This document shows, piece after piece, positions 1 through 64,000 of a DNA stretch of 64,000 nucleotides. Source of the DNA: Synechococcus sp. WH 8016. GTDB taxonomy: Bacteria > Cyanobacteriota > Cyanobacteriia > PCC-6307 > Cyanobiaceae. Each line of letters opens with the position of its first letter. Within the stretch, counting starts at the first letter, position 1. Under the pieces are notes generated by a model. That model saw only the letters and a program-made list of their open reading frames with translations, did no database searches and was not told where the DNA came from. Position numbers and translations under genes: made by a program. The stretch covers positions 248,001 to 312,000 of the forward strand of contig NZ_AGIK01000001.1 of the NCBI RefSeq assembly GCF_000230675.1, written 5' to 3'.

Positions 1-693
1 CGAACGGTTCCCTTTGTGGCCAAAGCCACCGGTGTGCCTTTGGCCCGTCTGGCAACACGCCTGATGGCTGGTGAAACCTTGAGTCAGGTTGGTCTGCTGA
101 AGGAGCCCATTCCTCCTTTGCAAACCGTGAAAGAAGCGGTGCTCCCCTTCCGGCGTTTTCCAGGGGCCGATTCTCTTCTCGGTCCGGAGATGCGCTCGAC
201 TGGTGAAGTGATGGGTTCTGCATCTGATTTCGGCATGGCTTTTGCCAAGGCAGAACTCGCGGCAGGGGAAGCGCTGCCTACCGCCGGAACCGTCTTCCTT
301 TCGACGCATGATCGCGACAAGACGGACTTGGTGCCTGTGGCGCGCCAGCTGATTGGATTGGGCTTCGAGTTGATAGCCACGTCTGGAACTGCCAGGGCTT
401 TGCGTGAGCAAGGGTTGGATGTTCAGTCTGTCCTCAAGGTGCATGAGGGACGGCCCAACATCGAAGACCTGATTCGTTCTGGCGGGGTGCAGTTGGTGAT
501 CAATACTCCGATTGGACGTCAAGCTGCTCACGATGATCGCTATTTGCGCCGGGCCGCTCTCGACTATTCCGTTCCCACCCTCACCACACTGGCTGGTGCG
601 CGTGCAGCTGTTGAGGCGATTGAAGCCTTGCAAACTCGAACAATCGTGATTCATGCCTTACAGGACGTCCACGCATCGCTTGTTGGCCAGTAG
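1..693 (+). CDS. carB: Carbamoyl-phosphate synthase large subunit, C-terminal fragment
   Basis: This is the last 230 residues of the large subunit of carbamoyl-phosphate synthase, which makes carbamoyl phosphate from ammonia, bicarbonate and ATP for arginine and pyrimidine synthesis. The reading frame is open at base 1, so the gene begins outside the window; the full protein is normally about 1,080-1,100 residues. The visible part holds the end of the second ATP-grasp half (VPFVAKATGVPLARLA) and the MGS-like allosteric domain from about residue 95, with the family segments 'IATSGTARAL' and 'INTPIGRQA'. It is followed after 26 bp by a DUF3386 gene on the same strand. Confidence 0.96.
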   Translation, partial: RTVPFVAKATGVPLARLATRLMAGETLSQVGLLKEPIPPLQTVKEAVLPFRRFPGADSLLGPEMRSTGEVMGSASDFGMAFAKAELAAGEALPTAGTVFLSTHDRDKTDLVPVARQLIGLGFELIATSGTARALREQGLDVQSVLKVHEGRPNIEDLIRSGGVQLVINTPIGRQAAHDDRYLRRAALDYSVPTLTTLAGARAAVEAIEALQTRTIVIHALQDVHASLVGQ

Positions 694-719
694 GGTTTTA
701 AAAGCTTGCCGTTGATCTC

Positions 720-1391
720 TTGACCACGACCTCCGCGACAGTTATCGCTACAGGCAGCGATTGCCGGGATGCTTTTCGTGCTGCTTATCAAAACCGTTAC
801 ACCTGGGATCCAGGATTTTCCGGATACTCAGGTCGCTGCATTTGGCTCCAAGGTGAGCGCTCTGTTGAAGGGACGTTCCATGTTGGCTCTGATCTAAAAG
901 CCAAGGTTGAAGGGGTCTCCGATCCTGAAGTTGAAAAAGCTTTCGCGTCGCAACTTTGGGAAGTCTGCATTCATCGTGTGCGCCGCACATTTGAACAGAC
1001 CCATTCTGAAAATACCTTTACCGCCGGTGATTGCACCGATGAAGGTCTTGAGGTGATTATTGGCGGTAAAGGTGAAGGTGATAAGTACCGAATTAAAAAT
1101 GATGTTGTGACGATGGTCCATCGTCATATTCATGGAACGGTGGTAACCATTCATACCGAAAGCACAACTGATACAGGGAATGGTTACCTCAGTCGTTGTT
1201 ACACCAGTCAGTACTCTGATCCAGCGAGTGGAGAGGCCCGCGGAGGAATGAATCGTTTCACCGACACCTTTGTTCCCGTTTCTGAAGGTGGTGCTTGGGT
1301 GCTGAGCGAGCGCACAATTCGTACGGATGCATGCGCTGATTCTCCTGCAAGTGAGCAGACTTTTCGCTTTGTTGACCTGACAAGCGCCTGA
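720..1391 (+). CDS. DUF3386 family protein
   Basis: A 223-residue protein matching the cyanobacterial DUF3386 family by its N-terminal 'FRAAYQNRYTWDP' block and length. No signal peptide or membrane segment is visible, so it is probably soluble. Function is unknown. Translation appears to start at a TTG codon just after carB; no better in-frame start was seen. It is followed by a transporter gene with a 34-bp gap, so co-transcription is possible. Six cysteines are scattered through it without a recognisable metal motif. Confidence 0.8.
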   Translation: MTTTSATVIATGSDCRDAFRAAYQNRYTWDPGFSGYSGRCIWLQGERSVEGTFHVGSDLKAKVEGVSDPEVEKAFASQLWEVCIHRVRRTFEQTHSENTFTAGDCTDEGLEVIIGGKGEGDKYRIKNDVVTMVHRHIHGTVVTIHTESTTDTGNGYLSRCYTSQYSDPASGEARGGMNRFTDTFVPVSEGGAWVLSERTIRTDACADSPASEQTFRFVDLTSA

Positions 1392-1425
1392 AATGTGGCA
1401 CCATTGGCTGAGTTTCAGCTGATGG

Positions 1426-2766
1426 ATGGAAACACTTATTTCGGCAATCAACGATCCCATCAATGGGATCGTTTGGGGCTGGCCGATGGTCATTTTGATT
1501 GCAGCGACGGGCATTCTTTTGATGTTCGGCCTGCGTTTGATGCCGTTGCAACGCTTGATCTTTGGCGTTCGAGTGTTGGCTACCAGGTCAAGCGCCTCTG
1601 AACAGGGAGATATTTCTCCTTTCGCAGCTTTGATGACATCTCTGTCTGCCACGATCGGCACCGGCAATATTGCTGGTGTTGCTGGTGCCATCGCCGTGGG
1701 TGGACCCGGGGCTGTGTTTTGGATGTGGGTGATTGCTGTGTTTGGTATCGCTACCAAATACGGCGAGGCTGTGTTGGCTGTGAAATATCGCGAAGTTGAT
1801 GGCCTTGGGAACCACGTCGGTGGTCCGATGTATTACATCCGCAATGGTCTTGGTAAAAACTGGCAATGGCTTGCTGTTTTGTTTGCCACGTTTGGAATGC
1901 TTGCTGGTTTTGGAATTGGCAACGGTGTTCAGTGTTTTGAAGTCTCCAGTGCTTTGGAGGCCTTTGGTATTCCAAGGTTGGTGACTGGATTGGTGCTTGG
2001 AGTGCTTGTCTTTGCTGTGATTATTGGCGGAATTGACCGGATTTCTCAAGCAGCCTCAGCTTTGGTTCCAGCGATGACCATTCTCTATATCCTTGCCTGC
2101 GTTGTTGTTTTAGGGATCAATATTCTTGACGTACCTGCAGCTTTTGGAACGATTTTCTCCAATGCTTTCAGTGGAGAAGCTGCTGTAGGTGGAGCGGTGG
2201 GGCAGGTGGTTCTTATGGGCTTTAAACGCGGCATTTTTTCCAATGAAGCTGGTTTAGGAAGTGCACCAATTGCCCATGCGGCCGCCAAAACGAATGACCC
2301 CGTTCGTCAAGGCACTGTTGCAATGTTGGGAACCGTGATCGATACCTTGATTCTCTGCACGTTGACGGCACTGGTGATCATTACCAGTGGGGTTTATGGC
2401 GGTGGAGAGTCCGGTGCGAATCTCTCGATCTTGGCGTTCAATACAAGCCTGAGCGGTGCCGGATGGGTGGTCACTGCCGGACTCATCGTGTTTGCGTTCA
2501 CAACCGTTCTCGGTTGGAGTTTCTATGGAGAACGCTGCACCGAATTCTTGTTTGGCGAAAGGGCGATCAAGCCCTTCCGCTTTGTCTGGGTTGCCGTTGT
2601 TGTGATCGGCTCTGTGGCAGGAGATCGAGGCGTTGTTTGGGGTGTCGCTGACACCCTGAATGGCCTGATGGCTCTTCCAAACCTTGTTTCTTTGATCCTG
2701 CTCTCGCCAGTGATTATCAAGCTCACTGGCGACTACAACTTCAGTCGCTCTCAGGAAGAGGGCTGA
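1426..2766 (+). CDS. Sodium:alanine symporter (AGCS) family transporter
   Basis: A polytopic inner-membrane protein of 446 residues with about ten hydrophobic segments, belonging to the alanine or glycine:cation symporter family (AlsT/DagA/AgcS type). Characteristic blocks are 'SLSATIGTGNIAGVAGAI' near residue 70, 'GGPMYYIRNGLG' near residue 131 and 'KRGIFSNEAGLGSAPIAHA' near residue 270. Family members import small neutral amino acids with Na+. The exact substrate cannot be read from the sequence. Its last 26 bp overlap the 3' end of the convergent gene on the minus strand. Confidence 0.9.
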   Translation: METLISAINDPINGIVWGWPMVILIAATGILLMFGLRLMPLQRLIFGVRVLATRSSASEQGDISPFAALMTSLSATIGTGNIAGVAGAIAVGGPGAVFWMWVIAVFGIATKYGEAVLAVKYREVDGLGNHVGGPMYYIRNGLGKNWQWLAVLFATFGMLAGFGIGNGVQCFEVSSALEAFGIPRLVTGLVLGVLVFAVIIGGIDRISQAASALVPAMTILYILACVVVLGINILDVPAAFGTIFSNAFSGEAAVGGAVGQVVLMGFKRGIFSNEAGLGSAPIAHAAAKTNDPVRQGTVAMLGTVIDTLILCTLTALVIITSGVYGGGESGANLSILAFNTSLSGAGWVVTAGLIVFAFTTVLGWSFYGERCTEFLFGERAIKPFRFVWVAVVVIGSVAGDRGVVWGVADTLNGLMALPNLVSLILLSPVIIKLTGDYNFSRSQEEG

Positions 2767-2980
2767 CCTCTTTTAGGCGTTCGTTGAGCTGCATCGCCAT
2801 TGACTGGCGCCCTACCGCTAACACTTTGAGGGTGTCCTCATGCATGCGTAATTGGGCGTCAGCAACCTGCATTCCTCGGACGAGCTCTTTCAATTCATCT
2901 GGAAGCTTATTCAGGTCGTAGCGTTTTCCTTCAAAGGTCAGAATTGGGTTCTGGTCTTGGGAAACGGAAGAGCTGGTCAT
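2741..2980 (-). CDS. Small DUF6447-like protein
   Basis: A 79-residue protein of a small cyanobacterial family, tentatively DUF6447. It has the pattern 'LTFEGKRYDLNKLPDELK' followed by a helix of about 40 residues that probably forms a coiled coil (VADAQLRMHEDTLKVLAVGR). The ATG at 2980 is preferred over the TTG one codon upstream. It has no signal peptide, and its function is unknown. Its 3' end overlaps the symporter gene on the other strand. Confidence 0.6.
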   Translation of the reverse strand: MTSSSVSQDQNPILTFEGKRYDLNKLPDELKELVRGMQVADAQLRMHEDTLKVLAVGRQSMAMQLNERLKEVSPLPESD

Positions 2981-3033
2981 CAATGGAGAGCAAACGGGTG
3001 AATCTTATTGGCTGGTGCGTTACTTGAAACCAT

Positions 3034-4773
3034 TCATTCGTTAACGCGGATGAATTGCCTTTCGCAGAGTTCTCGATATCTGCCGCCCAGGCTCATCAGA
3101 GCGTCGTGGCTGCCCTGTTGGCTAATGCGACCATGCTCTAAGACAACAATCAGGTCGGCTTCTTGAACGGTGGCCAGACGATGGGCGATCACAATCACAG
3201 TTCGGCCCAGCATGGCTTGCTTGAGTCCAAGTTGAACGGCGGCCTCCGCCTCTGCATCGAGGGCACTGGTGGCTTCATCCAACAACATCACGGCGGGATT
3301 TCCCAGCACAGCCCTGGCAATGGCAATGCGCTGGAGCTGTCCGCCGGAAACGTTGGTGCCGCGCTCCTGCAGACGGGTGTTGTAGCCGTCTGGGAGACGG
3401 ATGATGAAATCGTGGGCGTTCGCGAGCTTTGCGGCTTGATGGAGCTGTTCCTGCGTGGCCTGTCGACCAAATCGAATCGCTTCCGCGATCGTTCCTGAAA
3501 AGACGCTGCTGCGTTGCGGCACAAGAGCGACTTGTTGTCTCAGGTCGCGCGCGCTGACCTGGCTCAGATCTTTGTCATCAAAAAGGAGCTGTCCTTTGTT
3601 GACGCGATTAAAGCGAAGGAGCAGAGAAAAAAGTGTTGTCTTACCAGCCCCCGACGGTCCCACGAGGGCCACAACTTGTCCGGCCTTGATGGAGAGATTG
3701 AAGTTTTGAAGAACTGGCTGCCCTGGGGTGTAAGCGAATTCGACTTCATGGAAGTTCAAATCTCCTCGCAAGCGACCAAGCGGAAGCGACGGGACGGGAT
3801 CGGCGGGTTCCGAAGGCTCCTTCTCGATTTCACGCAGACGGCGCAGTGAGGATTGTCCCTGCTGAAATTCGTTGTAATTCGCCGTGACATGGGCGATCGG
3901 ATCGATCAGCAGGACCAGGCCGGTGAGATAACTGATCAACTCAGGGACGGCAAGGTCGCCGCTACTGATCCTGATCGCGGCTAAGACCAGGACGGTGGCG
4001 AAACCCAGGACCTCAATGATCCCGACCACGGGATGTTGAAGCGCCACCAGGCGATAGGTGTTGTACCGAGCTTGGCGGTGCTGATCGATTTCATCTTCAA
4101 AACGGCGCTCTAGCCAGGGTTCTGCGGCAAACGCGCGTACCAGTGGTAGCCCTTCGATGGCTTCTCCCAGCAGACCTGCCAGCTCACTCACCTTTTTTTG
4201 GCTTCGTTCTGTGGCGACCATCACCCTCGCTCCAAACAGGCTGATCAGCCAGGCAACGAAGGGTGCGAGTAGCAGGATTGCGAGGGTTAATTTCCAGTCA
4301 AGCCAAAGCATGTAGCCAAGAACGGCCACTAACTGCAGTGCACTTGGGATGCTGTCGTGGAGGGTTTTGTAAATCACCTCGCTCACACGATCGGCATCTT
4401 CGGTGAGCCGATAGGTGAGATCACCTGACGACATTTTTTCCAAGGCACCCAGCTGCACCTTCTGAAGCCTTTGAAACAGATCTCGTCTCAGCGACTGGCT
4501 GACTTGCAGAGCAGGACCTGCAAGCAGGGAGTCTTGGCCAAATTGTGCGAGCTTTTGGATCGCGAAGACCAACAAAACCAGGCCAATGACCGGCAGGATT
4601 CTTTGCAAATCACCCGAGCCCACATCGGGCAAGAGTCGGCCCATCAGTCGCATCAACACCAACTGGCTGCTGACAAAAACCAGCATGCAAAGAGTGCCGA
4701 TCGCCAGGAGCCGCCTGTGAGGTCGCAGCAGTGGAATCAACCTGCGGAATCCCGCTTCTGATGGCTTCAGCAT
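3034..4773 (-). CDS. ABC exporter, fused permease and ATPase
   Basis: A 579-residue half-transporter of the MsbA/multidrug type. Six membrane helices occupy roughly residues 15-310, and an ATPase domain the last 240 residues. The ATPase carries Walker A (GPSGAGKTT), the signature 'VSGGQLQRIAIARA', Walker B (VMLLDEATSALD) and the H-loop (VIAHRL). Such proteins dimerise and export lipids or hydrophobic compounds. The substrate here is unknown. The ATG at 4773 is chosen over the TTG immediately before it. It is divergent from the small S4-domain gene. Confidence 0.92.
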   Translation of the reverse strand: MLKPSEAGFRRLIPLLRPHRRLLAIGTLCMLVFVSSQLVLMRLMGRLLPDVGSGDLQRILPVIGLVLLVFAIQKLAQFGQDSLLAGPALQVSQSLRRDLFQRLQKVQLGALEKMSSGDLTYRLTEDADRVSEVIYKTLHDSIPSALQLVAVLGYMLWLDWKLTLAILLLAPFVAWLISLFGARVMVATERSQKKVSELAGLLGEAIEGLPLVRAFAAEPWLERRFEDEIDQHRQARYNTYRLVALQHPVVGIIEVLGFATVLVLAAIRISSGDLAVPELISYLTGLVLLIDPIAHVTANYNEFQQGQSSLRRLREIEKEPSEPADPVPSLPLGRLRGDLNFHEVEFAYTPGQPVLQNFNLSIKAGQVVALVGPSGAGKTTLFSLLLRFNRVNKGQLLFDDKDLSQVSARDLRQQVALVPQRSSVFSGTIAEAIRFGRQATQEQLHQAAKLANAHDFIIRLPDGYNTRLQERGTNVSGGQLQRIAIARAVLGNPAVMLLDEATSALDAEAEAAVQLGLKQAMLGRTVIVIAHRLATVQEADLIVVLEHGRISQQGSHDALMSLGGRYRELCERQFIRVNE

Positions 4774-4815
4774 CAAGTCAGACTATCAATGGCGATTGGA
4801 CTGACTGGTGCAGGA

Positions 4816-5013
4816 ATGAGACTTGATCAATTCCTTAAATGGATGGGCTGGGTGGCGACGGGTGGAGAAGCCAAGCTGCGGATTCAGGGGGGTGATGTGT
4901 TCGTCAATGGCGACCTTGAGCAGCGGCGTGGCCGTCAACTGAAAGCCGGCGATCGCGTCCAAATGGGTGTCGACTCTGCCGAAGTTTCGGATTCTCTTCA
5001 GGCAGGGCCGTAA
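4816..5013 (+). CDS. S4-domain RNA-binding protein
   Basis: A 65-residue protein made almost entirely of one S4 RNA-binding fold (MRLDQFLKWMGWVATGGEAK, then 'VFVNGDLEQRRGRQLKAGD'). It resembles the YbcJ/RlbA-type stand-alone S4 proteins, which are thought to act on ribosomal RNA or ribosome quality control. An alternative ATG at 4789 would add nine residues not typical of the family. The gene lies 33 bp upstream of tpiA on the same strand. Confidence 0.8.
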   Translation: MRLDQFLKWMGWVATGGEAKLRIQGGDVFVNGDLEQRRGRQLKAGDRVQMGVDSAEVSDSLQAGP

Positions 5014-5046
5014 GTTGTCAGCTGCTGAGCTGCAGAGGACGGAAGC

Positions 5047-5778
5047 GTGCGCAAACCGGTGATTGCTGGCAACTGGAAAATGCACATGACCTGTGCGCAA
5101 GCCAGGGCCTGGATGGGCACGTTTCTCCCTCTCATTGCAGAGCTGCCCGATGACCGACATCTGGTGGTGGCTCCACCCTTCACGGCGATCAGCACGCTCG
5201 CTGAGCTGAGCCAAGGAACGCGCCTTGAACTATCCAGCCAGAACGTGCACTGGGAGGGAGAGGGCGCGTACACCGCTGAGATCTCTCCGAGCATGCTCAA
5301 GGAGCACAACGTTGAATACGCAATCGTTGGTCACAGCGAACCTCGCAAGTACTTCAGCGAGAGTGACGAACAGATCAACCACCGGGCTCGATCGGCTCAA
5401 ACCAATGGCTTGATTCCGATTGTTTGCGTTGGTGAAAGCGACGAGCAGCGCAGCCGAGGAGAGGCTGAGCGGGTCATTCGTCGTCAGGTTGAACAGGGCT
5501 TAGAAGGACTGGACCCCAGCCAGCTGGTGGTGGCCTATGAGCCGATCTGGGCGATTGGTACGGGCAAAACCTGTGAAGCGAGTGAAGCCAATCGCATCTG
5601 CGGATTGATTCGTAGTTGGGTGGGCTCACCAGATTTGATCATTCAATACGGGGGCTCGGTGAAACCAGGCAACATCGACCAGTTGATGGGAATGAGTGAT
5701 ATCGATGGGGTGTTGGTTGGCGGTGCCTCTCTCGACCCTGAAGGCTTTGGGCGGATCGCGAACTACGTGAAAAGCTGA
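5047..5778 (+). CDS. tpiA: Triosephosphate isomerase
   Basis: A 243-residue cytosolic enzyme interconverting dihydroxyacetone phosphate and glyceraldehyde-3-phosphate in glycolysis and the Calvin cycle. All catalytic elements are present: the lysine in 'AGNWKMH' (residue 11), the histidine in '[10 protein letters not shown]' (about 96), the glutamate in '[11 protein letters not shown]' (about 165) and the phosphate loop 'YGGSVKPGN'. It starts with GTG. The dihydropteroate synthase gene begins 5 bp after the stop, indicating an operon. Confidence 0.97.
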
Positions 5779-5783
5779 CGTCG

Positions 5784-6617
5784 ATGCGCTGGCCGAAGGA
5801 TTGGGGCACGCGCCCTGCCGTGATGGGAGTGATCAACCTCACTCCCGATTCCTTTAGCGATGGTGGTCAGTTCAATCAGCTCGATCGGGCCTTGGCTGAG
5901 GCGGCGCGTCAGGTTGCCTCAGGGGCTGATTGTTTGGATTTAGGTGCGCAAAGCACCAGGCCGAATGCGACTGAAGTGGGAGCGGATGAGGAGCTCAAGC
6001 GCCTGTTGCCAACGCTGAAGGCCATTCGTGCCGCTTACCCCAAGGTGTTGATCTCCGTTGATACCTTTCTTGCCGGGGTCGCCAACCAGGCGCTGGAGGC
6101 TGGCGCTGATTGGATTAACGATGTGAGCGGTGGACGCCGTGATTCAGGGATGTTTCCGCTGATAGCTCGTGCGGGCTGCCCATTTGTGCTGATGCACAGT
6201 CGCGGCACGAGCCAAACGATGGATCGCTGCACGGATTATGGAGAACAGGGTGTTGTCCAAACGGTTTTGGAGGAATTACGAGCAGCAACAACGTGCGCTC
6301 TTGAGGCCGGTGTGAATCGTGACCAGTTGCTTTGGGATCCAGGCCTTGGTTTTGCGAAAACAACCGCACAAAATCTCACCCTGTTGCAGCAGCTCGAGAC
6401 CCTTGTGGCTGAAGGGATTCCCCTGTTGCTGGGTCCCTCTCGAAAACGTTTTATCGGGGCTGTGCTCGATGAACCAAGAGCTCGTGCCCGTCTTTGGGGG
6501 ACGGCTGCTGTCTGTGCCAGGGCGGTGGAGGCTGGCGTTGCCGTCCTACGTGTGCACGACGTAGGACCTATTCATCAAGTGGTGACCATGGCCTCAGCCA
6601 TTCGTTCAGATCGCTAG
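5784..6617 (+). CDS. folP: Dihydropteroate synthase
   Basis: A 277-residue folate-pathway enzyme joining p-aminobenzoate to 6-hydroxymethyl-dihydropterin pyrophosphate. The family signatures are all visible: 'VMGVINLTPDSFSDGG' at the N-terminus, 'DLGAQSTRPNA', 'INDVSGGR', 'LMHSRG' and 'GPSRKRFIG' near the C-terminus. It is tightly coupled to tpiA upstream and followed after 25 bp by a DCC-family gene. Confidence 0.97.
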   Translation: MRWPKDWGTRPAVMGVINLTPDSFSDGGQFNQLDRALAEAARQVASGADCLDLGAQSTRPNATEVGADEELKRLLPTLKAIRAAYPKVLISVDTFLAGVANQALEAGADWINDVSGGRRDSGMFPLIARAGCPFVLMHSRGTSQTMDRCTDYGEQGVVQTVLEELRAATTCALEAGVNRDQLLWDPGLGFAKTTAQNLTLLQQLETLVAEGIPLLLGPSRKRFIGAVLDEPRARARLWGTAAVCARAVEAGVAVLRVHDVGPIHQVVTMASAIRSDR

Positions 6618-6642
6618 AACAGCGGTCGAATTCCATGTGGCG

Positions 6643-7044
6643 ATGATGAGTGAACCGAGTCTCACTCTTTTGTATGACGGTGCTTGTCCGCTGTGTCTTC
6701 GAGAAGTCAAGTTTCTGAAACGCCGCGATTTGCATGGAAGGCTCGCTTTTATCGACATCGATCAAGACGCCTACGACCCTGCCCAATGGAAGGGAATTAG
6801 TTACCGAGAAGCGATGGCACGCATTCATGCCATCCGTGCTGATGGAGAGATTCTTCAGGATGTGGCTGTGTTCCGAGAGGCCTATCGCTGCGTTGGACTT
6901 GGTTGGATCTATGCCCCGACCCAATGGCCTCTGATTGGATCTTTGATCGATCGCATCTATGCACTTTGGGCTTCGCAGCGTTTGCGTATGACAGGACGAG
7001 CAAGCCTGAATGAACTATGCAATTGCAAGCAGAATGCTTCTTGA
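6643..7044 (+). CDS. DCC family (DUF393) thiol-disulfide oxidoreductase-like protein
   Basis: A 133-residue protein with the N-terminal signature 'LLYDGACPLCLREVKFLKRRD' region of the DUF393/DCC family, including the CxxC-type pair in 'ACPLC'. Members are predicted thioredoxin-like redox proteins of unknown substrate. Possible starts are the GTG at 6637 or the ATGs at 6643 and 6646. It is probably the last gene of the tpiA-folP run. Confidence 0.85.
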   Translation: MMSEPSLTLLYDGACPLCLREVKFLKRRDLHGRLAFIDIDQDAYDPAQWKGISYREAMARIHAIRADGEILQDVAVFREAYRCVGLGWIYAPTQWPLIGSLIDRIYALWASQRLRMTGRASLNELCNCKQNAS

Positions 7045-7336
7045 TTCAGGGGAATTTGCGAAGAAAAGTTTTCTAATTGCATGATAATTGCCTCCTCTAT
7101 CTCGTTTTAGAGTCTCTAAAAAGCAAGCATATTTTTTGAATGCTTTGAGTTTGCAAGCTCTTATTTAAGAGATTCTACTGTTGGCTTGTATTCGCGAGCC
7201 CTTGAGTCGGAGATAAGTTTTAATAGCATAATCAATAAAAAGCTGCAAATATACATTGTTAATGGCTTTAGCCGGCTATTTCATTAAAGCGTTTTTGTGC
7301 TTACGGGATTTATTTATGAGATAGAATCGGAAAAGA
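7045..7336. other. AT-rich intergenic region between convergent genes
   Basis: About 290 bp separating the 3' ends of the DCC gene and chlH. It is markedly AT-rich. It holds weak inverted repeats (for example CTCTT-attt-AAGAG near 7158) but no convincing GC-rich terminator. No gene was seen. Confidence 0.6.
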
Positions 7337-10300
7337 TTACCCCTCAGATGTGACTCCTTCGATTCGATCCTCAACCTCTTGATAAAGCTCTTGAAGTTGC
7401 TGGATGTTTTCGTCAGATGTTTCCCAGTATCCACGGCCATTTACTTCTAGCAGGGTGCCCACAATGCGCCTGAAGCTATGAGGGTTGAGTTCCAGTAAGC
7501 GTTTGCGCATTTCTGGATCGTTGATGAATGTTTCATTCGCTTCTTCGTACACAAAGTTGTCAACAGACCCGCTAGTCGCACTCCACCCGAGCGTGAAGTT
7601 GAGTCGTTTGGCTACTTCACGCACACCTTCATAACCCGAATCAAGCATCCCTTCGTACCACTTTGGATTCAGTAATTTGGTGCGCGAGTCAAGGCGAATG
7701 GTTTCGCTTAAGGAGCGAACCTGAGCATTTGCCGTGGTCGTGTCTGCGATGTAGCTCGTGGGTGTTTTCCCATCATCGCGGAGTCCCTGAATCAGCTTGG
7801 TGGGGTCGCTGTCGAAGTAATGGCTGACATCGGTGAGCGAGATCTCAGCGGAGTCGAGATTTTGGAATGTCACGTCTGCTGTCTTCATGACTGATTCGAA
7901 GACATCGCGCTTTTGATCCATTTCGCCGGGGTTGTCGGCATTAAATGCAAACGTTTTGCGGGAGAGATACATCTCCTGCAGTTCTCCTTCCTCTTCCCAA
8001 CTGCTGTTTTCAACGGCGAGGTTCACATTTGAGCTGTAACTGCCGCTGGCATTAGAAAACACACGGCAGGCAGCATCGCGAAGGGTTGTTCCTTCTTTTT
8101 CAGCTTGTTCAAGAGCATGTTTTCGAACAAAGTTTTGTTCAATGGCTTCATCAGATTCCGCAGCCATCTTCACGCCTTGATCGATCAGGGCCATCTGATT
8201 GATAAATAAATCTCGGAACACGCCCGAACAATTCACCACAACATCAATCCTTGGTCGGCCCAGTTCTTCCAGGGGAATGAGCTCTAGCTTGTTAACCCTG
8301 CCTAAGGAGTCTGGAACGGGGCGAACTCCGATGAACCAAAGGATCTGTGCGAGAGATTCCCCGTAGGTTTTGATGTTGTCTGTTCCCCAGAGCACGCAAG
8401 CGATGGTTTCAGGCCAATCGCCTTGTTCTGCTCTCTGGCGTTCGATCAATTTGTCGACAACAACTTTGGCTGCAGCAACAGCTGCTCTGGTTGGAATCGC
8501 TTGAGGATCCAGAGCGTGAATGTTTTTGCCACTGGGCAGTACGCCTGGATTCCTGATTGGGTCTCCACCAGGTCCTGGGAGAACGTATTCCCCATCAAGA
8601 GCCCTTAAGAGGCTCTCCATTTCCATGTCTGCGCAGATTTGTTGGAGGCAGAAACGCAAATAGGTAAACAGGGTGTCCAGCGCCGTGTTGTCGATGCTTG
8701 TAAAGCCACCAGCTGAACAGGCTCGGAACCAAGGCGATGGCAGTTTGAATCCGAAGCGAGAGATCAGATCCAGCAACCAACCAAAGTTTTCGCGCATGTT
8801 GACGCGACCATCACCCCCTGTAAGCGATCGCACCATGGAACCCACAGCAGCGCGTGAGACTTCAGTGATCGTGCGATTGAGCTCCACATCTTCAAGCACA
8901 CCATCGTCGTTGCCTCGATAGATGTCTTCAATCTTGCGGCCGATCGATTCTGCGAGCAGCCCAGGAAGAGAACGAAGGCCTTCTTCTTCACGCTCCAAGG
9001 CGGCAATGCTCACCAGCGTTGCAATCGCTTCTTCTGCTGTGGGCGGCTTGCCGATGGTATGGAGGCCGCATGGAAGCAGGCGACTCTCAATTTCCATCAA
9101 TTGGCGGTAGATGGCCCCAACAATGGCGTCGCGATCTTCAAGCGTTAGATCAGAGGAATCATCGTCTGGAAGGGTGACGTCTTTATCAAGATTGCAAAGG
9201 CGAGCGGTTTCCACGATTGCATTCACAATCTGAACTCCTCGACCGCTTTCCCTCAGTTGTTGATAGGAACCCACCAACTCACCCAGCTCCTTTAATCCTT
9301 TGTAGAGGCCAGCATTTTCTGCTGGAGGTGTGAGGTAACTAATCGTGGACGCATATCCCCGCCGCTTAGCAATCGTTGCTTCAGATGGATTATTTGCTGC
9401 GTAGTAATAGAGATTGGGCAAGGCTCCGATGAGGGAGTCTGGATAACAGGTTTCACTCATACCCATTTGCTTGCCGGGCATAAATTCAAGGGACCCATGG
9501 GTTCCGAAATGGAGCACGGCATCTGCTCCCCAAACTTTCTCTAAATAGGTGTAATAGGCCGCAAATCCATGGTGGGGACTTGCGCTGCGGGAATAGAGAA
9601 GGCGCATGGGATCGCCTTCATAACCAAACGTTGGTTGTACCCCTACAAAAATATTTCCAAAATGACGTCCATAAATCAATAAATTCTGTCCGTCACTGTT
9701 TAAATTACCTGGTGGTTTTCCCCAGTTTTCCTCTAAGCGTTCGGAATAGGGAGTGAGTCGTTCATACTCTTCAACGCTCATGCGATGGGCGATCGAGAGT
9801 TCTGGTGAGCCTTGAAGGGCTTCTGGATCGTTGATGACTGTTTCCATGAGTGCCTTGGCATCACGCGGCATGTCCTGCACGTCGTATCCCTTGGCCTTCA
9901 TCTCTTGAAGAACCCTGTGAATGGAATCGAAAACGTTTAGATAGGCGGCCGTTCCCACATTTCCCTTGTCAGGGGGAAAGCTGAACACAGTGATCGCTAA
10001 CTTTTTTTCTGCCCGTGGTTTGAGCCGTAGGGACGACCATCGGATTGCCCTCTCCGCAATGGCATCGACGCGATCTTGAAGGGTGTGGGCCTTGCCAGTG
10101 GCGTCATCACGACCAGATAAAACAATCGGTTCGATGGCTCCATCTAATTCGGGAATCGCGATTTGCAGTGCAACTTGTACTGGATGAAGGCCTAGGTCAC
10201 TTTTCTCCCATTCCTGGGTGGTTTGAAAGACCAATGGCAGGGCCACCATGTAGGGCCTGTTGAGTTTTTTGAGCGACTCCACAGCCTTCGGGTGATCCTG

Positions 10301-11350
10301 ACGCGCTGGACCGCCAACCAAGGCAAAGCCTGTCAGCGAAACGATGCTGTCGACCAAAGCCTGATCTGAATTGAGCGGGTCGTAGAAGAACGCATTGACA
10401 GGCTTTGAGAAATCAAGACCTCCGCAGAAGATCGGAATCACGCGTGCACCACGGAATTCAAGTTCTTGGATGGTGGCTACGTAATGGGCATCGTCTCCCG
10501 TCACGATGTGACTGCGCTGAAGCACAAGGCCAATCACGGGCCCCTTACGGGCTTTTTCGTTGAGATCTGGGCGACTGGCCGTCCAATTCAAATATTCCTT
10601 CAAGTCCTCAAACATTTGAGGTGCGAGTGGATGCCAAATACCTAGATCAGGAAAGACTTCGGGATCTGCAACGGCTAAATCAGGACGATCATCATTTTCT
10701 GATGCCGGAAAAACATATTTATCAGCCAGCATCAGCAGAAAATTGCGCAGATTATCTGGAGTGCCACCCAACCAATATTGAAAACTGAGCATGAAGCTGC
10801 GGGCGTCTTGCGCTTTCTCGACAGGCAAATACTTGAGCACCGTTGGAAGGGTGTTCAAAAGTTTGAGCATGGCGTCTTGAAACCCTGCGCCACCAGCTTC
10901 CTTTCGCTTTTTCATGAAGCCGGCAATCGCGCTCTTGCTCTGGCCGAGCTGCGCCATCGAGAAGCTGCCAAGCTTGTTGAGACGCATCACTTCTGGCATC
11001 GAAGGGAAGACGACTGCGGCCTTCAATCGATCGCGGTGTGGACTGACAGCATCAACAACTTTTTGTGCAAGATCTTCAATGAAGATCAGGGATCCAATGA
11101 AGACATCCGTTTCAGCGATGTCTTTTTGAAAATCTGCATAGTTGAGCTCATCACGAAGTTCCTCGATGAGATAACCGCACAGTTCGATGCCAATCGGACC
11201 GTCTTGGGCATTAAGGCTGATGGCTGCCTGCGTTAACGCACTCTGATATTGCGGTTCAAGAACGACGTAGACGGCCTTCATGACCGAATGGTGATTGTTG
11301 TTCTCAGCAGGAACAATCCGACGATCAGCGGAACGGACCTGCGTAAACAT
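7337..11350 (-). CDS. chlH: Magnesium chelatase subunit H
   Basis: The large porphyrin-binding subunit (1,337 residues) of Mg-chelatase. With ChlI and ChlD it inserts Mg2+ into protoporphyrin IX, the first committed step of chlorophyll synthesis. Recognisable blocks include '[10 protein letters not shown]' at the N-terminus, '[20 protein letters not shown]' in the middle, '[19 protein letters not shown]', and '[18 protein letters not shown]'. Length is normal for the family. The ATG at 11350 ([11 protein letters not shown]) is preferred over a GTG two codons upstream. It is divergent from dapB, with a GTA-N8-TAC motif just upstream. Confidence 0.97.
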
Positions 11351-11365
11351 CAGCACTTCTGAGCA

Positions 11366-11426
11366 ATGTAACGAAGCTTACGGGTGTGAGAGTCGCTCTG
11401 CTTGAGATCGGCATTTCGTGTTACAT
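11366..11426. repeat. Inverted repeat in the chlH-dapB intergenic region
   Basis: The arms ATGTAAC (11366-11372) and GTTACAT (11420-11426) are perfect complements. They extend by GAA/TTC with a two-base bulge and are about 40 bases apart. The repeat lies immediately upstream of the chlH start and could form a hairpin in a chlH leader or be a spaced operator. Confidence 0.45.
11368..11381. promoter_or_regulatory. Possible NtcA box
   Basis: An exact GTA-N8-TAC (GTAACGAAGCTTAC), the core consensus for the cyanobacterial nitrogen regulator NtcA, in the 118-bp divergent region between chlH and dapB. No matching -10 (TAN3T) at the canonical 20-24 bp spacing was seen for dapB. On the chlH side a TAC-GCA lies 22 bases away. 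The motif has only six fixed bases, so chance occurrence is a real possibility. Confidence 0.3.
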
Positions 11427-11468
11427 CCGCGCCTGGCCCCATAGGCTGAGTCCATCTGCAACACGTTC

Positions 11469-12320
11469 ATGAGCGACATCCAGACCGGCTCGATACCCGT
11501 AGTGGTGACCGGTGCGCTGGGTCGAATGGGTGCAGAAGTAATTCGAGCTGTGCAGATGGCTCCGGATTGCCATCTGGTGGGTGCCGTGGACAACACGCCC
11601 GGCAAAGAAGGGCAAGACGTGGGCGAATTACTGGGGCTTTCTGCCCTTGAGGTGGCTGTGACTGCCGATCTAGAAGGCTGTTTGTGCTCTGCAAGTCAGG
11701 CGGTTCGTGATGCAGGGCCTGGGCAAGGAGCCGTCATGGTGGATTTCACCCATCCTTCGGTGGTGTATTCCAACACCAGAGCTGCGATTGCCTACGGAGT
11801 GCATCCCGTGATCGGGACCACGGGGTTGTCACCGGCTCAACTTGATGACCTCCAATCCTTTTCCGACAAAGCATCCGTGGGTGGCGCTGTGATTCCCAAC
11901 TTCTCTGTGGGGATGGTGCTGCTTCAGCAGGCCGCTGCTGCTGCTGCGCGGTTTTATGACCACGCCGAGCTGACCGAGCTGCATCACAACCGCAAAGCCG
12001 ATGCTCCTAGTGGAACCTGCATCAAAACAGCCGAACTTATGGAGGAGTTAGGCAAACAATTCAACGAATCAGAAGTGGATGAGCATGAATCCCTTGCTGG
12101 TAGCCGTGGTGGGCAGCGTCCGAGTGGGCTGCGATTGCACTCTTTGCGATTGCCTGGCCTGGTGGCCCATCAGGAAGTGATGTTTGGCTCCCCAGGTGAG
12201 ACCTATACCCTGCGACACGACACGATTGATCGGGCTGCCTACATGCCAGGCGTTTTGCTTTGCGTGCGCAAGGTGCGGCATCTTCAAGCCCTGGTTTACG
12301 GCCTTGAGCGTCTTCTTTAA
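11469..12320 (+). CDS. dapB: 4-hydroxy-tetrahydrodipicolinate reductase
   Basis: A 283-residue NAD(P)H-dependent enzyme of the lysine/diaminopimelate pathway. The Rossmann motif 'VTGALGRMG' is near residue 15. The family motifs 'GTTGLSP', 'NFSVGM' and the catalytic loop '[14 protein letters not shown]' are intact. Somewhat longer than the E. coli enzyme (273). It is divergent from chlH and followed 12 bp later by a membrane-protein gene. Confidence 0.97.
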
Positions 12321-12332
12321 GGGGTTGGCACG

Positions 12333-13007
12333 ATGTTGATTCCGCTTCGTCCCGGTGAGTTGTATCGGTTGATTCCTGCTGTTGCTACGGGCCAGCAATT
12401 CAGATCTGCCCTTGGCAATCCTCGAAAAATTCTGCAGCGTTTGCTGATTGCCACGATTGGGGGAGTGATCACTCTCTTGATCAGTCAGAGCCAGCTATCC
12501 AGTCGTTGGGGCTCGATCTTGCTGGTGATTGGTGTTGTGTTTCTCCTCTACATCTTGTGGGGACCGATTGTCGAAGCTGGTCGAAAAAATGCAGTCTTAC
12601 GTCGCTATCCAGCTGCCGCTCTTTTTGAAGGGGAGATCGTTAAGACCTATCGGCAGGAGCGAGTTGAAAATCAAAGGGAGCAGGCTGATGCTCGCGGCCA
12701 GCTCGAATTGATTGAAAATCGACGGACTTGGCTGGTGCTGGAGCTAGCTGATGAGGACGGCTATCTCGGACGGATCTCTTTTCCAATGACCAAACAACAT
12801 GCTTCGATCCGCTCCGGAGTTGTGATCCGTTGCGTGGTCCTGAGTGATCGCAACGACTTTTCGAGGTTGGGGGCCCTAACGGATGCTTGGCTTCCTGGCC
12901 TGCGGATGTGGATCGGTGAGTACCCATATCTGCTGCGCCCTGCGTTTGAAGACCTCTGTCGCATGCGCTTGCGCAAAGTTTCTTCACAAATGGGTTACAC
13001 TTCTTAA
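12333..13007 (+). CDS. Conserved cyanobacterial membrane protein
   Basis: A 224-residue protein with two adjacent membrane helices at about residues 35-75 (LLIATIGGVITLLISQ and ILLVIGVVFLLYILWG), followed by a soluble, probably cytoplasmic domain of about 140 residues. Homologues in marine cyanobacteria are sometimes labelled phosphate ABC transporter permease, but two helices and no permease motif do not support that. Function is unknown. It sits between dapB and an hli gene. Confidence 0.75.
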   Translation: MLIPLRPGELYRLIPAVATGQQFRSALGNPRKILQRLLIATIGGVITLLISQSQLSSRWGSILLVIGVVFLLYILWGPIVEAGRKNAVLRRYPAAALFEGEIVKTYRQERVENQREQADARGQLELIENRRTWLVLELADEDGYLGRISFPMTKQHASIRSGVVIRCVVLSDRNDFSRLGALTDAWLPGLRMWIGEYPYLLRPAFEDLCRMRLRKVSSQMGYTS

Positions 13008-13024
13008 ACACCGGCAGGTTCCCC

Positions 13025-13276
13025 ATGACTCAGGCCTCTACAAACGCTGCAACCATCCGCGGCGCAACAGTGACCACCGAAGACGGTGGCCGTCTCAATG
13101 CCTTCGCAACAGAGCCACGCATGGAAGTTGTGGACGTTGAGAGTGGTTGGGGCTTCCATGAGCGCGCCGAAAAGCTGAACGGTCGCATGGCCATGCTTGG
13201 CTTCATCGCTCTGCTTGCAACTGAACTGGCCATGGGTGGTGAATCCTTCACCCGTGGACTGCTCGGAATCGGCTGA
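13025..13276 (+). CDS. hli: High-light-inducible protein (Hli/SCP)
   Basis: An 83-residue thylakoid protein with one chlorophyll a/b-binding-like helix, 'ERAEKLNGRMAMLGFIALLA' (about residues 47-66), including the conserved E..NGR..M pigment-binding pattern. Hli proteins bind chlorophyll and carotenoid, protect against excess light and help photosystem II assembly. The N-terminal 45 residues form a non-conserved hydrophilic extension. The gene begins 17 bp after the preceding membrane protein. Confidence 0.93.
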   Translation: MTQASTNAATIRGATVTTEDGGRLNAFATEPRMEVVDVESGWGFHERAEKLNGRMAMLGFIALLATELAMGGESFTRGLLGIG

Positions 13277-13283
13277 TCACGGT

Positions 13284-14453
13284 ATGACCGGTTCTTTGGC
13301 TCCGATTCGGATCAATGGAGCCGGTCCCACTGGAAGTTTGTTGGCCATTGGTCTTGCGAATTTCGGATACTCAGTTCATCTGTTCGACCCCCTCACTGCG
13401 GACCAAATCTGTTCTCGCAGTAGGGCTTACGCGCTAACTCATTCCTCAAGACGTCTCCTAACGCGATTGGGATTTTGGAATGAGTTAGTTCCGTTTTTAT
13501 CACCATTTAAGACGCTCCGTCTTGAAGATCGTGGTATCAATCGATCTGTAAATTTTACAGAGTTAGATCTTCATTCATCGAATCAATCAACGCAATCTGT
13601 TGGTTGGATTTTGGATCATCGTTCCTTGATGAAGCTCTTAATGAGCAGGCTTGAGATTTCACCACATATAAAGCTTCATCTTGGTGAGACGACGCATCAA
13701 CCATCTAAATCTCTCGATTCTTTTGGTTTGGTGATTGCCGCTGATGGCCCCCGTTCTCCTACGCGATCACAGTTCGGCTTTCCGTGGTGGTCCCACACCT
13801 ATACGCAGGGCTGCTTAACCGCGAAAGTTCGTTTTTGTGACCTTAATTCTGAATACGCTTTTGAATGTTTTAGGCCGGAAGGACCTTTGGCTATTCTTCC
13901 TCTAGGGAATTCCGATTTCCAAGTTGTATGGAGTGCGCCTCTTCATCGATGCCGTCAGCTAGCAGGTCTTGGAACGTCTGCTTTTTTGGATCAGCTTTCT
14001 ACCATTCTTCCTCAGGGACTCGAGCCTGATGCTTTGCTCGATTCACCGGCTGCCTTTCCTCTAGAGATTAGTTTTGCACCAAAACTGAATAGAAAAAATG
14101 TTGTTCTGGTTGGTGAATCTGGCCATCGCTGTCACCCTGTGGGCGGGCAAGGACTCAATCTTTGTTGGCGAGATGTGGACACTCTCCTGCAATTAATGAC
14201 GTCTGCTTCCTGTGTACGGCGTGGTTTAAAAACTGTGCCTGGTGTTTACAGCAGGCGTCGTTATTTTGATCTGTTAACGGTGGGTCTGGCGACGGATCTT
14301 CTTGTGCGTTTGTTTTCTAACCGCCAGTCAGCACTTTTGTTTGTCCGCCGTTTTGGGCTGTTCATGCTCAAGCACTCTCCCTTGTTTCGTCGTGTTTCGC
14401 TGCAGGCGATGTCGGATGGACCAAGCACGCTTTTGCAAAGCTTGCCAGAGTGA
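13284..14453 (+). CDS. UbiH/COQ6-like FAD-dependent monooxygenase
   Basis: A 389-residue flavoprotein of the UbiH/Coq6 hydroxylase family. The FAD-binding motif 'INGAGPTGSLLAIGLANFG' is at the N-terminus and the second motif 'GESGHRCHPVGGQGLNL' near residue 275. In cyanobacteria such enzymes are candidates for plastoquinone-pathway or other aromatic ring hydroxylations; the substrate is unproven. The ATG at 13284 gives the expected N-terminus. The second FAD motif has 'ES' where most relatives have 'DAA'. Confidence 0.85.
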   Translation: MTGSLAPIRINGAGPTGSLLAIGLANFGYSVHLFDPLTADQICSRSRAYALTHSSRRLLTRLGFWNELVPFLSPFKTLRLEDRGINRSVNFTELDLHSSNQSTQSVGWILDHRSLMKLLMSRLEISPHIKLHLGETTHQPSKSLDSFGLVIAADGPRSPTRSQFGFPWWSHTYTQGCLTAKVRFCDLNSEYAFECFRPEGPLAILPLGNSDFQVVWSAPLHRCRQLAGLGTSAFLDQLSTILPQGLEPDALLDSPAAFPLEISFAPKLNRKNVVLVGESGHRCHPVGGQGLNLCWRDVDTLLQLMTSASCVRRGLKTVPGVYSRRRYFDLLTVGLATDLLVRLFSNRQSALLFVRRFGLFMLKHSPLFRRVSLQAMSDGPSTLLQSLPE

Positions 14454-14472
14454 GCGCAATTGATTGGTATTG

Positions 14473-14685
14473 ATGGTCATTAGCAGTGACCCACAACCCA
14501 AGCCATCCGCTGCGTTGCTCGCGTACTTGCAGGGCAAGCTTGGGCTGAGTGCCAGTGCCATCAATCTTGGCCTTCGCCAAGCTGAATTGGAACAGGCACC
14601 CCTGCCGGTGGTTCTCTGGAGTTTTGGACTGCTCAGTTTGCAGGGATACCAAGACGTTTTGGACTGGCAGCAAGCTCAGGAGTAG
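14473..14685 (+). CDS. DUF2949 family protein
   Basis: A 70-residue cyanobacterial protein with the DUF2949 pattern: a helix '[20 protein letters not shown]', then '[20 protein letters not shown]'. No signal peptide or membrane segment. Function unknown. An upstream TTG at 14464 is a weaker start. Its last 10 bp overlap the 3' end of apt on the other strand. Confidence 0.75.
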
Positions 14686-15194
14686 TGAATCAGAGATTCA
14701 ACATGGATGTCGGAGGGAAGACGTGTGCGTCCTTCTAAATCGCTGAGTTCCACGATGAAGGCGCAACCAACGAGTTGTCCGCCTGCCTTTTTGACTAAAT
14801 CGCTTGTTGCCGAGGCAGTCCCTCCTGTTGCTAAGAGGTCATCAACAATCAAAACTCTCGGCTGGTCTCGCATGGCATCTGCATGAATCTCGAGACGATC
14901 CGTTCCATATTCCAGGGCGTAGTCAATCCCGTAGACCTTGCCGGGAAGTTTGCCTGGTTTGCGCACTGGAACAAATCCCAGTTTCTTTTGCGTTGCTAGA
15001 CCCATTCCTACGATGAAACCTCGGGCTTCAATTCCCACAATCAGGTCTGGTTTCAACGAATCGCAGAGCGCTCCTAGACGATCCATGACCTCGGCCCAGC
15101 CCACGGGGTCGCGCAACATCGGGGATATGTCTCGGAAGAGAATTCCAGGTTTTGGAAAGTCCGGAATATCTTGAACGTAGTGGCGAAGATCCAA
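14676..15194 (-). CDS. apt: Adenine phosphoribosyltransferase
   Basis: A 172-residue purine-salvage enzyme making AMP from adenine and PRPP. The N-terminal '[20 protein letters not shown]' block and the PRPP-binding motif '[14 protein letters not shown]' (near residue 120) are intact, as is '[10 protein letters not shown]'. Length is typical. It is convergent with DUF2949. Confidence 0.97.
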
Positions 15195-15568
15195 GGACGC
15201 TTTCTGGTGAAACTTGCAAGGAATTATCGCAGATATTGCCTAGGAGGAGCATGAACTCGCTTGTCCCTCAAATAGCTCATTAGGTCTGATCCACTTTGCA
15301 TGAATCCATCATGACGTTGCAACGATCTGAACTTAACTCCTATTTGCATTTTCGTTCTCATGAACGTTTCCTTTGGTGTTTGTGTTTGACTCTATTCATT
15401 GAAGTGTTTTTCGTGGGTGTTTCTTTCGCTTGCTGATACGTTGTTTTTCATGCCTATGTTTTCGCTTTGTATTTAATTTGGTCCGCTAGTCTTGCCATGG
15501 TTGATAGGGTTTACGGCTAAGAATGACCGCTCGCTGAGCGCTCTCGTTTCTTGTTTGGCTTGGATCCT
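15195..15568. other. AT-rich intergenic region upstream of apt
   Basis: About 370 bp upstream of apt (minus strand). T-rich with one small perfect hairpin, CGTTC-tcat-GAACG, near 15355. No gene, tRNA or clear promoter was recognised. A minus-strand reading frame spans 15486-15791 but has no coding character. Confidence 0.5.
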
Positions 15569-15727
15569 GTGTCAATTCCAGCTGTTGTCGCCATTCCCTT
15601 GAAAGGATTGTTTCAAGCCTTAGAGTTGGATTGTCTTGCATACGGCCAAACGTTTTTGGCTGCTGATGAGGGGGCTGATAACGGCTTTTCTGATCGTGTG
15701 TTAGCACTGCATCCAAGCTTGATTTGA
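15569..15727 (+). CDS. Candidate small protein, unknown function
   Basis: A 52-codon frame beginning with GTG and reading like a real protein: 'VSIPAVVAIPLKGLFQALEL' followed by 'DCLAYGQTFLAADEGADNGF'. A GGA lies at a plausible distance before the GTG; TTG codons at 15551 and 15560 are alternatives. It is amphipathic rather than membrane-spanning. It lies 44 bp upstream of the DUF3038 gene on the same strand. I do not recognise a family. Confidence 0.35.
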   Translation: MSIPAVVAIPLKGLFQALELDCLAYGQTFLAADEGADNGFSDRVLALHPSLI

Positions 15728-15771
15728 TTGAAATCGAATCGGTATGACTCGAATTGGTACGCCACCCAACC

Positions 15772-16329
15772 ATGACTGAATCACCAGTCACTTCTCCTCA
15801 AGAAGCGTCTTTGCCAACGGCGGTTCTTGGCCGTCGAGGGATGGAGCGTCTCGATCTTCTTTTGCTCACTGTGGAGTCCTTGGACTTCAACGGAGGCGAG
15901 GCCATGCTTTGGGCCACCCAACAACTCGGCTTCGAAACGCTTTTCCCTAACCGGGTTGAGCTGTGGAAGCGTCGATGCCATAACCCGCTTCGACGCTCCA
16001 CCCGTCGTGGAAGGCTTGGTTCGCCTGAAACAGAGGCCCTCATCAGGCTGCTCTGCGCGATGGCTGATCGGCTTTATCCGATGCTTCACCAACTTCTGTC
16101 GAGTCGTGAACCGGCCGATCTCAGCAAACAGCGCTGGGCCTTAGTGGACCAACGCTTAAGAGATTTGATTGCTGAGCGTTTCAATCTCCGTCGGGGTGCG
16201 GTTCAACGCTTGCTGAGCCCCGACCATTCTCAGACGATTCAACGACAGCTTGTTTTGACCCTGGCACTGGCTGCCGGACCTGGTGGAGTGGATCGCCTGC
16301 GGGCCAGTCTTCTTGACCCAACACCCTGA
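15772..16329 (+). CDS. DUF3038 family protein
   Basis: A 185-residue cyanobacterium-specific protein, identified by its length, the 'GMERLDLLLLTVESLDFNGGE' region and its partner. It is arginine-rich, probably soluble and mostly helical. Its TGA overlaps the ATG of the DUF4335 gene by one base; these two families are regularly adjacent in cyanobacteria, so they probably act together. Function is unknown. Confidence 0.8.
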   Translation: MTESPVTSPQEASLPTAVLGRRGMERLDLLLLTVESLDFNGGEAMLWATQQLGFETLFPNRVELWKRRCHNPLRRSTRRGRLGSPETEALIRLLCAMADRLYPMLHQLLSSREPADLSKQRWALVDQRLRDLIAERFNLRRGAVQRLLSPDHSQTIQRQLVLTLALAAGPGGVDRLRASLLDPTP

Positions 16330-16973
16330 TGATCTCGATGCTCAAACTCTCTTATCGCTACGACCAAACGGCGTCCAGGCTTGAGGTGGATGGACTTCCT
16401 GACTTCTCCGCTGGACATGGCGACAGCGTGATTGGGATCCTGTCTGCCTGGCGTCTTCAATTGGTCGGTGCTCCTGAACTGGAGGGGAAACGCGATCACC
16501 TTGAAGCCCTGATGGCTGTTGTGCTTCCCTATGCACGCCATCAAATTTCCGGAGTTTCCAGGGCTGAAGGATGGTCGCAGCATCCAGTGAGCATCCGCCC
16601 TGTGGAGGGTGGTCACCAACTGGAACTGACGAGCAGTCAGCCGGATGTTCCCCCGTTGGAAATCAAGTTGGATGATGCTGATCTCGCCGATCTTTTGCGC
16701 TGCTTAGATGCACTCCGTGCTGACGATCGCGTGGCGATCTCTTGGCCTGAGGTTGTCAACCATCCCTTGAGTCGTCGTGAATTGGTGGAGCGGGTCCCCT
16801 TGGTTCGTCGTTTAGCTGCACCTGTTTTTGGAGGCGTGGCCCTGGTTGTGGTTGGGGTCATGGCCATGGTGATTCCATTGCCCATGCAGGAGACCAAGGC
16901 TCCAACCGACTCCGTAGAGGCTCCCAGTTCAGACTCGGTTAGCGATCCTTCACAAGCCGATCCAGCCCGTTGA
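16329..16973 (+). CDS. DUF4335 family membrane-anchored protein
   Basis: A 214-residue protein translationally coupled to DUF3038. The first 150 residues are soluble (LSYRYDQTASRLEVDG, 'GILSAWRLQLVG'). One membrane helix follows at about residues 168-188 (GGVALVVVGVMAMVIPLP), then a short acidic tail. Likely membrane-tethered by this single C-terminal segment. Function unknown. Confidence 0.8.
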   Translation: MISMLKLSYRYDQTASRLEVDGLPDFSAGHGDSVIGILSAWRLQLVGAPELEGKRDHLEALMAVVLPYARHQISGVSRAEGWSQHPVSIRPVEGGHQLELTSSQPDVPPLEIKLDDADLADLLRCLDALRADDRVAISWPEVVNHPLSRRELVERVPLVRRLAAPVFGGVALVVVGVMAMVIPLPMQETKAPTDSVEAPSSDSVSDPSQADPAR

Positions 16974-17022
16974 CCCTGTTTCGGTTTTCGCCCATATATT
17001 GGCGTTGATTGCTCGTCTATCA

Positions 17023-17268
17023 ATGTCCCCCAGTTGGTCTGATCTGAGACGGCGTGTCGCAAGGATTGGAGCTTCTCTGGATGTGGTTGTACGCAGCGAT
17101 CCGGAGGTTTGTGGCTTGAGTGGTGCTGATTATCAACTCACACTTCATCACAGTGGTTATGGAGATTGCACTGTTGGAGAACTCAGTTTAATTAACTGCC
17201 CCAATGAGTTGGTTCTCATTGAATTTGAGCGCTGGATGCGTCGCGCGAAGGAGTCGTTAGTGCCATGA
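17023..17268 (+). CDS. Conserved hypothetical protein
   Basis: An 81-residue protein I do not recognise (MSPSWSDLRRRVARIGASLD, 'LTLHHSGYGDCTVGELSLI'). It is soluble and of mixed alpha/beta character. The ATG at 17023 is preferred over an upstream frame extension to 16999. Its end overlaps the next gene by 4 bp (ATGA), so the two are translationally coupled. Confidence 0.65.
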   Translation: MSPSWSDLRRRVARIGASLDVVVRSDPEVCGLSGADYQLTLHHSGYGDCTVGELSLINCPNELVLIEFERWMRRAKESLVP

Positions 17269-17714
17269 GGTCCAAGAACATCACTCGCCTTCCGCGTACG
17301 CCGAAAGAGCGTCGTGTGTTTAGCCAACGCAAACGATCTTCCAAGCGTTTGCCTATTTGGAGGATGTTCTTGGAGTCAGTCTTGCTGCTCCTACTTGGAA
17401 CTGGCTTGCTTGCTGGTTTGAGCTGGTTGCCGACAAAGGTCGATGCAATTGTTGTTGTGAGTGAAGCGATTGCGGATTTAATTCGTGGTCTCAGTCAATT
17501 GCTGGAAGCGTTATTGGGTTTGTCGGCAGTGATTCTGATTGCTGCGCTTCTGGTCTTGGGTCTGTTGGCGCTGATCTCAGGATTGATTCGATTCGTGCGT
17601 ACGTTCTCAGTGGTTTTCAAATCATCAGCTCGTCGACAAGCGCTTCAATCTTCCAACGCTCCGAGACAAAGCTCTCGTTCGGCTCGTCGTCGCCGGCTGC
17701 GCAGATCACGCTAA
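17265..17714 (+). CDS. Basic two-helix membrane protein
   Basis: A 149-residue protein with strongly basic ends (20 Arg/Lys in the first 35 residues; RSARRRRLRRSR at the C-terminus). Two membrane helices lie at about residues 37-55 (LLLLLGTGLLAGLSWL) and 85-110 (LSAVILIAALLVLGLLALI). Basic tails on both ends suggest both termini face the cytoplasm. It is coupled to the preceding gene. No family was recognised. Confidence 0.65.
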   Translation: MRSKNITRLPRTPKERRVFSQRKRSSKRLPIWRMFLESVLLLLLGTGLLAGLSWLPTKVDAIVVVSEAIADLIRGLSQLLEALLGLSAVILIAALLVLGLLALISGLIRFVRTFSVVFKSSARRQALQSSNAPRQSSRSARRRRLRRSR

Positions 17715-17726
17715 TCCGGGTGTATC

Positions 17727-18182
17727 TCAACGGGACCTCGATCGAGGAGCGAGTGAACGCTGCATCATCCATAGTTCGTTCAAAGTCAGGCCCCCGTCAC
17801 CATTGCGGTCCAGGCTTTCAAAATTTCGCTGAAGCCAGGGCAGAGATGCCACCTCCTTGCGATCCAGTTGGCCATCGAAATTTCGATCGGCTTGTTGAAA
17901 GCGTCGTTGCAAGCGCAGCCCGCTTGGATGCGTAGCCGAGGGTCTGATGTCCTCAATCAACAAATAGTTGCGGGTTGGATGGCGTTGTAACCGTCGCTCG
18001 AGATAAGGCTGGCCGCTCACTTCTTTCCTTTCCAGACGTCCATCACGATTGGAATCCATCCGAACGAATAACGCTTCCATTCGGGTGCCGTAATGACGCA
18101 CAGGGTTGGCTTGCACACCCAGATCTGCCAGCAGGAGACCAGCCCCTAGTGCAACGAGTGTGAAAGTGACCCTTTTCTCCAT
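17727..18182 (-). CDS. Secreted EF-hand calcium-binding protein
   Basis: A 151-residue protein with a signal peptide (FTLVALGAGLLLADLGVQA, cleavage near 26) and three EF-hand loops: 'DSNRDGRLERKE', 'DRNFDGQLDRKE' and 'DRNGDGGLTLNE'. Each loop has the D-x-[DN]-x-D-G spacing and a final glutamate. It is probably a periplasmic Ca2+-binding or sensing protein; the partner is unknown. It is convergent with the basic membrane-protein gene. Confidence 0.85.
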   Translation of the reverse strand: MEKRVTFTLVALGAGLLLADLGVQANPVRHYGTRMEALFVRMDSNRDGRLERKEVSGQPYLERRLQRHPTRNYLLIEDIRPSATHPSGLRLQRRFQQADRNFDGQLDRKEVASLPWLQRNFESLDRNGDGGLTLNELWMMQRSLAPRSRSR

Positions 18183-18354
18183 GACAGAAGACTATGGAGT
18201 CTGATTGGTAAAGAGATGTCTGAGTGATGACAGATCGTCAATTAACTGTGACATGGTCCGCCTCGGCGCGACAGTTTGCTTGATGCTCCATACGATCGGA
18301 GCGTTCAACTGATGTGGGGCGAGTGGTGAAGAGATCATTGTTGATTGGGATGGT

Positions 18355-19122
18355 ATGGCGATGACCCAGCCCTCCAGCACCGCTTCGAACTCACCTGCAA
18401 AAAAAGCTTCGATGATTTGGGTCGTGGATGACGATCCGGACCTTCGTCAGATGGTGGGCACCTATTTGATCGATCAGGGGTATGACGTGCGCTGCTTGAG
18501 TGATGTCAAGCAGCTTGAGGCGAGGCTTGAATTTCAGCGCCCAGATTTGATCGTGCTCGACTTGATGATGCCTGGCGATGATGGGCTGACAGCACTACGA
18601 CGCTTGCGCGACGCTGGTGACGATCTTCCTGTGGTCATGTTGACGGCGAGAGGAGATGGCGTTGACCGCATTATTGGCCTCGAGCAGGGGGCTGACGACT
18701 ATCTTGCGAAGCCGTTTCTTCCCCGTGAGTTGTCAGCACGCATCGAAGCAGTGCTGAGAAGGCGAAGTTCGATTCCCGCTGGCACTCCTTTGGCAGAAGG
18801 CGGTGATGTGACGTTCGGAGAGAATCAATTTGATCTTTCCGCCAGAACGCTGTTTCGCGACGGTACGCCTGTTGTGATTACCAGCGGTGAGTTCAGCTTG
18901 CTGGCAGCGTTTGTGCAGCATCCCCACCGCCCTCTGTCGAGAGAGCGGCTCATTGAGCTGGCTCGCGGACCAGGGTCTGATACGGATAGTCGCAGCATGG
19001 ATGTACAAGTTTCGCGGGTTCGCAAGCTGGTCGAACCGGATCCAGCGCGTCCGCGTTACATCCAAACGGTATGGGGATACGGCTATGTCTTCGTTCCTGA
19101 TGGACAACCTCGTTCGCGTTGA
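18355..19122 (+). CDS. OmpR-family response regulator
   Basis: A 255-residue two-component regulator. The receiver domain spans about residues 20-135, with the acidic pocket D25-D27, phospho-acceptor D69 (LIVLDLMMPGDDG) and lysine in 'LAKPF'. The winged-helix DNA-binding domain occupies residues 150-250 (MDVQVSRVRKLVE, 'IQTVWGYGYVF'). The sensor kinase gene follows directly, so they form a cognate pair. The target genes and signal are not evident. Confidence 0.92.
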   Translation: MAMTQPSSTASNSPAKKASMIWVVDDDPDLRQMVGTYLIDQGYDVRCLSDVKQLEARLEFQRPDLIVLDLMMPGDDGLTALRRLRDAGDDLPVVMLTARGDGVDRIIGLEQGADDYLAKPFLPRELSARIEAVLRRRSSIPAGTPLAEGGDVTFGENQFDLSARTLFRDGTPVVITSGEFSLLAAFVQHPHRPLSRERLIELARGPGSDTDSRSMDVQVSRVRKLVEPDPARPRYIQTVWGYGYVFVPDGQPRSR

Positions 19123-19130
19123 GGGCTGGA

Positions 19131-20474
19131 ATGACCCCACGGGTTTGGCAAGTTCGACTTCGATCCCTATTCGGTTGGAGTGGCCTTGCTCTTGGCAGTT
19201 GGGCGTTTTGCTTATTGGTTTTACAGGTGTTGTTTGGACAGCAGCTTGAGCAGCTGCAAACAGTCCAGCTTGGCCGTGACTTGGCGCTCAATGTAAGGCT
19301 CACGGAGTTGGCTCTCGAGCGCTACCCACCCCATCTGGTGACCGAACTCACCGGTCTTGACCTCACTGTTGCGATCCACCCCAAGCCGGATCAAAAGCTT
19401 CCATCCGCAGGCTTTCAACGCCAGGCCAAAGCTCTGCAGACGCAGCTTTGTGAGCGTCTCTCCCATTGTCCGATGGTCGTGGCGGATCGAGATCACGAAG
19501 GCGATCGCGGAATCTGGATTGAGCTGATTTCCCCGCTGGAACCGATTTGGTTGCGCGTCAATGTGCGCGCTCCGATGAGCTGGCCGCCGGAGCCCACCCT
19601 GTTGGGTTTATCGCTGGTTGGGGCAGGCATGATTTGTGGTGGCCTATTTCTCCTCGTGGAGGTGGAGGCACCGCTTCGTGGATTGGAAAAGGCCCTGTCC
19701 CGGGTTGGGGATGGAATCGATCCTGATGCTGTTCCTGCGCGTGGTGCGCCAGAGGTTCAGCGCCTGACCCGCCGTTTCAACGCAATGGTGCGACGTTTGG
19801 CTGCCAATCGGAACGAAAGAGCCACCATGCTCGCTGGAATCGCCCATGACTTACGCGCACCCATCACTCGGCTGAAGTTTCGTTTGTCGCTGCCTCAACT
19901 CAGCGCCACAGAACGTGAGCGTTGTGCCGGTGATTTGCAGTCTCTGGAACGAATCACAGGTCAGTTCCTGCTGTTTGCAGGTGGCGGCGATGAAGAACTC
20001 TCTGTGCCCGTTCCTTTGGACCAATTGCTGGCTGAGGTGGCGAGCAGTCATCCTGCCGATCAATTGCAGCTTCAGCTGGACACCTTTGAGGTGATGGTGA
20101 AACCAGTGGCTCTGAGTCGAGCCGTTGCCAACTTGATCGACAACGCGTTCACCTATGGCCAAGCTCCCGTGGTGTTGCGATTGCTGCGCTCTGCTGATCA
20201 ATGTTCAATCGAAGTTTGGGATCAGGGTGAGGGCATGCCTCAGCGTCAATGGGAGCAGGCCCTTCAACCGTTTCACCGCCTCGACTCCTCCCGGGGAGGA
20301 CAGGGGCACTGTGGATTGGGGTTGGCGATTGTTGTGCATGTGGCGCGACTCCATGGCGGCCATCTCGATTGCCTCTATGCCGATGGTTCGGATGATTTGA
20401 AGGTTCCAGGCCGCTTTGCGATTCGTTTGTCATTGCCGATGGATCTATTGGTGGAGAACGTTGCGAAAAGCTGA
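19131..20474 (+). CDS. EnvZ-type sensor histidine kinase
   Basis: A 447-residue membrane kinase, the partner of the preceding regulator. Two membrane helices (near residues 12-35 and 155-178) bracket a periplasmic sensor region of about 120 residues. A HAMP linker follows, then the H-box 'AGIAHDLRAPITRLK' (phospho-His near residue 240), N-box 'NLIDNAFTYG', and G-boxes 'WDQGEGMP' and 'GLGLAIV'. The ATG at 19131 is chosen; a TTG at 19119 overlapping the regulator stop is an alternative. The HDLRAP box is the EnvZ type. Confidence 0.92.
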   Translation: MTPRVWQVRLRSLFGWSGLALGSWAFCLLVLQVLFGQQLEQLQTVQLGRDLALNVRLTELALERYPPHLVTELTGLDLTVAIHPKPDQKLPSAGFQRQAKALQTQLCERLSHCPMVVADRDHEGDRGIWIELISPLEPIWLRVNVRAPMSWPPEPTLLGLSLVGAGMICGGLFLLVEVEAPLRGLEKALSRVGDGIDPDAVPARGAPEVQRLTRRFNAMVRRLAANRNERATMLAGIAHDLRAPITRLKFRLSLPQLSATERERCAGDLQSLERITGQFLLFAGGGDEELSVPVPLDQLLAEVASSHPADQLQLQLDTFEVMVKPVALSRAVANLIDNAFTYGQAPVVLRLLRSADQCSIEVWDQGEGMPQRQWEQALQPFHRLDSSRGGQGHCGLGLAIVVHVARLHGGHLDCLYADGSDDLKVPGRFAIRLSLPMDLLVENVAKS

Positions 20475-20533
20475 ATTCCCACCCCTTTTGTTGATTTCGG
20501 AGGCACCAATGGGATGTTGCTGATCCCGTTGTC

Positions 20534-21511
20534 ATGGGCCATAAGGAGAACAAAAAGTCAAAACACAACGGCAAAAGCAAGGAAACAGCCCAATCCAGCC
20601 CCTCGCAGCCCATATCTGATGCGGTGATTGATGCCGTGGATCGAAGCCAGCGCAACAGCGATTCCTCGCCTGAATGGCACGGAGATGAACTCGAGCGGCC
20701 AAGTCACAACGGTGAACGACTCAAGAAAAAGATCTATGAGTCTGAACTGGAAAAACTCCAGACACAGCTCGTCAAAATGCAGTACTGGATCAAGGAAAAG
20801 GGTTTCCGCATGATCATCCTGTTTGAGGGACGGGATGCAGCTGGTAAGGGAGGCACGATTAAACGTTTAACGGAACCCTTAAATCCCCGTGGAGCCAGAG
20901 TGGTTGCTTTGGGTACCCCTTCTGATCTTCAGAAAACGCAGTGGTATTTCCAGCGTTATGTGGAACATTTTCCAGCTGCGGGCGAAATAGTGGTGTTTGA
21001 CCGCAGTTGGTATAACCGTGCTGGTGTGGAACGGGTGATGGGATTCTGTACTCCTAAGGAGGTTGAGGCCTTTCTTGAGGATTGCCCTCAATTCGAACGA
21101 ATGTTGGTTCGTAGTGGCGTTTTGTTGTTGAAGTATTGGTTTTCCGTGAGTGATACGGAACAAGAAAATCGTTTTCAATCACGCATCGATGACCCCACGC
21201 GGCGTTGGAAGCTCAGTCCGATGGATCTTGAGGCTCGTAATCGTTGGGTTGAGTTTTCTGAGGCAAAGGATCTGATGTTCGCAAGCACCAACATCCCTGA
21301 AGCGCCATGGTTCTCGGTAGAAGCAGACGATAAGAGGCGAGCCCGTCTTAATTGTTTGAGGCACATTCTTAGCAAAGTGCCCTGGGAAGACATGACTCCT
21401 CCAGCGATTGAATTACCACCAAGGCCAAAACAGGGGTCTTATAAGAGACCACCCATCAATGAACAATTTTTTGTTCCTAATCATTATCCCTATGATTCAC
21501 CAAGTGATTGA
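20534..21511 (+). CDS. ppk2: Polyphosphate kinase 2
   Basis: A 325-residue PPK2-family enzyme that phosphorylates nucleotides using polyphosphate, or the reverse. Residues 1-65 form a hydrophilic, lysine-rich extension. The core holds Walker A 'EGRDAAGKGGTIKRL' (near residue 97), Walker B 'VVFDRSWYNRAGVERVMGF' and the lid 'RRWKLSPMD'. A single PPK2 domain points to class I. Polyphosphate is the phosphorus reserve in these organisms. Confidence 0.94.
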   Translation: MGHKENKKSKHNGKSKETAQSSPSQPISDAVIDAVDRSQRNSDSSPEWHGDELERPSHNGERLKKKIYESELEKLQTQLVKMQYWIKEKGFRMIILFEGRDAAGKGGTIKRLTEPLNPRGARVVALGTPSDLQKTQWYFQRYVEHFPAAGEIVVFDRSWYNRAGVERVMGFCTPKEVEAFLEDCPQFERMLVRSGVLLLKYWFSVSDTEQENRFQSRIDDPTRRWKLSPMDLEARNRWVEFSEAKDLMFASTNIPEAPWFSVEADDKRRARLNCLRHILSKVPWEDMTPPAIELPPRPKQGSYKRPPINEQFFVPNHYPYDSPSD

Positions 21512-21746
21512 TTGGCTTTTTGCGGTTTGATCCTATGGAGTCGATCTTTGATGGTGGAATTTTTGTATAACGAGAGAGTTCTCGCCGCTGCATCGAATGC
21601 AAACTGCCATTAGCTTTTATGGTCAATCCATTTGTTTTGCCTTGGCTACAATGATTTTTTTCATATGTCACTGTTCATTGTGACTATTGATGCGGGTAAC
21701 TACTTTCTGGCAAATAAGATTTTGGGGTTCAATTATTCGTCAATAC

Positions 21747-21905
21747 ATGGATCTTCGTTTGCTTGAATTGCTTGGCAAGTACCAGGAAGAAGAGCTTGAA
21801 GCCATCGAGCGATGGTTCAATCACACACAGCCATTGGCACTTGACATTATGGGAAATATGAAGATTGCGAGAGGAACCATTGTGAGGGAGAAAAACACTC
21901 AATGA
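21747..21905 (+). CDS. Small hypothetical protein
   Basis: A 52-residue frame (MDLRLLELLGKYQEEELEAI) with a convincing amphipathic helix; the frame extends upstream to an ATG at 21690. I do not recognise it. It is isolated in a low-density region and has no neighbour close enough to suggest an operon. Confidence 0.45.
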   Translation: MDLRLLELLGKYQEEELEAIERWFNHTQPLALDIMGNMKIARGTIVREKNTQ

Positions 21906-21964
21906 TGCCTGCGTAACTCTCTAAAGGTGACTCGTCGTTGCCTTTTATGGGAACAAATGCTGCA

Positions 21965-22075
21965 TCAGCCGTGGAGCTGTTGAAACCAAAAACCTGCGAG
22001 TTGCCAGGAGCTCCAAAGAAAGATTGCAAGAAATAGCCAGTTCACCCAGGCCGGTCGATCGCGATTTTCAAACAT
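21965..22075 (-). CDS. Candidate single-helix membrane peptide
   Basis: A 36-residue frame (MFENRDRPAWVNWLFLAIFL, then 'SSWQLAGFWFQQLHG'). It has a short charged N-terminus, one tryptophan-rich membrane helix and a short tail, the usual layout of small membrane peptides that accompany photosystem or respiratory complexes. No strong ribosome-binding site was seen. An upstream in-frame ATG at 22243 would add 56 residues of low coding quality. Confidence 0.4.
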   Translation of the reverse strand: MFENRDRPAWVNWLFLAIFLWSSWQLAGFWFQQLHG

Positions 22076-22154
22076 GCAGTGAGGGATGCAACCCTTCAAT
22101 TGTGGCTGATCAGCGAGGTCAAATCCTGAATTCTTTGGAAGGCTCGTTCCTGAG

Positions 22155-22382
22155 TCAGGAGCGCACGGTCCCTGAGTACCAATCAGCACTCTGAAGCGAC
22201 ACCTGAGATCCAGCGGCTCGTTTGAGATCATGCATTCCTTCAAGCTGCCGGTACACGGCTTTCAATTGTCTTTGGATGTGATCTGTGTGCGGCATGGCGT
22301 ATAAGGTCAACAGCGCTTCTTCGAGATGGTGTTTTGCATCAATTAACAGGCGGCAATCGGTACTCCCAGGTTCGTAGCCCAT
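22155..22382 (-). CDS. Small hypothetical helical protein
   Basis: A 75-residue frame (LLIDAKHHLEEALLTLYAMP, 'HIQRQLKAVYRQLEGMHDLK') with two amphipathic helices and no membrane segment or signal peptide. It is on the same strand as the nuclease-fold gene and glnN, which lie upstream. No family was recognised. Confidence 0.5.
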   Translation of the reverse strand: MGYEPGSTDCRLLIDAKHHLEEALLTLYAMPHTDHIQRQLKAVYRQLEGMHDLKRAAGSQVSLQSADWYSGTVRS

Positions 22383-22460
22383 AAAAAAATTCCATATTTT
22401 CTCTATTCAGCTCTATTGCTACAAGCAACGTTGTGGCAATTTTTACCAAGTGACAAATAT

Positions 22461-22997
22461 CTAGGGTTGGGTTTGTCTTCCACTGGCCTCGATCAAGTCC
22501 CATGGTCGTGACACTCCTCCTTCCACTGCCCATAGGCCTGCTTTGCTGCGCTGCGCTTGTCTCTCTAGCCTTGGATAGTTCAGGTCGTCGCATCGGCCCA
22601 GATAACCGTCATAGGCAAAGACGTGTCCTCTGCTGATGAGTGGGGAAGCGATGTCTATCTTCTCCTTCAGGAGCCTTGCGACCACCCGCCCATAGACGTC
22701 ACGGGCCCGTAGTTCCATCTCGACGACAGAGCCTTGCGGCAGCGCATTGCTCAGGGCTGTTCTTGCTTGATTGGCCCAAGGTTGTTGCTGCTCCAAAGGA
22801 GCTTGAATGCAGGCCAAGCGCACAGCCCTTCCTTCTCCATTGATTTCCACCAGAACCTCTTGGCCATTGTTGACCTTAAGGACGGTGACTTTTTGGCTGG
22901 GATGAGACGGTTGAGCAGCCAGAGCGATTGGAAAGGCTGCAGCCATTAGTAGGCCGAACAGAACGTTGCGACCTACCGCCTTCAAGGTTGATGCCAT
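22461..22997 (-). CDS. Secreted nuclease-fold (SNase-like) protein, active site degenerate
   Basis: A 178-residue protein with a signal peptide (VLFGLLMAAAFPIALAAQ) and a thermonuclease-like OB-fold (VTVLKVNNGQEVLVEI, 'VRLACIQAPLEQQ', 'ARDVYGRVVARLL', 'YPRLERQAQRSKAGLW'). The architecture is complete to the C-terminus. However, the catalytic acids of active SNases are replaced: DGDT reads NGQE, and the I-D-x-P-E block reads I-Q-A-P-L. It may have lost nuclease activity. The ATG at 22997 avoids overlap with glnN, which lies 14 bp upstream on the same strand. Confidence 0.8.
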   Translation of the reverse strand: MASTLKAVGRNVLFGLLMAAAFPIALAAQPSHPSQKVTVLKVNNGQEVLVEINGEGRAVRLACIQAPLEQQQPWANQARTALSNALPQGSVVEMELRARDVYGRVVARLLKEKIDIASPLISRGHVFAYDGYLGRCDDLNYPRLERQAQRSKAGLWAVEGGVSRPWDLIEASGRQTQP

Positions 22998-23011
22998 GAC
23001 CGGATGTTTAC

Positions 23012-25183
23012 TCAACTGACGAACAGCATCTCCCGATAGGAAGGAAGGGGCCAACGATCGTCATCCACGGCTTGCTCAAGTCCATCCACAACATCCCGCA
23101 GCTGTAGAAGTCGTGGTAGCAGGACGTTTGCTGCATGGTTCATGGAGGCTGTTGTGTCGCCGTGATGCAGCTGGTGCAATTCCTCCTCGAGGGCGTTGAT
23201 TTGATCCTGCATCCGTTGCCCTAGCTCTGCTGTCTGTTGCAACGTCCGTTGATCTGGATTCAGACCGACGGCTTGTTGTTGGCTGATGCTGCGTGCCAAA
23301 GAGCCCAAATGCTTCTGAACAGCGGGGCTGATTTGGGTTCGAACCATGGACAGTGCAACCTTGGCTTCAACCTCCACTGCGAGCGTGTACTGCTCGCTGT
23401 AAACCTCGTAGCGGCTTTCTAATTCAACCGGTGAGATCACAGCTTGACGCTGAAACAGCTCCTTCACGTCATCCCGTCGCAGCACTGGAAGGGCATTGGC
23501 GGTGTTGCGTAGGTTTTCCAATCCCCGTTGCTCGGTTGCTTCCTGATGCCATGCATCGGAATAGCCATCGCCACCAAAAACGGCCGCACCGTGTTGATCC
23601 ATCACACGCTTTAAAACATCAGCAGCACCCGTTTCCAAGGATTGGCCTGCGGCCATCTGTGCCTCGATTTGATCGCTAACCCACTCCAGCGAATCGGCGA
23701 GAACGGTGTTCATTGCCACCAGTGGCCCCGCCACGGACTGCCCAGATCCCACGGCTCTGAATTCGAATCTGTTCCCTGTAAAAGCAAACGGAGATGTTCG
23801 GTTGCGATCCCCGGCATCCTTCTTGAACTCAGGAAGGCTGTCGACACCAAGACGCATCACATCTCCTGTGCTGCTTCCGGTAACTTCACCACGCTGGAAC
23901 TGCTGAAAGACCTCTTCAAGCTGTTTGCCCAGATACATCGAGATGATCGCGGGTGGTGCCTCATTGGCTCCGAGGCGATGGTCATTTCCTGCTGTTGCAA
24001 CGACGGCTCTTAACAATGGGCCGAAGCGATGCACGCCACGGATGACAGCGGAGCAGAACAGGAGAAATTGCAGGTTGTCGTGGGGCGTTGAGCCAGGGTC
24101 CAGAAGATTGCCCTGCGTGCTGTTGCCCACCGACCAATTCACATGCTTGCCGGAGCCATTGATTCCAGCAAAGGGTTTTTCATGCATGAGGCATGTAAAT
24201 CCATGCCGTTTTGCTGTGCTGCGAAGCACAGTCATGATCATTTGTTGATGATCGGTCGCCACGTTGGCGGCTTCATGAACAGGTGCGATCTCGAACTGCC
24301 CGGGAGCTACTTCGTTGTGTCGTGTTTTTGCAGGAATTCCGAGCCTGTACAGCTGGTGTTCCACGTCTTGCATGTAGACCTGAACCCGTTCAGGAATGGC
24401 ACCGAAGTAATGATCATCAAATTGCTGTCCCTTCGGGGAGGGAGCACCGAACAGGGTTCTGCCTGCGAGAAGTAGATCGGGCCGGAGCGTGGCAAATTGA
24501 CTGTCGATCAAAAAATATTCCTGTTCAGCTCCACAAGAGCTATTAACGGCAGCCACGTCCTTGTTACCAAGCAAACGCAGCAGCCGTTGTGCTTGGCGAT
24601 TCATCGCTGCGTTAGAGCGCAGGAGTGGGGTCTTTTTATCGAGAGCTTCTCCTGTCCAACTCACAAACACTGTGGGGATGCATAAGGTGACGCCATTGGG
24701 CGTTCGCATCAAATACGCCGGGCTGGTGATGTCCCAAGCTGTGTATCCCCGGGCTTCAAATGTGGAGCGGATGCCGCCATTGGGGAATGAGCTGCCGTCT
24801 GGCTCTCCCTGAATAAGCAGTTTTCCCGAAAATTCATGGATGGCGTGACCATCCTTTTGAGGACTGATGAAACCGTCGTGTTTCTCTGCAGTTGAGTTGG
24901 TAAGGGGATAAAAAACGTGCGCGTAGTAATGGGCACCGTTGTTGACTGCCCAATCCCTCATGGCCTGAGCGACCGCATCAGCGACCTCCAGGTTCAGCTT
25001 GCCTCCGTCACGGATCACGCGACGAACCACTTTGAATGCTTCCTTCGGGAGCGCATTTTTCATGTGCGCCAGTGTGAAGACATCACTGGCCCAAATCTCC
25101 TCTAGTGGAGGAGTTTTGTCACACGCCATGGGCTTGCGTTGCTGAATGGCCTGTAGGGCGGCCAAACGTGAAGGATGGGGCAT
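23012..25183 (-). CDS. glnN: Glutamine synthetase type III
   Basis: A 723-residue GSIII enzyme, ligating ammonia to glutamate. The length and the N-terminal '[20 protein letters not shown]' block separate it from the 470-residue GlnA. Family segments '[11 protein letters not shown]', '[20 protein letters not shown]', '[12 protein letters not shown]' and '[16 protein letters not shown]' are present. In cyanobacteria glnN is usually induced by nitrogen starvation through NtcA, but no exact GTA-N8-TAC was found in the 430 bp upstream. Confidence 0.95.
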
Positions 25184-25619
25184 CGCTTTTTGAACCCCTC
25201 AGGGCGTCTTAGTGTCATTCAAGCTAGGCCCTGGGTGGGGCGTCAACTGATTGCTGCTTTTGTTCCATGACAACAGCTCATGGAAAGAGCACGGCTAAGC
25301 AGACCGCTGCCATTCAGCTCAGATTGAAACTAAAGTCTTAGCTGGTTAGGAAGCTTTCTAGACTTAATTGGATTTTAAGCCTTGGCGGCAGAGATACGGG
25401 ATCTCTTGTTTTGTGACTTATCGCTTTACTCCTTGATTGGGAACGCTTTGAATGAATCTTTTGATGATTGGCTCAAGATGGATGTGGGATCACGAGCTGT
25501 ATGTAGATGGGATATGGTAATTTAATATTCTGTGGTTTTATGATAACTCTTTATTCTTTAGATATTGGTTCGGCTATTGGGCTTAATTGACAACTAAAAA
25601 GTTTTAATTATTTGTTGTG
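25184..25619. other. Divergent intergenic region, glnN and DUF938
   Basis: About 430 bp, AT-rich toward the DUF938 side. It must carry the promoter of glnN (minus) and that of the methyltransferase (plus). A hairpin AGAGAT-acggg-ATCTCT lies near 25389. I saw no exact NtcA box, no tRNA and no gene. Confidence 0.5.
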
Positions 25620-26267
25620 ATGTTTTCATCGTCTGATCAAGACCGTCTTTATTTTCCGGCAACGGAGCGTAATCGTGTCCCCATTGGTGACGCTCTTGCT
25701 GAAATGCTGCCTGAGCATGGGTCTGTTCTTGAAATAGCAAGTGGAAGTGGTGAACACGCTGTGACTTTCCAGCGCCGTTTCCCTGGTATTCGATGGCAAG
25801 CCAGTGATTCTGACCCAAGCCATTGCCAAAGCATTAACGCTTGGATTGCCCATCAGAGTTTGAGTGATCAGATGCCGAAAGCATTACAACTCAATGTACT
25901 TGATCGTCCTTGGCTGCTTCCTGAATCCATCAGGCTTGAATTAAAGGTTGTGATTGCGATCAACCTTATTCATATTGCTCCTTGGAGTTGCTGCAAATCA
26001 TTAATCGATCAAGCATCTGAAAACCTTCCGATTGGAGGTCGCTTCATTCTTTATGGACCTTTTCGACGCAACGGATCTCATACGAGCTTGAGTAATGAGG
26101 TCTTTGATCAATCGCTTCGTGACCGGAATCCATCTTGGGGGGTTCGAGATCTTGAAGCTGTAGAGAAACTTTGTAGTCAAGTTGGCCTCTTAGGAATGCA
26201 TTTTCAAGAATGTCCCGCTAATAATCTTATTGTTAGCCTAACCAAAGAAGCTAATTGCGCCACTTGA
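25620..26267 (+). CDS. DUF938 SAM-dependent methyltransferase
   Basis: A 215-residue cytosolic protein with the DUF938 N-terminus 'YFPATERNRVPIGDALAEML', SAM motif I 'VLEIASGSGEHAV', and 'VVIAINLIHIAPW' at motif IV. The substrate is unknown. The ATG at 25620 is preferred over the GTG one codon earlier. It stands alone between glnN and a long non-coding stretch. Confidence 0.88.
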   Translation: MFSSSDQDRLYFPATERNRVPIGDALAEMLPEHGSVLEIASGSGEHAVTFQRRFPGIRWQASDSDPSHCQSINAWIAHQSLSDQMPKALQLNVLDRPWLLPESIRLELKVVIAINLIHIAPWSCCKSLIDQASENLPIGGRFILYGPFRRNGSHTSLSNEVFDQSLRDRNPSWGVRDLEAVEKLCSQVGLLGMHFQECPANNLIVSLTKEANCAT

Positions 26268-26629
26268 TTCCAATCTATCCAACCCTATCGCTTTATTGAA
26301 TCGTGTTTTGATATCAAAATTCTTTTAGGTATGCGCTGTCTACACTTTCCTGTTGCATTTTGAATTAAAATATTAGTTATTTCCAGTGAACTCTGAGGCC
26401 AATTTATCTCCTTTGCATGGGCCCATAAACACCTTCTGCCTGCGCTTTTAGGGGGAAATAATCCTGCCTTGATGATTAAAAATTTGAATCAGTATTTGCG
26501 CAAAAGATTAATTTCAACCGCTGGAAAACTGCTAGGAGCTTTATTCAGTTGCTGTTGAGTGTTCCTTAATGGTTGATTGTATTCCACCTATCTATTTGCG
26601 AATTAATGCGATTTAGAAGATAGTAGTAC
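26268..26629. other. AT-rich non-coding stretch
   Basis: About 360 bp after the methyltransferase with no supported gene. It is AT-rich, and no clear terminator hairpin with a T-tract was seen. Confidence 0.5.
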
Positions 26630-26659
26630 TTGACGTTGCTTTTGTTAGGCGATTATATC
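26630..26659 (+). promoter_or_regulatory. Sigma70-type promoter for a candidate RNA
   Basis: TTGACG (26630-26635), 18 bp, TATATC (26654-26659); a TTATAT with 17-bp spacing is an equivalent reading. This is the best promoter-like pair in the region and would start a plus-strand transcript near 26665. Confidence 0.4.
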
Positions 26660-26773
26660 TATCTCTAAAAGTCTATTTCTATACTGCACTGATTTGTAAG
26701 ACCTTGGCGAGGAGACTGCAACCCCATTGCCACTGCCCACACTGATCGATCTCCTCTTGTCTTCGTCCCAATT

Positions 26774-26794
26774 AAAAACCCCTCGGTGGGAGGG
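26774..26794 (-). terminator. Possible minus-strand terminator
   Basis: On the minus strand CCCTC-ccacc-GAGGG is followed by GTTTTTAATT. The stem is only five pairs. It lies inside the candidate plus-strand RNA, so it could instead be part of that RNA's fold. Confidence 0.35.
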
Positions 26795-27020
26795 AGAGTC
26801 CACTGGAATGATCCCCATCACCCAGCCCATCAAAGAATAGGTCGATTCCTGCATTGCAGATGCGCTGTTCTCCACGAATTCGAGCGAATCCTCCACAGAT
26901 CAGCCCCGCAACAGGCCTGTTTCCCACACGCTGTGGAGAAAACTGGCGAAAGGGTGCTGAATAGCTGATTTTGTGGAAAACAAGCCAAAGTGTGTCATGC
27001 TTGTGGTTCCCCATCACCCG

Positions 27021-27052
27021 GCCCCGCCTAGCGCAGCTAAGCGGGGCTTTTT
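27021..27052 (+). terminator. Rho-independent terminator
   Basis: GCCCCGC (27021-27027) pairs with GCGGGGC (27041-27047), with an inner TAGC/GCTA stem and a 3-base loop, followed by TTTTT. There is no plus-strand coding gene directly upstream, which implies a non-coding transcript. Confidence 0.75.
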
Positions 27053-27327
27053 GCTGAGCGCAAGGCGGGAAAAGCACCAATTTGATAGTACTGATGAGCC
27101 ATTCCTGCTTGGCTGCGGAGTATGCAGCTAATTTTATTGAGTTATTTGCTAGATGTTGTTCAAAATCTGCATTTTTAAGGGCTTAAGTAGCAATCTGAGC
27201 TTATTTTTGTCTGTATGCGTCTATCTTTCTGTTGAGATCGTTGCTAGGTGTGGATAGATTTGGCAGGAATAGCCTAAAGAGGTTAAAATTGCCTGATAAA
27301 ACGTTAGAATTGATATTACTGGCTCCT

Positions 27328-27537
27328 CTACTCTTTAGCCCATCGCTGGTTGCAACGATTGCTGCACTTCATCTCTCCATCGGGATAGTCAAAACCAGCC
27401 TTCCTTGCATTTTTTTCAACTTCAGCTGGATTTGATCCACTGAAGCTTCGTGTTGATTTAGCTAGTGCTGGTGTGACAAAATCAAATCCAAGCGTGTATG
27501 CAAACAAAATTAAGGTCAAAAACTTGAGTCCTTGCAT
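27328..27537 (-). CDS. Small secreted hypothetical protein
   Basis: A 69-residue protein with a signal peptide (MQGLKFLTLILFAYTLGFDF, cleavage likely after 'TPALA' near 26), then a hydrophilic domain with a cysteine pair (KCSNRCNQRW). Probably periplasmic. The family is not recognised. It is one of several orphan short genes in this AT-rich region. Confidence 0.55.
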   Translation of the reverse strand: MQGLKFLTLILFAYTLGFDFVTPALAKSTRSFSGSNPAEVEKNARKAGFDYPDGEMKCSNRCNQRWAKE

Positions 27538-27741
27538 GTTTGATTCTTTTCAATCTGCTCTCATCTTACTAGCCCATCTCAATTTGACCTTTTAAGTCAT
27601 GTTTTATATAAAATATTTTACGAATAGAGTGATGCTTTATTTTTCTTGTTTCAGTATCTGCAATTGCCAGTAAAAGACATAGAAGTCATGTAATTTATTA
27701 TTGATGCGTTTGCAACACATCAAGATGTTCAGGCCTTGTCA

Positions 27742-27975
27742 TCAAACGGAAATAGGTTTTTCAGTCTTAGTTTGTCCCATGACTTCTGAGCTGGCATTGA
27801 TCCAGATGATTCCCTGCTGCCGGACGAGACAGATTAAGTCGTCGTTGCGGAGAACTCTGTACGTAGAGGGTTCTTCCATGCAAAGTGTTTTCGCATAAGT
27901 GACCGCTGCATGGATATCTTCCTGTCTGGCACTGGGTTTCCACCCATCAGGAGTAAGCCGTTCAATATCAACCAT
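27742..27975 (-). CDS. Small hypothetical protein
   Basis: A 77-residue frame (MVDIERLTPDGWKPSARQED, 'LCMEEPSTYRVLRNDDLICL') with alternating strand-like segments and no signal peptide or membrane helix. The composition is coding-like. Function and family are unknown, and no operon partner is evident. Confidence 0.5.
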   Translation of the reverse strand: MVDIERLTPDGWKPSARQEDIHAAVTYAKTLCMEEPSTYRVLRNDDLICLVRQQGIIWINASSEVMGQTKTEKPISV

Positions 27976-28226
27976 GAGTAAATTTACTTATTGTTGATAG
28001 TTTCTCGCATTGTGGTTCCCATTAGCAAGCAAAGTGTTCACATCCATACCGAGTGGTGAGAATTGACGGATAACGCGTTTTTTTGTGGTTTGAATTGATA
28101 CTTAAGTTTTGGCTTGAATGTGTTAGAAGAAAATCATAAAGTTTTTTACTCCTTTTTTGCGGTTTTCATTTTCTGCTTCGACGATGCGCCTGTCGGAATG
28201 ATGTGTCGATTTCATTCCTCTGAAGA

Positions 28227-28433
28227 TCAGTCCAGATCCGTGGCGATATAGCAGCGTCTGCGGAGCTGGTCTACAAAAGCCCTTGCCTCTGTGCCCCTGT
28301 ACTTTCCCTTCAGCTGATCAACAATTCCCCCTTGTTCAAGGTTCTTACCGTAAGCATCAACGACCAGATCGAGTGCAAAGTCGATGAGTTCAGCTTCTTC
28401 TGCACTCAGTCGTACATCGACAAATTTGTCCAT
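28227..28433 (-). CDS. Small hypothetical protein
   Basis: A 68-residue acidic helical protein (MDKFVDVRLSAEEAELIDFA, 'GTEARAFVDQLRRRCY'). The balanced, highly charged composition looks genuinely coding. It has no membrane segment, and no family was recognised. Confidence 0.55.
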   Translation of the reverse strand: MDKFVDVRLSAEEAELIDFALDLVVDAYGKNLEQGGIVDQLKGKYRGTEARAFVDQLRRRCYIATDLD

Positions 28434-29041
28434 ACGAGCGCGGTCTTTCTATGATTTTCATCAGAATTCTGGAGCAATTTCTCGTATTTGTCTTTCGCGT
28501 GAAGTGATTCCTTACAGGCTCTTGGCTTTATTCCTGAGGGATATGAAAATAAGTCTAGTTTATTTCGAGTGTTCGTTCGTCTGATTAAATCAGATTTTCC
28601 AAGTTGTTAATCATGTGGTTAATCTAAAGTGATTTAATTTGCTTGTAATGATCATTCTCTGCTCGTCTCGATGAATTGATATTGATGATGTCTTGTTCTT
28701 GGAAAGATTGTTGATGGCTTTTCCGATTGCGTGAGTGAAGACAACTGCGGTCGGAATCTTAAATCTTTCCAATGTTCGCTGATTTGTGTCATTCACGACT
28801 TGTGTCCATCTGCCGAGACAGCTATCAGGGATTTAGTCATTACCAAATCTTGCTATGGCCGTTCTATTCGCCCCTCCTAAAATACAGTCGATCTACCGTC
28901 GTTATTGGGCTTCGACCTCTAAGTAGGCCATTCAATTTTCAGGCCATCTGTTGAGATGGCCTGTGCACGGTCGGTTGTTTGCTCTTGGGATGTTGAGCTA
29001 AGGCTTTTGAGCTGGGCAAGGGTTTTCGCGAGAATGGTGCC
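28434..29041. other. Non-coding stretch with one strong hairpin
   Basis: About 600 bp, AT-rich, without a supported gene. A minus-strand frame at 28611-28796 (61 codons) has no convincing coding character. The only structure seen is the perfect hairpin at 28941-28962. Confidence 0.5.
28941..28962. repeat. Perfect 9-bp hairpin
   Basis: AGGCCATCT-gttg-AGATGGCCT, with no T-tract on either side, so it is not a typical intrinsic terminator. A third AGGCCAT occurs 16 bases upstream at 28925. It lies 80 bp before the nuclease gene at 29042. Confidence 0.5.
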
Positions 29042-29488
29042 ATGCTCAAAATTCTTTCTATCGTCTTTCTTCTTTTGTTGGCTCATGCTTTTTCGGAACG
29101 TGTGAGTGCTCAAGGCATGCCTTTGGTTCGATTTCAGTCGTGTTACGACGGGGATACTTGTACGACCACCAATGCTGAAAAAGTCAGGTTGGCGTGTATC
29201 GATGCTCCTGAAAGGAAGAAGAGGCCTCGTTTCAGGGCAACCAGAATGCAGCCCACTGCTTATGACAACAGCTTGGCCGATCAGTCGGCATTTCATTTGA
29301 GGACATTGGTTTTAGGTCGATTGGTGGGTATCCGCCGCATCGCCACTGATCGCTACGGGCGCACGGTTGCGGAGCTTTTTATTGATAACACCAGCGTTGG
29401 CCAGCAGCAGGTAGAGAATGGTCATGCTGTGATTTCTCAGCAACATGCTTGGCAATGCGCGTGGGCAACGCACCGCACTGACCACTAG
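29042..29488 (+). CDS. Thermonuclease family protein with altered C-terminus
   Basis: A 148-residue secreted SNase-like nuclease. It has a signal peptide (ILSIVFLLLLAHAFSERVSA), then the active-site blocks 'CYDGDTCT', 'VRLACIDAPE' and 'DRYGRTVAELF', which keep the metal-binding aspartates, glutamate and arginines. After 'VENGHAVI' the usual helix ending in a tryptophan (A..A....GLW) is replaced by 'SQQHAWQCAWATHRTDH'. This suggests a frameshift or truncation at the 3' end. Activity is therefore uncertain. It is a distant paralogue of the gene at 22461-22997. Confidence 0.8.
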   Translation: MLKILSIVFLLLLAHAFSERVSAQGMPLVRFQSCYDGDTCTTTNAEKVRLACIDAPERKKRPRFRATRMQPTAYDNSLADQSAFHLRTLVLGRLVGIRRIATDRYGRTVAELFIDNTSVGQQQVENGHAVISQQHAWQCAWATHRTDH

Positions 29489-29611
29489 AAAAGTTCCCTC
29501 CTTGATCGTCAGCCTCCCTTTTGATGGAGTCTTCCATGCCAGTTGAGGTTCTCCTGTGACAGTCATCTAAGTGTTGACGATCTGTTGCAGGGCGTTGTTT
29601 GGGACGCAAAA

Positions 29612-29705
29612 TACATGCGTGAGGAGGGCTTCTTCACGGAGTGGAAACTAGGCAACACGCCCAACGAGAAGCCGAGAAACCCTGCCTTTGGCGGGGTTTT
29701 CTTTT
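29612..29705 (+). ncRNA. Candidate Yfr2-like small RNA
   Basis: An orphan region of about 90 nt ending in a strong terminator, containing 'GTGGAAACTAGGCAACACGC' just 5' of the terminator stem. A GGAAAC loop motif followed by GGCAACA, in an RNA of 60-95 nt with a GC-rich terminator, is what I recall of the Yfr2 family of marine cyanobacteria. The assignment is by pattern only, and the 5' end is an estimate. Confidence 0.45.
29677..29705 (+). terminator. Rho-independent terminator
   Basis: AAACCCTGCC (29677-29686), a TTT loop, GGCGGGGTTT (29690-29699) and a T-rich tail (TTTTCTTTT). The stem is ten pairs with one G-T wobble. It lies about 190 bp beyond the nuclease stop, which fits better with a separate sRNA. 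Confidence 0.8.
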
Positions 29706-29846
29706 GTCTGTTCACTCTTGATCGTGTGCATCTTTAAGACCCGCGGCAGAGGCCATGCGAGCAGGTCTCCGAGTGCTGCGTGTTTCTACAAAGCGGATTC
29801 TCGGCCTGACGTGAGGTGAGAATGGTGGAAATCGAATCGTTCGTCC

Positions 29847-30113
29847 ATGTCCCAAGCTCGCGAGATGATCAATGCCCACCTGTTTCCCGTATTAGCTGTT
29901 GTTGCCACAGTGAGTTCTGCATCAGTTGCGATTTCACTTCGACCCATTGCTCAGCATGCGGCGCGTTGGAACACCTGCTACAGCGACAGCATTGCCTGGT
30001 ATCAAGCCAATAAACCCGATTGGACAGTTCAGGACAAAGAAGTGTTTGCTTCTAATTTCTGCAACGGTGGCACTCCGGTGATGCCAGGGCCAGGTTTCAA
30101 GCCTGCAAGCTGA
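29847..30113 (+). CDS. Small membrane-anchored hypothetical protein
   Basis: An 88-residue protein with one N-terminal hydrophobic segment (HLFPVLAVVATVSSASVAIS) and a hydrophilic C-terminal domain with two cysteines (WNTCYSDSIAWYQANK, 'ASNFCNGGTPVMPGPG'). The domain is probably periplasmic, with the segment serving as signal or anchor. The function is unknown. Confidence 0.6.
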   Translation: MSQAREMINAHLFPVLAVVATVSSASVAISLRPIAQHAARWNTCYSDSIAWYQANKPDWTVQDKEVFASNFCNGGTPVMPGPGFKPAS

Positions 30114-30146
30114 TTTTGATCGCTGCCTGTGAATTTCACTCTGTCT

Positions 30147-30512
30147 TTAGATGGTTGATGACGACCTCGTCGGCAATTCCCCTTGCGGTGTTTCACCGCT
30201 TAAAAGCACAGCTGTGCCACTGAGTGACACCATCATCATTCCGCCTTCACCAAAGACTTCGTAATCGATATCCACGCCAATCACCGCATTGGCTTTCATA
30301 GCGGTTGCTCTTGCCACCATTTCTTCAGTAGCGACTTGTCGGGCTTTCTCCAGTGCTTGCTCGTACGCCCGTGAGCGCCCTCCAATGATGTCCGTCATGC
30401 TTGCAAGCATGTCCCGGAAAATATTGGCTCCGATGATCGCTTCGCCCGTCACCAGACCGCGGTAGTGAATGATGTTCCTGCCTTCCACCGTTGGCGTTGT
30501 TGTAATCAGCAT
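30147..30512 (-). CDS. YbjQ/UPF0145 family protein
   Basis: A 121-residue protein of the YbjQ family, often described as a putative heavy-metal-binding domain. Family landmarks are '[20 protein letters not shown]', '[12 protein letters not shown]' and '[15 protein letters not shown]'. Homologues form oligomeric rings; function is unproven. Convergent with the membrane-anchored gene on the left. Confidence 0.9.
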
Positions 30513-30696
30513 GGTCAGTTTTCAACCCTTAAATCGTCCCAACTTAAGATGCCATTTGCGATTGAATTTGCTGAGTTGATCTATGACTTCGGTCTCTTCA
30601 ATAATGTTGACCTTTTTGTTCTAGGGTTGCGGCGTAGGGTTTTGCTATCCATCGATCTGGCGATTGCAGGCAGGGATTTACCTTCAATATTTTGTT

Positions 30697-30984
30697 ATGG
30701 CAACTGCATACGACTCACCAAGATGGGTAAAAAGTGATCTAGACACCTACAAGCTTTTGCTTTATTGCAAAGCCAACTCACTGATCAAGCGTTACCGCAA
30801 GAGAGAAGGCACTTACAGGGTGAAGGAGGCCATGGATTCCATTCATGAAGCGATGCACAGGTCAATGGCGTTCATCCATTCGACGCTCAAGAAATGGATT
30901 CAGAGCTGCTTGGGGCTTACAACATCGCCCAAAGTAAAGAGCGGCGAGCAACCCAGCAAGCTCTTCAATTCTGGTTTCCGCTAA
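30697..30984 (+). CDS. Hypothetical protein overlapping the integrase remnant
   Basis: A 95-residue frame from an ATG (MATAYDSPRWVKSDLDTYKL, 'HEAMHRSMAFIHSTLKKWIQ'). The first 65 residues look coding; the last 35 are antisense to the integrase remnant and may be read-through. The family is unknown. Confidence 0.4.
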   Translation: MATAYDSPRWVKSDLDTYKLLLYCKANSLIKRYRKREGTYRVKEAMDSIHEAMHRSMAFIHSTLKKWIQSCLGLTTSPKVKSGEQPSKLFNSGFR

Positions 30985-31170
30985 TCCAAGAACTTCCTCC
31001 TGTGCATTAAGTCGCAGGTGAAACTTGCGTGTCTTGCTCTCACCAAATGCGACAGTTATTCGAATACGCCAATAGAGAGAACCTCGCTCCTTTAATAAGC
31101 TTCCGCCAAGCCCTTTGGCTTTGATGCTGGCGTTTGTGGCGGCCAGATCCACGCTATTTCTTCGACACAT
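30862..31170 (-). pseudogene. Truncated tyrosine recombinase (phage-type integrase) N-terminus
   Basis: The first about 75 codons match the N-terminal arm of integrases common in marine cyanobacteria: 'DLAATNASIKAKGLGGSLLK', a short beta segment 'GSLYWRIRITV', then 'TRKFHLRLNAQEEVLGLAET' and 'RIEELAGLLA'. The remaining about 300 residues, including the catalytic R-H-R-Y domain, are absent; the frame ends in unrelated sequence. It begins 137 bp from the 3' end of tRNA-Ser on the same strand, the standard position of an integrase beside its attachment site. I read it as an integrative-element relic. Confidence 0.6.
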
Positions 31171-31264
31171 CTTCGAGACATTCTGTTCCGTTTAGGCAAA
31201 TTTCAAGCCGAACCAAGCTCGGAGAGGCCTCACGCTAGAAGGCTCTGTGCCCGGCCCTAGGCAA

Positions 31265-31292
31265 TAAAAAACCCAGTCAATGACTGGGTTTT
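31265..31292 (-). terminator. Terminator of tRNA-Ser
   Basis: A near-perfect palindrome, AAAACCCAGTCA-a-TGACTGGGTTTT, followed on the minus strand by a T-rich tail. It is 15 bp beyond the tRNA 3' end and could work in both directions. Confidence 0.8.
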
Positions 31293-31306
31293 GCTTGGCT
31301 ATTGAG

Positions 31307-31393
31307 CGGAGAGGGTCGGATTCGAACCGACGGTGCCCTTGCAGACACGCTGGTTTTCAAGACCAGAGCCATAAACCACTCGACCACCTCTCC
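31307..31393 (-). tRNA. tRNA-Ser (UGA)
   Basis: An 87-nt class II tRNA with the acceptor stem GGAGAGG/CCTCTCC and discriminator G. The anticodon arm CTGGT-CTTGAAA-ACCAG gives anticodon TGA. A long variable arm and the T-arm CGGTTCGAATCCG are present. CCA is not encoded. It is followed by a terminator and the integrase remnant. Confidence 0.95.
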
Positions 31394-31606
31394 TGGAGGC
31401 TTCGATATTTTATCATCTCATCTTAATGATGGCTGGAGTTCTCCAAATCTGTCTCAAGATGATTGAGTGGTTGTATCTTTCTTTCGTTAGCTATTAACTA
31501 AGTTTTTATGATCGATCGCGTGATTAACGTGTAGATATTGCGTTTGCCCTTTGGATGAATTTGAGGGGGTTTTGACTTACCTTCTCTGCATTTATTTTTT
31601 TACATA

Positions 31607-31638
31607 AAAAAGTCTCAGGATTGAAGCCTGAGACTTTT
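31607..31638 (-). terminator. Terminator of nrdJ
   Basis: AAAAGTCTCAGG / CCTGAGACTTTT with a 7-base loop, starting 8 bp after the nrdJ stop; a T-run follows on the minus strand. The symmetrical A and T flanks make it potentially bidirectional. Confidence 0.8.
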
Positions 31639-31646
31639 GGGGTTCT

Positions 31647-33989
31647 TTAGTTATTGGGTTTGGCTAGAGGTAAGAGGCACTTATCTGAATCGCATCCGGC
31701 TGGACCTGCTTCAGTGAGCTCTCCGCTGTCATACCTTTGCAATGCGTCGAAAAAGTCACTGTTGACCCGACGTTGAAGCACTTCTTTCTGCATGCGCTCG
31801 TAGGTTTGTGCATCGATTGGTTCGAATGGCAAACGAGGGAAGGTTGCGTTTGCGTCGAATCGAGCGAGAAGTGCCGCAGAAATATAACCGCCACCCTCTT
31901 GGATGGTCCGATGTAGAGCATCGGTTAAGGGCTCAATCTCATGCTCACGAAATTCGATTGTTGCCGATGTGTTGTGGGCGGTGAAGTGCGATTGGACTTG
32001 CATGTAAAAATCAAACTGTGCCAATGCTGAAAACGCATTGATGTCCACAGTGTCTGCTCCAGGCAGATTGGCCCAACTCACCTCGGTTGGAATTTCTACT
32101 AACCATTCCGTGCAGCGTGTATCGAATGGGTCGTTCAAAAGACGACCTTGATCATCTTTATCAGACTGAGAAGGAACCACTGTGTAGCCGTAGTCCATGC
32201 AGGCCATCGCTACAGGATCGTTTTTCCGGAATGTAATCCTGCGGATAAAGCGCTGAGCTTTGGGAGGATGCCAACCAGGTGCAGCACCTGTAAGCAGACT
32301 TTTTGTTCCAGCGGGCTGAACTGTGGTGCAGCGGTTTGGCCTCCTCAGTTCATGACGATCGCAATAATCCCATACGGTTTCATTCACAATTGATTTCCAG
32401 CGCTTTAAGTAATCAGCCTCTTGCCTCTTGTATTCCAATCCTTCCTCTGTTTCAGGTCGGCCAGCTTCCCACCATTGCAACCAAGGTGTGCCAAATGCAT
32501 GCACGAAAAAGTCAAACAAGCCAGTAAAGCTCACACCTACGATTGGGTCCCAGGCACGACTCTGGCGGTAACGCTCTACTTCAAATTTATGATTGAGCAG
32601 GCAGGCAACAGAAAGGGCTGCGGCTCGGAAAGCATCGCGTTGTGACGATTCATCCTTGGGGTCGATTTGGTTTAAATGAACTTCTGCAAGGTTGCAATGA
32701 AAATCTGCACCGAGGATTTCACCGCAAGGGTTTAATCCATAGCGGCTCAGTCGATGCTCAAGTTCGTCTTCTGAGATCGGACCATGATTTTGTTGAAGCC
32801 AGCGACCAGCTTCTTCACGACCTTGGTCGCAATAAATCTCGATAAATTCGCTTTTAAGTTCTTGGGTCGTGAGCAAATCAGCGTTGGAGCGAGCCAGAGC
32901 TTCAGGTGCAAATTGAATAGCACCTTCTCCGCTGTGGAATTGACGCGTTACCGCTTCAAGCAGAACATCTCTGCTTGGGCGGGTGTGATAAACGCGGGTA
33001 TGGTTCGCCATCCGTAGCGCATCGCGCTCAGGATCAATTCTCCAATTTCCTTCTGAATCCTGTTGCCACAAATTCTCCTTGGCTCCCGCTGCTGAGGTGT
33101 CATCGGAAGCGAATTGGCGCATCCCTGCGCTGCGTCGGATGTTGCCGGCGACAATTGTGACGGCTGCTTCGTCAATCAGCAGACAGCATTCGATCGATGT
33201 GAGCTTTCGACCGATTGCTTTGCCAAGTAATTTTGCGACGCGACCGTAGAGATCTTTTAATTTCACTGGGTTCGCCATGCCTCCGAAACCCTTGAGGGTT
33301 TCACCGACGGGTCGAACATCAGAGAGATCGATCTCGACTTCGACTTTTCTGCCTTCGAATCGAGGATCGCTGCTCAGTTCTAAGAGCAATTGATAGCTGT
33401 CTACCCAGCCACGTCTGGTGTCCCCCACCTTGATCGAGACGCTGTGATCACTGATTCTGTAAGTGGTTGCTTCTTGGCGTTGTTCTGCAGCTGTGATCCC
33501 AATATCGGAAACGCTTAGAACTTCAATTGGGTTGGTAACGACTGGAAGTCGATCAATGAAGTGGGGCTCAATGATGGCGCCTGTTCCACACCCCATCATT
33601 GCCAGATCCATCATCAGCCCGAAAGCCTCCCAATCCACAAGATTTGTGGAGGTGCAGTTGTAGGCCCCGGAGAAATTTTCAGGCTTTTCGATCCATGGAG
33701 TACCACCAATCCATTGCCACCGGCCTGAGGGAAGGGCTTTTTTCTCAGCCTGCATCCTGGCCAATAGAGCCATTTCCTCTGCATTGAGGGAACCAAGCTT
33801 TAGGAGCCCCGATCGATTTCTTTCCCCTACTTCGCTCCAGCTTTCTCTTCCTTTGGTCAGACGACGGCTGTAAGTGCGATAAAAAACAGGGTTGGCTGCA
33901 GGGGCGCTTGCTGGGAATTCACCATTAATGGGCGCGAGCCCGCTGGTTTGTGTATCTGACTTTTCTGTGCGGCTTGGTGTGAGAGTCAC
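31647..33989 (-). CDS. nrdJ: Adenosylcobalamin-dependent ribonucleotide reductase (class II)
   Basis: A 780-residue monomeric class II reductase that makes deoxynucleotides without oxygen using B12. Family landmarks are 'NFSGAYNCTSTNLVDWEAFG' (first active-site cysteine), 'SRYGLNPCGEILG' (radical cysteine), 'TVQPAGTKSLLTGAAPGWH' and a C-terminal redox pair 'CDSDKC'. It starts with GTG. Only about 50 bp separate it from the next start upstream, so there is no room for a full B12 riboswitch. Confidence 0.96.
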   Translation of the reverse strand: MTLTPSRTEKSDTQTSGLAPINGEFPASAPAANPVFYRTYSRRLTKGRESWSEVGERNRSGLLKLGSLNAEEMALLARMQAEKKALPSGRWQWIGGTPWIEKPENFSGAYNCTSTNLVDWEAFGLMMDLAMMGCGTGAIIEPHFIDRLPVVTNPIEVLSVSDIGITAAEQRQEATTYRISDHSVSIKVGDTRRGWVDSYQLLLELSSDPRFEGRKVEVEIDLSDVRPVGETLKGFGGMANPVKLKDLYGRVAKLLGKAIGRKLTSIECCLLIDEAAVTIVAGNIRRSAGMRQFASDDTSAAGAKENLWQQDSEGNWRIDPERDALRMANHTRVYHTRPSRDVLLEAVTRQFHSGEGAIQFAPEALARSNADLLTTQELKSEFIEIYCDQGREEAGRWLQQNHGPISEDELEHRLSRYGLNPCGEILGADFHCNLAEVHLNQIDPKDESSQRDAFRAAALSVACLLNHKFEVERYRQSRAWDPIVGVSFTGLFDFFVHAFGTPWLQWWEAGRPETEEGLEYKRQEADYLKRWKSIVNETVWDYCDRHELRRPNRCTTVQPAGTKSLLTGAAPGWHPPKAQRFIRRITFRKNDPVAMACMDYGYTVVPSQSDKDDQGRLLNDPFDTRCTEWLVEIPTEVSWANLPGADTVDINAFSALAQFDFYMQVQSHFTAHNTSATIEFREHEIEPLTDALHRTIQEGGGYISAALLARFDANATFPRLPFEPIDAQTYERMQKEVLQRRVNSDFFDALQRYDSGELTEAGPAGCDSDKCLLPLAKPNN

Positions 33990-34152
33990 TAGCGAGTGTC
34001 ATCTTGTCCTAGGCCAATCCTAACGCCACCAATGGGGTGTGTATGTGTTTGTAGGCACCATCAACGGTGTTTTTCTGGGATGGAGGCCTGATGGTTCCGC
34101 TGAGATCTGCCTCGCTGGCACGATGGACATCTTTATTCAGCGTCCAAGAGGC

Positions 34153-36345
34153 ATGGTTAAGCGCCGCCGCAGTGATTCATGGAGATGGCGTGCACTGGCT
34201 TTCGTGGTTGCTGTTGTGTTGTCTGTACTCCCAACCATCGGACTTCGATCAGCGGAAGCACGATCCGTCTATTCCGTTTCAGCACCCTCGAGTGCGATCC
34301 CACTTCAAGACCAACCTTTTTACCCTTCCTTAGAAGACATTTCAACGTCTTGGACTGACATTGTTCTGGGGCAAGTGGTAGGGGAGAGTCCAAGAGTTAC
34401 ATTGCTGAATTTTTATGCCGTGATGGCAAAGGTTGGCCATCGTGCTGATTCACTTGGTCAACAAGCAACCCTGAGCAAAGGATTGTTTTCGTCCCAGAAG
34501 CGACGAGAACAAATTGAAGATACGGATTTATTATTTATTCTGGCGGTGAAATCGCTTGACTCCTCTCATTTTCCGGAGAGTGTTCGTAGCGATATGGCTG
34601 ATGAGGCTGCTATTCAGTTGAAACATGTACTTGATTATGTGTTTTCTCATAGTCATCAGAAAATCGTTATTCCCAATATTGATGATCTTAAAACCTCGGC
34701 TGATGCAGGTGCTGATTCCATATCATCTTGGAGGATCCCAGGAACGGCCATTGAACTCACGACTGTGATTGATAATGACACCAGTAATGAGAATTTTTAC
34801 TTCTCAAGCAATACGGTTGCGTCCATTCATGACATGTACGAAGAAATTGAAAATCAAGCGCCGATCGATCAACCCTTCGCAACCCCTCATTTTTATAAGG
34901 ATTTTATTTTCACCCCTGGCTACTTGGTTCCTCCCAAATGGTATTTGATGCTTCCTGCTGGGGTCAGACGTGTGATCGAGATCCCTATTGAGGGGCAAAC
35001 TCTCTTTCAGATTGGCTGTGCCATTGTTGTCTTTGCTTTGTATATCCTTGCAAGTCTTTGGTTTGTTGGTCAGCTGATCACAACGTATAGGGATTCTGGG
35101 TCTCTTCAGATTCCAGTGTCTGATTGGCTCCAGGATAATATTGCTTGGACAAGGGTTCTGATTGTTCTTCCTGTTGTCTTGCTAACCAGCTTGACTGATA
35201 AATTTATTGATGATGTCATTAATTTTACTGGATTCCCTTTAGTATTTGCAACCTATTTTTTCTATATTATTTTTTACTCTGCCGCAAGTATCTTTGCTTT
35301 TTATTTGTTAGAGGCGATTGGCCGAAGTGGTGCTGAGCTTCTGACGCGTTTGCGCGGGGGGCAATCCACCCTTCAATTGCAGCGGATCAGCAACCTGGTG
35401 ATGCCTCTGAGTAGGGCTGTAGGACTGCTTGTGGCGGTTGTGCTCATCTATCGATTGCTTTTGCTGCTGGGTTTGCCTGCGAGCACAGTGCTTGCTTTTT
35501 CAGCCGTCCCTGGACTCGCCATTGGTCTTGGTGCTTCTAAGTTGCTGGGCAATTTATTTGCCGGTTTATCCATTCAAACGGACCGCCCTCTTCGCGTTGG
35601 TGAATTTTGTCAAATTGGTGAGAATCTTGGTTTTGTGACGAAAATTGGTCTTCGTTCATTAGAGCTGCAAACGCTTGAAAGCCTCGTCAAGATTCCAAAT
35701 TCGGTTGCTGATGAAGCCACGATTGTTAATTTTTCAAGGAGAGATCGTTTCCCCTCACCCCATCCTCGGCAGGGCATGGAAGTGCGTTTGCAGCTGCCTG
35801 CAGATTTTTCACCCTTCCAGTTGGAAGAGTTGCTTCGTCAAACTCGTTTATTGATCGATGACCCTGAGCGCCTTCATGGTTTAAAAGCAGAGTCGTCTCT
35901 CGTGAGTTTGGATAATGATTCTGGAGATTCCAAGACATTGATCGTGTTTGTCTTGGTTGAGTTACACGGCTGGCCTGCCTATCTGCAGATGAGAGAGACC
36001 CTGTTGGTGCAGCTTGAGGAATTGCTTGAGAGGATTGATTTGTATGAAATTACGATTGGGGTTGCTTACTCCACAACCTCAGAGCAGTTGTTGCGTGTTC
36101 CAGATCTACTGAGATCCGCTGTCAATATCGATCCTTATCTCCATTGTGTTAATTGTCGTCTGCTGAAAATTTCCGCCTGTAGTTATGATCACGAGTTGGA
36201 GATATCGTCTACTCATCGCTTGCAGGATGATTTTGAAGAAAGCATTCACAGGCTGCATCAACGCTTCATTAAAGTGCTTGCTGAAAACAATATTGAAATT
36301 CCTTTCCCCACTCAGACTCTCTTTGTGGAGTCTTCACGTCCTTAA
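34153..36345 (+). CDS. MscS-family mechanosensitive channel with large periplasmic domain
   Basis: A 730-residue membrane protein. A signal peptide (LAFVVAVVLSVLPTIGLRSA) is followed by about 240 residues of soluble, probably periplasmic sequence. About five membrane helices come next (residues 280-460), then the MscS pore and beta domain: 'GLGASKLLGNLFAGLSIQT', 'VGEFCQIGENLGFVTKIGLR', 'VKIPNSVADEATIVNFSR'. The C-terminus is cytoplasmic. Such channels release solutes on hypo-osmotic shock. ATGs at 34039 and 34123 are alternative starts; the one used here best fits a signal peptide. Confidence 0.88.
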   Translation: MVKRRRSDSWRWRALAFVVAVVLSVLPTIGLRSAEARSVYSVSAPSSAIPLQDQPFYPSLEDISTSWTDIVLGQVVGESPRVTLLNFYAVMAKVGHRADSLGQQATLSKGLFSSQKRREQIEDTDLLFILAVKSLDSSHFPESVRSDMADEAAIQLKHVLDYVFSHSHQKIVIPNIDDLKTSADAGADSISSWRIPGTAIELTTVIDNDTSNENFYFSSNTVASIHDMYEEIENQAPIDQPFATPHFYKDFIFTPGYLVPPKWYLMLPAGVRRVIEIPIEGQTLFQIGCAIVVFALYILASLWFVGQLITTYRDSGSLQIPVSDWLQDNIAWTRVLIVLPVVLLTSLTDKFIDDVINFTGFPLVFATYFFYIIFYSAASIFAFYLLEAIGRSGAELLTRLRGGQSTLQLQRISNLVMPLSRAVGLLVAVVLIYRLLLLLGLPASTVLAFSAVPGLAIGLGASKLLGNLFAGLSIQTDRPLRVGEFCQIGENLGFVTKIGLRSLELQTLESLVKIPNSVADEATIVNFSRRDRFPSPHPRQGMEVRLQLPADFSPFQLEELLRQTRLLIDDPERLHGLKAESSLVSLDNDSGDSKTLIVFVLVELHGWPAYLQMRETLLVQLEELLERIDLYEITIGVAYSTTSEQLLRVPDLLRSAVNIDPYLHCVNCRLLKISACSYDHELEISSTHRLQDDFEESIHRLHQRFIKVLAENNIEIPFPTQTLFVESSRP

Positions 36346-36377
36346 GTCAGATGCAACGTTGTCCTGAACCAGAGTTG

Positions 36378-37046
36378 ATGAATGCGCCTGATCAGGTGAT
36401 CGCCTATGCCGAAGCAGATTTTAGTTCCGGCGACCATTCTGTGATTGAGCGTTTATACGAACTGATTGATGAATCTCCGACTACTCTTTCTCCAGGTAGC
36501 TTGATCCTTGACTTAGGTTGCGGTCCGGGAAATATATCTGAGCGGCTTGCTGCTCGTTGGCCCCTGTCTAACGTGATTGGTCTGGATGGCGCTCCTTCCA
36601 TGATCAATATTGCTACTCAGCGACTGAATAGTTTGAGACCTGCTTTTCAGAATTTGAACTATAAGCTTGTTGATTTAAGCCATTATTCTGTTGATAAAAT
36701 GATTCAATTAAAGGGTGCTTCTGTGATTGTGAGTAATAGTCTTTTGCATCATCTCCATCATCCCCAAAAGCTATGGGATTGCGTGAAGGAGCTTGCCGCT
36801 CCCAACGCTTTTGTGTTGCACCGCGATCTTCGTCGTCCCTCTCATGAGCGGGAGGTTGATGTTCTTTGTGATCGGTACGCCAGGCAGGCTCCTTCCGTTT
36901 TGCAACGCGATTTTCGAGCATCATTGATCGCCGCTTTCACTCCAGAAGAGGTTCGTGATCAGCTCGATCTGGCCGGACTGAGTCAATTCAGGGTGGAGGC
37001 GATTGGTGATCGTTACCTTGAGGTATGCGGTCAGTGGTGTCCTTGA
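36378..37046 (+). CDS. Class I SAM-dependent methyltransferase
   Basis: A 222-residue protein with SAM motif I '[17 protein letters not shown]', the acidic loop '[14 protein letters not shown]' and motif IV-like '[14 protein letters not shown]'. The substrate is unknown. An ATG nine codons upstream (36351) is possible. It follows the MscS gene by about 30 bp and precedes prfC by 49 bp, so the three may be co-transcribed. Confidence 0.85.
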
Positions 37047-37095
37047 TGCTGTCTCGACCATTGACTGTCAGGCTGGTGGTGTCAACAGCGAGATC

Positions 37096-38760
37096 ATGAG
37101 CACGCATTTGGGAGCTGAAAGCAGCGAGTCGTTGGATGCATTGCGTGGTGAGGATGGTCTTGCTGAAGCTGTGGCGAGACGTCGCAATTTTGCGATTATT
37201 TCCCACCCTGATGCTGGAAAAACCACGCTCACCGAGAAGCTCTTGCTGTATGGAGGTGCGATTCAGCAGGCTGGCGCTGTGAAGGCTCGTGGTGAGCAAC
37301 GCAAGGTCACCTCTGATTGGATGGAGCTGGAAAAACAGCGCGGTATTTCGATTACGTCGACCGTTCTGCAATTCGACTATTCCGGAAGCACCATTAATTT
37401 GCTGGATACGCCTGGTCACCAGGATTTTTCTGAAGATACCTACCGAACCCTTGCTGCCGCCGATAACGCGGTAATGCTTGAAGATGCTGCAAAAGGTCTT
37501 GAGCCTCAAACACGCAAGCTGTTTGAGGTTTGCCGGATGCGGGAGATCCCGATTTTTACGTTCATCAATAAGATGGATCGTCCTGGAAGAGAGCCCTTAG
37601 CTCTGCTGGACGAAATTGAGGCTGAATTAGGCCTGACTCCTTGGGCTGTGAATTGGCCGATTGGCAGCGGTGAACTGTTTCGTGGTGTGATTGATCGCCG
37701 TACGCGTCAGGTTGTTCTGTTTAGTCGTGCTGAGCGTGGTCGCCAGTCTGAGGAAAAGTTGTTGGATTTGGATGATCCAGAATTAACTGACTTGGTGGAG
37801 CCAGAGTTGCTCGCTCAGGCTGTCGAAGATCTTGATCTTCTTGAAGCCGCTGGTGCAGAACTTGATCTTGAATTGGTCCATGCCGGTGAACTCACTCCGG
37901 TCTTTTTTGGATCAGCCATGACTAACTTTGGCGTGCGTCCATTCCTGGATGCATTTATGGATATGGCCCAAAAGCCAGTTGCACGAGTAGGTACAGACGG
38001 CCCTGTTGATCCTTTGCGACCAGAATTCAGCGGATTTGTGTTCAAGCTGCAGGCAAATATGGATCCACGTCACCGTGATCGTGTCGCTTTCGTTCGTGTT
38101 TGTAGTGGGCGTTTTGAAAAAGATATGTCCGTGCGCCACGCCCGTACAGGACGCACCATTCGTCTTTCGCGTCCTCAGAAGTTATTTGGTCAAGATAGGG
38201 CTGTTGTTGAAGATGCTTATCCAGGTGATGTAATTGGTTTAAATAATCCCGGTATGTTCTCTATTGGAGATACACTTTATACGGGGGCAAAGGTTGAATA
38301 TGAAGGAATTCCCTGTTTTAGTCCGGAAATCTTTAGTTGGTTGCGCAATCCAAATCCATCTGCTTTCAAAAACTTCCGCAAAGGCGTTAATGAGCTCCGA
38401 GAAGAGGGTGCCGTTCAAATTCTCTATGACACCGACGAAAGCAAGCGTGATCCAATTCTTGCCGCCGTGGGTCAGTTGCAGTTGGAAGTTGTTCAGCACC
38501 GCCTGGAAAATGAGTATGGCGTCGATACCCGCCTCGAACCCCTTGGTTTTCAGGTGGCACGTTGGGTTACTGGTGGCTGGTCATCGTTGGATGATGTGGG
38601 ACGCATCTTTAATTGCAAAACCGTGCGCGATGCCTGGAATCGCCCCGTCTTGTTGTTCAAAAACGAATGGAATTTGAATCAACTTGTTGAGGAGCATCCC
38701 GAGTTGGATCTCAGCACTGTCGCGCCTGTTGTGAGTGGTGTTGAGCCCATCAGCCTTTAA
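37096..38760 (+). CDS. prfC: Peptide chain release factor 3
   Basis: A 554-residue translational GTPase that recycles RF1/RF2 from the ribosome. The G motifs are '[17 protein letters not shown]', '[14 protein letters not shown]', '[14 protein letters not shown]' and '[11 protein letters not shown]'. The true start is the ATG at 37096 ([12 protein letters not shown]); the open frame upstream overlaps the methyltransferase and is not coding. Confidence 0.96.
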
Positions 38761-38820
38761 TCGGCCGTCGCTGCTCCAAGGCCACTCACAACATTGCTTC
38801 ACACTCGCCAGACTGATCCA

Positions 38821-39057
38821 ATGGATCTGTTTGTGTTGAGCCACGTTTGGCTTCTACGCCCATGCTCTGACGGCGGCACCGACTATGTGTGTTTTCGTCC
38901 TGGGCAGGACCGTGTTGAGGTGGTTGAGGGCTATCACCTCCCCCCCCAGATGCCATTGATCAAACGCAGAAAATGGCTGGATAGCGCTGAGGTGCCCCAT
39001 TGCAGGAGCCAACTTGAAAAAGTTCAGGGGTTCAAGCATGGCCAGCCACTGTTTTGA
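38821..39057 (+). CDS. Small protein, possibly DUF1651-like
   Basis: A 78-residue protein (MDLFVLSHVWLLRPCSDGGT, 'MPLIKRRKWLDSAEVPHCRS'). The pattern of a short strand region followed by '(L/I)KRR..L' and a C-terminal helix resembles DUF1651, a family confined to marine picocyanobacteria; the match is tentative. It contains a run of eight C bases at 38940-38947 in frame (H-L-P-P-Q). Confidence 0.5.
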   Translation: MDLFVLSHVWLLRPCSDGGTDYVCFRPGQDRVEVVEGYHLPPQMPLIKRRKWLDSAEVPHCRSQLEKVQGFKHGQPLF

Positions 39058-39121
39058 TTCAACTCAGCTCTCCCGATTGCGCGCTCCGCTCGATACGCTC
39101 AATAGAGACTTAAGTGGATTA

Positions 39122-39811
39122 ATGGCATCAGGGGTTGATCTCGGCTCGAGCTCAGAGTCCCAGGATCCTTACGAAAGGCTCGGAATTTCTGCTGACGCAG
39201 GGTTTGAGGAGGTCCAACAGGCCCGCGAAACCTCTCTGAAAGCCGCTGGTGATGATCCAATGGCTCGGGCACGGATCGAAACCGCCTACGACGCCGTTCT
39301 GATGGGGCGCTTGCGTCAACGACAGTCGGGAACGATTAGCTCCGCTGCTGTCACGGCGTCTCGGCTTGAGAGTCAAAACACAACGACTGCCCCAACGTCA
39401 CCTGTCAACAGCTCCGCGCTGTTAACCAGAATTCGGAATCTCTCCCTCCCGAATCCAAAGCTGAACTCAGCCAGTTTTCTTCCGAGCTTGCGCTTGGTCG
39501 ATGGGCAAGGGTTGGTGGTGAGACTCATCGCTGGCGGAATTGGTCTGTTGCTGCTTCTTGCCGCTCCTACCGCTGTCGACTTAGTGCTGGCCCTCTCCAC
39601 GATTGGCTTGTTCATTTCTCAGGTCAAGCGTGGTCGCCGTCCCCTTGGTGCTTTGGGGTGGAGTTTGGCTTTCGTGGCCTTGGGTTTGGTGCTGGGAGCC
39701 GTGGTTGGAGCCTTGTTTGCGACGCAAGCAGGATTGCCCTTTAATCCGATTCTCCTCCAAGCAGTCCCTGCATATTTGGTTCTGCTCGCTGGAGCGTTGT
39801 TGTTGCTTTGA
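39122..39811 (+). CDS. CPP1-like (DUF3353) J-like membrane protein
   Basis: A 229-residue protein with an N-terminal J-domain-like segment ('DPYERLGISADAGFEEVQQA') and three to four C-terminal membrane helices (GLLLLLAAPTAVDLVLALST, 'GWSLAFVALGLVLGAVVGAL'). The plant homologue CPP1 is a chaperone-like protein of protochlorophyllide oxidoreductase, so a thylakoid role in pigment enzyme stability is possible. The start was chosen to avoid overlap with the preceding gene; the frame is open to 39014. Confidence 0.82.
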   Translation: MASGVDLGSSSESQDPYERLGISADAGFEEVQQARETSLKAAGDDPMARARIETAYDAVLMGRLRQRQSGTISSAAVTASRLESQNTTTAPTSPVNSSALLTRIRNLSLPNPKLNSASFLPSLRLVDGQGLVVRLIAGGIGLLLLLAAPTAVDLVLALSTIGLFISQVKRGRRPLGALGWSLAFVALGLVLGAVVGALFATQAGLPFNPILLQAVPAYLVLLAGALLLL

Positions 39812-39848
39812 GCTTATTGCTTTGAGCTTATTTATTTGAGTAAGGCAC

Positions 39849-40763
<915 letters not shown>

Positions 40764-40766
40764 TCA

Positions 40767-41408
40767 TCACACCGGCAATGGTGACAGAGCGTGGAGACGC
40801 CCCTCCATCAGGCTCCAATGGTGACCGATCCATCCTTCAAACAGATCCGGTTCATGGGTGACCACGATGAGCAAGCGATCGTGGGCGAGATCTTGAAGCA
40901 ATTCGAGCACTTCGGAGCGAACGGACCAATCAAGACCAGCGGTTGGTTCATCCAACAGCAGCACTTGTGGGCGGCGCAACAGCTGCACGGCTAAGGCAAG
41001 GCGTCGTTGTTGCCCTCCGCTTAAACGTTCGGGGGCCTGTCGCAAATCCACATCACCGAGTCCCACTCGTCTCAGCACATGGCTTCGCTCCTCACTCGTA
41101 AGCCGTTTATGGCCAAGCTTTAACTCCTGAGACACGTTCAATCCCAGAAAATGACGTTCAGGAAACTGAAAAACCACACCACATAGCCAGCGCCTTTGCC
41201 GCCGCGAGAGCTCTTCTTGATTCCAGCGGATTGAGCCTTTCTCCGCTGCCGCTAAGCCACTGATCACTTCCAGCAGGCTTGTTTTACCACTGCCGCTATT
41301 GCCCGAGATCAGCACTGGCTCGCCTGGCGATGCCTTGAGGTTGATGTCGCTCAGGACCACGCGTTCTGACGTCGCCGGCCGGAATCGAATGTCGTTCAGC
41401 TCCAGCAT
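40767..41408 (-). CDS. ABC transporter ATPase, EcfA/CbiO-like
   Basis: A 213-residue stand-alone ATPase with Walker A 'ISGNSGSGKTSLLEVISG', Q-loop 'GVVFQFPERHFLG', signature 'LSGGQQRRLALAVQLL', Walker B 'VLLLDEPTAGLDW' and H-loop 'VTHEPD'. The 'QFPE' Q-loop is typical of energy-coupling-factor ATPases for vitamins or metals. No membrane component lies next to it, so its partner is encoded elsewhere. Co-oriented with hslO. Confidence 0.9.
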   Translation of the reverse strand: MLELNDIRFRPATSERVVLSDINLKASPGEPVLISGNSGSGKTSLLEVISGLAAAEKGSIRWNQEELSRRQRRWLCGVVFQFPERHFLGLNVSQELKLGHKRLTSEERSHVLRRVGLGDVDLRQAPERLSGGQQRRLALAVQLLRRPQVLLLDEPTAGLDWSVRSEVLELLQDLAHDRLLIVVTHEPDLFEGWIGHHWSLMEGRLHALSPLPV

Positions 41409-41515
41409 GTGGTTCAGAGGCTTCCTTTGATAGCAGTGCTGTAATCAGCATGAATGATCATGATCGTGGCCGATCTGTTTTGAGACAGCGATGATGCGGA
41501 GGTCTCCCATAGGCC

Positions 41516-41965
41516 ATGCACGTTCGTTTCCGAGAGGTTGATCCGTTTAATTGCTGGGTGTGGCTCCGCTTCAGTGAGGCACCCAGTCAAGGGGAGCGAA
41601 ATTATGTGGATGGCATCTTTGACAGTTGGTATGTGATCGGTCGTCTGGGAGGTTTCAATGCCGAAAACCTTCAGGTGCATGAAGAAGCTGAGGATCTCAG
41701 TTTCATGCGTTACGACAACGACGATGCCTCCACGGCGATGCCGGCCTTGATGCACAACATGGGTCAGCTCGAATACCACGAGGAGTGGGCGCGTTGCTGG
41801 TTGGACTTGGGGACCAGTGATGGAATTGCCCTGGACGTTTTAATCAATGCCTTAAAGCAACTCAACTCTGATGTTGTGAAGCTCGATGAATTGCTGATCG
41901 GTGGCGTCAATGAGGATTGGCCTGTTGAGGATCACCCCGACAGCGTGTTCCCAAACATGAACTGA
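41516..41965 (+). CDS. DUF3531 family protein
   Basis: A 149-residue soluble protein conserved in cyanobacteria and plastids (DUF3531). Landmarks are 'MHVRFREVDPFNCWVWLRF' at the start and 'LGTSDGIALDVLINALKQL' near residue 110. It is acidic, with no membrane segment. Function is unknown. It lies 134 bp upstream of rpsB. Confidence 0.85.
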   Translation: MHVRFREVDPFNCWVWLRFSEAPSQGERNYVDGIFDSWYVIGRLGGFNAENLQVHEEAEDLSFMRYDNDDASTAMPALMHNMGQLEYHEEWARCWLDLGTSDGIALDVLINALKQLNSDVVKLDELLIGGVNEDWPVEDHPDSVFPNMN

Positions 41966-42001
41966 CTCTTTGTTAAATTAAGGCGTCCTATTCACCCCGC
42001 A

Positions 42002-42072
42002 CACCTGTCCGTTTCGGGTGCTGGACGTTGTGCTCTGAGCTTTGGCTCATCACGCGCCATACCTGACAGGTG
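42002..42072 (+). promoter_or_regulatory. Structured rpsB leader
   Basis: A perfect 8-bp long-range stem, CACCTGTC (42002-42009) with GACAGGTG (42065-42072), encloses 55 bases that contain a second hairpin, TGAGC-tttg-GCTCA. It ends 27 bases before the rpsB ATG. A folded leader at this place fits feedback control of rpsB-tsf by free S2, as known for other bacteria; that role here is inference. Confidence 0.45.
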
Positions 42073-42099
42073 GAGGCGAACCCGAAACCCTCAACAAAC

Positions 42100-42816
42100 A
42101 TGGCTGTCGTCACTCTCGCCGAGATGATGGAAGCTGGTGCCCACTTTGGCCACCAGACCCGTCGTTGGAACCCCAAAATGTCGCGCTACATCTATTGCGC
42201 GCGCAACGGAGTTCACATTATTGATTTGGTGCAGACAGCTGTCTGCATGAATAACGCCTACAAATGGGTGCGTTCAGCTGCGCGTAGCGGCAAGCGTTTC
42301 CTTTTTGTTGGTACCAAGAAGCAAGCGTCCGAAGTGGTGGCTCAAGAGGCCCTTCGCTGCGGATCGTCTTACGTCAACCAGCGTTGGTTGGGCGGAATGC
42401 TCACCAACTGGACCACGATGAAGGCCCGGATTGATCGTCTCAAAGATCTTGAAAGGATGGAATCCAGTGGTGCCATCGCGATGCGCCCCAAGAAAGAAGG
42501 TGCGGTTCTGCGCCGTGAACTCGAGCGTCTCCAGAAGTACTTGGGTGGTCTGAAGAACATGCGTCGGATCCCCGACGTCGTGGTGCTTGTGGATCAGCGC
42601 CGTGAAACCAACGCTGTGCTCGAAGCTCGCAAGCTCGACATCTCTTTGGTTTCGATGCTGGATACCAATTGCGACCCTGACTTGTGTGAGGTTCCTATCC
42701 CTTGCAACGACGACGCGGTTCGTTCGATTCAGTTGGTTTTGAGCCGTTTGGCTGATGCGATCAACGAAGGACGTCACGGCGGCCAAGATGGCCGTGGTGA
42801 TGATGGCCAGGGCTGA
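42100..42816 (+). CDS. rpsB: 30S ribosomal protein S2
   Basis: A 238-residue ribosomal protein. Landmarks: '[20 protein letters not shown]', '[12 protein letters not shown]', '[15 protein letters not shown]' and '[17 protein letters not shown]'. The C-terminus is glycine-rich ([15 protein letters not shown]). The ATG at 42100 is preferred over the GTG upstream at 42070. tsf follows after 88 bp. Confidence 0.97.
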
Positions 42817-42843
42817 TCATCAGCTCTTAGACGCTTCGTTTTA

Positions 42844-42871
42844 GCCGCTGCGCGCTCATCGCCGTAGCGGC
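42844..42871 (+). repeat. Hairpin between rpsB and tsf
   Basis: GCCGCT / AGCGGC with a 16-base loop and no T-tract. It may be an attenuator or RNA-processing stem adjusting tsf relative to rpsB. Only the pairing is seen. Confidence 0.35.
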
Positions 42872-42904
42872 ATTCTCATAGACCCCCCCACTTAAATTCA
42901 CCTC

Positions 42905-43561
42905 ATGGCGGCCGTTTCAGCCAAGCTGGTTAAAGAACTGCGCGACAAAACTGGCGCAGGGATGATGGATTGCAAAAAAGCCCTGGCAGAAACCAGTGGT
43001 GACACGACGAAAGCCATCGAATGGCTTCGTCAAAAAGGCATCGCAAGTGCTGAAAAGAAATCCAGTCGTGCAGCTGCAGAAGGTGCGATTGGCAGTTACA
43101 TCCACACCGGTGCTCGTGTGGGTGTGTTGCTAGAGCTCAACTGTGAGACTGATTTCGTTGCCCGTGGCGATCTCTTCCAGGGATTGCTCCGCGACGTGTC
43201 GATGCAAGTTGCAGCCTGCCCCAACGTTGAATACGTCAGCACAGACGAGATTCCTCAAGACATCATCGATCGTGAGAAATCGATCGAGATGGGGCGCGAC
43301 GACCTGGATGGCAAGCCTGAACAGATGAAGGTCAAGATCGTCGAAGGACGCATTGGCAAGCGCTTGAAGGAGTTGTCCTTGCTGGATCAACCCTTTATTC
43401 GTGACAGCTCAATGTCCGTAGCCGATTTGGTTAAGGAGGTGGCTGGAAAGATTGGTGAAAACGTGAAGGTTCGCCGCTTTACCCGTTACACCCTTGGTGA
43501 AGGCATTGAAATCGAGCAGGTCGACTTTGCTACGGAAGTGGCATCGATGACGAACAGCTGA
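42905..43561 (+). CDS. tsf: Translation elongation factor Ts
   Basis: A 218-residue nucleotide-exchange factor for EF-Tu. The N-terminal block '[18 protein letters not shown]' and '[20 protein letters not shown]' are present. It is the short form (one core domain copy) typical of cyanobacteria. It follows rpsB in the usual operon order. Confidence 0.97.
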
Positions 43562-43563
43562 TT

Positions 43564-44748
43564 TTGACGGCTGAGTCTCACTCCACGAGCGGTTACGACC
43601 CCAAGGAGCAGCTGCGTCGGCTTCAACAACAAAGCCGACGTCTTGCTCCAGTGTTGTATCGAGAGCAAGCGCTTTACCTACAACTTTTGCGTGAGCTCTT
43701 GTTGCCAAGCGTGCGTAATGCCGTTGGCCATCTCTTGTGCGAACGGGGTGAACGACTGTCGCGGATGTCCGTCGAGCAACAGGCGGAACTGCAGCAAACC
43801 TTTGATGGACTTGTTCAGCGCTGCTCCAGCCTGCTGACTGTTGAGCAGCTGATGGATCTTTCCAGGCGCCTTCAGAAAGAAGTTTCAGAGTATCGGCAGC
43901 AGGCCCAACGCGAGGTGAGCCAGTCCCTTCAGGCTGATGCTCAAACTGAACCGAGAGACATCAATCGTGGTGGGATTGAGTTAAGCCTGAGTCCTCCCAT
44001 TGAGCATCCTGATCTGCTCGAGGGATTGCTTCCTCGCATGGAGCCTGATGTGGAGATTGAGGTTGATGACCCATCCATGGAGCCCTTGGATGAGCAGCCT
44101 CCATCGGTTCAGGATCCGATTGATTCAGAGTCAGCTGCTGACGGCACGTCAGCCGACTTTGATCTGTTGCGCTCCCTGTTTTTGATGGCTGGTGAAGCGA
44201 TGCAGCAGGGCGATTCGGCTGGCGAGCCAATGAGTTTTGAATCCGATTCGTCTGGGTTGGGTGCCTCCGTTTTCCCAGCAGATCAGCTGGAGGAGGAATG
44301 GCTCCCCTCGATGCCTGTGGATTTGGTCAATTGGCTGGAAGGACAGGAGGCCGCGTTAAACCGCAGGATTCGCAATTTGTCCCATGCCCTCAATGTTGAG
44401 TTGCTGAGAGCAGGTTTGGTGAGCAGCCTGCTTCCAACCACGCTCCTGGATGCCGCCATCGCTGGACAGTTGCAGGCGCTTCCTTCGCCCTCAAATCTTT
44501 TACGGCTCAAGCTTCCTTTGCCCATTCCTTCGCAGGACCAGCCGTTGGAAATCCTCAGCATTTTGCTGAGGCCAGCAGATCTCGAATATGACAACGGTTC
44601 TCTGAGGCACAGCCGATACCGATTGCGCCAACATCGCAGCAATTTGCTCACAATGGTGCGGCAGCAGCGGCATTGGCAGAGCCGTCTTACCAGTCAGGAG
44701 GTTCAGAGTCAGTGGTGGCCCAATCCGCCGACGACAGGTCAGGACTGA
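43564..44748 (+). CDS. Conserved cyanobacterial hypothetical protein
   Basis: A 394-residue protein starting with TTG two bases after the tsf stop. The N-terminal 120 residues are helical and charged (EQALYLQLLRELLLPSVRNA, 'QLMDLSRRLQKEVSEYRQQ'), the middle is acidic and low-complexity, and the C-terminal 130 residues form a second conserved-looking domain (VDLVNWLEGQEAALNRRIRN). It has no membrane segment. Function is unknown. Its end overlaps the recG start region, suggesting coupled translation. Confidence 0.65.
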   Translation: MTAESHSTSGYDPKEQLRRLQQQSRRLAPVLYREQALYLQLLRELLLPSVRNAVGHLLCERGERLSRMSVEQQAELQQTFDGLVQRCSSLLTVEQLMDLSRRLQKEVSEYRQQAQREVSQSLQADAQTEPRDINRGGIELSLSPPIEHPDLLEGLLPRMEPDVEIEVDDPSMEPLDEQPPSVQDPIDSESAADGTSADFDLLRSLFLMAGEAMQQGDSAGEPMSFESDSSGLGASVFPADQLEEEWLPSMPVDLVNWLEGQEAALNRRIRNLSHALNVELLRAGLVSSLLPTTLLDAAIAGQLQALPSPSNLLRLKLPLPIPSQDQPLEILSILLRPADLEYDNGSLRHSRYRLRQHRSNLLTMVRQQRHWQSRLTSQEVQSQWWPNPPTTGQD

Positions 44749-47246
44749 CCCCGGCGCTGGATCGTCAGGGCTTGGAGTGTTTTCTTGCCTGGCTACGCCC
44801 GCTGCAGCAGTCCCTCTCCTTAGAAGCGGATAGGGGATTTCTCGATCTACAAGGGCGTCATGAACGCTTTCATGCCTTTCTGAGCCGCCAATTGGCAATG
44901 CCCCCCCCGGTGCCTTTGCCCCATGACAGCTTGGTTCGTCTGCAGGCTTTATCAACTGACTTTGCTGCCTATCCCGAATTAGGGGATGCCGGCCGCCGCC
45001 GACTCGTCACTGGCACGCGGCAGTGGCTCCATGGTTTGCGTGCGCGCCTTGAACCATCGGCACCGATGGCCCCCCCGCGCATCAAGGTGTCGTCGTCGTC
45101 CCCGTCTTCCGAGCGAGCCACCTCCCCTGCTTTCAGGCTCGATTTGGAGTCACCGCTTGCCAGGGTGCATGGCATTGGTCCCAAGTTGGCAGAGCGTTTA
45201 GCCAGCCTCGGTCTGCTGGTCGTTCGTGATCTCATCCAGCACTACCCGAGGGACTATGTCGATTACTCCGCCTTGCGCAGAATTGAGGCCTTGGAGGCTG
45301 GAGAAACCGCAACGATCGTGGCCACGGTGCGTCGATCCCATGGATTTACCAGTCCTCGCAATCCGAATCTCTCGATTATTGAGTTGCAGCTTCAAGACCC
45401 CACCGGTCGGATCAAGGTGACACGCTTTTTGGCGGGGAAACGATTTAGCAATCCCTCCTACCTGCATGGTCAGACCCGTCAGTACCCAGTGGGTGCCACG
45501 GTGGCTGTGAGTGGTTTGGTCAAAAGTGGGCCCTATGGCGTCAGCTTTCAGGACCCCTTGATTGAGGTGATGGAAAGCGCCAACGCACCGTTGCGCTCTC
45601 GCCAAATTGGCCGCTTGTTGCCTGTGTATCCCCTCACCGAAGGTCTCACGGCTGATCGTTTTCGAAGCTTGGTGGAAGCGGTTTTACCCGCTGTTCGTCT
45701 TTGGCCTGAACCCCTGCCTGCGCCGCGCCGCGAAGCACGTGGTTTGTTGGCTCGCGATCAAGCGCTGGTGGCCATCCATCGGCCGGAAAGCAGCGAGCAA
45801 TTACAGCAAGCGCGTCATCGCTTGGTGTTTGACGAATTTCTGCTTCTGCAGCTCAGCTTGATGCAACGCAGAGCTGCCCTGCGTCAGCGTTCAGCACCCG
45901 TGCTTCATGGGGGCTTGGATTGTGAAGGATTGGTGGGTCGATTTCTATCTCTGCTCCCGTTTGAACTCACGGGTGCTCAAAAGCGGGTGTTCGCGGACAT
46001 CGAACAGGATCTGGAGCGACCCGAACCGATGGCGCGGCTCGTGCAGGGGGATGTGGGAAGTGGAAAAACCGTTGTAGCGATTGCGGCGTTGCTCCGGGCC
46101 GTGGAAGCTGGCTGGCAAGGCGCCTTGATGGCGCCAACAGAGGTTTTGGCGGCGCAGCACTACCGCAGTCTGTGTAGCTGGTTGCCTCCACTCCACGTCA
46201 GCGTGGAGCTGCTCACTGGCTCAACCCCGCGTCGCAGCCGACGCCAAATTTTGAGCGATCTCGCCGGCGGTACGTTGCGCATTCTTGTGGGCACCCATGC
46301 TCTCTTGGAGGATCCAGTCGAGTTCGAACGGTTGGGACTGGTGGTGGTGGATGAGCAACATCGCTTTGGCGTGCGTCAACGCAACCGTCTTCTCGACAAG
46401 GGACTGCAGCCCCATCTGCTCACGATGACCGCCACACCGATCCCGCGAACGTTGGCGCTGTCGCTCCATGGTGATCTCGATGTGAGTCAAATCGATGAAC
46501 TCCCTCCGGGGCGAACGCCGATTCGCACCAAGGTTGTGAAGAGCTCTGAGCGTGAGGAGGCCTATGAGCTCATCCGTGAACAGGTGCTTCAGGGGCAACG
46601 CGTTTATGTGGTGCTCCCTTTGGTGGAGGAATCAGAAAAAGTTGATCTGCGTTCAGCGGTTGATGTGCATCGTCAGCTCTCGGAGGAGGTGTTTCCAGAG
46701 TTCAGCGTTGGCCTGCTCCACGGCCGTTTAGCCAGCGCTGAGAAGCAGGCCGTGATTGCTGATTTTGCCGGCGGCGCCACTCAGATCTTGGTATCCACCA
46801 CCGTGGTGGAAGTGGGGGTGGATGTTCCTGAAGCCAGTGTGATGGTGATTGATCATGCTGATCGGTTTGGTTTGGCTCAGTTGCACCAGTTGCGGGGACG
46901 GGTGGGTCGTGGAGCGGCCGCTTCTTACTGCTTACTCGTGAACGACAGCCGCAACCCTCTGGCCAGGCAGCGCCTTGAAGTGTTGGTGCGTTCCAATGAT
47001 GGATTTGAGATTGCGGACATGGACCTTCGCTTTCGAGGTCCTGGTCAGGTGTTGGGCACCCGTCAATCGGGTTTGCCCGATTTGGCGCTCGCCAGCCTCG
47101 CCGACGATGGCTCTGTTTTGGAGGAAGCTCGGGATGAGGCAGCGAGCATCTTGAAGGAGGATCCCGAACTGAAGGCGCACGATCAACTTCGTGTGTTGTT
47201 GGAACAACAACGCAAGCGCGCTGCTGCAGCTGTGCAACTCAACTAG
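44715..47246 (+). CDS. recG: ATP-dependent DNA helicase RecG
   Basis: A helicase of about 843 residues that remodels stalled replication forks and branched DNA. The wedge/OB domain starts near 'LARVHGIGPKLAERLASLG'. Motif I is 'VQGDVGSGKTVVAIAALL', motif II 'VVVDEQHRFG', motif III 'TMTATPIPRTLAL' and motif VI 'QLRGRVGRGAAASY'. The start is uncertain: GTGs at 44712 and 44715 or a TTG at 44673, all inside the previous gene's 3' end. A C8 run (44901-44908) lies in frame. Confidence 0.95.
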   Translation: MAQSADDRSGLTPALDRQGLECFLAWLRPLQQSLSLEADRGFLDLQGRHERFHAFLSRQLAMPPPVPLPHDSLVRLQALSTDFAAYPELGDAGRRRLVTGTRQWLHGLRARLEPSAPMAPPRIKVSSSSPSSERATSPAFRLDLESPLARVHGIGPKLAERLASLGLLVVRDLIQHYPRDYVDYSALRRIEALEAGETATIVATVRRSHGFTSPRNPNLSIIELQLQDPTGRIKVTRFLAGKRFSNPSYLHGQTRQYPVGATVAVSGLVKSGPYGVSFQDPLIEVMESANAPLRSRQIGRLLPVYPLTEGLTADRFRSLVEAVLPAVRLWPEPLPAPRREARGLLARDQALVAIHRPESSEQLQQARHRLVFDEFLLLQLSLMQRRAALRQRSAPVLHGGLDCEGLVGRFLSLLPFELTGAQKRVFADIEQDLERPEPMARLVQGDVGSGKTVVAIAALLRAVEAGWQGALMAPTEVLAAQHYRSLCSWLPPLHVSVELLTGSTPRRSRRQILSDLAGGTLRILVGTHALLEDPVEFERLGLVVVDEQHRFGVRQRNRLLDKGLQPHLLTMTATPIPRTLALSLHGDLDVSQIDELPPGRTPIRTKVVKSSEREEAYELIREQVLQGQRVYVVLPLVEESEKVDLRSAVDVHRQLSEEVFPEFSVGLLHGRLASAEKQAVIADFAGGATQILVSTTVVEVGVDVPEASVMVIDHADRFGLAQLHQLRGRVGRGAAASYCLLVNDSRNPLARQRLEVLVRSNDGFEIADMDLRFRGPGQVLGTRQSGLPDLALASLADDGSVLEEARDEAASILKEDPELKAHDQLRVLLEQQRKRAAAAVQLN

Positions 47247-47325
47247 CCATCAATGGGATCAAGAACGCAGCGTTCTCCCCAAGAAACTGGCAATCTGCTC
47301 ACATCGATTTCTGTGACTTCTCACC

Positions 47326-48069
47326 ATGCAGCGTCCATGGCATGCCGTTTCCATTGACGATTGCGGTGAATCCTTGCGACCGCTGCGGTCTGTTGTGACC
47401 TGCATGGAACCGCACCCCTACGTGTCGTTAGGGGCGCCCTATGGCAAGGGAGCAGACCCCTTTTGTCTTCGCCAAGGGGTGAGGAGCCGTTTGCTGGCTG
47501 CCCAGGTTCATCTTCTGGGATTAACGCTGGGTGCAGGACTCCCACCCCTTCGTCTTGGGATTTTCGATGCTTGGCGTCCCGTGTCCGTCCAAGCCTTCAT
47601 GGTGAACCACGCTGTTGAGCAGGAGTGTGCTCGCCAAGGCATCAATCCGGATGATTCTGAGCAGCTGGGGCGCCTGGAGAGCGTTCGCTCCGAGGTGGCG
47701 CGTTTTTGGGCACCACCGAGCACTGATTTTTTAATACCGCCACCTCACAGCACCGGTGCTGCTGTGGATCTCACTCTGATTGATGCAAAGGGCACCCCCT
47801 TGGATATGGGGGGAGACATCGATGCGATCGGACCTGAATCTCTGCCGCTTCACCATGCCGATGCCGCAGCTGAACATCCTGATGGGAGCGCAGCTTTATT
47901 CCATAGCCGGCGGTGTTTGCTGCATCGGGTGATGTCGCAAGCTGGATTTGTTCGTCACCCGAATGAGTGGTGGCACTTCAGTTTTGGTGATCAGCTTTGG
48001 GCTTGGAGCGTTCAAGCGGATCGTGCCATCTACGGACGGGATCCAGACTTGTTCAGCCTGGAACCTTGA
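47326..48069 (+). CDS. D-Ala-D-Ala dipeptidase, VanX/DdpX-like (M15D)
   Basis: A 247-residue zinc peptidase of the M15 family. Zinc-site and catalytic blocks are visible: 'IFDAWRPVSVQAFMV', 'PHSTGAAVDLTLID' (H and D ligands) and 'HPNEWWHFSFGDQ' (E and H). In ordinary bacteria such enzymes recycle cell-wall D-Ala-D-Ala rather than confer resistance. There is no clear signal peptide, so it is probably cytoplasmic. Its last 17 bp overlap the 3' end of the sulfite reductase gene. Confidence 0.88.
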   Translation: MQRPWHAVSIDDCGESLRPLRSVVTCMEPHPYVSLGAPYGKGADPFCLRQGVRSRLLAAQVHLLGLTLGAGLPPLRLGIFDAWRPVSVQAFMVNHAVEQECARQGINPDDSEQLGRLESVRSEVARFWAPPSTDFLIPPPHSTGAAVDLTLIDAKGTPLDMGGDIDAIGPESLPLHHADAAAEHPDGSAALFHSRRCLLHRVMSQAGFVRHPNEWWHFSFGDQLWAWSVQADRAIYGRDPDLFSLEP

Positions 48070-49810
48070 GCATCTCTTGAACAGTGGCGTCACCAAGTTT
48101 GGTGATGTGTTCGCCAAAGCCACGTCGCCCGCCAGCATCTTTCCAACTGAGAAGCAAGGGTTCGATGGTTGCTTCAAGGTCTTCCAGGGGCATCTTCTGT
48201 AGAAACGGGCGCGCCAGTCGCTGCAAATTGGCGCTGCCACCAAGCCAGAGCTGATACTGATTCACGCCGCTGCCAACAAGGCCAAGCTCGGCCATGTAAG
48301 GACGAGCGCAACCATTCGGACATCCGGTCATGCGAACAAGAATGGATTTTTTGATCTCTAAATTGTTGAGCTGGGATTCAAGTCTTTCAAGAACATCGGG
48401 CAGAATTCGTTCTGATTCCGTCACGGCCAGTCCGCAGGTCGGTAGGGCCGGACAGGCGAGGGCATGGCGGACCAAGGGAGCAACTTCTGCTGGGAGTTCA
48501 AACCCCAATTCAGCCAATTCTGCTTTGATGGAAGATTTTTGACTGGATCCAATATTGCAAAGGAGTAGATCTTGATTAGGGGTTAGTCGGATTTCAAGTT
48601 GATATCTTTCAACAATCGAGCGAATCCCTGCCTTGATGTCTCCTTCGAGGCGACCACACATGAAGGGGAGGCCTACAAACCACAACCCGGGTTTTTGTCG
48701 GTGCCACCCCAAGTAATCCATCAACTTTGCAGGTGCTTCGTTAATCAATTTCTTGATATCTCTTTTGAAATAATCCTTGATTAAGGTTTCGCGGAACCAC
48801 TCAATCCCACGCTTGTGCAAAAGATATTTCATGCGCGCATGCTTTCTAACCTCACGATCCCCATGGTCTCGTTGCAGCGCCATGATGGATTGAAGGAGGT
48901 CGAAGATGTTTTCAGCTTCTACATAGCCCAAGGGATCAGCAATTCTTGCGAATGTGTCGTCTTGGTTATGTGTTCTTCCAAGGCCTCCGCCAACGTAAAC
49001 GTTGCATCCACGCATGGTTCCATTCTTGTTGGTGAAAAGAACGAGCCCAATGTCTTGGGTGAGGAGGTCAACAGAGTTGTCTCCAGAAACGGTTACGGCG
49101 ACTTTAAATTTTCTGGGGAGATAGGTATCGCCATAAATGGGTTCATCTTTGCTTCCGGAAAACACCCCTTCGGCGAACTGACGTTCGCGGGCTTGCTTGA
49201 CAGGCTTTGCAGGCTTAAATCGATAACTAAGGTCCCCATCAACCCACATGTCTAAGTAAGAACCTTCTGCTGCTTTAGGGCTCAGTAGATCAGCAATCTC
49301 GTCGGCCAGTTTTCTGGCGGCCGGATATCCATTGTTCTCAAATGGTGCAGCTGGTGCCATCACGTTTCGATTGATATCACCACAGGCAGCTAATGTTGAT
49401 CCAAGGTTTTCAATGATCGTGCCTATAACTGTTTTAAGATCAGCTTTCGGTATGCCATGCATTTGAAAAGCTTGGCGTGTTGTGATGCGTAGGGTTCCGT
49501 TTCCGTACTGATTGGAAAGATCGTCGAGAGCCGAAAATAGTTGTGCTGGAACTCTTCCGCCTGGATTCCTAAGGCGAAGCATCATCTGCCAGCATTTGAT
49601 TTTATCGGTTTTTCTTAATTCTCTATGGTTTTGTTGGTAGCTCCCATGAAACTTGAGTAACTGAACTGCATCCTCACTAAAGCGAATTTCGTCATTGCCC
49701 AGCTCTGTCAATAACGGTTCTCGAAGATGTCCGCTGTAGAGCTTTCTCTTTTCAGCCTTAGACAGCGCTGTGTCAATCGATTCCGTAGGTTTTGAAGGGC
49801 CATCAAGCAT
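48053..49810 (-). CDS. sir: Ferredoxin-sulfite reductase
   Basis: A siroheme and 4Fe-4S enzyme of about 585 residues reducing sulfite to sulfide with ferredoxin electrons. The cluster/siroheme cysteines are in 'ACPALPTCGLAVTE' and 'MTGCPNGCARPYMAE'. Other landmarks are 'TTRQAFQMHGI', 'AACGDINRNVMAP' and 'NVYVGGGLGRTH'. The frame is open to 49918, but an ATG at 49810 leaves room for a promoter opposite glyS. Confidence 0.93.
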   Translation of the reverse strand: MLDGPSKPTESIDTALSKAEKRKLYSGHLREPLLTELGNDEIRFSEDAVQLLKFHGSYQQNHRELRKTDKIKCWQMMLRLRNPGGRVPAQLFSALDDLSNQYGNGTLRITTRQAFQMHGIPKADLKTVIGTIIENLGSTLAACGDINRNVMAPAAPFENNGYPAARKLADEIADLLSPKAAEGSYLDMWVDGDLSYRFKPAKPVKQARERQFAEGVFSGSKDEPIYGDTYLPRKFKVAVTVSGDNSVDLLTQDIGLVLFTNKNGTMRGCNVYVGGGLGRTHNQDDTFARIADPLGYVEAENIFDLLQSIMALQRDHGDREVRKHARMKYLLHKRGIEWFRETLIKDYFKRDIKKLINEAPAKLMDYLGWHRQKPGLWFVGLPFMCGRLEGDIKAGIRSIVERYQLEIRLTPNQDLLLCNIGSSQKSSIKAELAELGFELPAEVAPLVRHALACPALPTCGLAVTESERILPDVLERLESQLNNLEIKKSILVRMTGCPNGCARPYMAELGLVGSGVNQYQLWLGGSANLQRLARPFLQKMPLEDLEATIEPLLLSWKDAGGRRGFGEHITKLGDATVQEMLKVPG

Positions 49811-49938
49811 CCGATCGTGCCCTGCTTCTTGCGTCCCTGAGGTTGTCGTCAAACCTTCGTTCACGGATTCAAGGGATAGGTCTTTTGAAACTAGCGAAGC
49901 GGCTTCCAATACAGTCAATTGCTACATACCCAATCGGC

Positions 49939-52098
49939 GTGTCCTCAACATTCCTCCTTGAAATCGGTACCGAGGAACTGCCAGCAGAGTTTGTGCACTC
50001 GGCACTGAAGCAGCTTCAGCAGATGGTGGTGTCCGATTTGAAGGACCTTCGCTTAAGTCATGGCCGAGTCAGGGTTTCTGGGACGCCTAGACGCCTTGCT
50101 GTGCAGGTGGAGGCGTTGATGGATCGTCAGCCCGATTTAGAGGAAGAACGCAAGGGGCCCCCCGTGAAACAGGCCCTGGTGGATGGTCAACCCGGCCCTG
50201 CGGCTTTGGGTTTTGCCAAACGTTGTGGGGTGGACCCGGCTGAGCTTCAAGCGCGTGACACCCCCAAGGGTCCTTGTTTGTTTGCCCGTGTTCGCACCCC
50301 CGGTGATGCCACCACAACCCTGCTGAAGGAGCGCATTCCCGCCTGGATCAATGGTTTGCAAGGCAGGCGATTCATGCGCTGGGGTGATGGTGATCAGCGC
50401 TTCAGCCGTCCCGTGCGTTGGTTGGTGTCGCTGGTCGGGTCTGAGTTGATTCCGGTCACTCTGTCGGCGGCACAACCCGCGGTTCAAAGCGGGCGTTTGA
50501 GTCGATCCCATCGTCTCCGCGACAGCACCTTGGAGATTGCCCATGCGGATGATTACGTCGATGCCCTAGCGAAGGCCGGTGTGATGGTGGATCGCTCTCA
50601 ACGGGAGCAGTTGATTCGCTCAGCGTTGGACCAGGAGGCAAGCGCGTGTTCTGCCTCTGTTGATTGTCCTGAGGATCTATTTGAGGAGTTGGTTGATCTT
50701 GTTGAGGCCCCCAGGGTGCTGAGTGGGGAGATTGCCGACTGTTATCTCGATTTGCCACCAGAAGTGATTGTCACGGTGATGCAATCCCATCAGCGCTATG
50801 TCCCTTTGAAACGGGAGAACGCTCATGAAGATCCCCTAGCTCTTCAGGCTCGGGACGTTCTGCTGTCCAAGTTTTTGCTCGTGAGCAATGGCCTTGATCG
50901 TGCAGATGCAACCATCGTTCGGGGGAATGAGCGGGTGTTGGGTGCCCGCTTGGCTGATGCTGAATTTTTCCTGAATGTGGATCGGAAAAGTCCGAGTGAG
51001 ACGCGCCGCGATGGCCTGGATCGCGTCACCTTTGCCAAGGGGCTCGGCAGCTTGCGAGATCGATGTGATCGGATCGCCTGGATGACGGAGCGTTTGATCG
51101 AATCGCTCTCCATTCCTCCAGACATTGCCACGCATGCCAAGAGAGCAGCCCATTTCTGCAAACATGATTTGGTGAGCCAGATGGTGGGCGAGTTCCCTGA
51201 GCTGCAGGGATTGATCGGTGGCAAATACTTGTTGGAAGAGGGGGAAGATCGCCATGTTGCTCTTGCTGTCGCTGAGCACTACCAGCCCCGCGGGGCTGGA
51301 GATGCCCTTCCCTCCAGCGATGCTGGAGCGCTTTTGGCCCTATCTGAGCGCTTGGAATTGCTCTTGAGCATCTATGCCAAGGGCGACCGTCCCAGCGGTT
51401 CATCGGATCCTTATGCCTTGCGTCGGGCTGGGAATGGCATTGTTCAGATTCTTTGGGACAGGGGATGGCGCCTCTCGTTGCAGAGCCTGCTGTCGGATGC
51501 AGCCAAGTATTGGGCGGAACGCTTCCCCTCCTTTGCGGTGCAACCGGAGGCTTTCGTGGCAGATCTTTCGCTGTTGCTACGACAGCGAATGGTGTCTCAG
51601 TTTGAGGAGGATGGCTTCCCTGCCGATTTGGTTCAAGCCGTGGCAGGGGAGTCCGTTGGCGACGAGCGTCTGCTCAGTGATCCAGTCGATGCTCGAGAAC
51701 GTCTGGTCCTGCTGCATCAGCTTCGTGGCGATCAACGCCTGCAGGCCGTGCAAGCGGTTGTGCAACGTGCAGCCAAACTCGCCGAGAAGGGTGATCTCGG
51801 AAGCGATCAGCTCAGTCCTAAGGGGGTTGTTAAAGCTGATTTGTTCGAATCAGAGAGCGAAGCTTCCCTCCTGCAATCGCTGGACGACCTGTCGCCTCTC
51901 GCACAATCACGCAATTACATCCAGCTTGCAGAGGGTTTGCAGGGTGCCGCCAAGGCACTTGAGGCCTTTTTTGATGGACCACAAAGCGTGATGGTGATGG
52001 CGGACAATCCCGATGTCCGCCGTAATCGCCTCAACCTTCTAGGTGTTTTGAAAAATCAGGCATCAGTCCTGGCGCAATTTGATTGCATCCAGTCCTGA
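49939..52098 (+). CDS. glyS: Glycyl-tRNA synthetase beta subunit
   Basis: A 719-residue subunit of the alpha2-beta2 enzyme charging tRNA-Gly. The N-terminus 'FLLEIGTEELPAEFV' fixes the GTG start at 49939. Further landmarks: 'GRRFMRWGDGDQRFSRPVRW', 'VTVMQSHQRYVPL', and 'SDPYALRRAGNGIVQI' near the C-terminal anticodon-binding part. It is divergent from sir and convergent with chlP. Confidence 0.96.
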   Translation: MSSTFLLEIGTEELPAEFVHSALKQLQQMVVSDLKDLRLSHGRVRVSGTPRRLAVQVEALMDRQPDLEEERKGPPVKQALVDGQPGPAALGFAKRCGVDPAELQARDTPKGPCLFARVRTPGDATTTLLKERIPAWINGLQGRRFMRWGDGDQRFSRPVRWLVSLVGSELIPVTLSAAQPAVQSGRLSRSHRLRDSTLEIAHADDYVDALAKAGVMVDRSQREQLIRSALDQEASACSASVDCPEDLFEELVDLVEAPRVLSGEIADCYLDLPPEVIVTVMQSHQRYVPLKRENAHEDPLALQARDVLLSKFLLVSNGLDRADATIVRGNERVLGARLADAEFFLNVDRKSPSETRRDGLDRVTFAKGLGSLRDRCDRIAWMTERLIESLSIPPDIATHAKRAAHFCKHDLVSQMVGEFPELQGLIGGKYLLEEGEDRHVALAVAEHYQPRGAGDALPSSDAGALLALSERLELLLSIYAKGDRPSGSSDPYALRRAGNGIVQILWDRGWRLSLQSLLSDAAKYWAERFPSFAVQPEAFVADLSLLLRQRMVSQFEEDGFPADLVQAVAGESVGDERLLSDPVDARERLVLLHQLRGDQRLQAVQAVVQRAAKLAEKGDLGSDQLSPKGVVKADLFESESEASLLQSLDDLSPLAQSRNYIQLAEGLQGAAKALEAFFDGPQSVMVMADNPDVRRNRLNLLGVLKNQASVLAQFDCIQS

Positions 52099-52115
52099 TG
52101 TCTCGAGGCGAGGCC

Positions 52116-53504
52116 TCAGCCTGCGGTGACCTTGGAACGCTCTTCCTCGATCCCCGCCTCCCCTTGTTTGGGAGCATGACCTGAGGTCTGGGCCTTGATC
52201 GCTTGGGCAGCTTCGTCGGCTAAGAAGTCACCATCGGACCTGCCAACGGCTGAAGGAACGGAGTCGTAGGTGGAGGGGGCTAAAGCTTGACCGCGGAGAA
52301 GACTGCCAAGGGTGCGAGCGGTGAGTTTCACCTGTTGCCAGGGATTCATCATCACGACCTTTTTGTACAGATAGCTGTCAAAGGTCAGCTTCTGGACGTC
52401 TTGGTCATCGCACATTTCAACGAATGCTTCTCGAGCGGCATCAGTGCGATAGAAGATGCGTTGAAGAATATCGAGCACGATGTACGTGGCTCCATATTTG
52501 CGATCCCATCGCTTGAGGTAGGTGTTTTTGATCTCCTTTTCAGTGGGCATTTGCGTGCCGTTTTTGGAGATTTCAACAATCGCTTCCGCGCACATGCGAC
52601 CGCTCTTTGCGGCGAAATAGATTCCTTCTCCTGAGCTCTTGGTCACGTAACCAGCGGCATCTCCCACAAGGGCCATGCGGCCCACCACTCTGCGAGGGCG
52701 GGGATGTTCGGGAATGGGGTGCGCTTCAACTTTGATCACTTCGCCCTTGAACAGACGCTTTCGGGCCCGTTCGCGAATGCCTTTTTGAAGCCCCTTAATC
52801 AGGGATTGATTTTGTTGCATGGTCCCTGTCCCCACGGCCACGTGGTCGTACTTAGGGAACACCCAGGCATAGAAGTCGGGTGAGACATCTGTTCCTACGT
52901 ACATCTCGGCGAGATCCTCGTAGTAAGCCATCTCTTCTGCAGGCAGCTTGATGCGTTCCTGAAACGCGATCGCAACCTTGTAATCACCAGCGTCCATCGC
53001 TTTGGCGACCCGGGAGTTGGCTCCATCGGCGCCAATGATCAGATCCACGTCCAGGCTTTTCATGTCGCCGGTAGGACCGCCTGAGCTGTAATCGGCGTAA
53101 TGGAGGGTGTAAGGACCTTGGCGATTGTCTCCAGTGTCGATCTTTTGCACCAACCCATTAATAAGGGTGGTGCCTAGGTCGGCAGCTCGGTTGCGAAGGA
53201 AGGAGTCGAACACCTCGCGTCGACACATGCCGATATAGGCATTGTCGTCGTACCCGAGGGGATCCAACTTGATATCAACCTCCCGATTGGAGGGTGAAAT
53301 CATCTTCATGTTTCGAACTTTGCGGTCGATGATCGAATCCGGAAGATCGAATTCCTCAACCATGCAAAGCGGAATCGCTCCCCCGCAAGGCTTGGCGTTA
53401 TCGAGTTTTCTCTCGAACAACCAGGTCTTGATGCCGGCCCGTGCAAGCACTTCTGCGGCACAGGATCCGCTCGGTCCACCACCGACAACGGCAACTCTCA
53501 GCAT
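52116..53504 (-). CDS. chlP: Geranylgeranyl reductase
   Basis: A 462-residue flavoprotein reducing geranylgeranyl to phytyl chains for chlorophyll and tocopherol. The FAD-binding N-terminus 'VAVVGGGPSGSCAAEVLA', 'KPCGGAIPLCMVEEF' and 'MALVGDAAGYVTKSSGEG' match ChlP. The C-terminal 60 residues are low-complexity. It lies downstream of glyS in the opposite orientation. Confidence 0.96.
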   Translation of the reverse strand: MLRVAVVGGGPSGSCAAEVLARAGIKTWLFERKLDNAKPCGGAIPLCMVEEFDLPDSIIDRKVRNMKMISPSNREVDIKLDPLGYDDNAYIGMCRREVFDSFLRNRAADLGTTLINGLVQKIDTGDNRQGPYTLHYADYSSGGPTGDMKSLDVDLIIGADGANSRVAKAMDAGDYKVAIAFQERIKLPAEEMAYYEDLAEMYVGTDVSPDFYAWVFPKYDHVAVGTGTMQQNQSLIKGLQKGIRERARKRLFKGEVIKVEAHPIPEHPRPRRVVGRMALVGDAAGYVTKSSGEGIYFAAKSGRMCAEAIVEISKNGTQMPTEKEIKNTYLKRWDRKYGATYIVLDILQRIFYRTDAAREAFVEMCDDQDVQKLTFDSYLYKKVVMMNPWQQVKLTARTLGSLLRGQALAPSTYDSVPSAVGRSDGDFLADEAAQAIKAQTSGHAPKQGEAGIEEERSKVTAG

Positions 53505-53604
53505 CTCAGCAAACTCCGCCGGGTCATTGATTTCAAACTAATCACGCATCCTGAAAAGTGGTACTAGGCCCTGGCGGAGCCCCTTACGATTGAAACAACA
53601 CTGC

Positions 53605-54372
53605 ATGAATCCTCTGGGAAGAGCCGTCGCCACTCGTCGCAGCACCCGGGATGACATTCCTGTTGCCCGTCGCTCGAAACCTGCTCCTCGTCAGCGACGG
53701 AGCGGTTTTGGAGTTTTTTTGGCCTGTCTCCTCGTGGGGGGAGGAAGTTTGGCGGCTGTTTGGTTAGGGCCAGGGTTGTTGGCGCGTCGTTCTTTTTGGT
53801 TTCCTTCGGCTCCAGTTCCGGTGGTGGAAGGGATTGAAGCGCCGCCAGATGCCGATGGTCGCCTGCTTGGACATTTTCCTTATGACGAGGCGATTGCCAG
53901 CCAACTCGTGCCCGTTGAGGCTGGAATTGAGTTGCACCAGGATGCAGCCTTGGCCCTGGATTCGATGCGCCGTGCCGCAGCTTCCGATGGAATCGATCTA
54001 AGGCTGATCAGTGGTTATCGCTCCCATACGTTGCAGCAAGGGATTTTCTTTGATGTGAAATCAGAAAGAAATCAAACCGCCGAAGAGCGGGCCAAGGTTT
54101 CGGCACCGCCGGGTTATTCCGAGCACAGCACTGGTTATGCGATTGACCTTGGCGATGGCAGCCGTCCAGATACCAATCTTTCTGTCTCTTTTGAGACGAC
54201 TCCGGCATTTCGTTGGTTGCAGGATTACGCCGCTAGTTATCACTTCACGCTGTCCTTCCCTGAAGTGAATCCTCAGGGTGTGAGCTATGAGCCTTGGCAC
54301 TGGCGCTTTGAGGGTTCAGCGGAGGCTTTGCGCCAATTTGAACCCGCACGTCAGCTGGCTCTTGGGCGTTGA
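53605..54372 (+). CDS. D-alanyl-D-alanine carboxypeptidase, VanY-like (M15B)
   Basis: A 255-residue zinc carboxypeptidase trimming peptidoglycan stem peptides. A basic N-terminus and one membrane helix (GVFLACLLVGGGSLAAVWLG) anchor it with the catalytic domain in the periplasm. Zinc-site blocks are 'LISGYRSHTLQQGIF', 'PPGYSEHSTGYAIDLGD' and 'SYEPWHWRFEG'. ATGs at 53590 and 53605 are both possible. It overlaps the U32 gene start by 4 bp. Confidence 0.92.
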   Translation: MNPLGRAVATRRSTRDDIPVARRSKPAPRQRRSGFGVFLACLLVGGGSLAAVWLGPGLLARRSFWFPSAPVPVVEGIEAPPDADGRLLGHFPYDEAIASQLVPVEAGIELHQDAALALDSMRRAAASDGIDLRLISGYRSHTLQQGIFFDVKSERNQTAEERAKVSAPPGYSEHSTGYAIDLGDGSRPDTNLSVSFETTPAFRWLQDYAASYHFTLSFPEVNPQGVSYEPWHWRFEGSAEALRQFEPARQLALGR

Positions 54373-56936
54373 ACACATCATCTTTCCCAGAGTTGCTCTC
54401 CCCAGCTGGGGATTGGAAGGCCTTGAGGGCGGCGGTCTCCAACGGTGCTGATGCCGTTTATTTCGGGGTTGAGGCTTTCAATGCTCGTCTTCGGGCAGAG
54501 AACTTTCAGCTTGTTGAGCTGCCCGAGATCATGGCCTGGCTTCATGCCCGGGGGGTGAAGGGATTTCTCACGGTGAACGTCCTCATCTTTGGCGATGAGT
54601 TGGAGCAAGCGGCCCATCTGCTGTTGGCCGCAGATCAGGCTGGCGTTGATGCTCTGATTGTTCAGGACTTAGGGCTTTGCCTTCTTGCGAAAGCACTTGT
54701 TCCCACGTTGTCTTTGCATGCATCCACCCAGATGTCGATCACCAGTGCTGCTGGTGTGGCTCAGGCAGCGGCAGCGGGCTGTGAGCGGGTTGTGCTGGCG
54801 AGGGAACTCGCCCTCCGCGATCTCGAGAGGCTGCAAAACCAATTGAAGGAGAGATCCCTTGCCATGCCTCTCGAGGTGTTTGTGCACGGGGCCTTATGCG
54901 TGGCCTACTCCGGTCAGTGCCTCACCAGTGAATCTCTGGGCCAGCGCAGTGCCAATCGTGGTGAATGTGCACAAGCTTGCCGTTTGCCTTATGAATTGGT
55001 GGTGGATGGTGAATCGCTCGATCTCGGAGATCAACGCTATTTACTGTCTCCCCAGGATCTCGCCGCTTGGCCACTCCTGGCGGATTTGGTGAAGCTCGGA
55101 ATCAGGAGTTTCAAGATCGAAGGTCGCCTCAAGGATCCCACCTATGTGGCCTCGGTCACGGATGCCTATCGCCGCAGTCTCGATGGCTTGGACTGCGATC
55201 TGGCGGAGATTCAACGCCAGCTTGAGCTTGGTTTTTCCAGGGGCTTATCCACTGGTTGGTTGCGGGGCATTGATCACCGTGCCCTCGTGCATGGCCGTTG
55301 GAGCAAGAAGCGTGGTCCGGTGATTGGTGAACTGATTCGCGTCGAGGCAAAGGGATGGTTGGTGATGCAGTGCACGGAGAGCCCTCGCAACGGTCAGGGT
55401 TTGGTTTTGGAAGCGTCGGATCGTCAGGATGACCCTCTGACACCTCCGCGTGAAATTGGTGGACGGGTGATGGAGGTGAAGGCGATGGAGAGAGGGCTCG
55501 TTCGTTTGCGGATAGGACCTGGCCGTGTCGATCTATCCGGTCTGCGTTCAGGATCCTCGGTCTGGCTCACCAGTGATCCGCAATGGCAAAGCACTTGGCA
55601 GCGTCGATCGGAACGCGTGGTGTCTCCGCTTGAACGGGGGCTTCACGTTCGTGTGAGTGGGCAGATCGGTGAAGCTCTGGAGTTGGAGCTGATTGAACCT
55701 GTTTTGCCTGGTGGAGAACGCTGCAGCGTGACGAGTCAGGCCGTGTTGGAGCCTGCCCGTGATCACGGTTTAGATCGTGAGCGTTTGGTCGCTCAGCTTG
55801 GGCGTTTGGGCGGCACGGGCTGGTGTCTTGAGCATCTGGAAACGAACCTGGGATCGGGGTTATTTCTTCCCGTTGCTGAGCTGAACAGGATGCGCCGGTC
55901 GTTGTTGCAGCAGATGGCTGATGGCGGCCTCACGGCAGCCTTTCAACAGGAGGGGCTGGAGGCGTCTTCGGAGCGGGTGGACCCTCAGCCCATCGTTGCG
56001 GCAACACTCGAGCGCTTGGCTGATTGGCGGGACTCAGCACAGCAGCAGTCCAAGTCGCCGTCGTTGGTTGTGCTCGTTCGAAGCCTGGAGCAGTTGCGTG
56101 CTCTTCAAGACATGGGCGATGGACCGATCGCCTCGGTTATTGCCGATCTAGAGCATCCGAAGGATCTCAAAGAAGCTGTGGCGATAGGCCGTGGTTGCTG
56201 GCCTGATGGAATTTGGTTGGCCGGACCGCGCATCACCAGGCCTGGTGAACGCTGGATGTTGGAACCGCTTCTAAAAGCGAAAGCGGATGGATATCTCGTG
56301 CGCAACGCGGATCAGTTGGAGCTACTCACGGGCCAGGCTCGCTGTGCTGGAGACTTCACGTTGAATGTCTCAAACCCGCTCAGCTTGCTTTGGTTCCTGG
56401 AGACCTGGGGACTGGATCGGGTCACAGCCAGTTGTGATTTGAACCTCAGCCAATTGCTTGATTTGGTGCAGGCTTCTCCACCTGATCGGATTGAAGTGGT
56501 GTTGCATCAACACATGCCGCTCTTTCATATGGAGCACTGCTTGTTCTGTTCGTTCCTCTCGGAAGGCCACGATCACACCGATTGTGGAAGGCCCTGTGAG
56601 CAGCACACCGTGATGCTGAGAGATCGGAGTGGCGTTGAGCATCCGCTGAAAGCGGATCTTGGCTGTCGCAACACGTTGTTTAATGGCAAGCCGCAGACGG
56701 GAGTTGAGGCGCTGTCGGCCTTGCGTCATGCAGGCATTCATCGCTATCGATTGGATCTTCTCGATGAAGGGGCCGAGGCCACGTTGCGGCGGGTCCAGCT
56801 TTATAGCGATGCTCTTTTAGGACGCACTCTCTCAGCTGACGTTTGGAGGCGTGAACAAATCGATCACAAACTCGGCGTCACGCGTGGCAGTTTGCGCATC
56901 GGTCGAGAAAATCAAGCGTTGCAAGTCTCATGTTGA
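54369..56936 (+). CDS. U32 family peptidase-like protein
   Basis: An 855-residue member of the U32 collagenase-like family. It opens with 'LLSPAGDWKALRAAVSNGAD' and has the signature 'VFVHGALCVAYSGQCLTS' and cysteine-rich 'HCLFCSFLSEGHDHTDCGRP'. Related proteins RlhA/TrhP hydroxylate 23S rRNA or tRNA rather than cleave proteins, so an RNA-modification role is plausible. It starts at TTG overlapping the VanY-like stop. Confidence 0.9.
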   Translation: MNTSSFPELLSPAGDWKALRAAVSNGADAVYFGVEAFNARLRAENFQLVELPEIMAWLHARGVKGFLTVNVLIFGDELEQAAHLLLAADQAGVDALIVQDLGLCLLAKALVPTLSLHASTQMSITSAAGVAQAAAAGCERVVLARELALRDLERLQNQLKERSLAMPLEVFVHGALCVAYSGQCLTSESLGQRSANRGECAQACRLPYELVVDGESLDLGDQRYLLSPQDLAAWPLLADLVKLGIRSFKIEGRLKDPTYVASVTDAYRRSLDGLDCDLAEIQRQLELGFSRGLSTGWLRGIDHRALVHGRWSKKRGPVIGELIRVEAKGWLVMQCTESPRNGQGLVLEASDRQDDPLTPPREIGGRVMEVKAMERGLVRLRIGPGRVDLSGLRSGSSVWLTSDPQWQSTWQRRSERVVSPLERGLHVRVSGQIGEALELELIEPVLPGGERCSVTSQAVLEPARDHGLDRERLVAQLGRLGGTGWCLEHLETNLGSGLFLPVAELNRMRRSLLQQMADGGLTAAFQQEGLEASSERVDPQPIVAATLERLADWRDSAQQQSKSPSLVVLVRSLEQLRALQDMGDGPIASVIADLEHPKDLKEAVAIGRGCWPDGIWLAGPRITRPGERWMLEPLLKAKADGYLVRNADQLELLTGQARCAGDFTLNVSNPLSLLWFLETWGLDRVTASCDLNLSQLLDLVQASPPDRIEVVLHQHMPLFHMEHCLFCSFLSEGHDHTDCGRPCEQHTVMLRDRSGVEHPLKADLGCRNTLFNGKPQTGVEALSALRHAGIHRYRLDLLDEGAEATLRRVQLYSDALLGRTLSADVWRREQIDHKLGVTRGSLRIGRENQALQVSC

Positions 56937-57001
56937 GATAGCATGTCGCGGCTGCGCCTGCTGGCGTTCCAAAGTTTCCCCCTTATAACCTTACGGACCT
57001 C

Positions 57002-58804
57002 ATGAGCGCCCCGAATAAGGCGATTCGCAATATAGCGATCATCGCCCACGTGGATCACGGCAAAACCACTCTGGTGGATGCCCTGCTCAGCCAGTCCGGA
57101 ATCTTTCGCGACAACGAGGCCGTTCCAACATGCGTTCTTGATTCCAATGATTTGGAGCGGGAACGCGGAATTACGATCCTTTCGAAAAATACTGCGGTTA
57201 CCTATAACGAAACCAGAATCAATATTGTTGATACCCCTGGCCACGCTGATTTCGGGGGCGAAGTCGAGCGTGTGCTCGGCATGGTGGATGGATGTTTGCT
57301 GATCGTTGATGCAAACGAGGGGCCCATGCCCCAAACCCGTTTTGTGCTTAAAAAAGCCCTCGAGCAGGGTTTAAGACCGATTGTGTTCGTCAACAAGATT
57401 GACCGTGCACGTGTCGACCCAGAAACGGCTGTCGATAAGGTTCTTGATCTCTTTCTAGAGCTTGGTGCTGACGACGATCAGTGTGATTTCCCTTATTTGT
57501 TCGGGAGTGGTTTGGGTGGCTTTGCGAAGCCCGACATGAAAACAGAGAGCGACAATATGCGTCCTCTCTTTGATGCAATTTTGCGTCATGTTCCGCCTCC
57601 AGTAGGAGATCCTGAGAAGCCTCTACAACTTCAAATCACGACTCTTGATTATTCTGATTTCCTTGGTCGGATCATCATTGGTCGCGTTCACAATGGTGTT
57701 ATTAGACAGGGGCAAAGAGCCACGCTCATTAAAGATGATGGCAGCGTCAAAAAAGGTCGTATCAGTAAACTTCTAGGCTTCGAGGGTCTTCAAAGAGTTG
57801 ATATTGAAGAGGCGTCTGCCGGCGATCTTGTGGCAGTGGCTGGTTTCGATGACGTCAACATCGGCGAAACGATCGCTTGCCCTGATGAGCCAAAAGCTTT
57901 ACCGCTCATCAAGGTTGATGAACCAACCCTGCAAATGACCTTTGTGGTCAATGATTCACCTTTCGCAGGGAAAGAAGGGAAGTTTGTGACCAGTCGCCAG
58001 CTTCGCGATCGCTTGCAGCGCGAACTGCTCACCAATGTGGCGTTACGGGTCGAAGATACGGATTCCCCAGATCGTTTTGCTGTGAGTGGGCGGGGGGAAC
58101 TTCACCTCGGCATCTTGATTGAGACGATGCGACGCGAGGGCTATGAGTTTCAAGTGTCTCAGCCTCAAGTGATCTTCCGCACCATTGACGGCACTCCCTG
58201 TGAACCAGTGGAAACACTGGTGATGGATGTTCCTGAAGCTGCCGTTGGTTCCTGTATCGAGAAGCTCGGAACGCGCAAAGCTGAGATGCAGAACATGGAA
58301 ACAGGCGCTGACAACCGCACGCAACTCGAATTTGTGGTTCCGTCGCGGGGACTGATTGGTTTCCGCGGTGAATTCATTCGCGCTACTCGCGGAGAAGGGA
58401 TCATGAGCCATTCATTTTTCGAATATCGCCCGATGCAGGGTGAGTTCGATACGCGAAGGAACGGTGTTTTGATTGCATTTGAAGAAGGCACAGCTACTTT
58501 CTACGCTCTCAAAGGAGCGGAAGATCGTGGCCAATTCTTTATTACTCCAGGCACCAAGGTTTATAAGGGAATGATCATTGGCGAGAACACCCGTCAGCAA
58601 GATATGGAAATTAATATCTGCAAAGCAAAGCAAGTTACCAACATTCGTTCCGCTGGAGCAGATGTTTTAGACACGTTGCAGTCACCGATTCAGATGACGC
58701 TCGAGCGTGCTTTGGAATACATCGGTCCTGATGAAATGCTTGAAGTTACTCCTGAATCCATGCGGTTAAGGAAATTACCAGCCAAGAAAATGGCTAAGCG
58801 TTGA
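57002..58804 (+). CDS. typA: GTP-binding protein TypA/BipA
   Basis: A 600-residue ribosome-associated GTPase of the EF-G type, involved in ribosome assembly and stress. G motifs: '[17 protein letters not shown]', '[10 protein letters not shown]', '[17 protein letters not shown]' and '[11 protein letters not shown]'. The C-terminal signature '[20 protein letters not shown]' is intact. The DUF309 gene overlaps its stop codon. Confidence 0.97.
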
Positions 58805-59160
58805 GCGCTCGCCTAGACCCCCGATTTCAGCCGGCCGTCGATCTTTTTAACCGACGTGCCTGGTATGAGGCCCATGATGCTTTTGAGGAGATTTGGCATG
58901 AAACGGCAGGACCGGAACGTCGATTGCTCCAAGGAATTCTGCAAATCGCCGTTGCTCACGTTCATTTAGAGCGGGGCAACCTCAGGGGAGCAACCATTTT
59001 GTTGGGTGAAGGAGTAGGACGTCTTTCTTGCGCACAACCAGGTGATCTTGGTCTCGATTTACCCTCGGTTCGAGATCAGGCTCGTTTGAGACTGGAGGCG
59101 CTGCAACAGGAGACTGATCCTGTCGTACTTCCAGTTCCTGAGTTGCGTGACCACTCCTGA
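58801..59160 (+). CDS. DUF309 family protein
   Basis: A 119-residue soluble helical protein with the DUF309 signature: 'AVDLFNRRAWYEAHDAFEEI', 'RLLQGILQIAVAHVHLERGN'. It starts at TTG overlapping the typA stop (TTGA), so it is translationally coupled. The function is unknown. Confidence 0.85.
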   Translation: MSARLDPRFQPAVDLFNRRAWYEAHDAFEEIWHETAGPERRLLQGILQIAVAHVHLERGNLRGATILLGEGVGRLSCAQPGDLGLDLPSVRDQARLRLEALQQETDPVVLPVPELRDHS

Positions 59161-59199
59161 GTTTCTAGGTACATTGGCTGAGATGATGAGGGTGCTCTG

Positions 59200-59652
59200 A
59201 TGTTCTACCGTTCCCTCGCGCTTGCAATGAACAATCGGATTGGCAATCTCGTATCCGTTGCTGCCCTGTTGGTGTTTGCTTGTCCTGTGCTCCCTGTGAG
59301 TGCTCAGACAGCAGAAGCAGAAGACAGTTTGATCACGATTGAATCGGATACGCAAAGCGCAGACAACATCACAGGTGTCGTGACAGCCCTGGGCAATGTT
59401 CGAATCGTTTATCCCTCTCGAGGGATGGTGGCAACGTCCCGTCAGGCGCAATATTTCAGCCGGGAAGCGTTGCTGGTGTTAAGCGGAGATGTGGATGTGG
59501 TGCAGGAGGATGGAAATAGTATTCGCGCTGAACGGGTTACCTACAACCTTGACGATGAACGTGCTCTGGCGAAACCAATGCCAGGTCAACAAGTGCAGTC
59601 CACCCTCTTGTTAAAGCAGAGTCCCTCCTCGCAGACTCCTTTAACGCCATGA
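59200..59652 (+). CDS. lptA: LptA/OstA-like periplasmic LPS transport protein
   Basis: A 150-residue secreted protein. A signal peptide (VSVAALLVFACPVLPVSAQ) is followed by one OstA-type beta-jellyroll: 'LITIESDTQSADNITGVV', 'TALGNVRIVYPSRGMVATS', 'LSGDVDVVQEDGNSIRAERV'. It would bridge lipopolysaccharide from the inner to the outer membrane. Its end overlaps lptB by 4 bp, giving strong contextual support. Confidence 0.88.
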   Translation: MFYRSLALAMNNRIGNLVSVAALLVFACPVLPVSAQTAEAEDSLITIESDTQSADNITGVVTALGNVRIVYPSRGMVATSRQAQYFSREALLVLSGDVDVVQEDGNSIRAERVTYNLDDERALAKPMPGQQVQSTLLLKQSPSSQTPLTP

Positions 59653-60377
59653 GTTTGAGTCTTGAGCAGGTCACGTTGACCCTGGGTGGCCGAACGTTAG
59701 TTCGCTCCCTTTCATTGACTTTGAAGCCCGGTGAGGTGATTGGCTTGCTTGGACCCAATGGTGCAGGCAAAACCACAAGCTTCAATTTAGTGATTGGATT
59801 GTTGCGTCCTGATAGCGGTCAAGTTCTTCTGGATGGGCATCCCGTCGCGGACCTGTCGATGCCCCAAAGGGCTCGTCTTGGCATTGGCTACCTGCCGCAG
59901 GAACCCAGTGTGTTTCGCCAATTGACCGTTCAAGAAAACCTTGAACTTGTGTTAGTTCAAAGCGGACTTTCTAAGGCCGATAGTCGTCAACGTCTCCATC
60001 AATTAATTGAGGACTTTCATCTCGAGTCTTTTATCAATCGCTCTGGGTACCAGCTTTCGGGTGGTGAACGCAGGCGTTGTGAAGTCGCCCGAGCCCTTGC
60101 TGTTGGTTTAGAAGGTCCGCGTTATCTACTTCTTGATGAACCCTTCGCGGGGGTGGATCCACTGGCTGTAGCTGATCTGCAACAAATGATCCACGGGCTG
60201 CGCGAACGCGGAATGGGCATCCTTATTACCGACCATAACGTTCGAGAAACTCTTGCCATTACCGATCGGGCCTACATTTTGACGGATGGAAGCATTCTCG
60301 CGTCCGGACGTTCTGATGAAGTGGCTCATGACCCACTCGTACGCCGTCATTATCTTGGGGAGGATTTTCAGCTTTGA
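59649..60377 (+). CDS. lptB: LPS export ABC transporter ATPase
   Basis: A 242-residue ATPase driving LPS extraction from the inner membrane. Walker A 'LLGPNGAGKTTSFNLVIGLL', signature 'LSGGERRRCEVARAL', Walker B 'YLLLDEPFAGVDPLAV' and H-loop 'ITDHNVRETL' are typical of LptB. It overlaps lptA and the permease gene by 4 bp each. Confidence 0.96.
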   Translation: MSLSLEQVTLTLGGRTLVRSLSLTLKPGEVIGLLGPNGAGKTTSFNLVIGLLRPDSGQVLLDGHPVADLSMPQRARLGIGYLPQEPSVFRQLTVQENLELVLVQSGLSKADSRQRLHQLIEDFHLESFINRSGYQLSGGERRRCEVARALAVGLEGPRYLLLDEPFAGVDPLAVADLQQMIHGLRERGMGILITDHNVRETLAITDRAYILTDGSILASGRSDEVAHDPLVRRHYLGEDFQL

Positions 60378-61552
60378 AAAATAATATTTTGATAGATGTC
60401 CAACATAAAATTCGCAAGCTCATTCATCGAATTCCATTGATTGATCGATGGCTTCTTGGTGAACTCATTGCCCCATTATTGTTTGGGCTCACACTATTTA
60501 CGGTCGTATCCCTATCCGTAGGGGTAATGTTTGATCTGGTTCGCAAGATTGTTGAATCGAATCTACCTTGGACGATCGCCGTTCAGATCTTGTTGCTGAA
60601 GTTGCCCAGTTTTTTGGTGATTTCTTTCCCAATGGCCACGTTGATTGCATCACTGCTTGCCTACAGCCGACTTTCTGCTAACAGCGAGCTGACCGCACTA
60701 AGAAGTATTGGCGTCACAGCGAATCGCATGATTGCACCTGCAATTGCCTTGGCACTATTGATGACAGGACTTACATTTGTTTTCAACGATGTCATCGTGC
60801 CTCGTACGAATCGTTCAGCAGAATTTACGTTGCAACGTTCCCTTGGTAAAGCCATTGCGGCTGAAAAGGGAGATGACATTATCTATTCCCGCTTCGGCCG
60901 AGTCACTGGCCCTGATGGGGATGCAGGGAAGGGTTTGACTCAATTGTTTTACGCAACAAAATTTCGAGATGGAAAAATGATTGGCGTCACTGTTTTGGAT
61001 TTTTCACGATTTGGCTTTACTCAAATGCTTGTTGCTGACCATGCAAACTGGAGTGAAGCTCAGGCTAAGTGGGAGTTTAATGATGGTAAAATTCTTACTT
61101 TGACTCCATCTGGTAGTACAACAACAGCTGATTTCGATCGATATTTCTATCCACTGAGCTCTGCGCCATTACGGATCGCGAAATTGCCAAAAGATGCCAA
61201 CAATATGACTGTTTCTGAAGCCATTGAGGCTGAACAACTCTTATCTGATGCTGGTGACCGCAAAGAAGCTCGCAGGCTAAGGGTTCGTATTCAAGAAAAG
61301 TTCACCGTTCCAATGGCCTGTTTAGTGTTCGGCTTGATTGGTTCGAGCCTTGGTGCAAGGCCAAATAGCAGAACAAGTCGTAGTCAGGGTTTTGGAATCA
61401 GCGTGGTGCTTATTTTTGTTTACTACGTGTTGAGTTTTAGTTTTAGTTCTCTTGGCGTCAAAGGAACCTTGGATCCGCTTTTGGCTGCTTGGGGTCCTGT
61501 TCTGATTTCTCTTGCAGGTGGTGGTGTGTTGTTGCGGCAGGCCAGCCGGTAA
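60374..61552 (+). CDS. LptF/LptG (YjgP/YjgQ) family permease
   Basis: A 392-residue permease of the LPS exporter. It has three N-terminal membrane helices ('LLGELIAPLLFGLTLFTVVS', 'FLVISFPMATLIASLLAYSR', 'IAPAIALALLMTGLTFVFND'), a periplasmic jellyroll of about 150 residues, and three C-terminal helices. Only one permease gene is present, as in other cyanobacteria, so it may act as a homodimer. It starts at TTG overlapping the lptB stop. Confidence 0.92.
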   Translation: MKNNILIDVQHKIRKLIHRIPLIDRWLLGELIAPLLFGLTLFTVVSLSVGVMFDLVRKIVESNLPWTIAVQILLLKLPSFLVISFPMATLIASLLAYSRLSANSELTALRSIGVTANRMIAPAIALALLMTGLTFVFNDVIVPRTNRSAEFTLQRSLGKAIAAEKGDDIIYSRFGRVTGPDGDAGKGLTQLFYATKFRDGKMIGVTVLDFSRFGFTQMLVADHANWSEAQAKWEFNDGKILTLTPSGSTTTADFDRYFYPLSSAPLRIAKLPKDANNMTVSEAIEAEQLLSDAGDRKEARRLRVRIQEKFTVPMACLVFGLIGSSLGARPNSRTSRSQGFGISVVLIFVYYVLSFSFSSLGVKGTLDPLLAAWGPVLISLAGGGVLLRQASR

Positions 61553-61585
61553 GCAAACACGTCAGAATCAGGTGGTTTCGTGGTG

Positions 61586-62542
61586 ATGGGGTTCATGGAG
61601 TTGGCTGGGATAGATCCGGTGCTTGGCCTCGGATTGTTTGCGTTCGCTTTGTTGCTGTTGGCCTTACCGCTCGCCTTCTGGAAAGTGAGCTCTGAACAAA
61701 CGTCTGGCCTCGTCACGTTGTTGATTGCCACTGCCAACCTGGCCTTAACGGCTCAACTGGTTCTTCGTTGGTGGCAATCGGGACATTTCCCGATCAGCAA
61801 CCTCTACGAATCACTTTGCTTCTTGGCTTGGGCCTGCACGCTCACTCAATTGCTGGTGGAAAGAACCTGGCCTACGCCGATTGTCGCTGCAGCCGCGACT
61901 CCGATGGGTTTGGGGTGTATTGCGTTTGCGAGCTTTGCACTTCCTGACCAGTTGCAAGAAGCGTCCCCGCTCGTTCCAGCGCTGCGATCCAGCTGGCTGG
62001 TGATGCACGTGAGCGTGATCATGGTGAGTTATGCAGCCCTTTTGGTGGGCTCACTGTTGTCAGTGGCTGTTTTGGTGACCGACCGTGGTCATGCTTTAGA
62101 ACTGCGCAGCAGCTCGATCGGCAGTGGTGGTTATCGGCGTGCTGCGCTCGCGACTCCCCTCGGCAGTGTGGGTGACCCTGAAGGAACAATGTCTTCCGTT
62201 GAGCTCTCTTCGGTTCAGTTCACTCGGAACGAACGCTTGGACAGCCTCAGCTACCGCACGATTACGGTTGGCTTTTTATTGCTCACCGTTGGCATCATTA
62301 GCGGGGCTGTGTGGGCTAATGAGGCCTGGGGCAGCTACTGGAGCTGGGATCCCAAGGAAACCTGGGCACTGATTTGCTGGCTTGTGTATGCCGCCTATTT
62401 GCATACGCGCTTAAGCAGAGGCTGGCAGGGAAGGCGTCCGGCATTGGTGGCGAGTGCAGGCTTGGTTGTGATTGGCGTTTGTTATATCGGCGTGAATCTT
62501 CTGGGTATTGGTCTGCATAGCTATGGCTGGTTTTTTGGATAG
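61586..62542 (+). CDS. ccsA: Cytochrome c biogenesis protein CcsA
   Basis: A 318-residue polytopic protein of system II cytochrome c maturation, handling heme at the lumenal side of the membrane. The tryptophan-rich heme signature '[19 protein letters not shown]' (near residue 250) and flanking histidines are present, with about eight membrane helices. ATG 61586 is chosen over GTGs at 61580 and 61583. It follows the lpt genes by 33 bp. Confidence 0.95.
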
Positions 62543-62599
62543 ACAGATGTTCGTTGGGTATTGAGTTGTTATCGCTTAGAAGACCATTTGGCAAATGTC

Positions 62600-62775
62600 A
62601 GGCACGCTGATAAAGGCAAATTTTCTCTCCTCTTTCAATCATCTCCCCAATCGACTGAGAGCGATTACCCCATAGGTGGGATCTTCTCTGCTGACCGATC
62701 CCTCAAACGGACTAGAGGCTTCCGCGGGCAAACCAAGCCTTGTAGCCAACAGCATCCCTTAGTCCTTACTGCCAT
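62600..62775 (-). ncRNA. Structured intergenic segment, possible ncRNA
   Basis: In the 362-bp gap (62543-62904) that has no supported gene, several perfect stems cluster. TAGTCC (62760-62765) pairs with GGACTA (62709-62714), nesting AAGCCT (62735-62740) with AGGCTT (62716-62721). Next to it GGGATC (62678-62683) pairs with GATCCC (62697-62702). A promoter-like pair lies upstream on the minus strand, but no terminator follows. The strand and the ends are guesses. A plus-strand frame 62561-62788 crosses it without coding character. Confidence 0.35.
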
Positions 62776-62786
62776 CATCAGCTCCT

Positions 62787-62816
62787 GATATAGAGCGAGT
62801 GTCATCTGGGTGTCGA
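62787..62816 (-). promoter_or_regulatory. Promoter-like pair upstream of structured segment
   Basis: On the minus strand TCGACA (62811-62816), 18 bp, TATATC (62787-62792). It has the same -10 and spacing as the pair at 26630. It would start a transcript near 62780 running toward ccsA. Confidence 0.3.
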
Positions 62817-62862
62817 GGGTCATTGGTTAGGGGCAAGCGCCTCAAATATTCCCAGTTGCAAT

Positions 62863-62887
62863 AAAAAAACCCCCGCCGTAGCAGGGG
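62863..62887 (-). terminator. Rho-independent terminator
   Basis: On the minus strand CCCCTGC-TACG-GCGGGGG followed by seven T bases. The stem is seven pairs closed by a stable UACG tetraloop. It begins 17 bp after the stop of the IPGDMY-repeat gene. Confidence 0.85.
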
Positions 62888-62904
62888 CCGTTGATTGTTC
62901 TGCC

Positions 62905-63477
62905 TCAGAACAACTCATTAGCTGGTTGAAGTCCAATGATTGCACCTCTTTCGGAGCCTCGGTCGAAGCAGTAACCAGTGCAAAAGTTTTCGCCAGGAAC
63001 ACCGCTACCCATGCCGACTTGCATCTCGTAGCCGATGCTGCCGTTGACCTGTTGCACCAAAGCATCGTCGGCAAATCCAGTGTCACATGTGGGTGTGCAA
63101 GTCTCGCCAATGAAACAGGCAGGTGTTGGCGACCAAGCATCGGATGCCAGCTTGAAAGGGCCTGTGTGAGAACCCTCTGGGCCAACGTTAGTTAGAACAT
63201 CGTAGACATTGGCATTTGCGTTGGAGTCTCGATCGTAATTGGCTGGTCGATACATGTCCCCAGGAATGTACATGTCCCCAGGGATGTACATATCGCCAGG
63301 GATAGCGCGGCTGTTGGTTAAAGCATCCTGTTGAATGCCTCGAAAATCGGCGCCATCAACTGTCCACCAGCCAACTTCTTTATCAGCTCCTTCTGGGTTG
63401 TAGTCGGTGTGGAGAGCATTCTTGATCTGGGCGTTGCCGACGTGAGAGTAGGCATCGAAGGTAACCATGTGAGGCAT
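62905..63477 (-). CDS. Hypothetical protein with IPGDMY tandem repeat
   Basis: A 190-residue protein from the ATG at 63477 (MPHMVTFDAYSHVGNAQ); the frame is open to 63561. It is acidic, with no signal peptide or membrane helix. Near residues 60-80 it carries three IPGDMY units. The C-terminal half has eight cysteines (ACFIGETCTPTCDTG, 'ENFCTGYCFDRG'), suggesting disulfides or metal binding and an extracellular life. No family was recognised. It is a single-gene unit with its own terminator and shares an upstream element with the next gene. Confidence 0.6.
   Translation of the reverse strand: MPHMVTFDAYSHVGNAQIKNALHTDYNPEGADKEVGWWTVDGADFRGIQQDALTNSRAIPGDMYIPGDMYIPGDMYRPANYDRDSNANANVYDVLTNVGPEGSHTGPFKLASDAWSPTPACFIGETCTPTCDTGFADDALVQQVNGSIGYEMQVGMGSGVPGENFCTGYCFDRGSERGAIIGLQPANELF
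63251..63304. repeat. Three tandem 18-bp repeats
   Basis: The units are tacatgtccccaggaatg, tacatgtccccagggatg and a third, diverged unit (tacatatcgccagggat). They lie in frame and encode the repeated hexapeptide IPGDMY on the minus strand. Near-identity of the first two units points to recent duplication. Confidence 0.85.
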
Positions 63478-63508
63478 TGATTTAGGTGCGGTGGAGGGTT
63501 GTCCCCTC

Positions 63509-63526
63509 TCGATGAACACACCATCT
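63509..63526 (-). repeat. Shared upstream element, copy B
   Basis: AGATGGTGTGTTCATCG on the minus strand, about 32 bases before the ATG of the IPGDMY-repeat gene; 17 bases are identical to copy A at 63971-63987. The bases just before both ATGs also agree (CAC-Y-TAAA-W-CA-ATG). Confidence 0.7.
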
Positions 63527-63600
63527 TGGGAATCAAAGGAACAGCTGATGATCTGCCTCAAGCAGTGCTGTGAGGTTGCTCACAGGTGCAGTGAGGCAAT

Positions 63601-63622
63601 AAAAAAACCCGCTCGTGGCGGG
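63601..63622 (-). terminator. Rho-independent terminator
   Basis: On the minus strand CCCGC-cacga-GCGGG followed by seven T bases, 32 bp after the stop of the small peptide gene. It insulates that gene from the IPGDMY gene. Confidence 0.8.
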
Positions 63623-63653
63623 CCAACCAGAAACTTGTGAATAGAGGGACTCT

Positions 63654-63929
63654 TCACTTTTTCCCGTTAGGATTAATCGTTGGATGATACTTATCCCCCA
63701 CAGTTGCTTTTTCCATCAGATTTAGCCAAGTGGTTGATGATCTTGTATTTGTTGATTGAGTTCCGGAAGTTGAACTTGAGGTAGTTGATGTTGTTTGAGA
63801 TGAGCTCACCTCATCATCATCTCCGCAACCTGATAGCAGTAAGATTCCTAGGAAACCACCATTCATGTCTTGAAGATCAACGAGTTGCAGCTCTTGATCG
63901 GTAATTTCGTTGATGAAAGAAGTCGTCAT
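63654..63929 (-). CDS. Small peptide with double-glycine-like leader / lipobox
   Basis: A 91-residue protein starting at the ATG at 63929 (MTTSFINEITDQELQLVDLQ). Residues 13-25 (ELQLVDLQDMNGG) fit the double-glycine leader pattern (EL..V...GG) of peptides exported by peptidase-containing ABC transporters. The next segment, FLGILLLSGCGDDD, also reads as a lipobox (LLSG-C). The rest is a Ser/Thr-rich low-complexity linker and a short basic tail. No positive charge precedes the hydrophobic stretch, which argues against a normal lipoprotein signal. The frame continues upstream to the window edge. Confidence 0.55.
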   Translation of the reverse strand: MTTSFINEITDQELQLVDLQDMNGGFLGILLLSGCGDDDEVSSSQTTSTTSSSTSGTQSTNTRSSTTWLNLMEKATVGDKYHPTINPNGKK

Positions 63930-63970
63930 TGTTTTAAGTGTGTTGTGCATATACCGAAGGTTTCTTCCCC

Positions 63971-63987
63971 CGATGAACACACCATCT
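63971..63987 (-). repeat. Shared upstream element, copy A
   Basis: AGATGGTGTGTTCATCG on the minus strand, about 41 bases before the ATG of the small peptide gene. It is identical to copy B at 63509-63526. In this copy an ATG inside the element opens a 19-codon frame whose stop overlaps the peptide start (CAATGA). Confidence 0.7.
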
Positions 63988-64000
63988 CCCGACTCAATGG

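Follow-up and report, generated by a model that had tools for sequence, protein, structure and literature searches.

A putative CRP-type promoter module recurs before unrelated export-type genes in marine Synechococcus and its relatives

The locus described here consists of two genes, A and B, near the end of a 64,000-nucleotide stretch of Synechococcus sp. WH 8016 (the window, meaning the whole stretch that was analysed). Its closest described counterparts are the cAMP-CRP promoters (class II and tandem-site class III in E. coli, SyCRP1 in Synechocystis), with which it has in common the palindrome TGTGA-N6-TCACA and, in relatives of the strain, a regulator whose recognition helix has R-E---R, encoded close to a cyclase gene; counted from the proposed start, its second site would also fall at the class II position. 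Unlike these promoters, it has two sites at a fixed 22-bp spacing, a near-invariant GATGGT and a 5′ hairpin, it stands nearly unchanged before dozens of unrelated export-type genes, and the regulator is missing in the strain. SyCRP1 also controls pili, and cyanobacterial CRP sites, some of them in picocyanobacteria, were predicted by Xu and Su 2009, who list crp among the picocyanobacteria only for MIT9313, MIT9303, CC9311 and CC9605 (PMC2633013). Their main text describes neither the module nor a secretome regulon, though the supplementary tables may contain single sites, and our literature search found no description of the promoter module. The other related system is the CCRG-2 RiPPs, or double-glycine peptides, of marine picocyanobacteria (model NF033456; described in PMC8120280, citing Aharonovich and Sher 2016), since many genes behind the promoter encode such peptides. 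Unlike that family, gene B does not match NF033456 at E ≤ 1 despite its double-glycine leader, and RTX proteins, pilins and Sec-type proteins are likewise encoded behind the promoter.

The original prediction held that both genes are preceded by the same 17-base element, 32 and 41 nt before the ATG, that their start codons lie in a similar context (CACYTAAAWCAATG) and that each ends in a hairpin plus T-run, and all of these points were confirmed (Table 1). When the 17-mer was searched with up to three mismatches, three matches were found in the window against 0.22 expected, a count reached in 0 of 100 shuffles, and the third match, at 54367, has unrelated surroundings and none of the other promoter parts. 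In the two genes the element belongs to a conserved unit of about 80 bp, of which it forms just the downstream end, and the promoters of both contain an exact TGTGA-N6-TCACA operator. What was first described as a homologous 5′ leader is indeed homologous, but the upstream palindromic sites had been overlooked, and their presence makes the unit a promoter rather than a leader alone. Genes A and B would each form a single-gene transcription unit under the same CRP-type promoter, as part of the explanation favoured below. Gene A has an IPGDMY repeat in three copies as well as the module WWTVDGADF; gene B has a leader of the double-glycine type (MTTSF...QELQLVDLQDMNGG), which is also seen in other peptides under this promoter, then a lipobox-like FLGILLLSGC and finally a tail rich in Ser and Thr. 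Neither protein matched Pfam or NCBIfam beyond low-complexity or lipoprotein-signal models.

Table 1. Features of the two window genes and their putative promoters (window positions).
Feature	Position	Strand	Remarks
Intrinsic terminator, gene A	62868..62889	-	Hairpin + T-run
Gene A	62905..63477	-	190 aa; member of modular 'MPHxVTF' family
5′ UTR hairpin, gene A	63494..63508	-	GAGGG-GACAA-CCCTC
17-base element, gene A	63510..63526	-	AGATGGTGTGTTCATCG; putative -10 to just past putative start
Putative start A, gene A	63513	-	Predicted from spacing
GATGGT (putative -10), gene A	63520-63525	-	Predicted from spacing
Site 2, gene A promoter	63548..63561	-	Partly conserved palindrome TTGA-N6-TCAT; information profile positions 24-39
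Site 1, gene A promoter	63568..63584	-	TGTGAGCAACCTCACAG; CRP-type palindrome TGTGA-N6-TCACA; among most conserved blocks, 113 copies
Intrinsic terminator, gene B	63606..63624	-	Hairpin + T-run; immediately 5′ of gene A promoter
Gene B	63654..63929	-	91 aa; double-glycine leader MTTSFINEITDQELQLVDLQDMNGG
5′ UTR hairpin, gene B	63955..63972	-	CGGGGG-AAGAAA-CCTTCG
17-base element, gene B	63971..63987	-	
Putative start A, gene B	63974		
GATGGT (putative -10), gene B	63981-63986		
Site 2, gene B promoter	about 64009-64022		Window-equivalent; beyond window edge
Site 1, gene B promoter	64029-64045		Window-equivalent; beyond window edge

Searching the genome of the strain and other marine Synechococcus, as originally proposed, turned up many further copies. 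In the strain itself, a search for the element with up to three mismatches and a separate one for the upstream palindrome converged on the same eight places, and at each of them 58 bp separate palindrome and element. These eight copies were used to make a sequence-only model of 81 positions, which recovered them at E < 1e-16, as expected given its origin, with a clean gap to the next match in that genome at 2e-4. The promoter was found in 28 of 31 genomes of the genus (that of the strain among them), with up to 24 copies per genome, and in 41 of 300 genomes of the family, representing 8 of 59 genera. The 58-bp distance is exact in 173 of 174 distinct sequences. A strict exact-pattern scan of 84,980 species genomes returned 37 stretches, all from marine Synechococcus or Prochlorococcus bar one contig assigned to a Porticoccaceae MAG (NYWV01000050.1, L324). 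This contig carries a complete promoter copy followed by an RTX-like gene and is probably misbinned, as that gene resembles one at a Cyanobiaceae locus (L283).

Across 113 distinct copies, conservation peaks at TGTGAgCAAgaTCACAG (site 1), TGA-N6-TCA (site 2) and GATGGT, and the centres of the two sites lie 22 bp apart. GATGGT is a poor match to a sigma-70 -10, and a consensus scan for a standard sigma-70 promoter at this place found none, though the two positions corresponding to A-11 and T-7, which are the most constrained ones of a -10, are kept (A61, 1.88 bits; T65, 1.82 bits). In AT-rich Prochlorococcus copies GATGGT drifts to GATAGT and site 2 to TTGA-N6-TCAA. If the A of CATCG were the transcription start, the spacing would make GATGGT the -10 and place site 2 at -41.5 and site 1 at -63.5. 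The explanation that we consider probable is a dispersed CRP-type secretome regulon with one shared promoter: a CRP-family dimer would bind TGTGA-N6-TCACA and also the weaker site TTGA-N6-TCA, two helical turns closer, and would recruit RNA polymerase to the poor -10 inside the 17-base element. After its first few bases the predicted mRNA would form a small hairpin, often with a GNRA or AACAA loop, which may protect its 5′ end; an unstructured spacer rich in C and A would lead from there to the ATG. The products of the regulon would be double-glycine peptides, RTX proteins, pilins and Sec-type small proteins.

In most relatives the regulator would be a CRP with the recognition helix RETASR, which has cyclic-nucleotide and Crp HTH domains. 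Residues R-E---R of the CRP recognition helix read TGTGA, and in an alignment they are placed in RETASR as in the helix RETVGR of E. coli CRP. Among the 300 genomes, 34 have both promoter and this CRP, 7 only the promoter, 27 only the CRP and 232 neither, so that the CRP occurs in 34 of 41 promoter-positive against 27 of 259 promoter-negative genomes (odds ratio 42, p = 2e-21, uncorrected for shared ancestry and with the association weak within the genus alone). In G003 and G039 the CRP is present and promoters were not detected. A gene for a CHASE2-class III cyclase lies beside the CRP gene or within about 3 kb of it in three genomes (G024, G100 and G085) and a relative of the cyclase within about 7 kb in G212. 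The distance between the CRP gene and a C39 (double-glycine) exporter is about 6 kb in G085 and 10 kb in G100.

The RETASR CRP is absent from the assembly of the window's own strain, and its syntenic position is empty, with flanking genes that match those of G024 at about 88% identity. Next to the place of the CRP in relatives, a CHASE2/class III cyclase reading is split over two frames (L269:11189-12977, G000:C3), which by its sequence is a frameshift or an assembly error. Four more genomes (G021, G027, G011 and G034) likewise have promoters without a RETASR CRP, the first of them being a single-contig genome. In four genomes of the genus that lack the CRP, site 1 has 0.95 mismatches of 13 against 0.41 elsewhere (uncorrected p = 0.02, with a comparison group that includes genomes without a CRP status look-up), whereas GATGGT mismatches do not rise (0.21 against 0.19), and some of the cassettes are no longer intact. 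The lineage has kept its promoters, with weak signs of decay, and they may be either recently orphaned or served by another factor. Since the strain has no RETASR CRP, we call the window copies CRP-type rather than members of a working CRP regulon.

Alternatively, the promoter may be real and its palindrome recognised by another member of the CRP family, for example a PtrA-like or ferritin-flanking protein, in a manner unrelated to cAMP. The strain keeps its eight promoters together with NtcA, a PtrA-like protein and two ferritin-flanking proteins but no RETASR CRP, and Xu and Su 2009 report CRP-like sites also in 13 crp-less genomes and suggest other family members as binders (PMC2633013). 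However, none of the four CRP-family proteins of the strain has the R-E---R residues in its recognition helix, and genomes free of the promoter contain NtcA and PtrA-like proteins too, whereas the presence of the RETASR protein follows that of the promoter across genera. We regard a different binder as unlikely. A more specific version of the CRP-type secretome regulon, in which cAMP-CRP acts through a standardised promoter-plus-leader cartridge (two CRP-type sites, GATGGT and 5′ hairpin) joined in varying combinations to shuffled coding modules for exported peptides, RTX proteins and pilins, and in which loss of the CRP, as in the lineage of this strain, leaves an orphaned, decaying regulon, seems to us an even bet.

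The 5′ UTRs start with strong stems in 49 of 100 distinct sequences, against a mean of 7 (maximum 14) after shuffling, and these hairpins come in many different compensated sequences, with GNRA in 28 of 37 tetraloops. The spacer between hairpin and ATG is unstructured and CA-rich, and by eye no obvious Shine-Dalgarno sequence was seen next to the ATG. With a compensated hairpin directly downstream, and with the element alone folding better than shuffles, the 17-mer might itself act in RNA, transcription starting upstream and the element forming a GATG-N7-CATC hairpin, a small-RNA target or similar within the 5′ UTR. The GATG/CATC pairing of the element shows no covariation, however, as GATG is constant and the other arm becomes AGTC, CACC and others, and a stem within the element was rejected on this ground. 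The fixed 58-bp distance to a DNA palindrome, together with the lack of any Rfam match at gathering score for the element at seven loci, fits a promoter better, and we consider an RNA-level role quite improbable. The sole Rfam match was a glutamine-II riboswitch (RF01704, E 2e-10) at L007:1766-1831, unrelated to the element.

Returning to the shared CRP-type promoter, the genes behind it are by their sequences unrelated and biased towards export-type products, although the counts stand without a genome-wide background for the classes. By simple ad hoc rules, 155 distinct downstream proteins were divided into 47 double-glycine leader peptides, 17 RTX-repeat proteins, 17 members of the gene A 'MPH' family, 3 pilin-like proteins, 23 with an N-terminal hydrophobic segment and 48 in no class, the last including several evident Sec-type leaders (e.g., MTSIKTIAAASLAAGLSLLS) and some mis-chosen or broken frames. 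Model searches with 91 downstream proteins gave 14 matches to CCRG-2 RiPPs (NF033456), 9 to RTX and 3 to prepilins. These products are presumably exported, and the co-regulated secreted-protein family suggested at the outset is borne out insofar as the further copies stand mostly before export-type proteins. The idea of modular shuffling also gains from the coding parts, where modules are common to genes with different N-termini. A common 6-mer joins 23 pairs of a double-glycine peptide and an MPH protein against 0.4 after shuffling; one Prochlorococcus double-glycine peptide contains WWTVDGADF of gene A, and in two other double-glycine peptides the GG is followed by PHxTTW, with which the gene A family starts.

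Similarity of this kind could in principle come from recent duplication only, with whole cassettes copied and the 5′ part undiverged under no functional constraint. Tandem near-identical arrays do exist: one in G024 (L115, G024:C1:2279387-2283933), about 8 kb from the CRP gene, has six promoter copies, mostly at a period of 870 bases, and encodes near-identical Sec-type proteins. The strain also holds a decayed copy (L004, G000:C1:365238-365266), in which the element directly follows a truncated palindrome and continues into the reading of a disrupted double-glycine leader, to judge from its sequence a cassette remnant. Yet the 76 bp differ sharply in conservation from one part to another, and the promoter persists across eight genera, AT-rich Prochlorococcus included, while the coding parts behind it are mostly unrelated, and duplication alone is in our view very unlikely. 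A shared coding N-terminus, D-G-V-F-I, which had been offered as another possibility and which is in frame and open in both window genes, does not extend across the family and can be dismissed, as over 148 copies the element falls into the three frames relative to the ATG in 67, 42 and 39 cases.

If the CRP-type secretome regulon is real, it would tie scattered and mostly uncharacterised secreted peptides of picocyanobacteria, CCRG-2 included, to one named regulator, and would suggest a role for cAMP signalling in these abundant ocean phototrophs. Its on-switch would be recognisable from sequence, so the regulon could be listed for each genome and its control tested by a single gene deletion. 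The promoter is thus a testable handle on the control of secretion in marine Synechococcus and some Prochlorococcus.

A few smaller observations concern the cassettes themselves. In the strain, a perfect promoter (L003/L056, G000:C1:357033-357111) stands before a gene for a Sec-type small protein with a stop after the signal sequence, which reads as a recently broken gene. Copies at the very ends of contigs in G009 and G029 (G029:C3:177-255, G029:C13:177-255, G009:C23:32-110) suggest that assemblies probably break at near-identical cassettes, and draft genomes may hold more copies than were counted. A fixed upstream insertion end, a T-run plus ATTGC, was present at 17 of 164 copies, compared with some 0.8% of background windows (15 of 1988), and was rejected as a general cassette boundary, being enriched and yet confined to a minority. 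Finally, in gene B and at L093 a lipobox-like LLSGC/LLGGC directly follows the double-glycine leader, an unusual pairing of two export signals.
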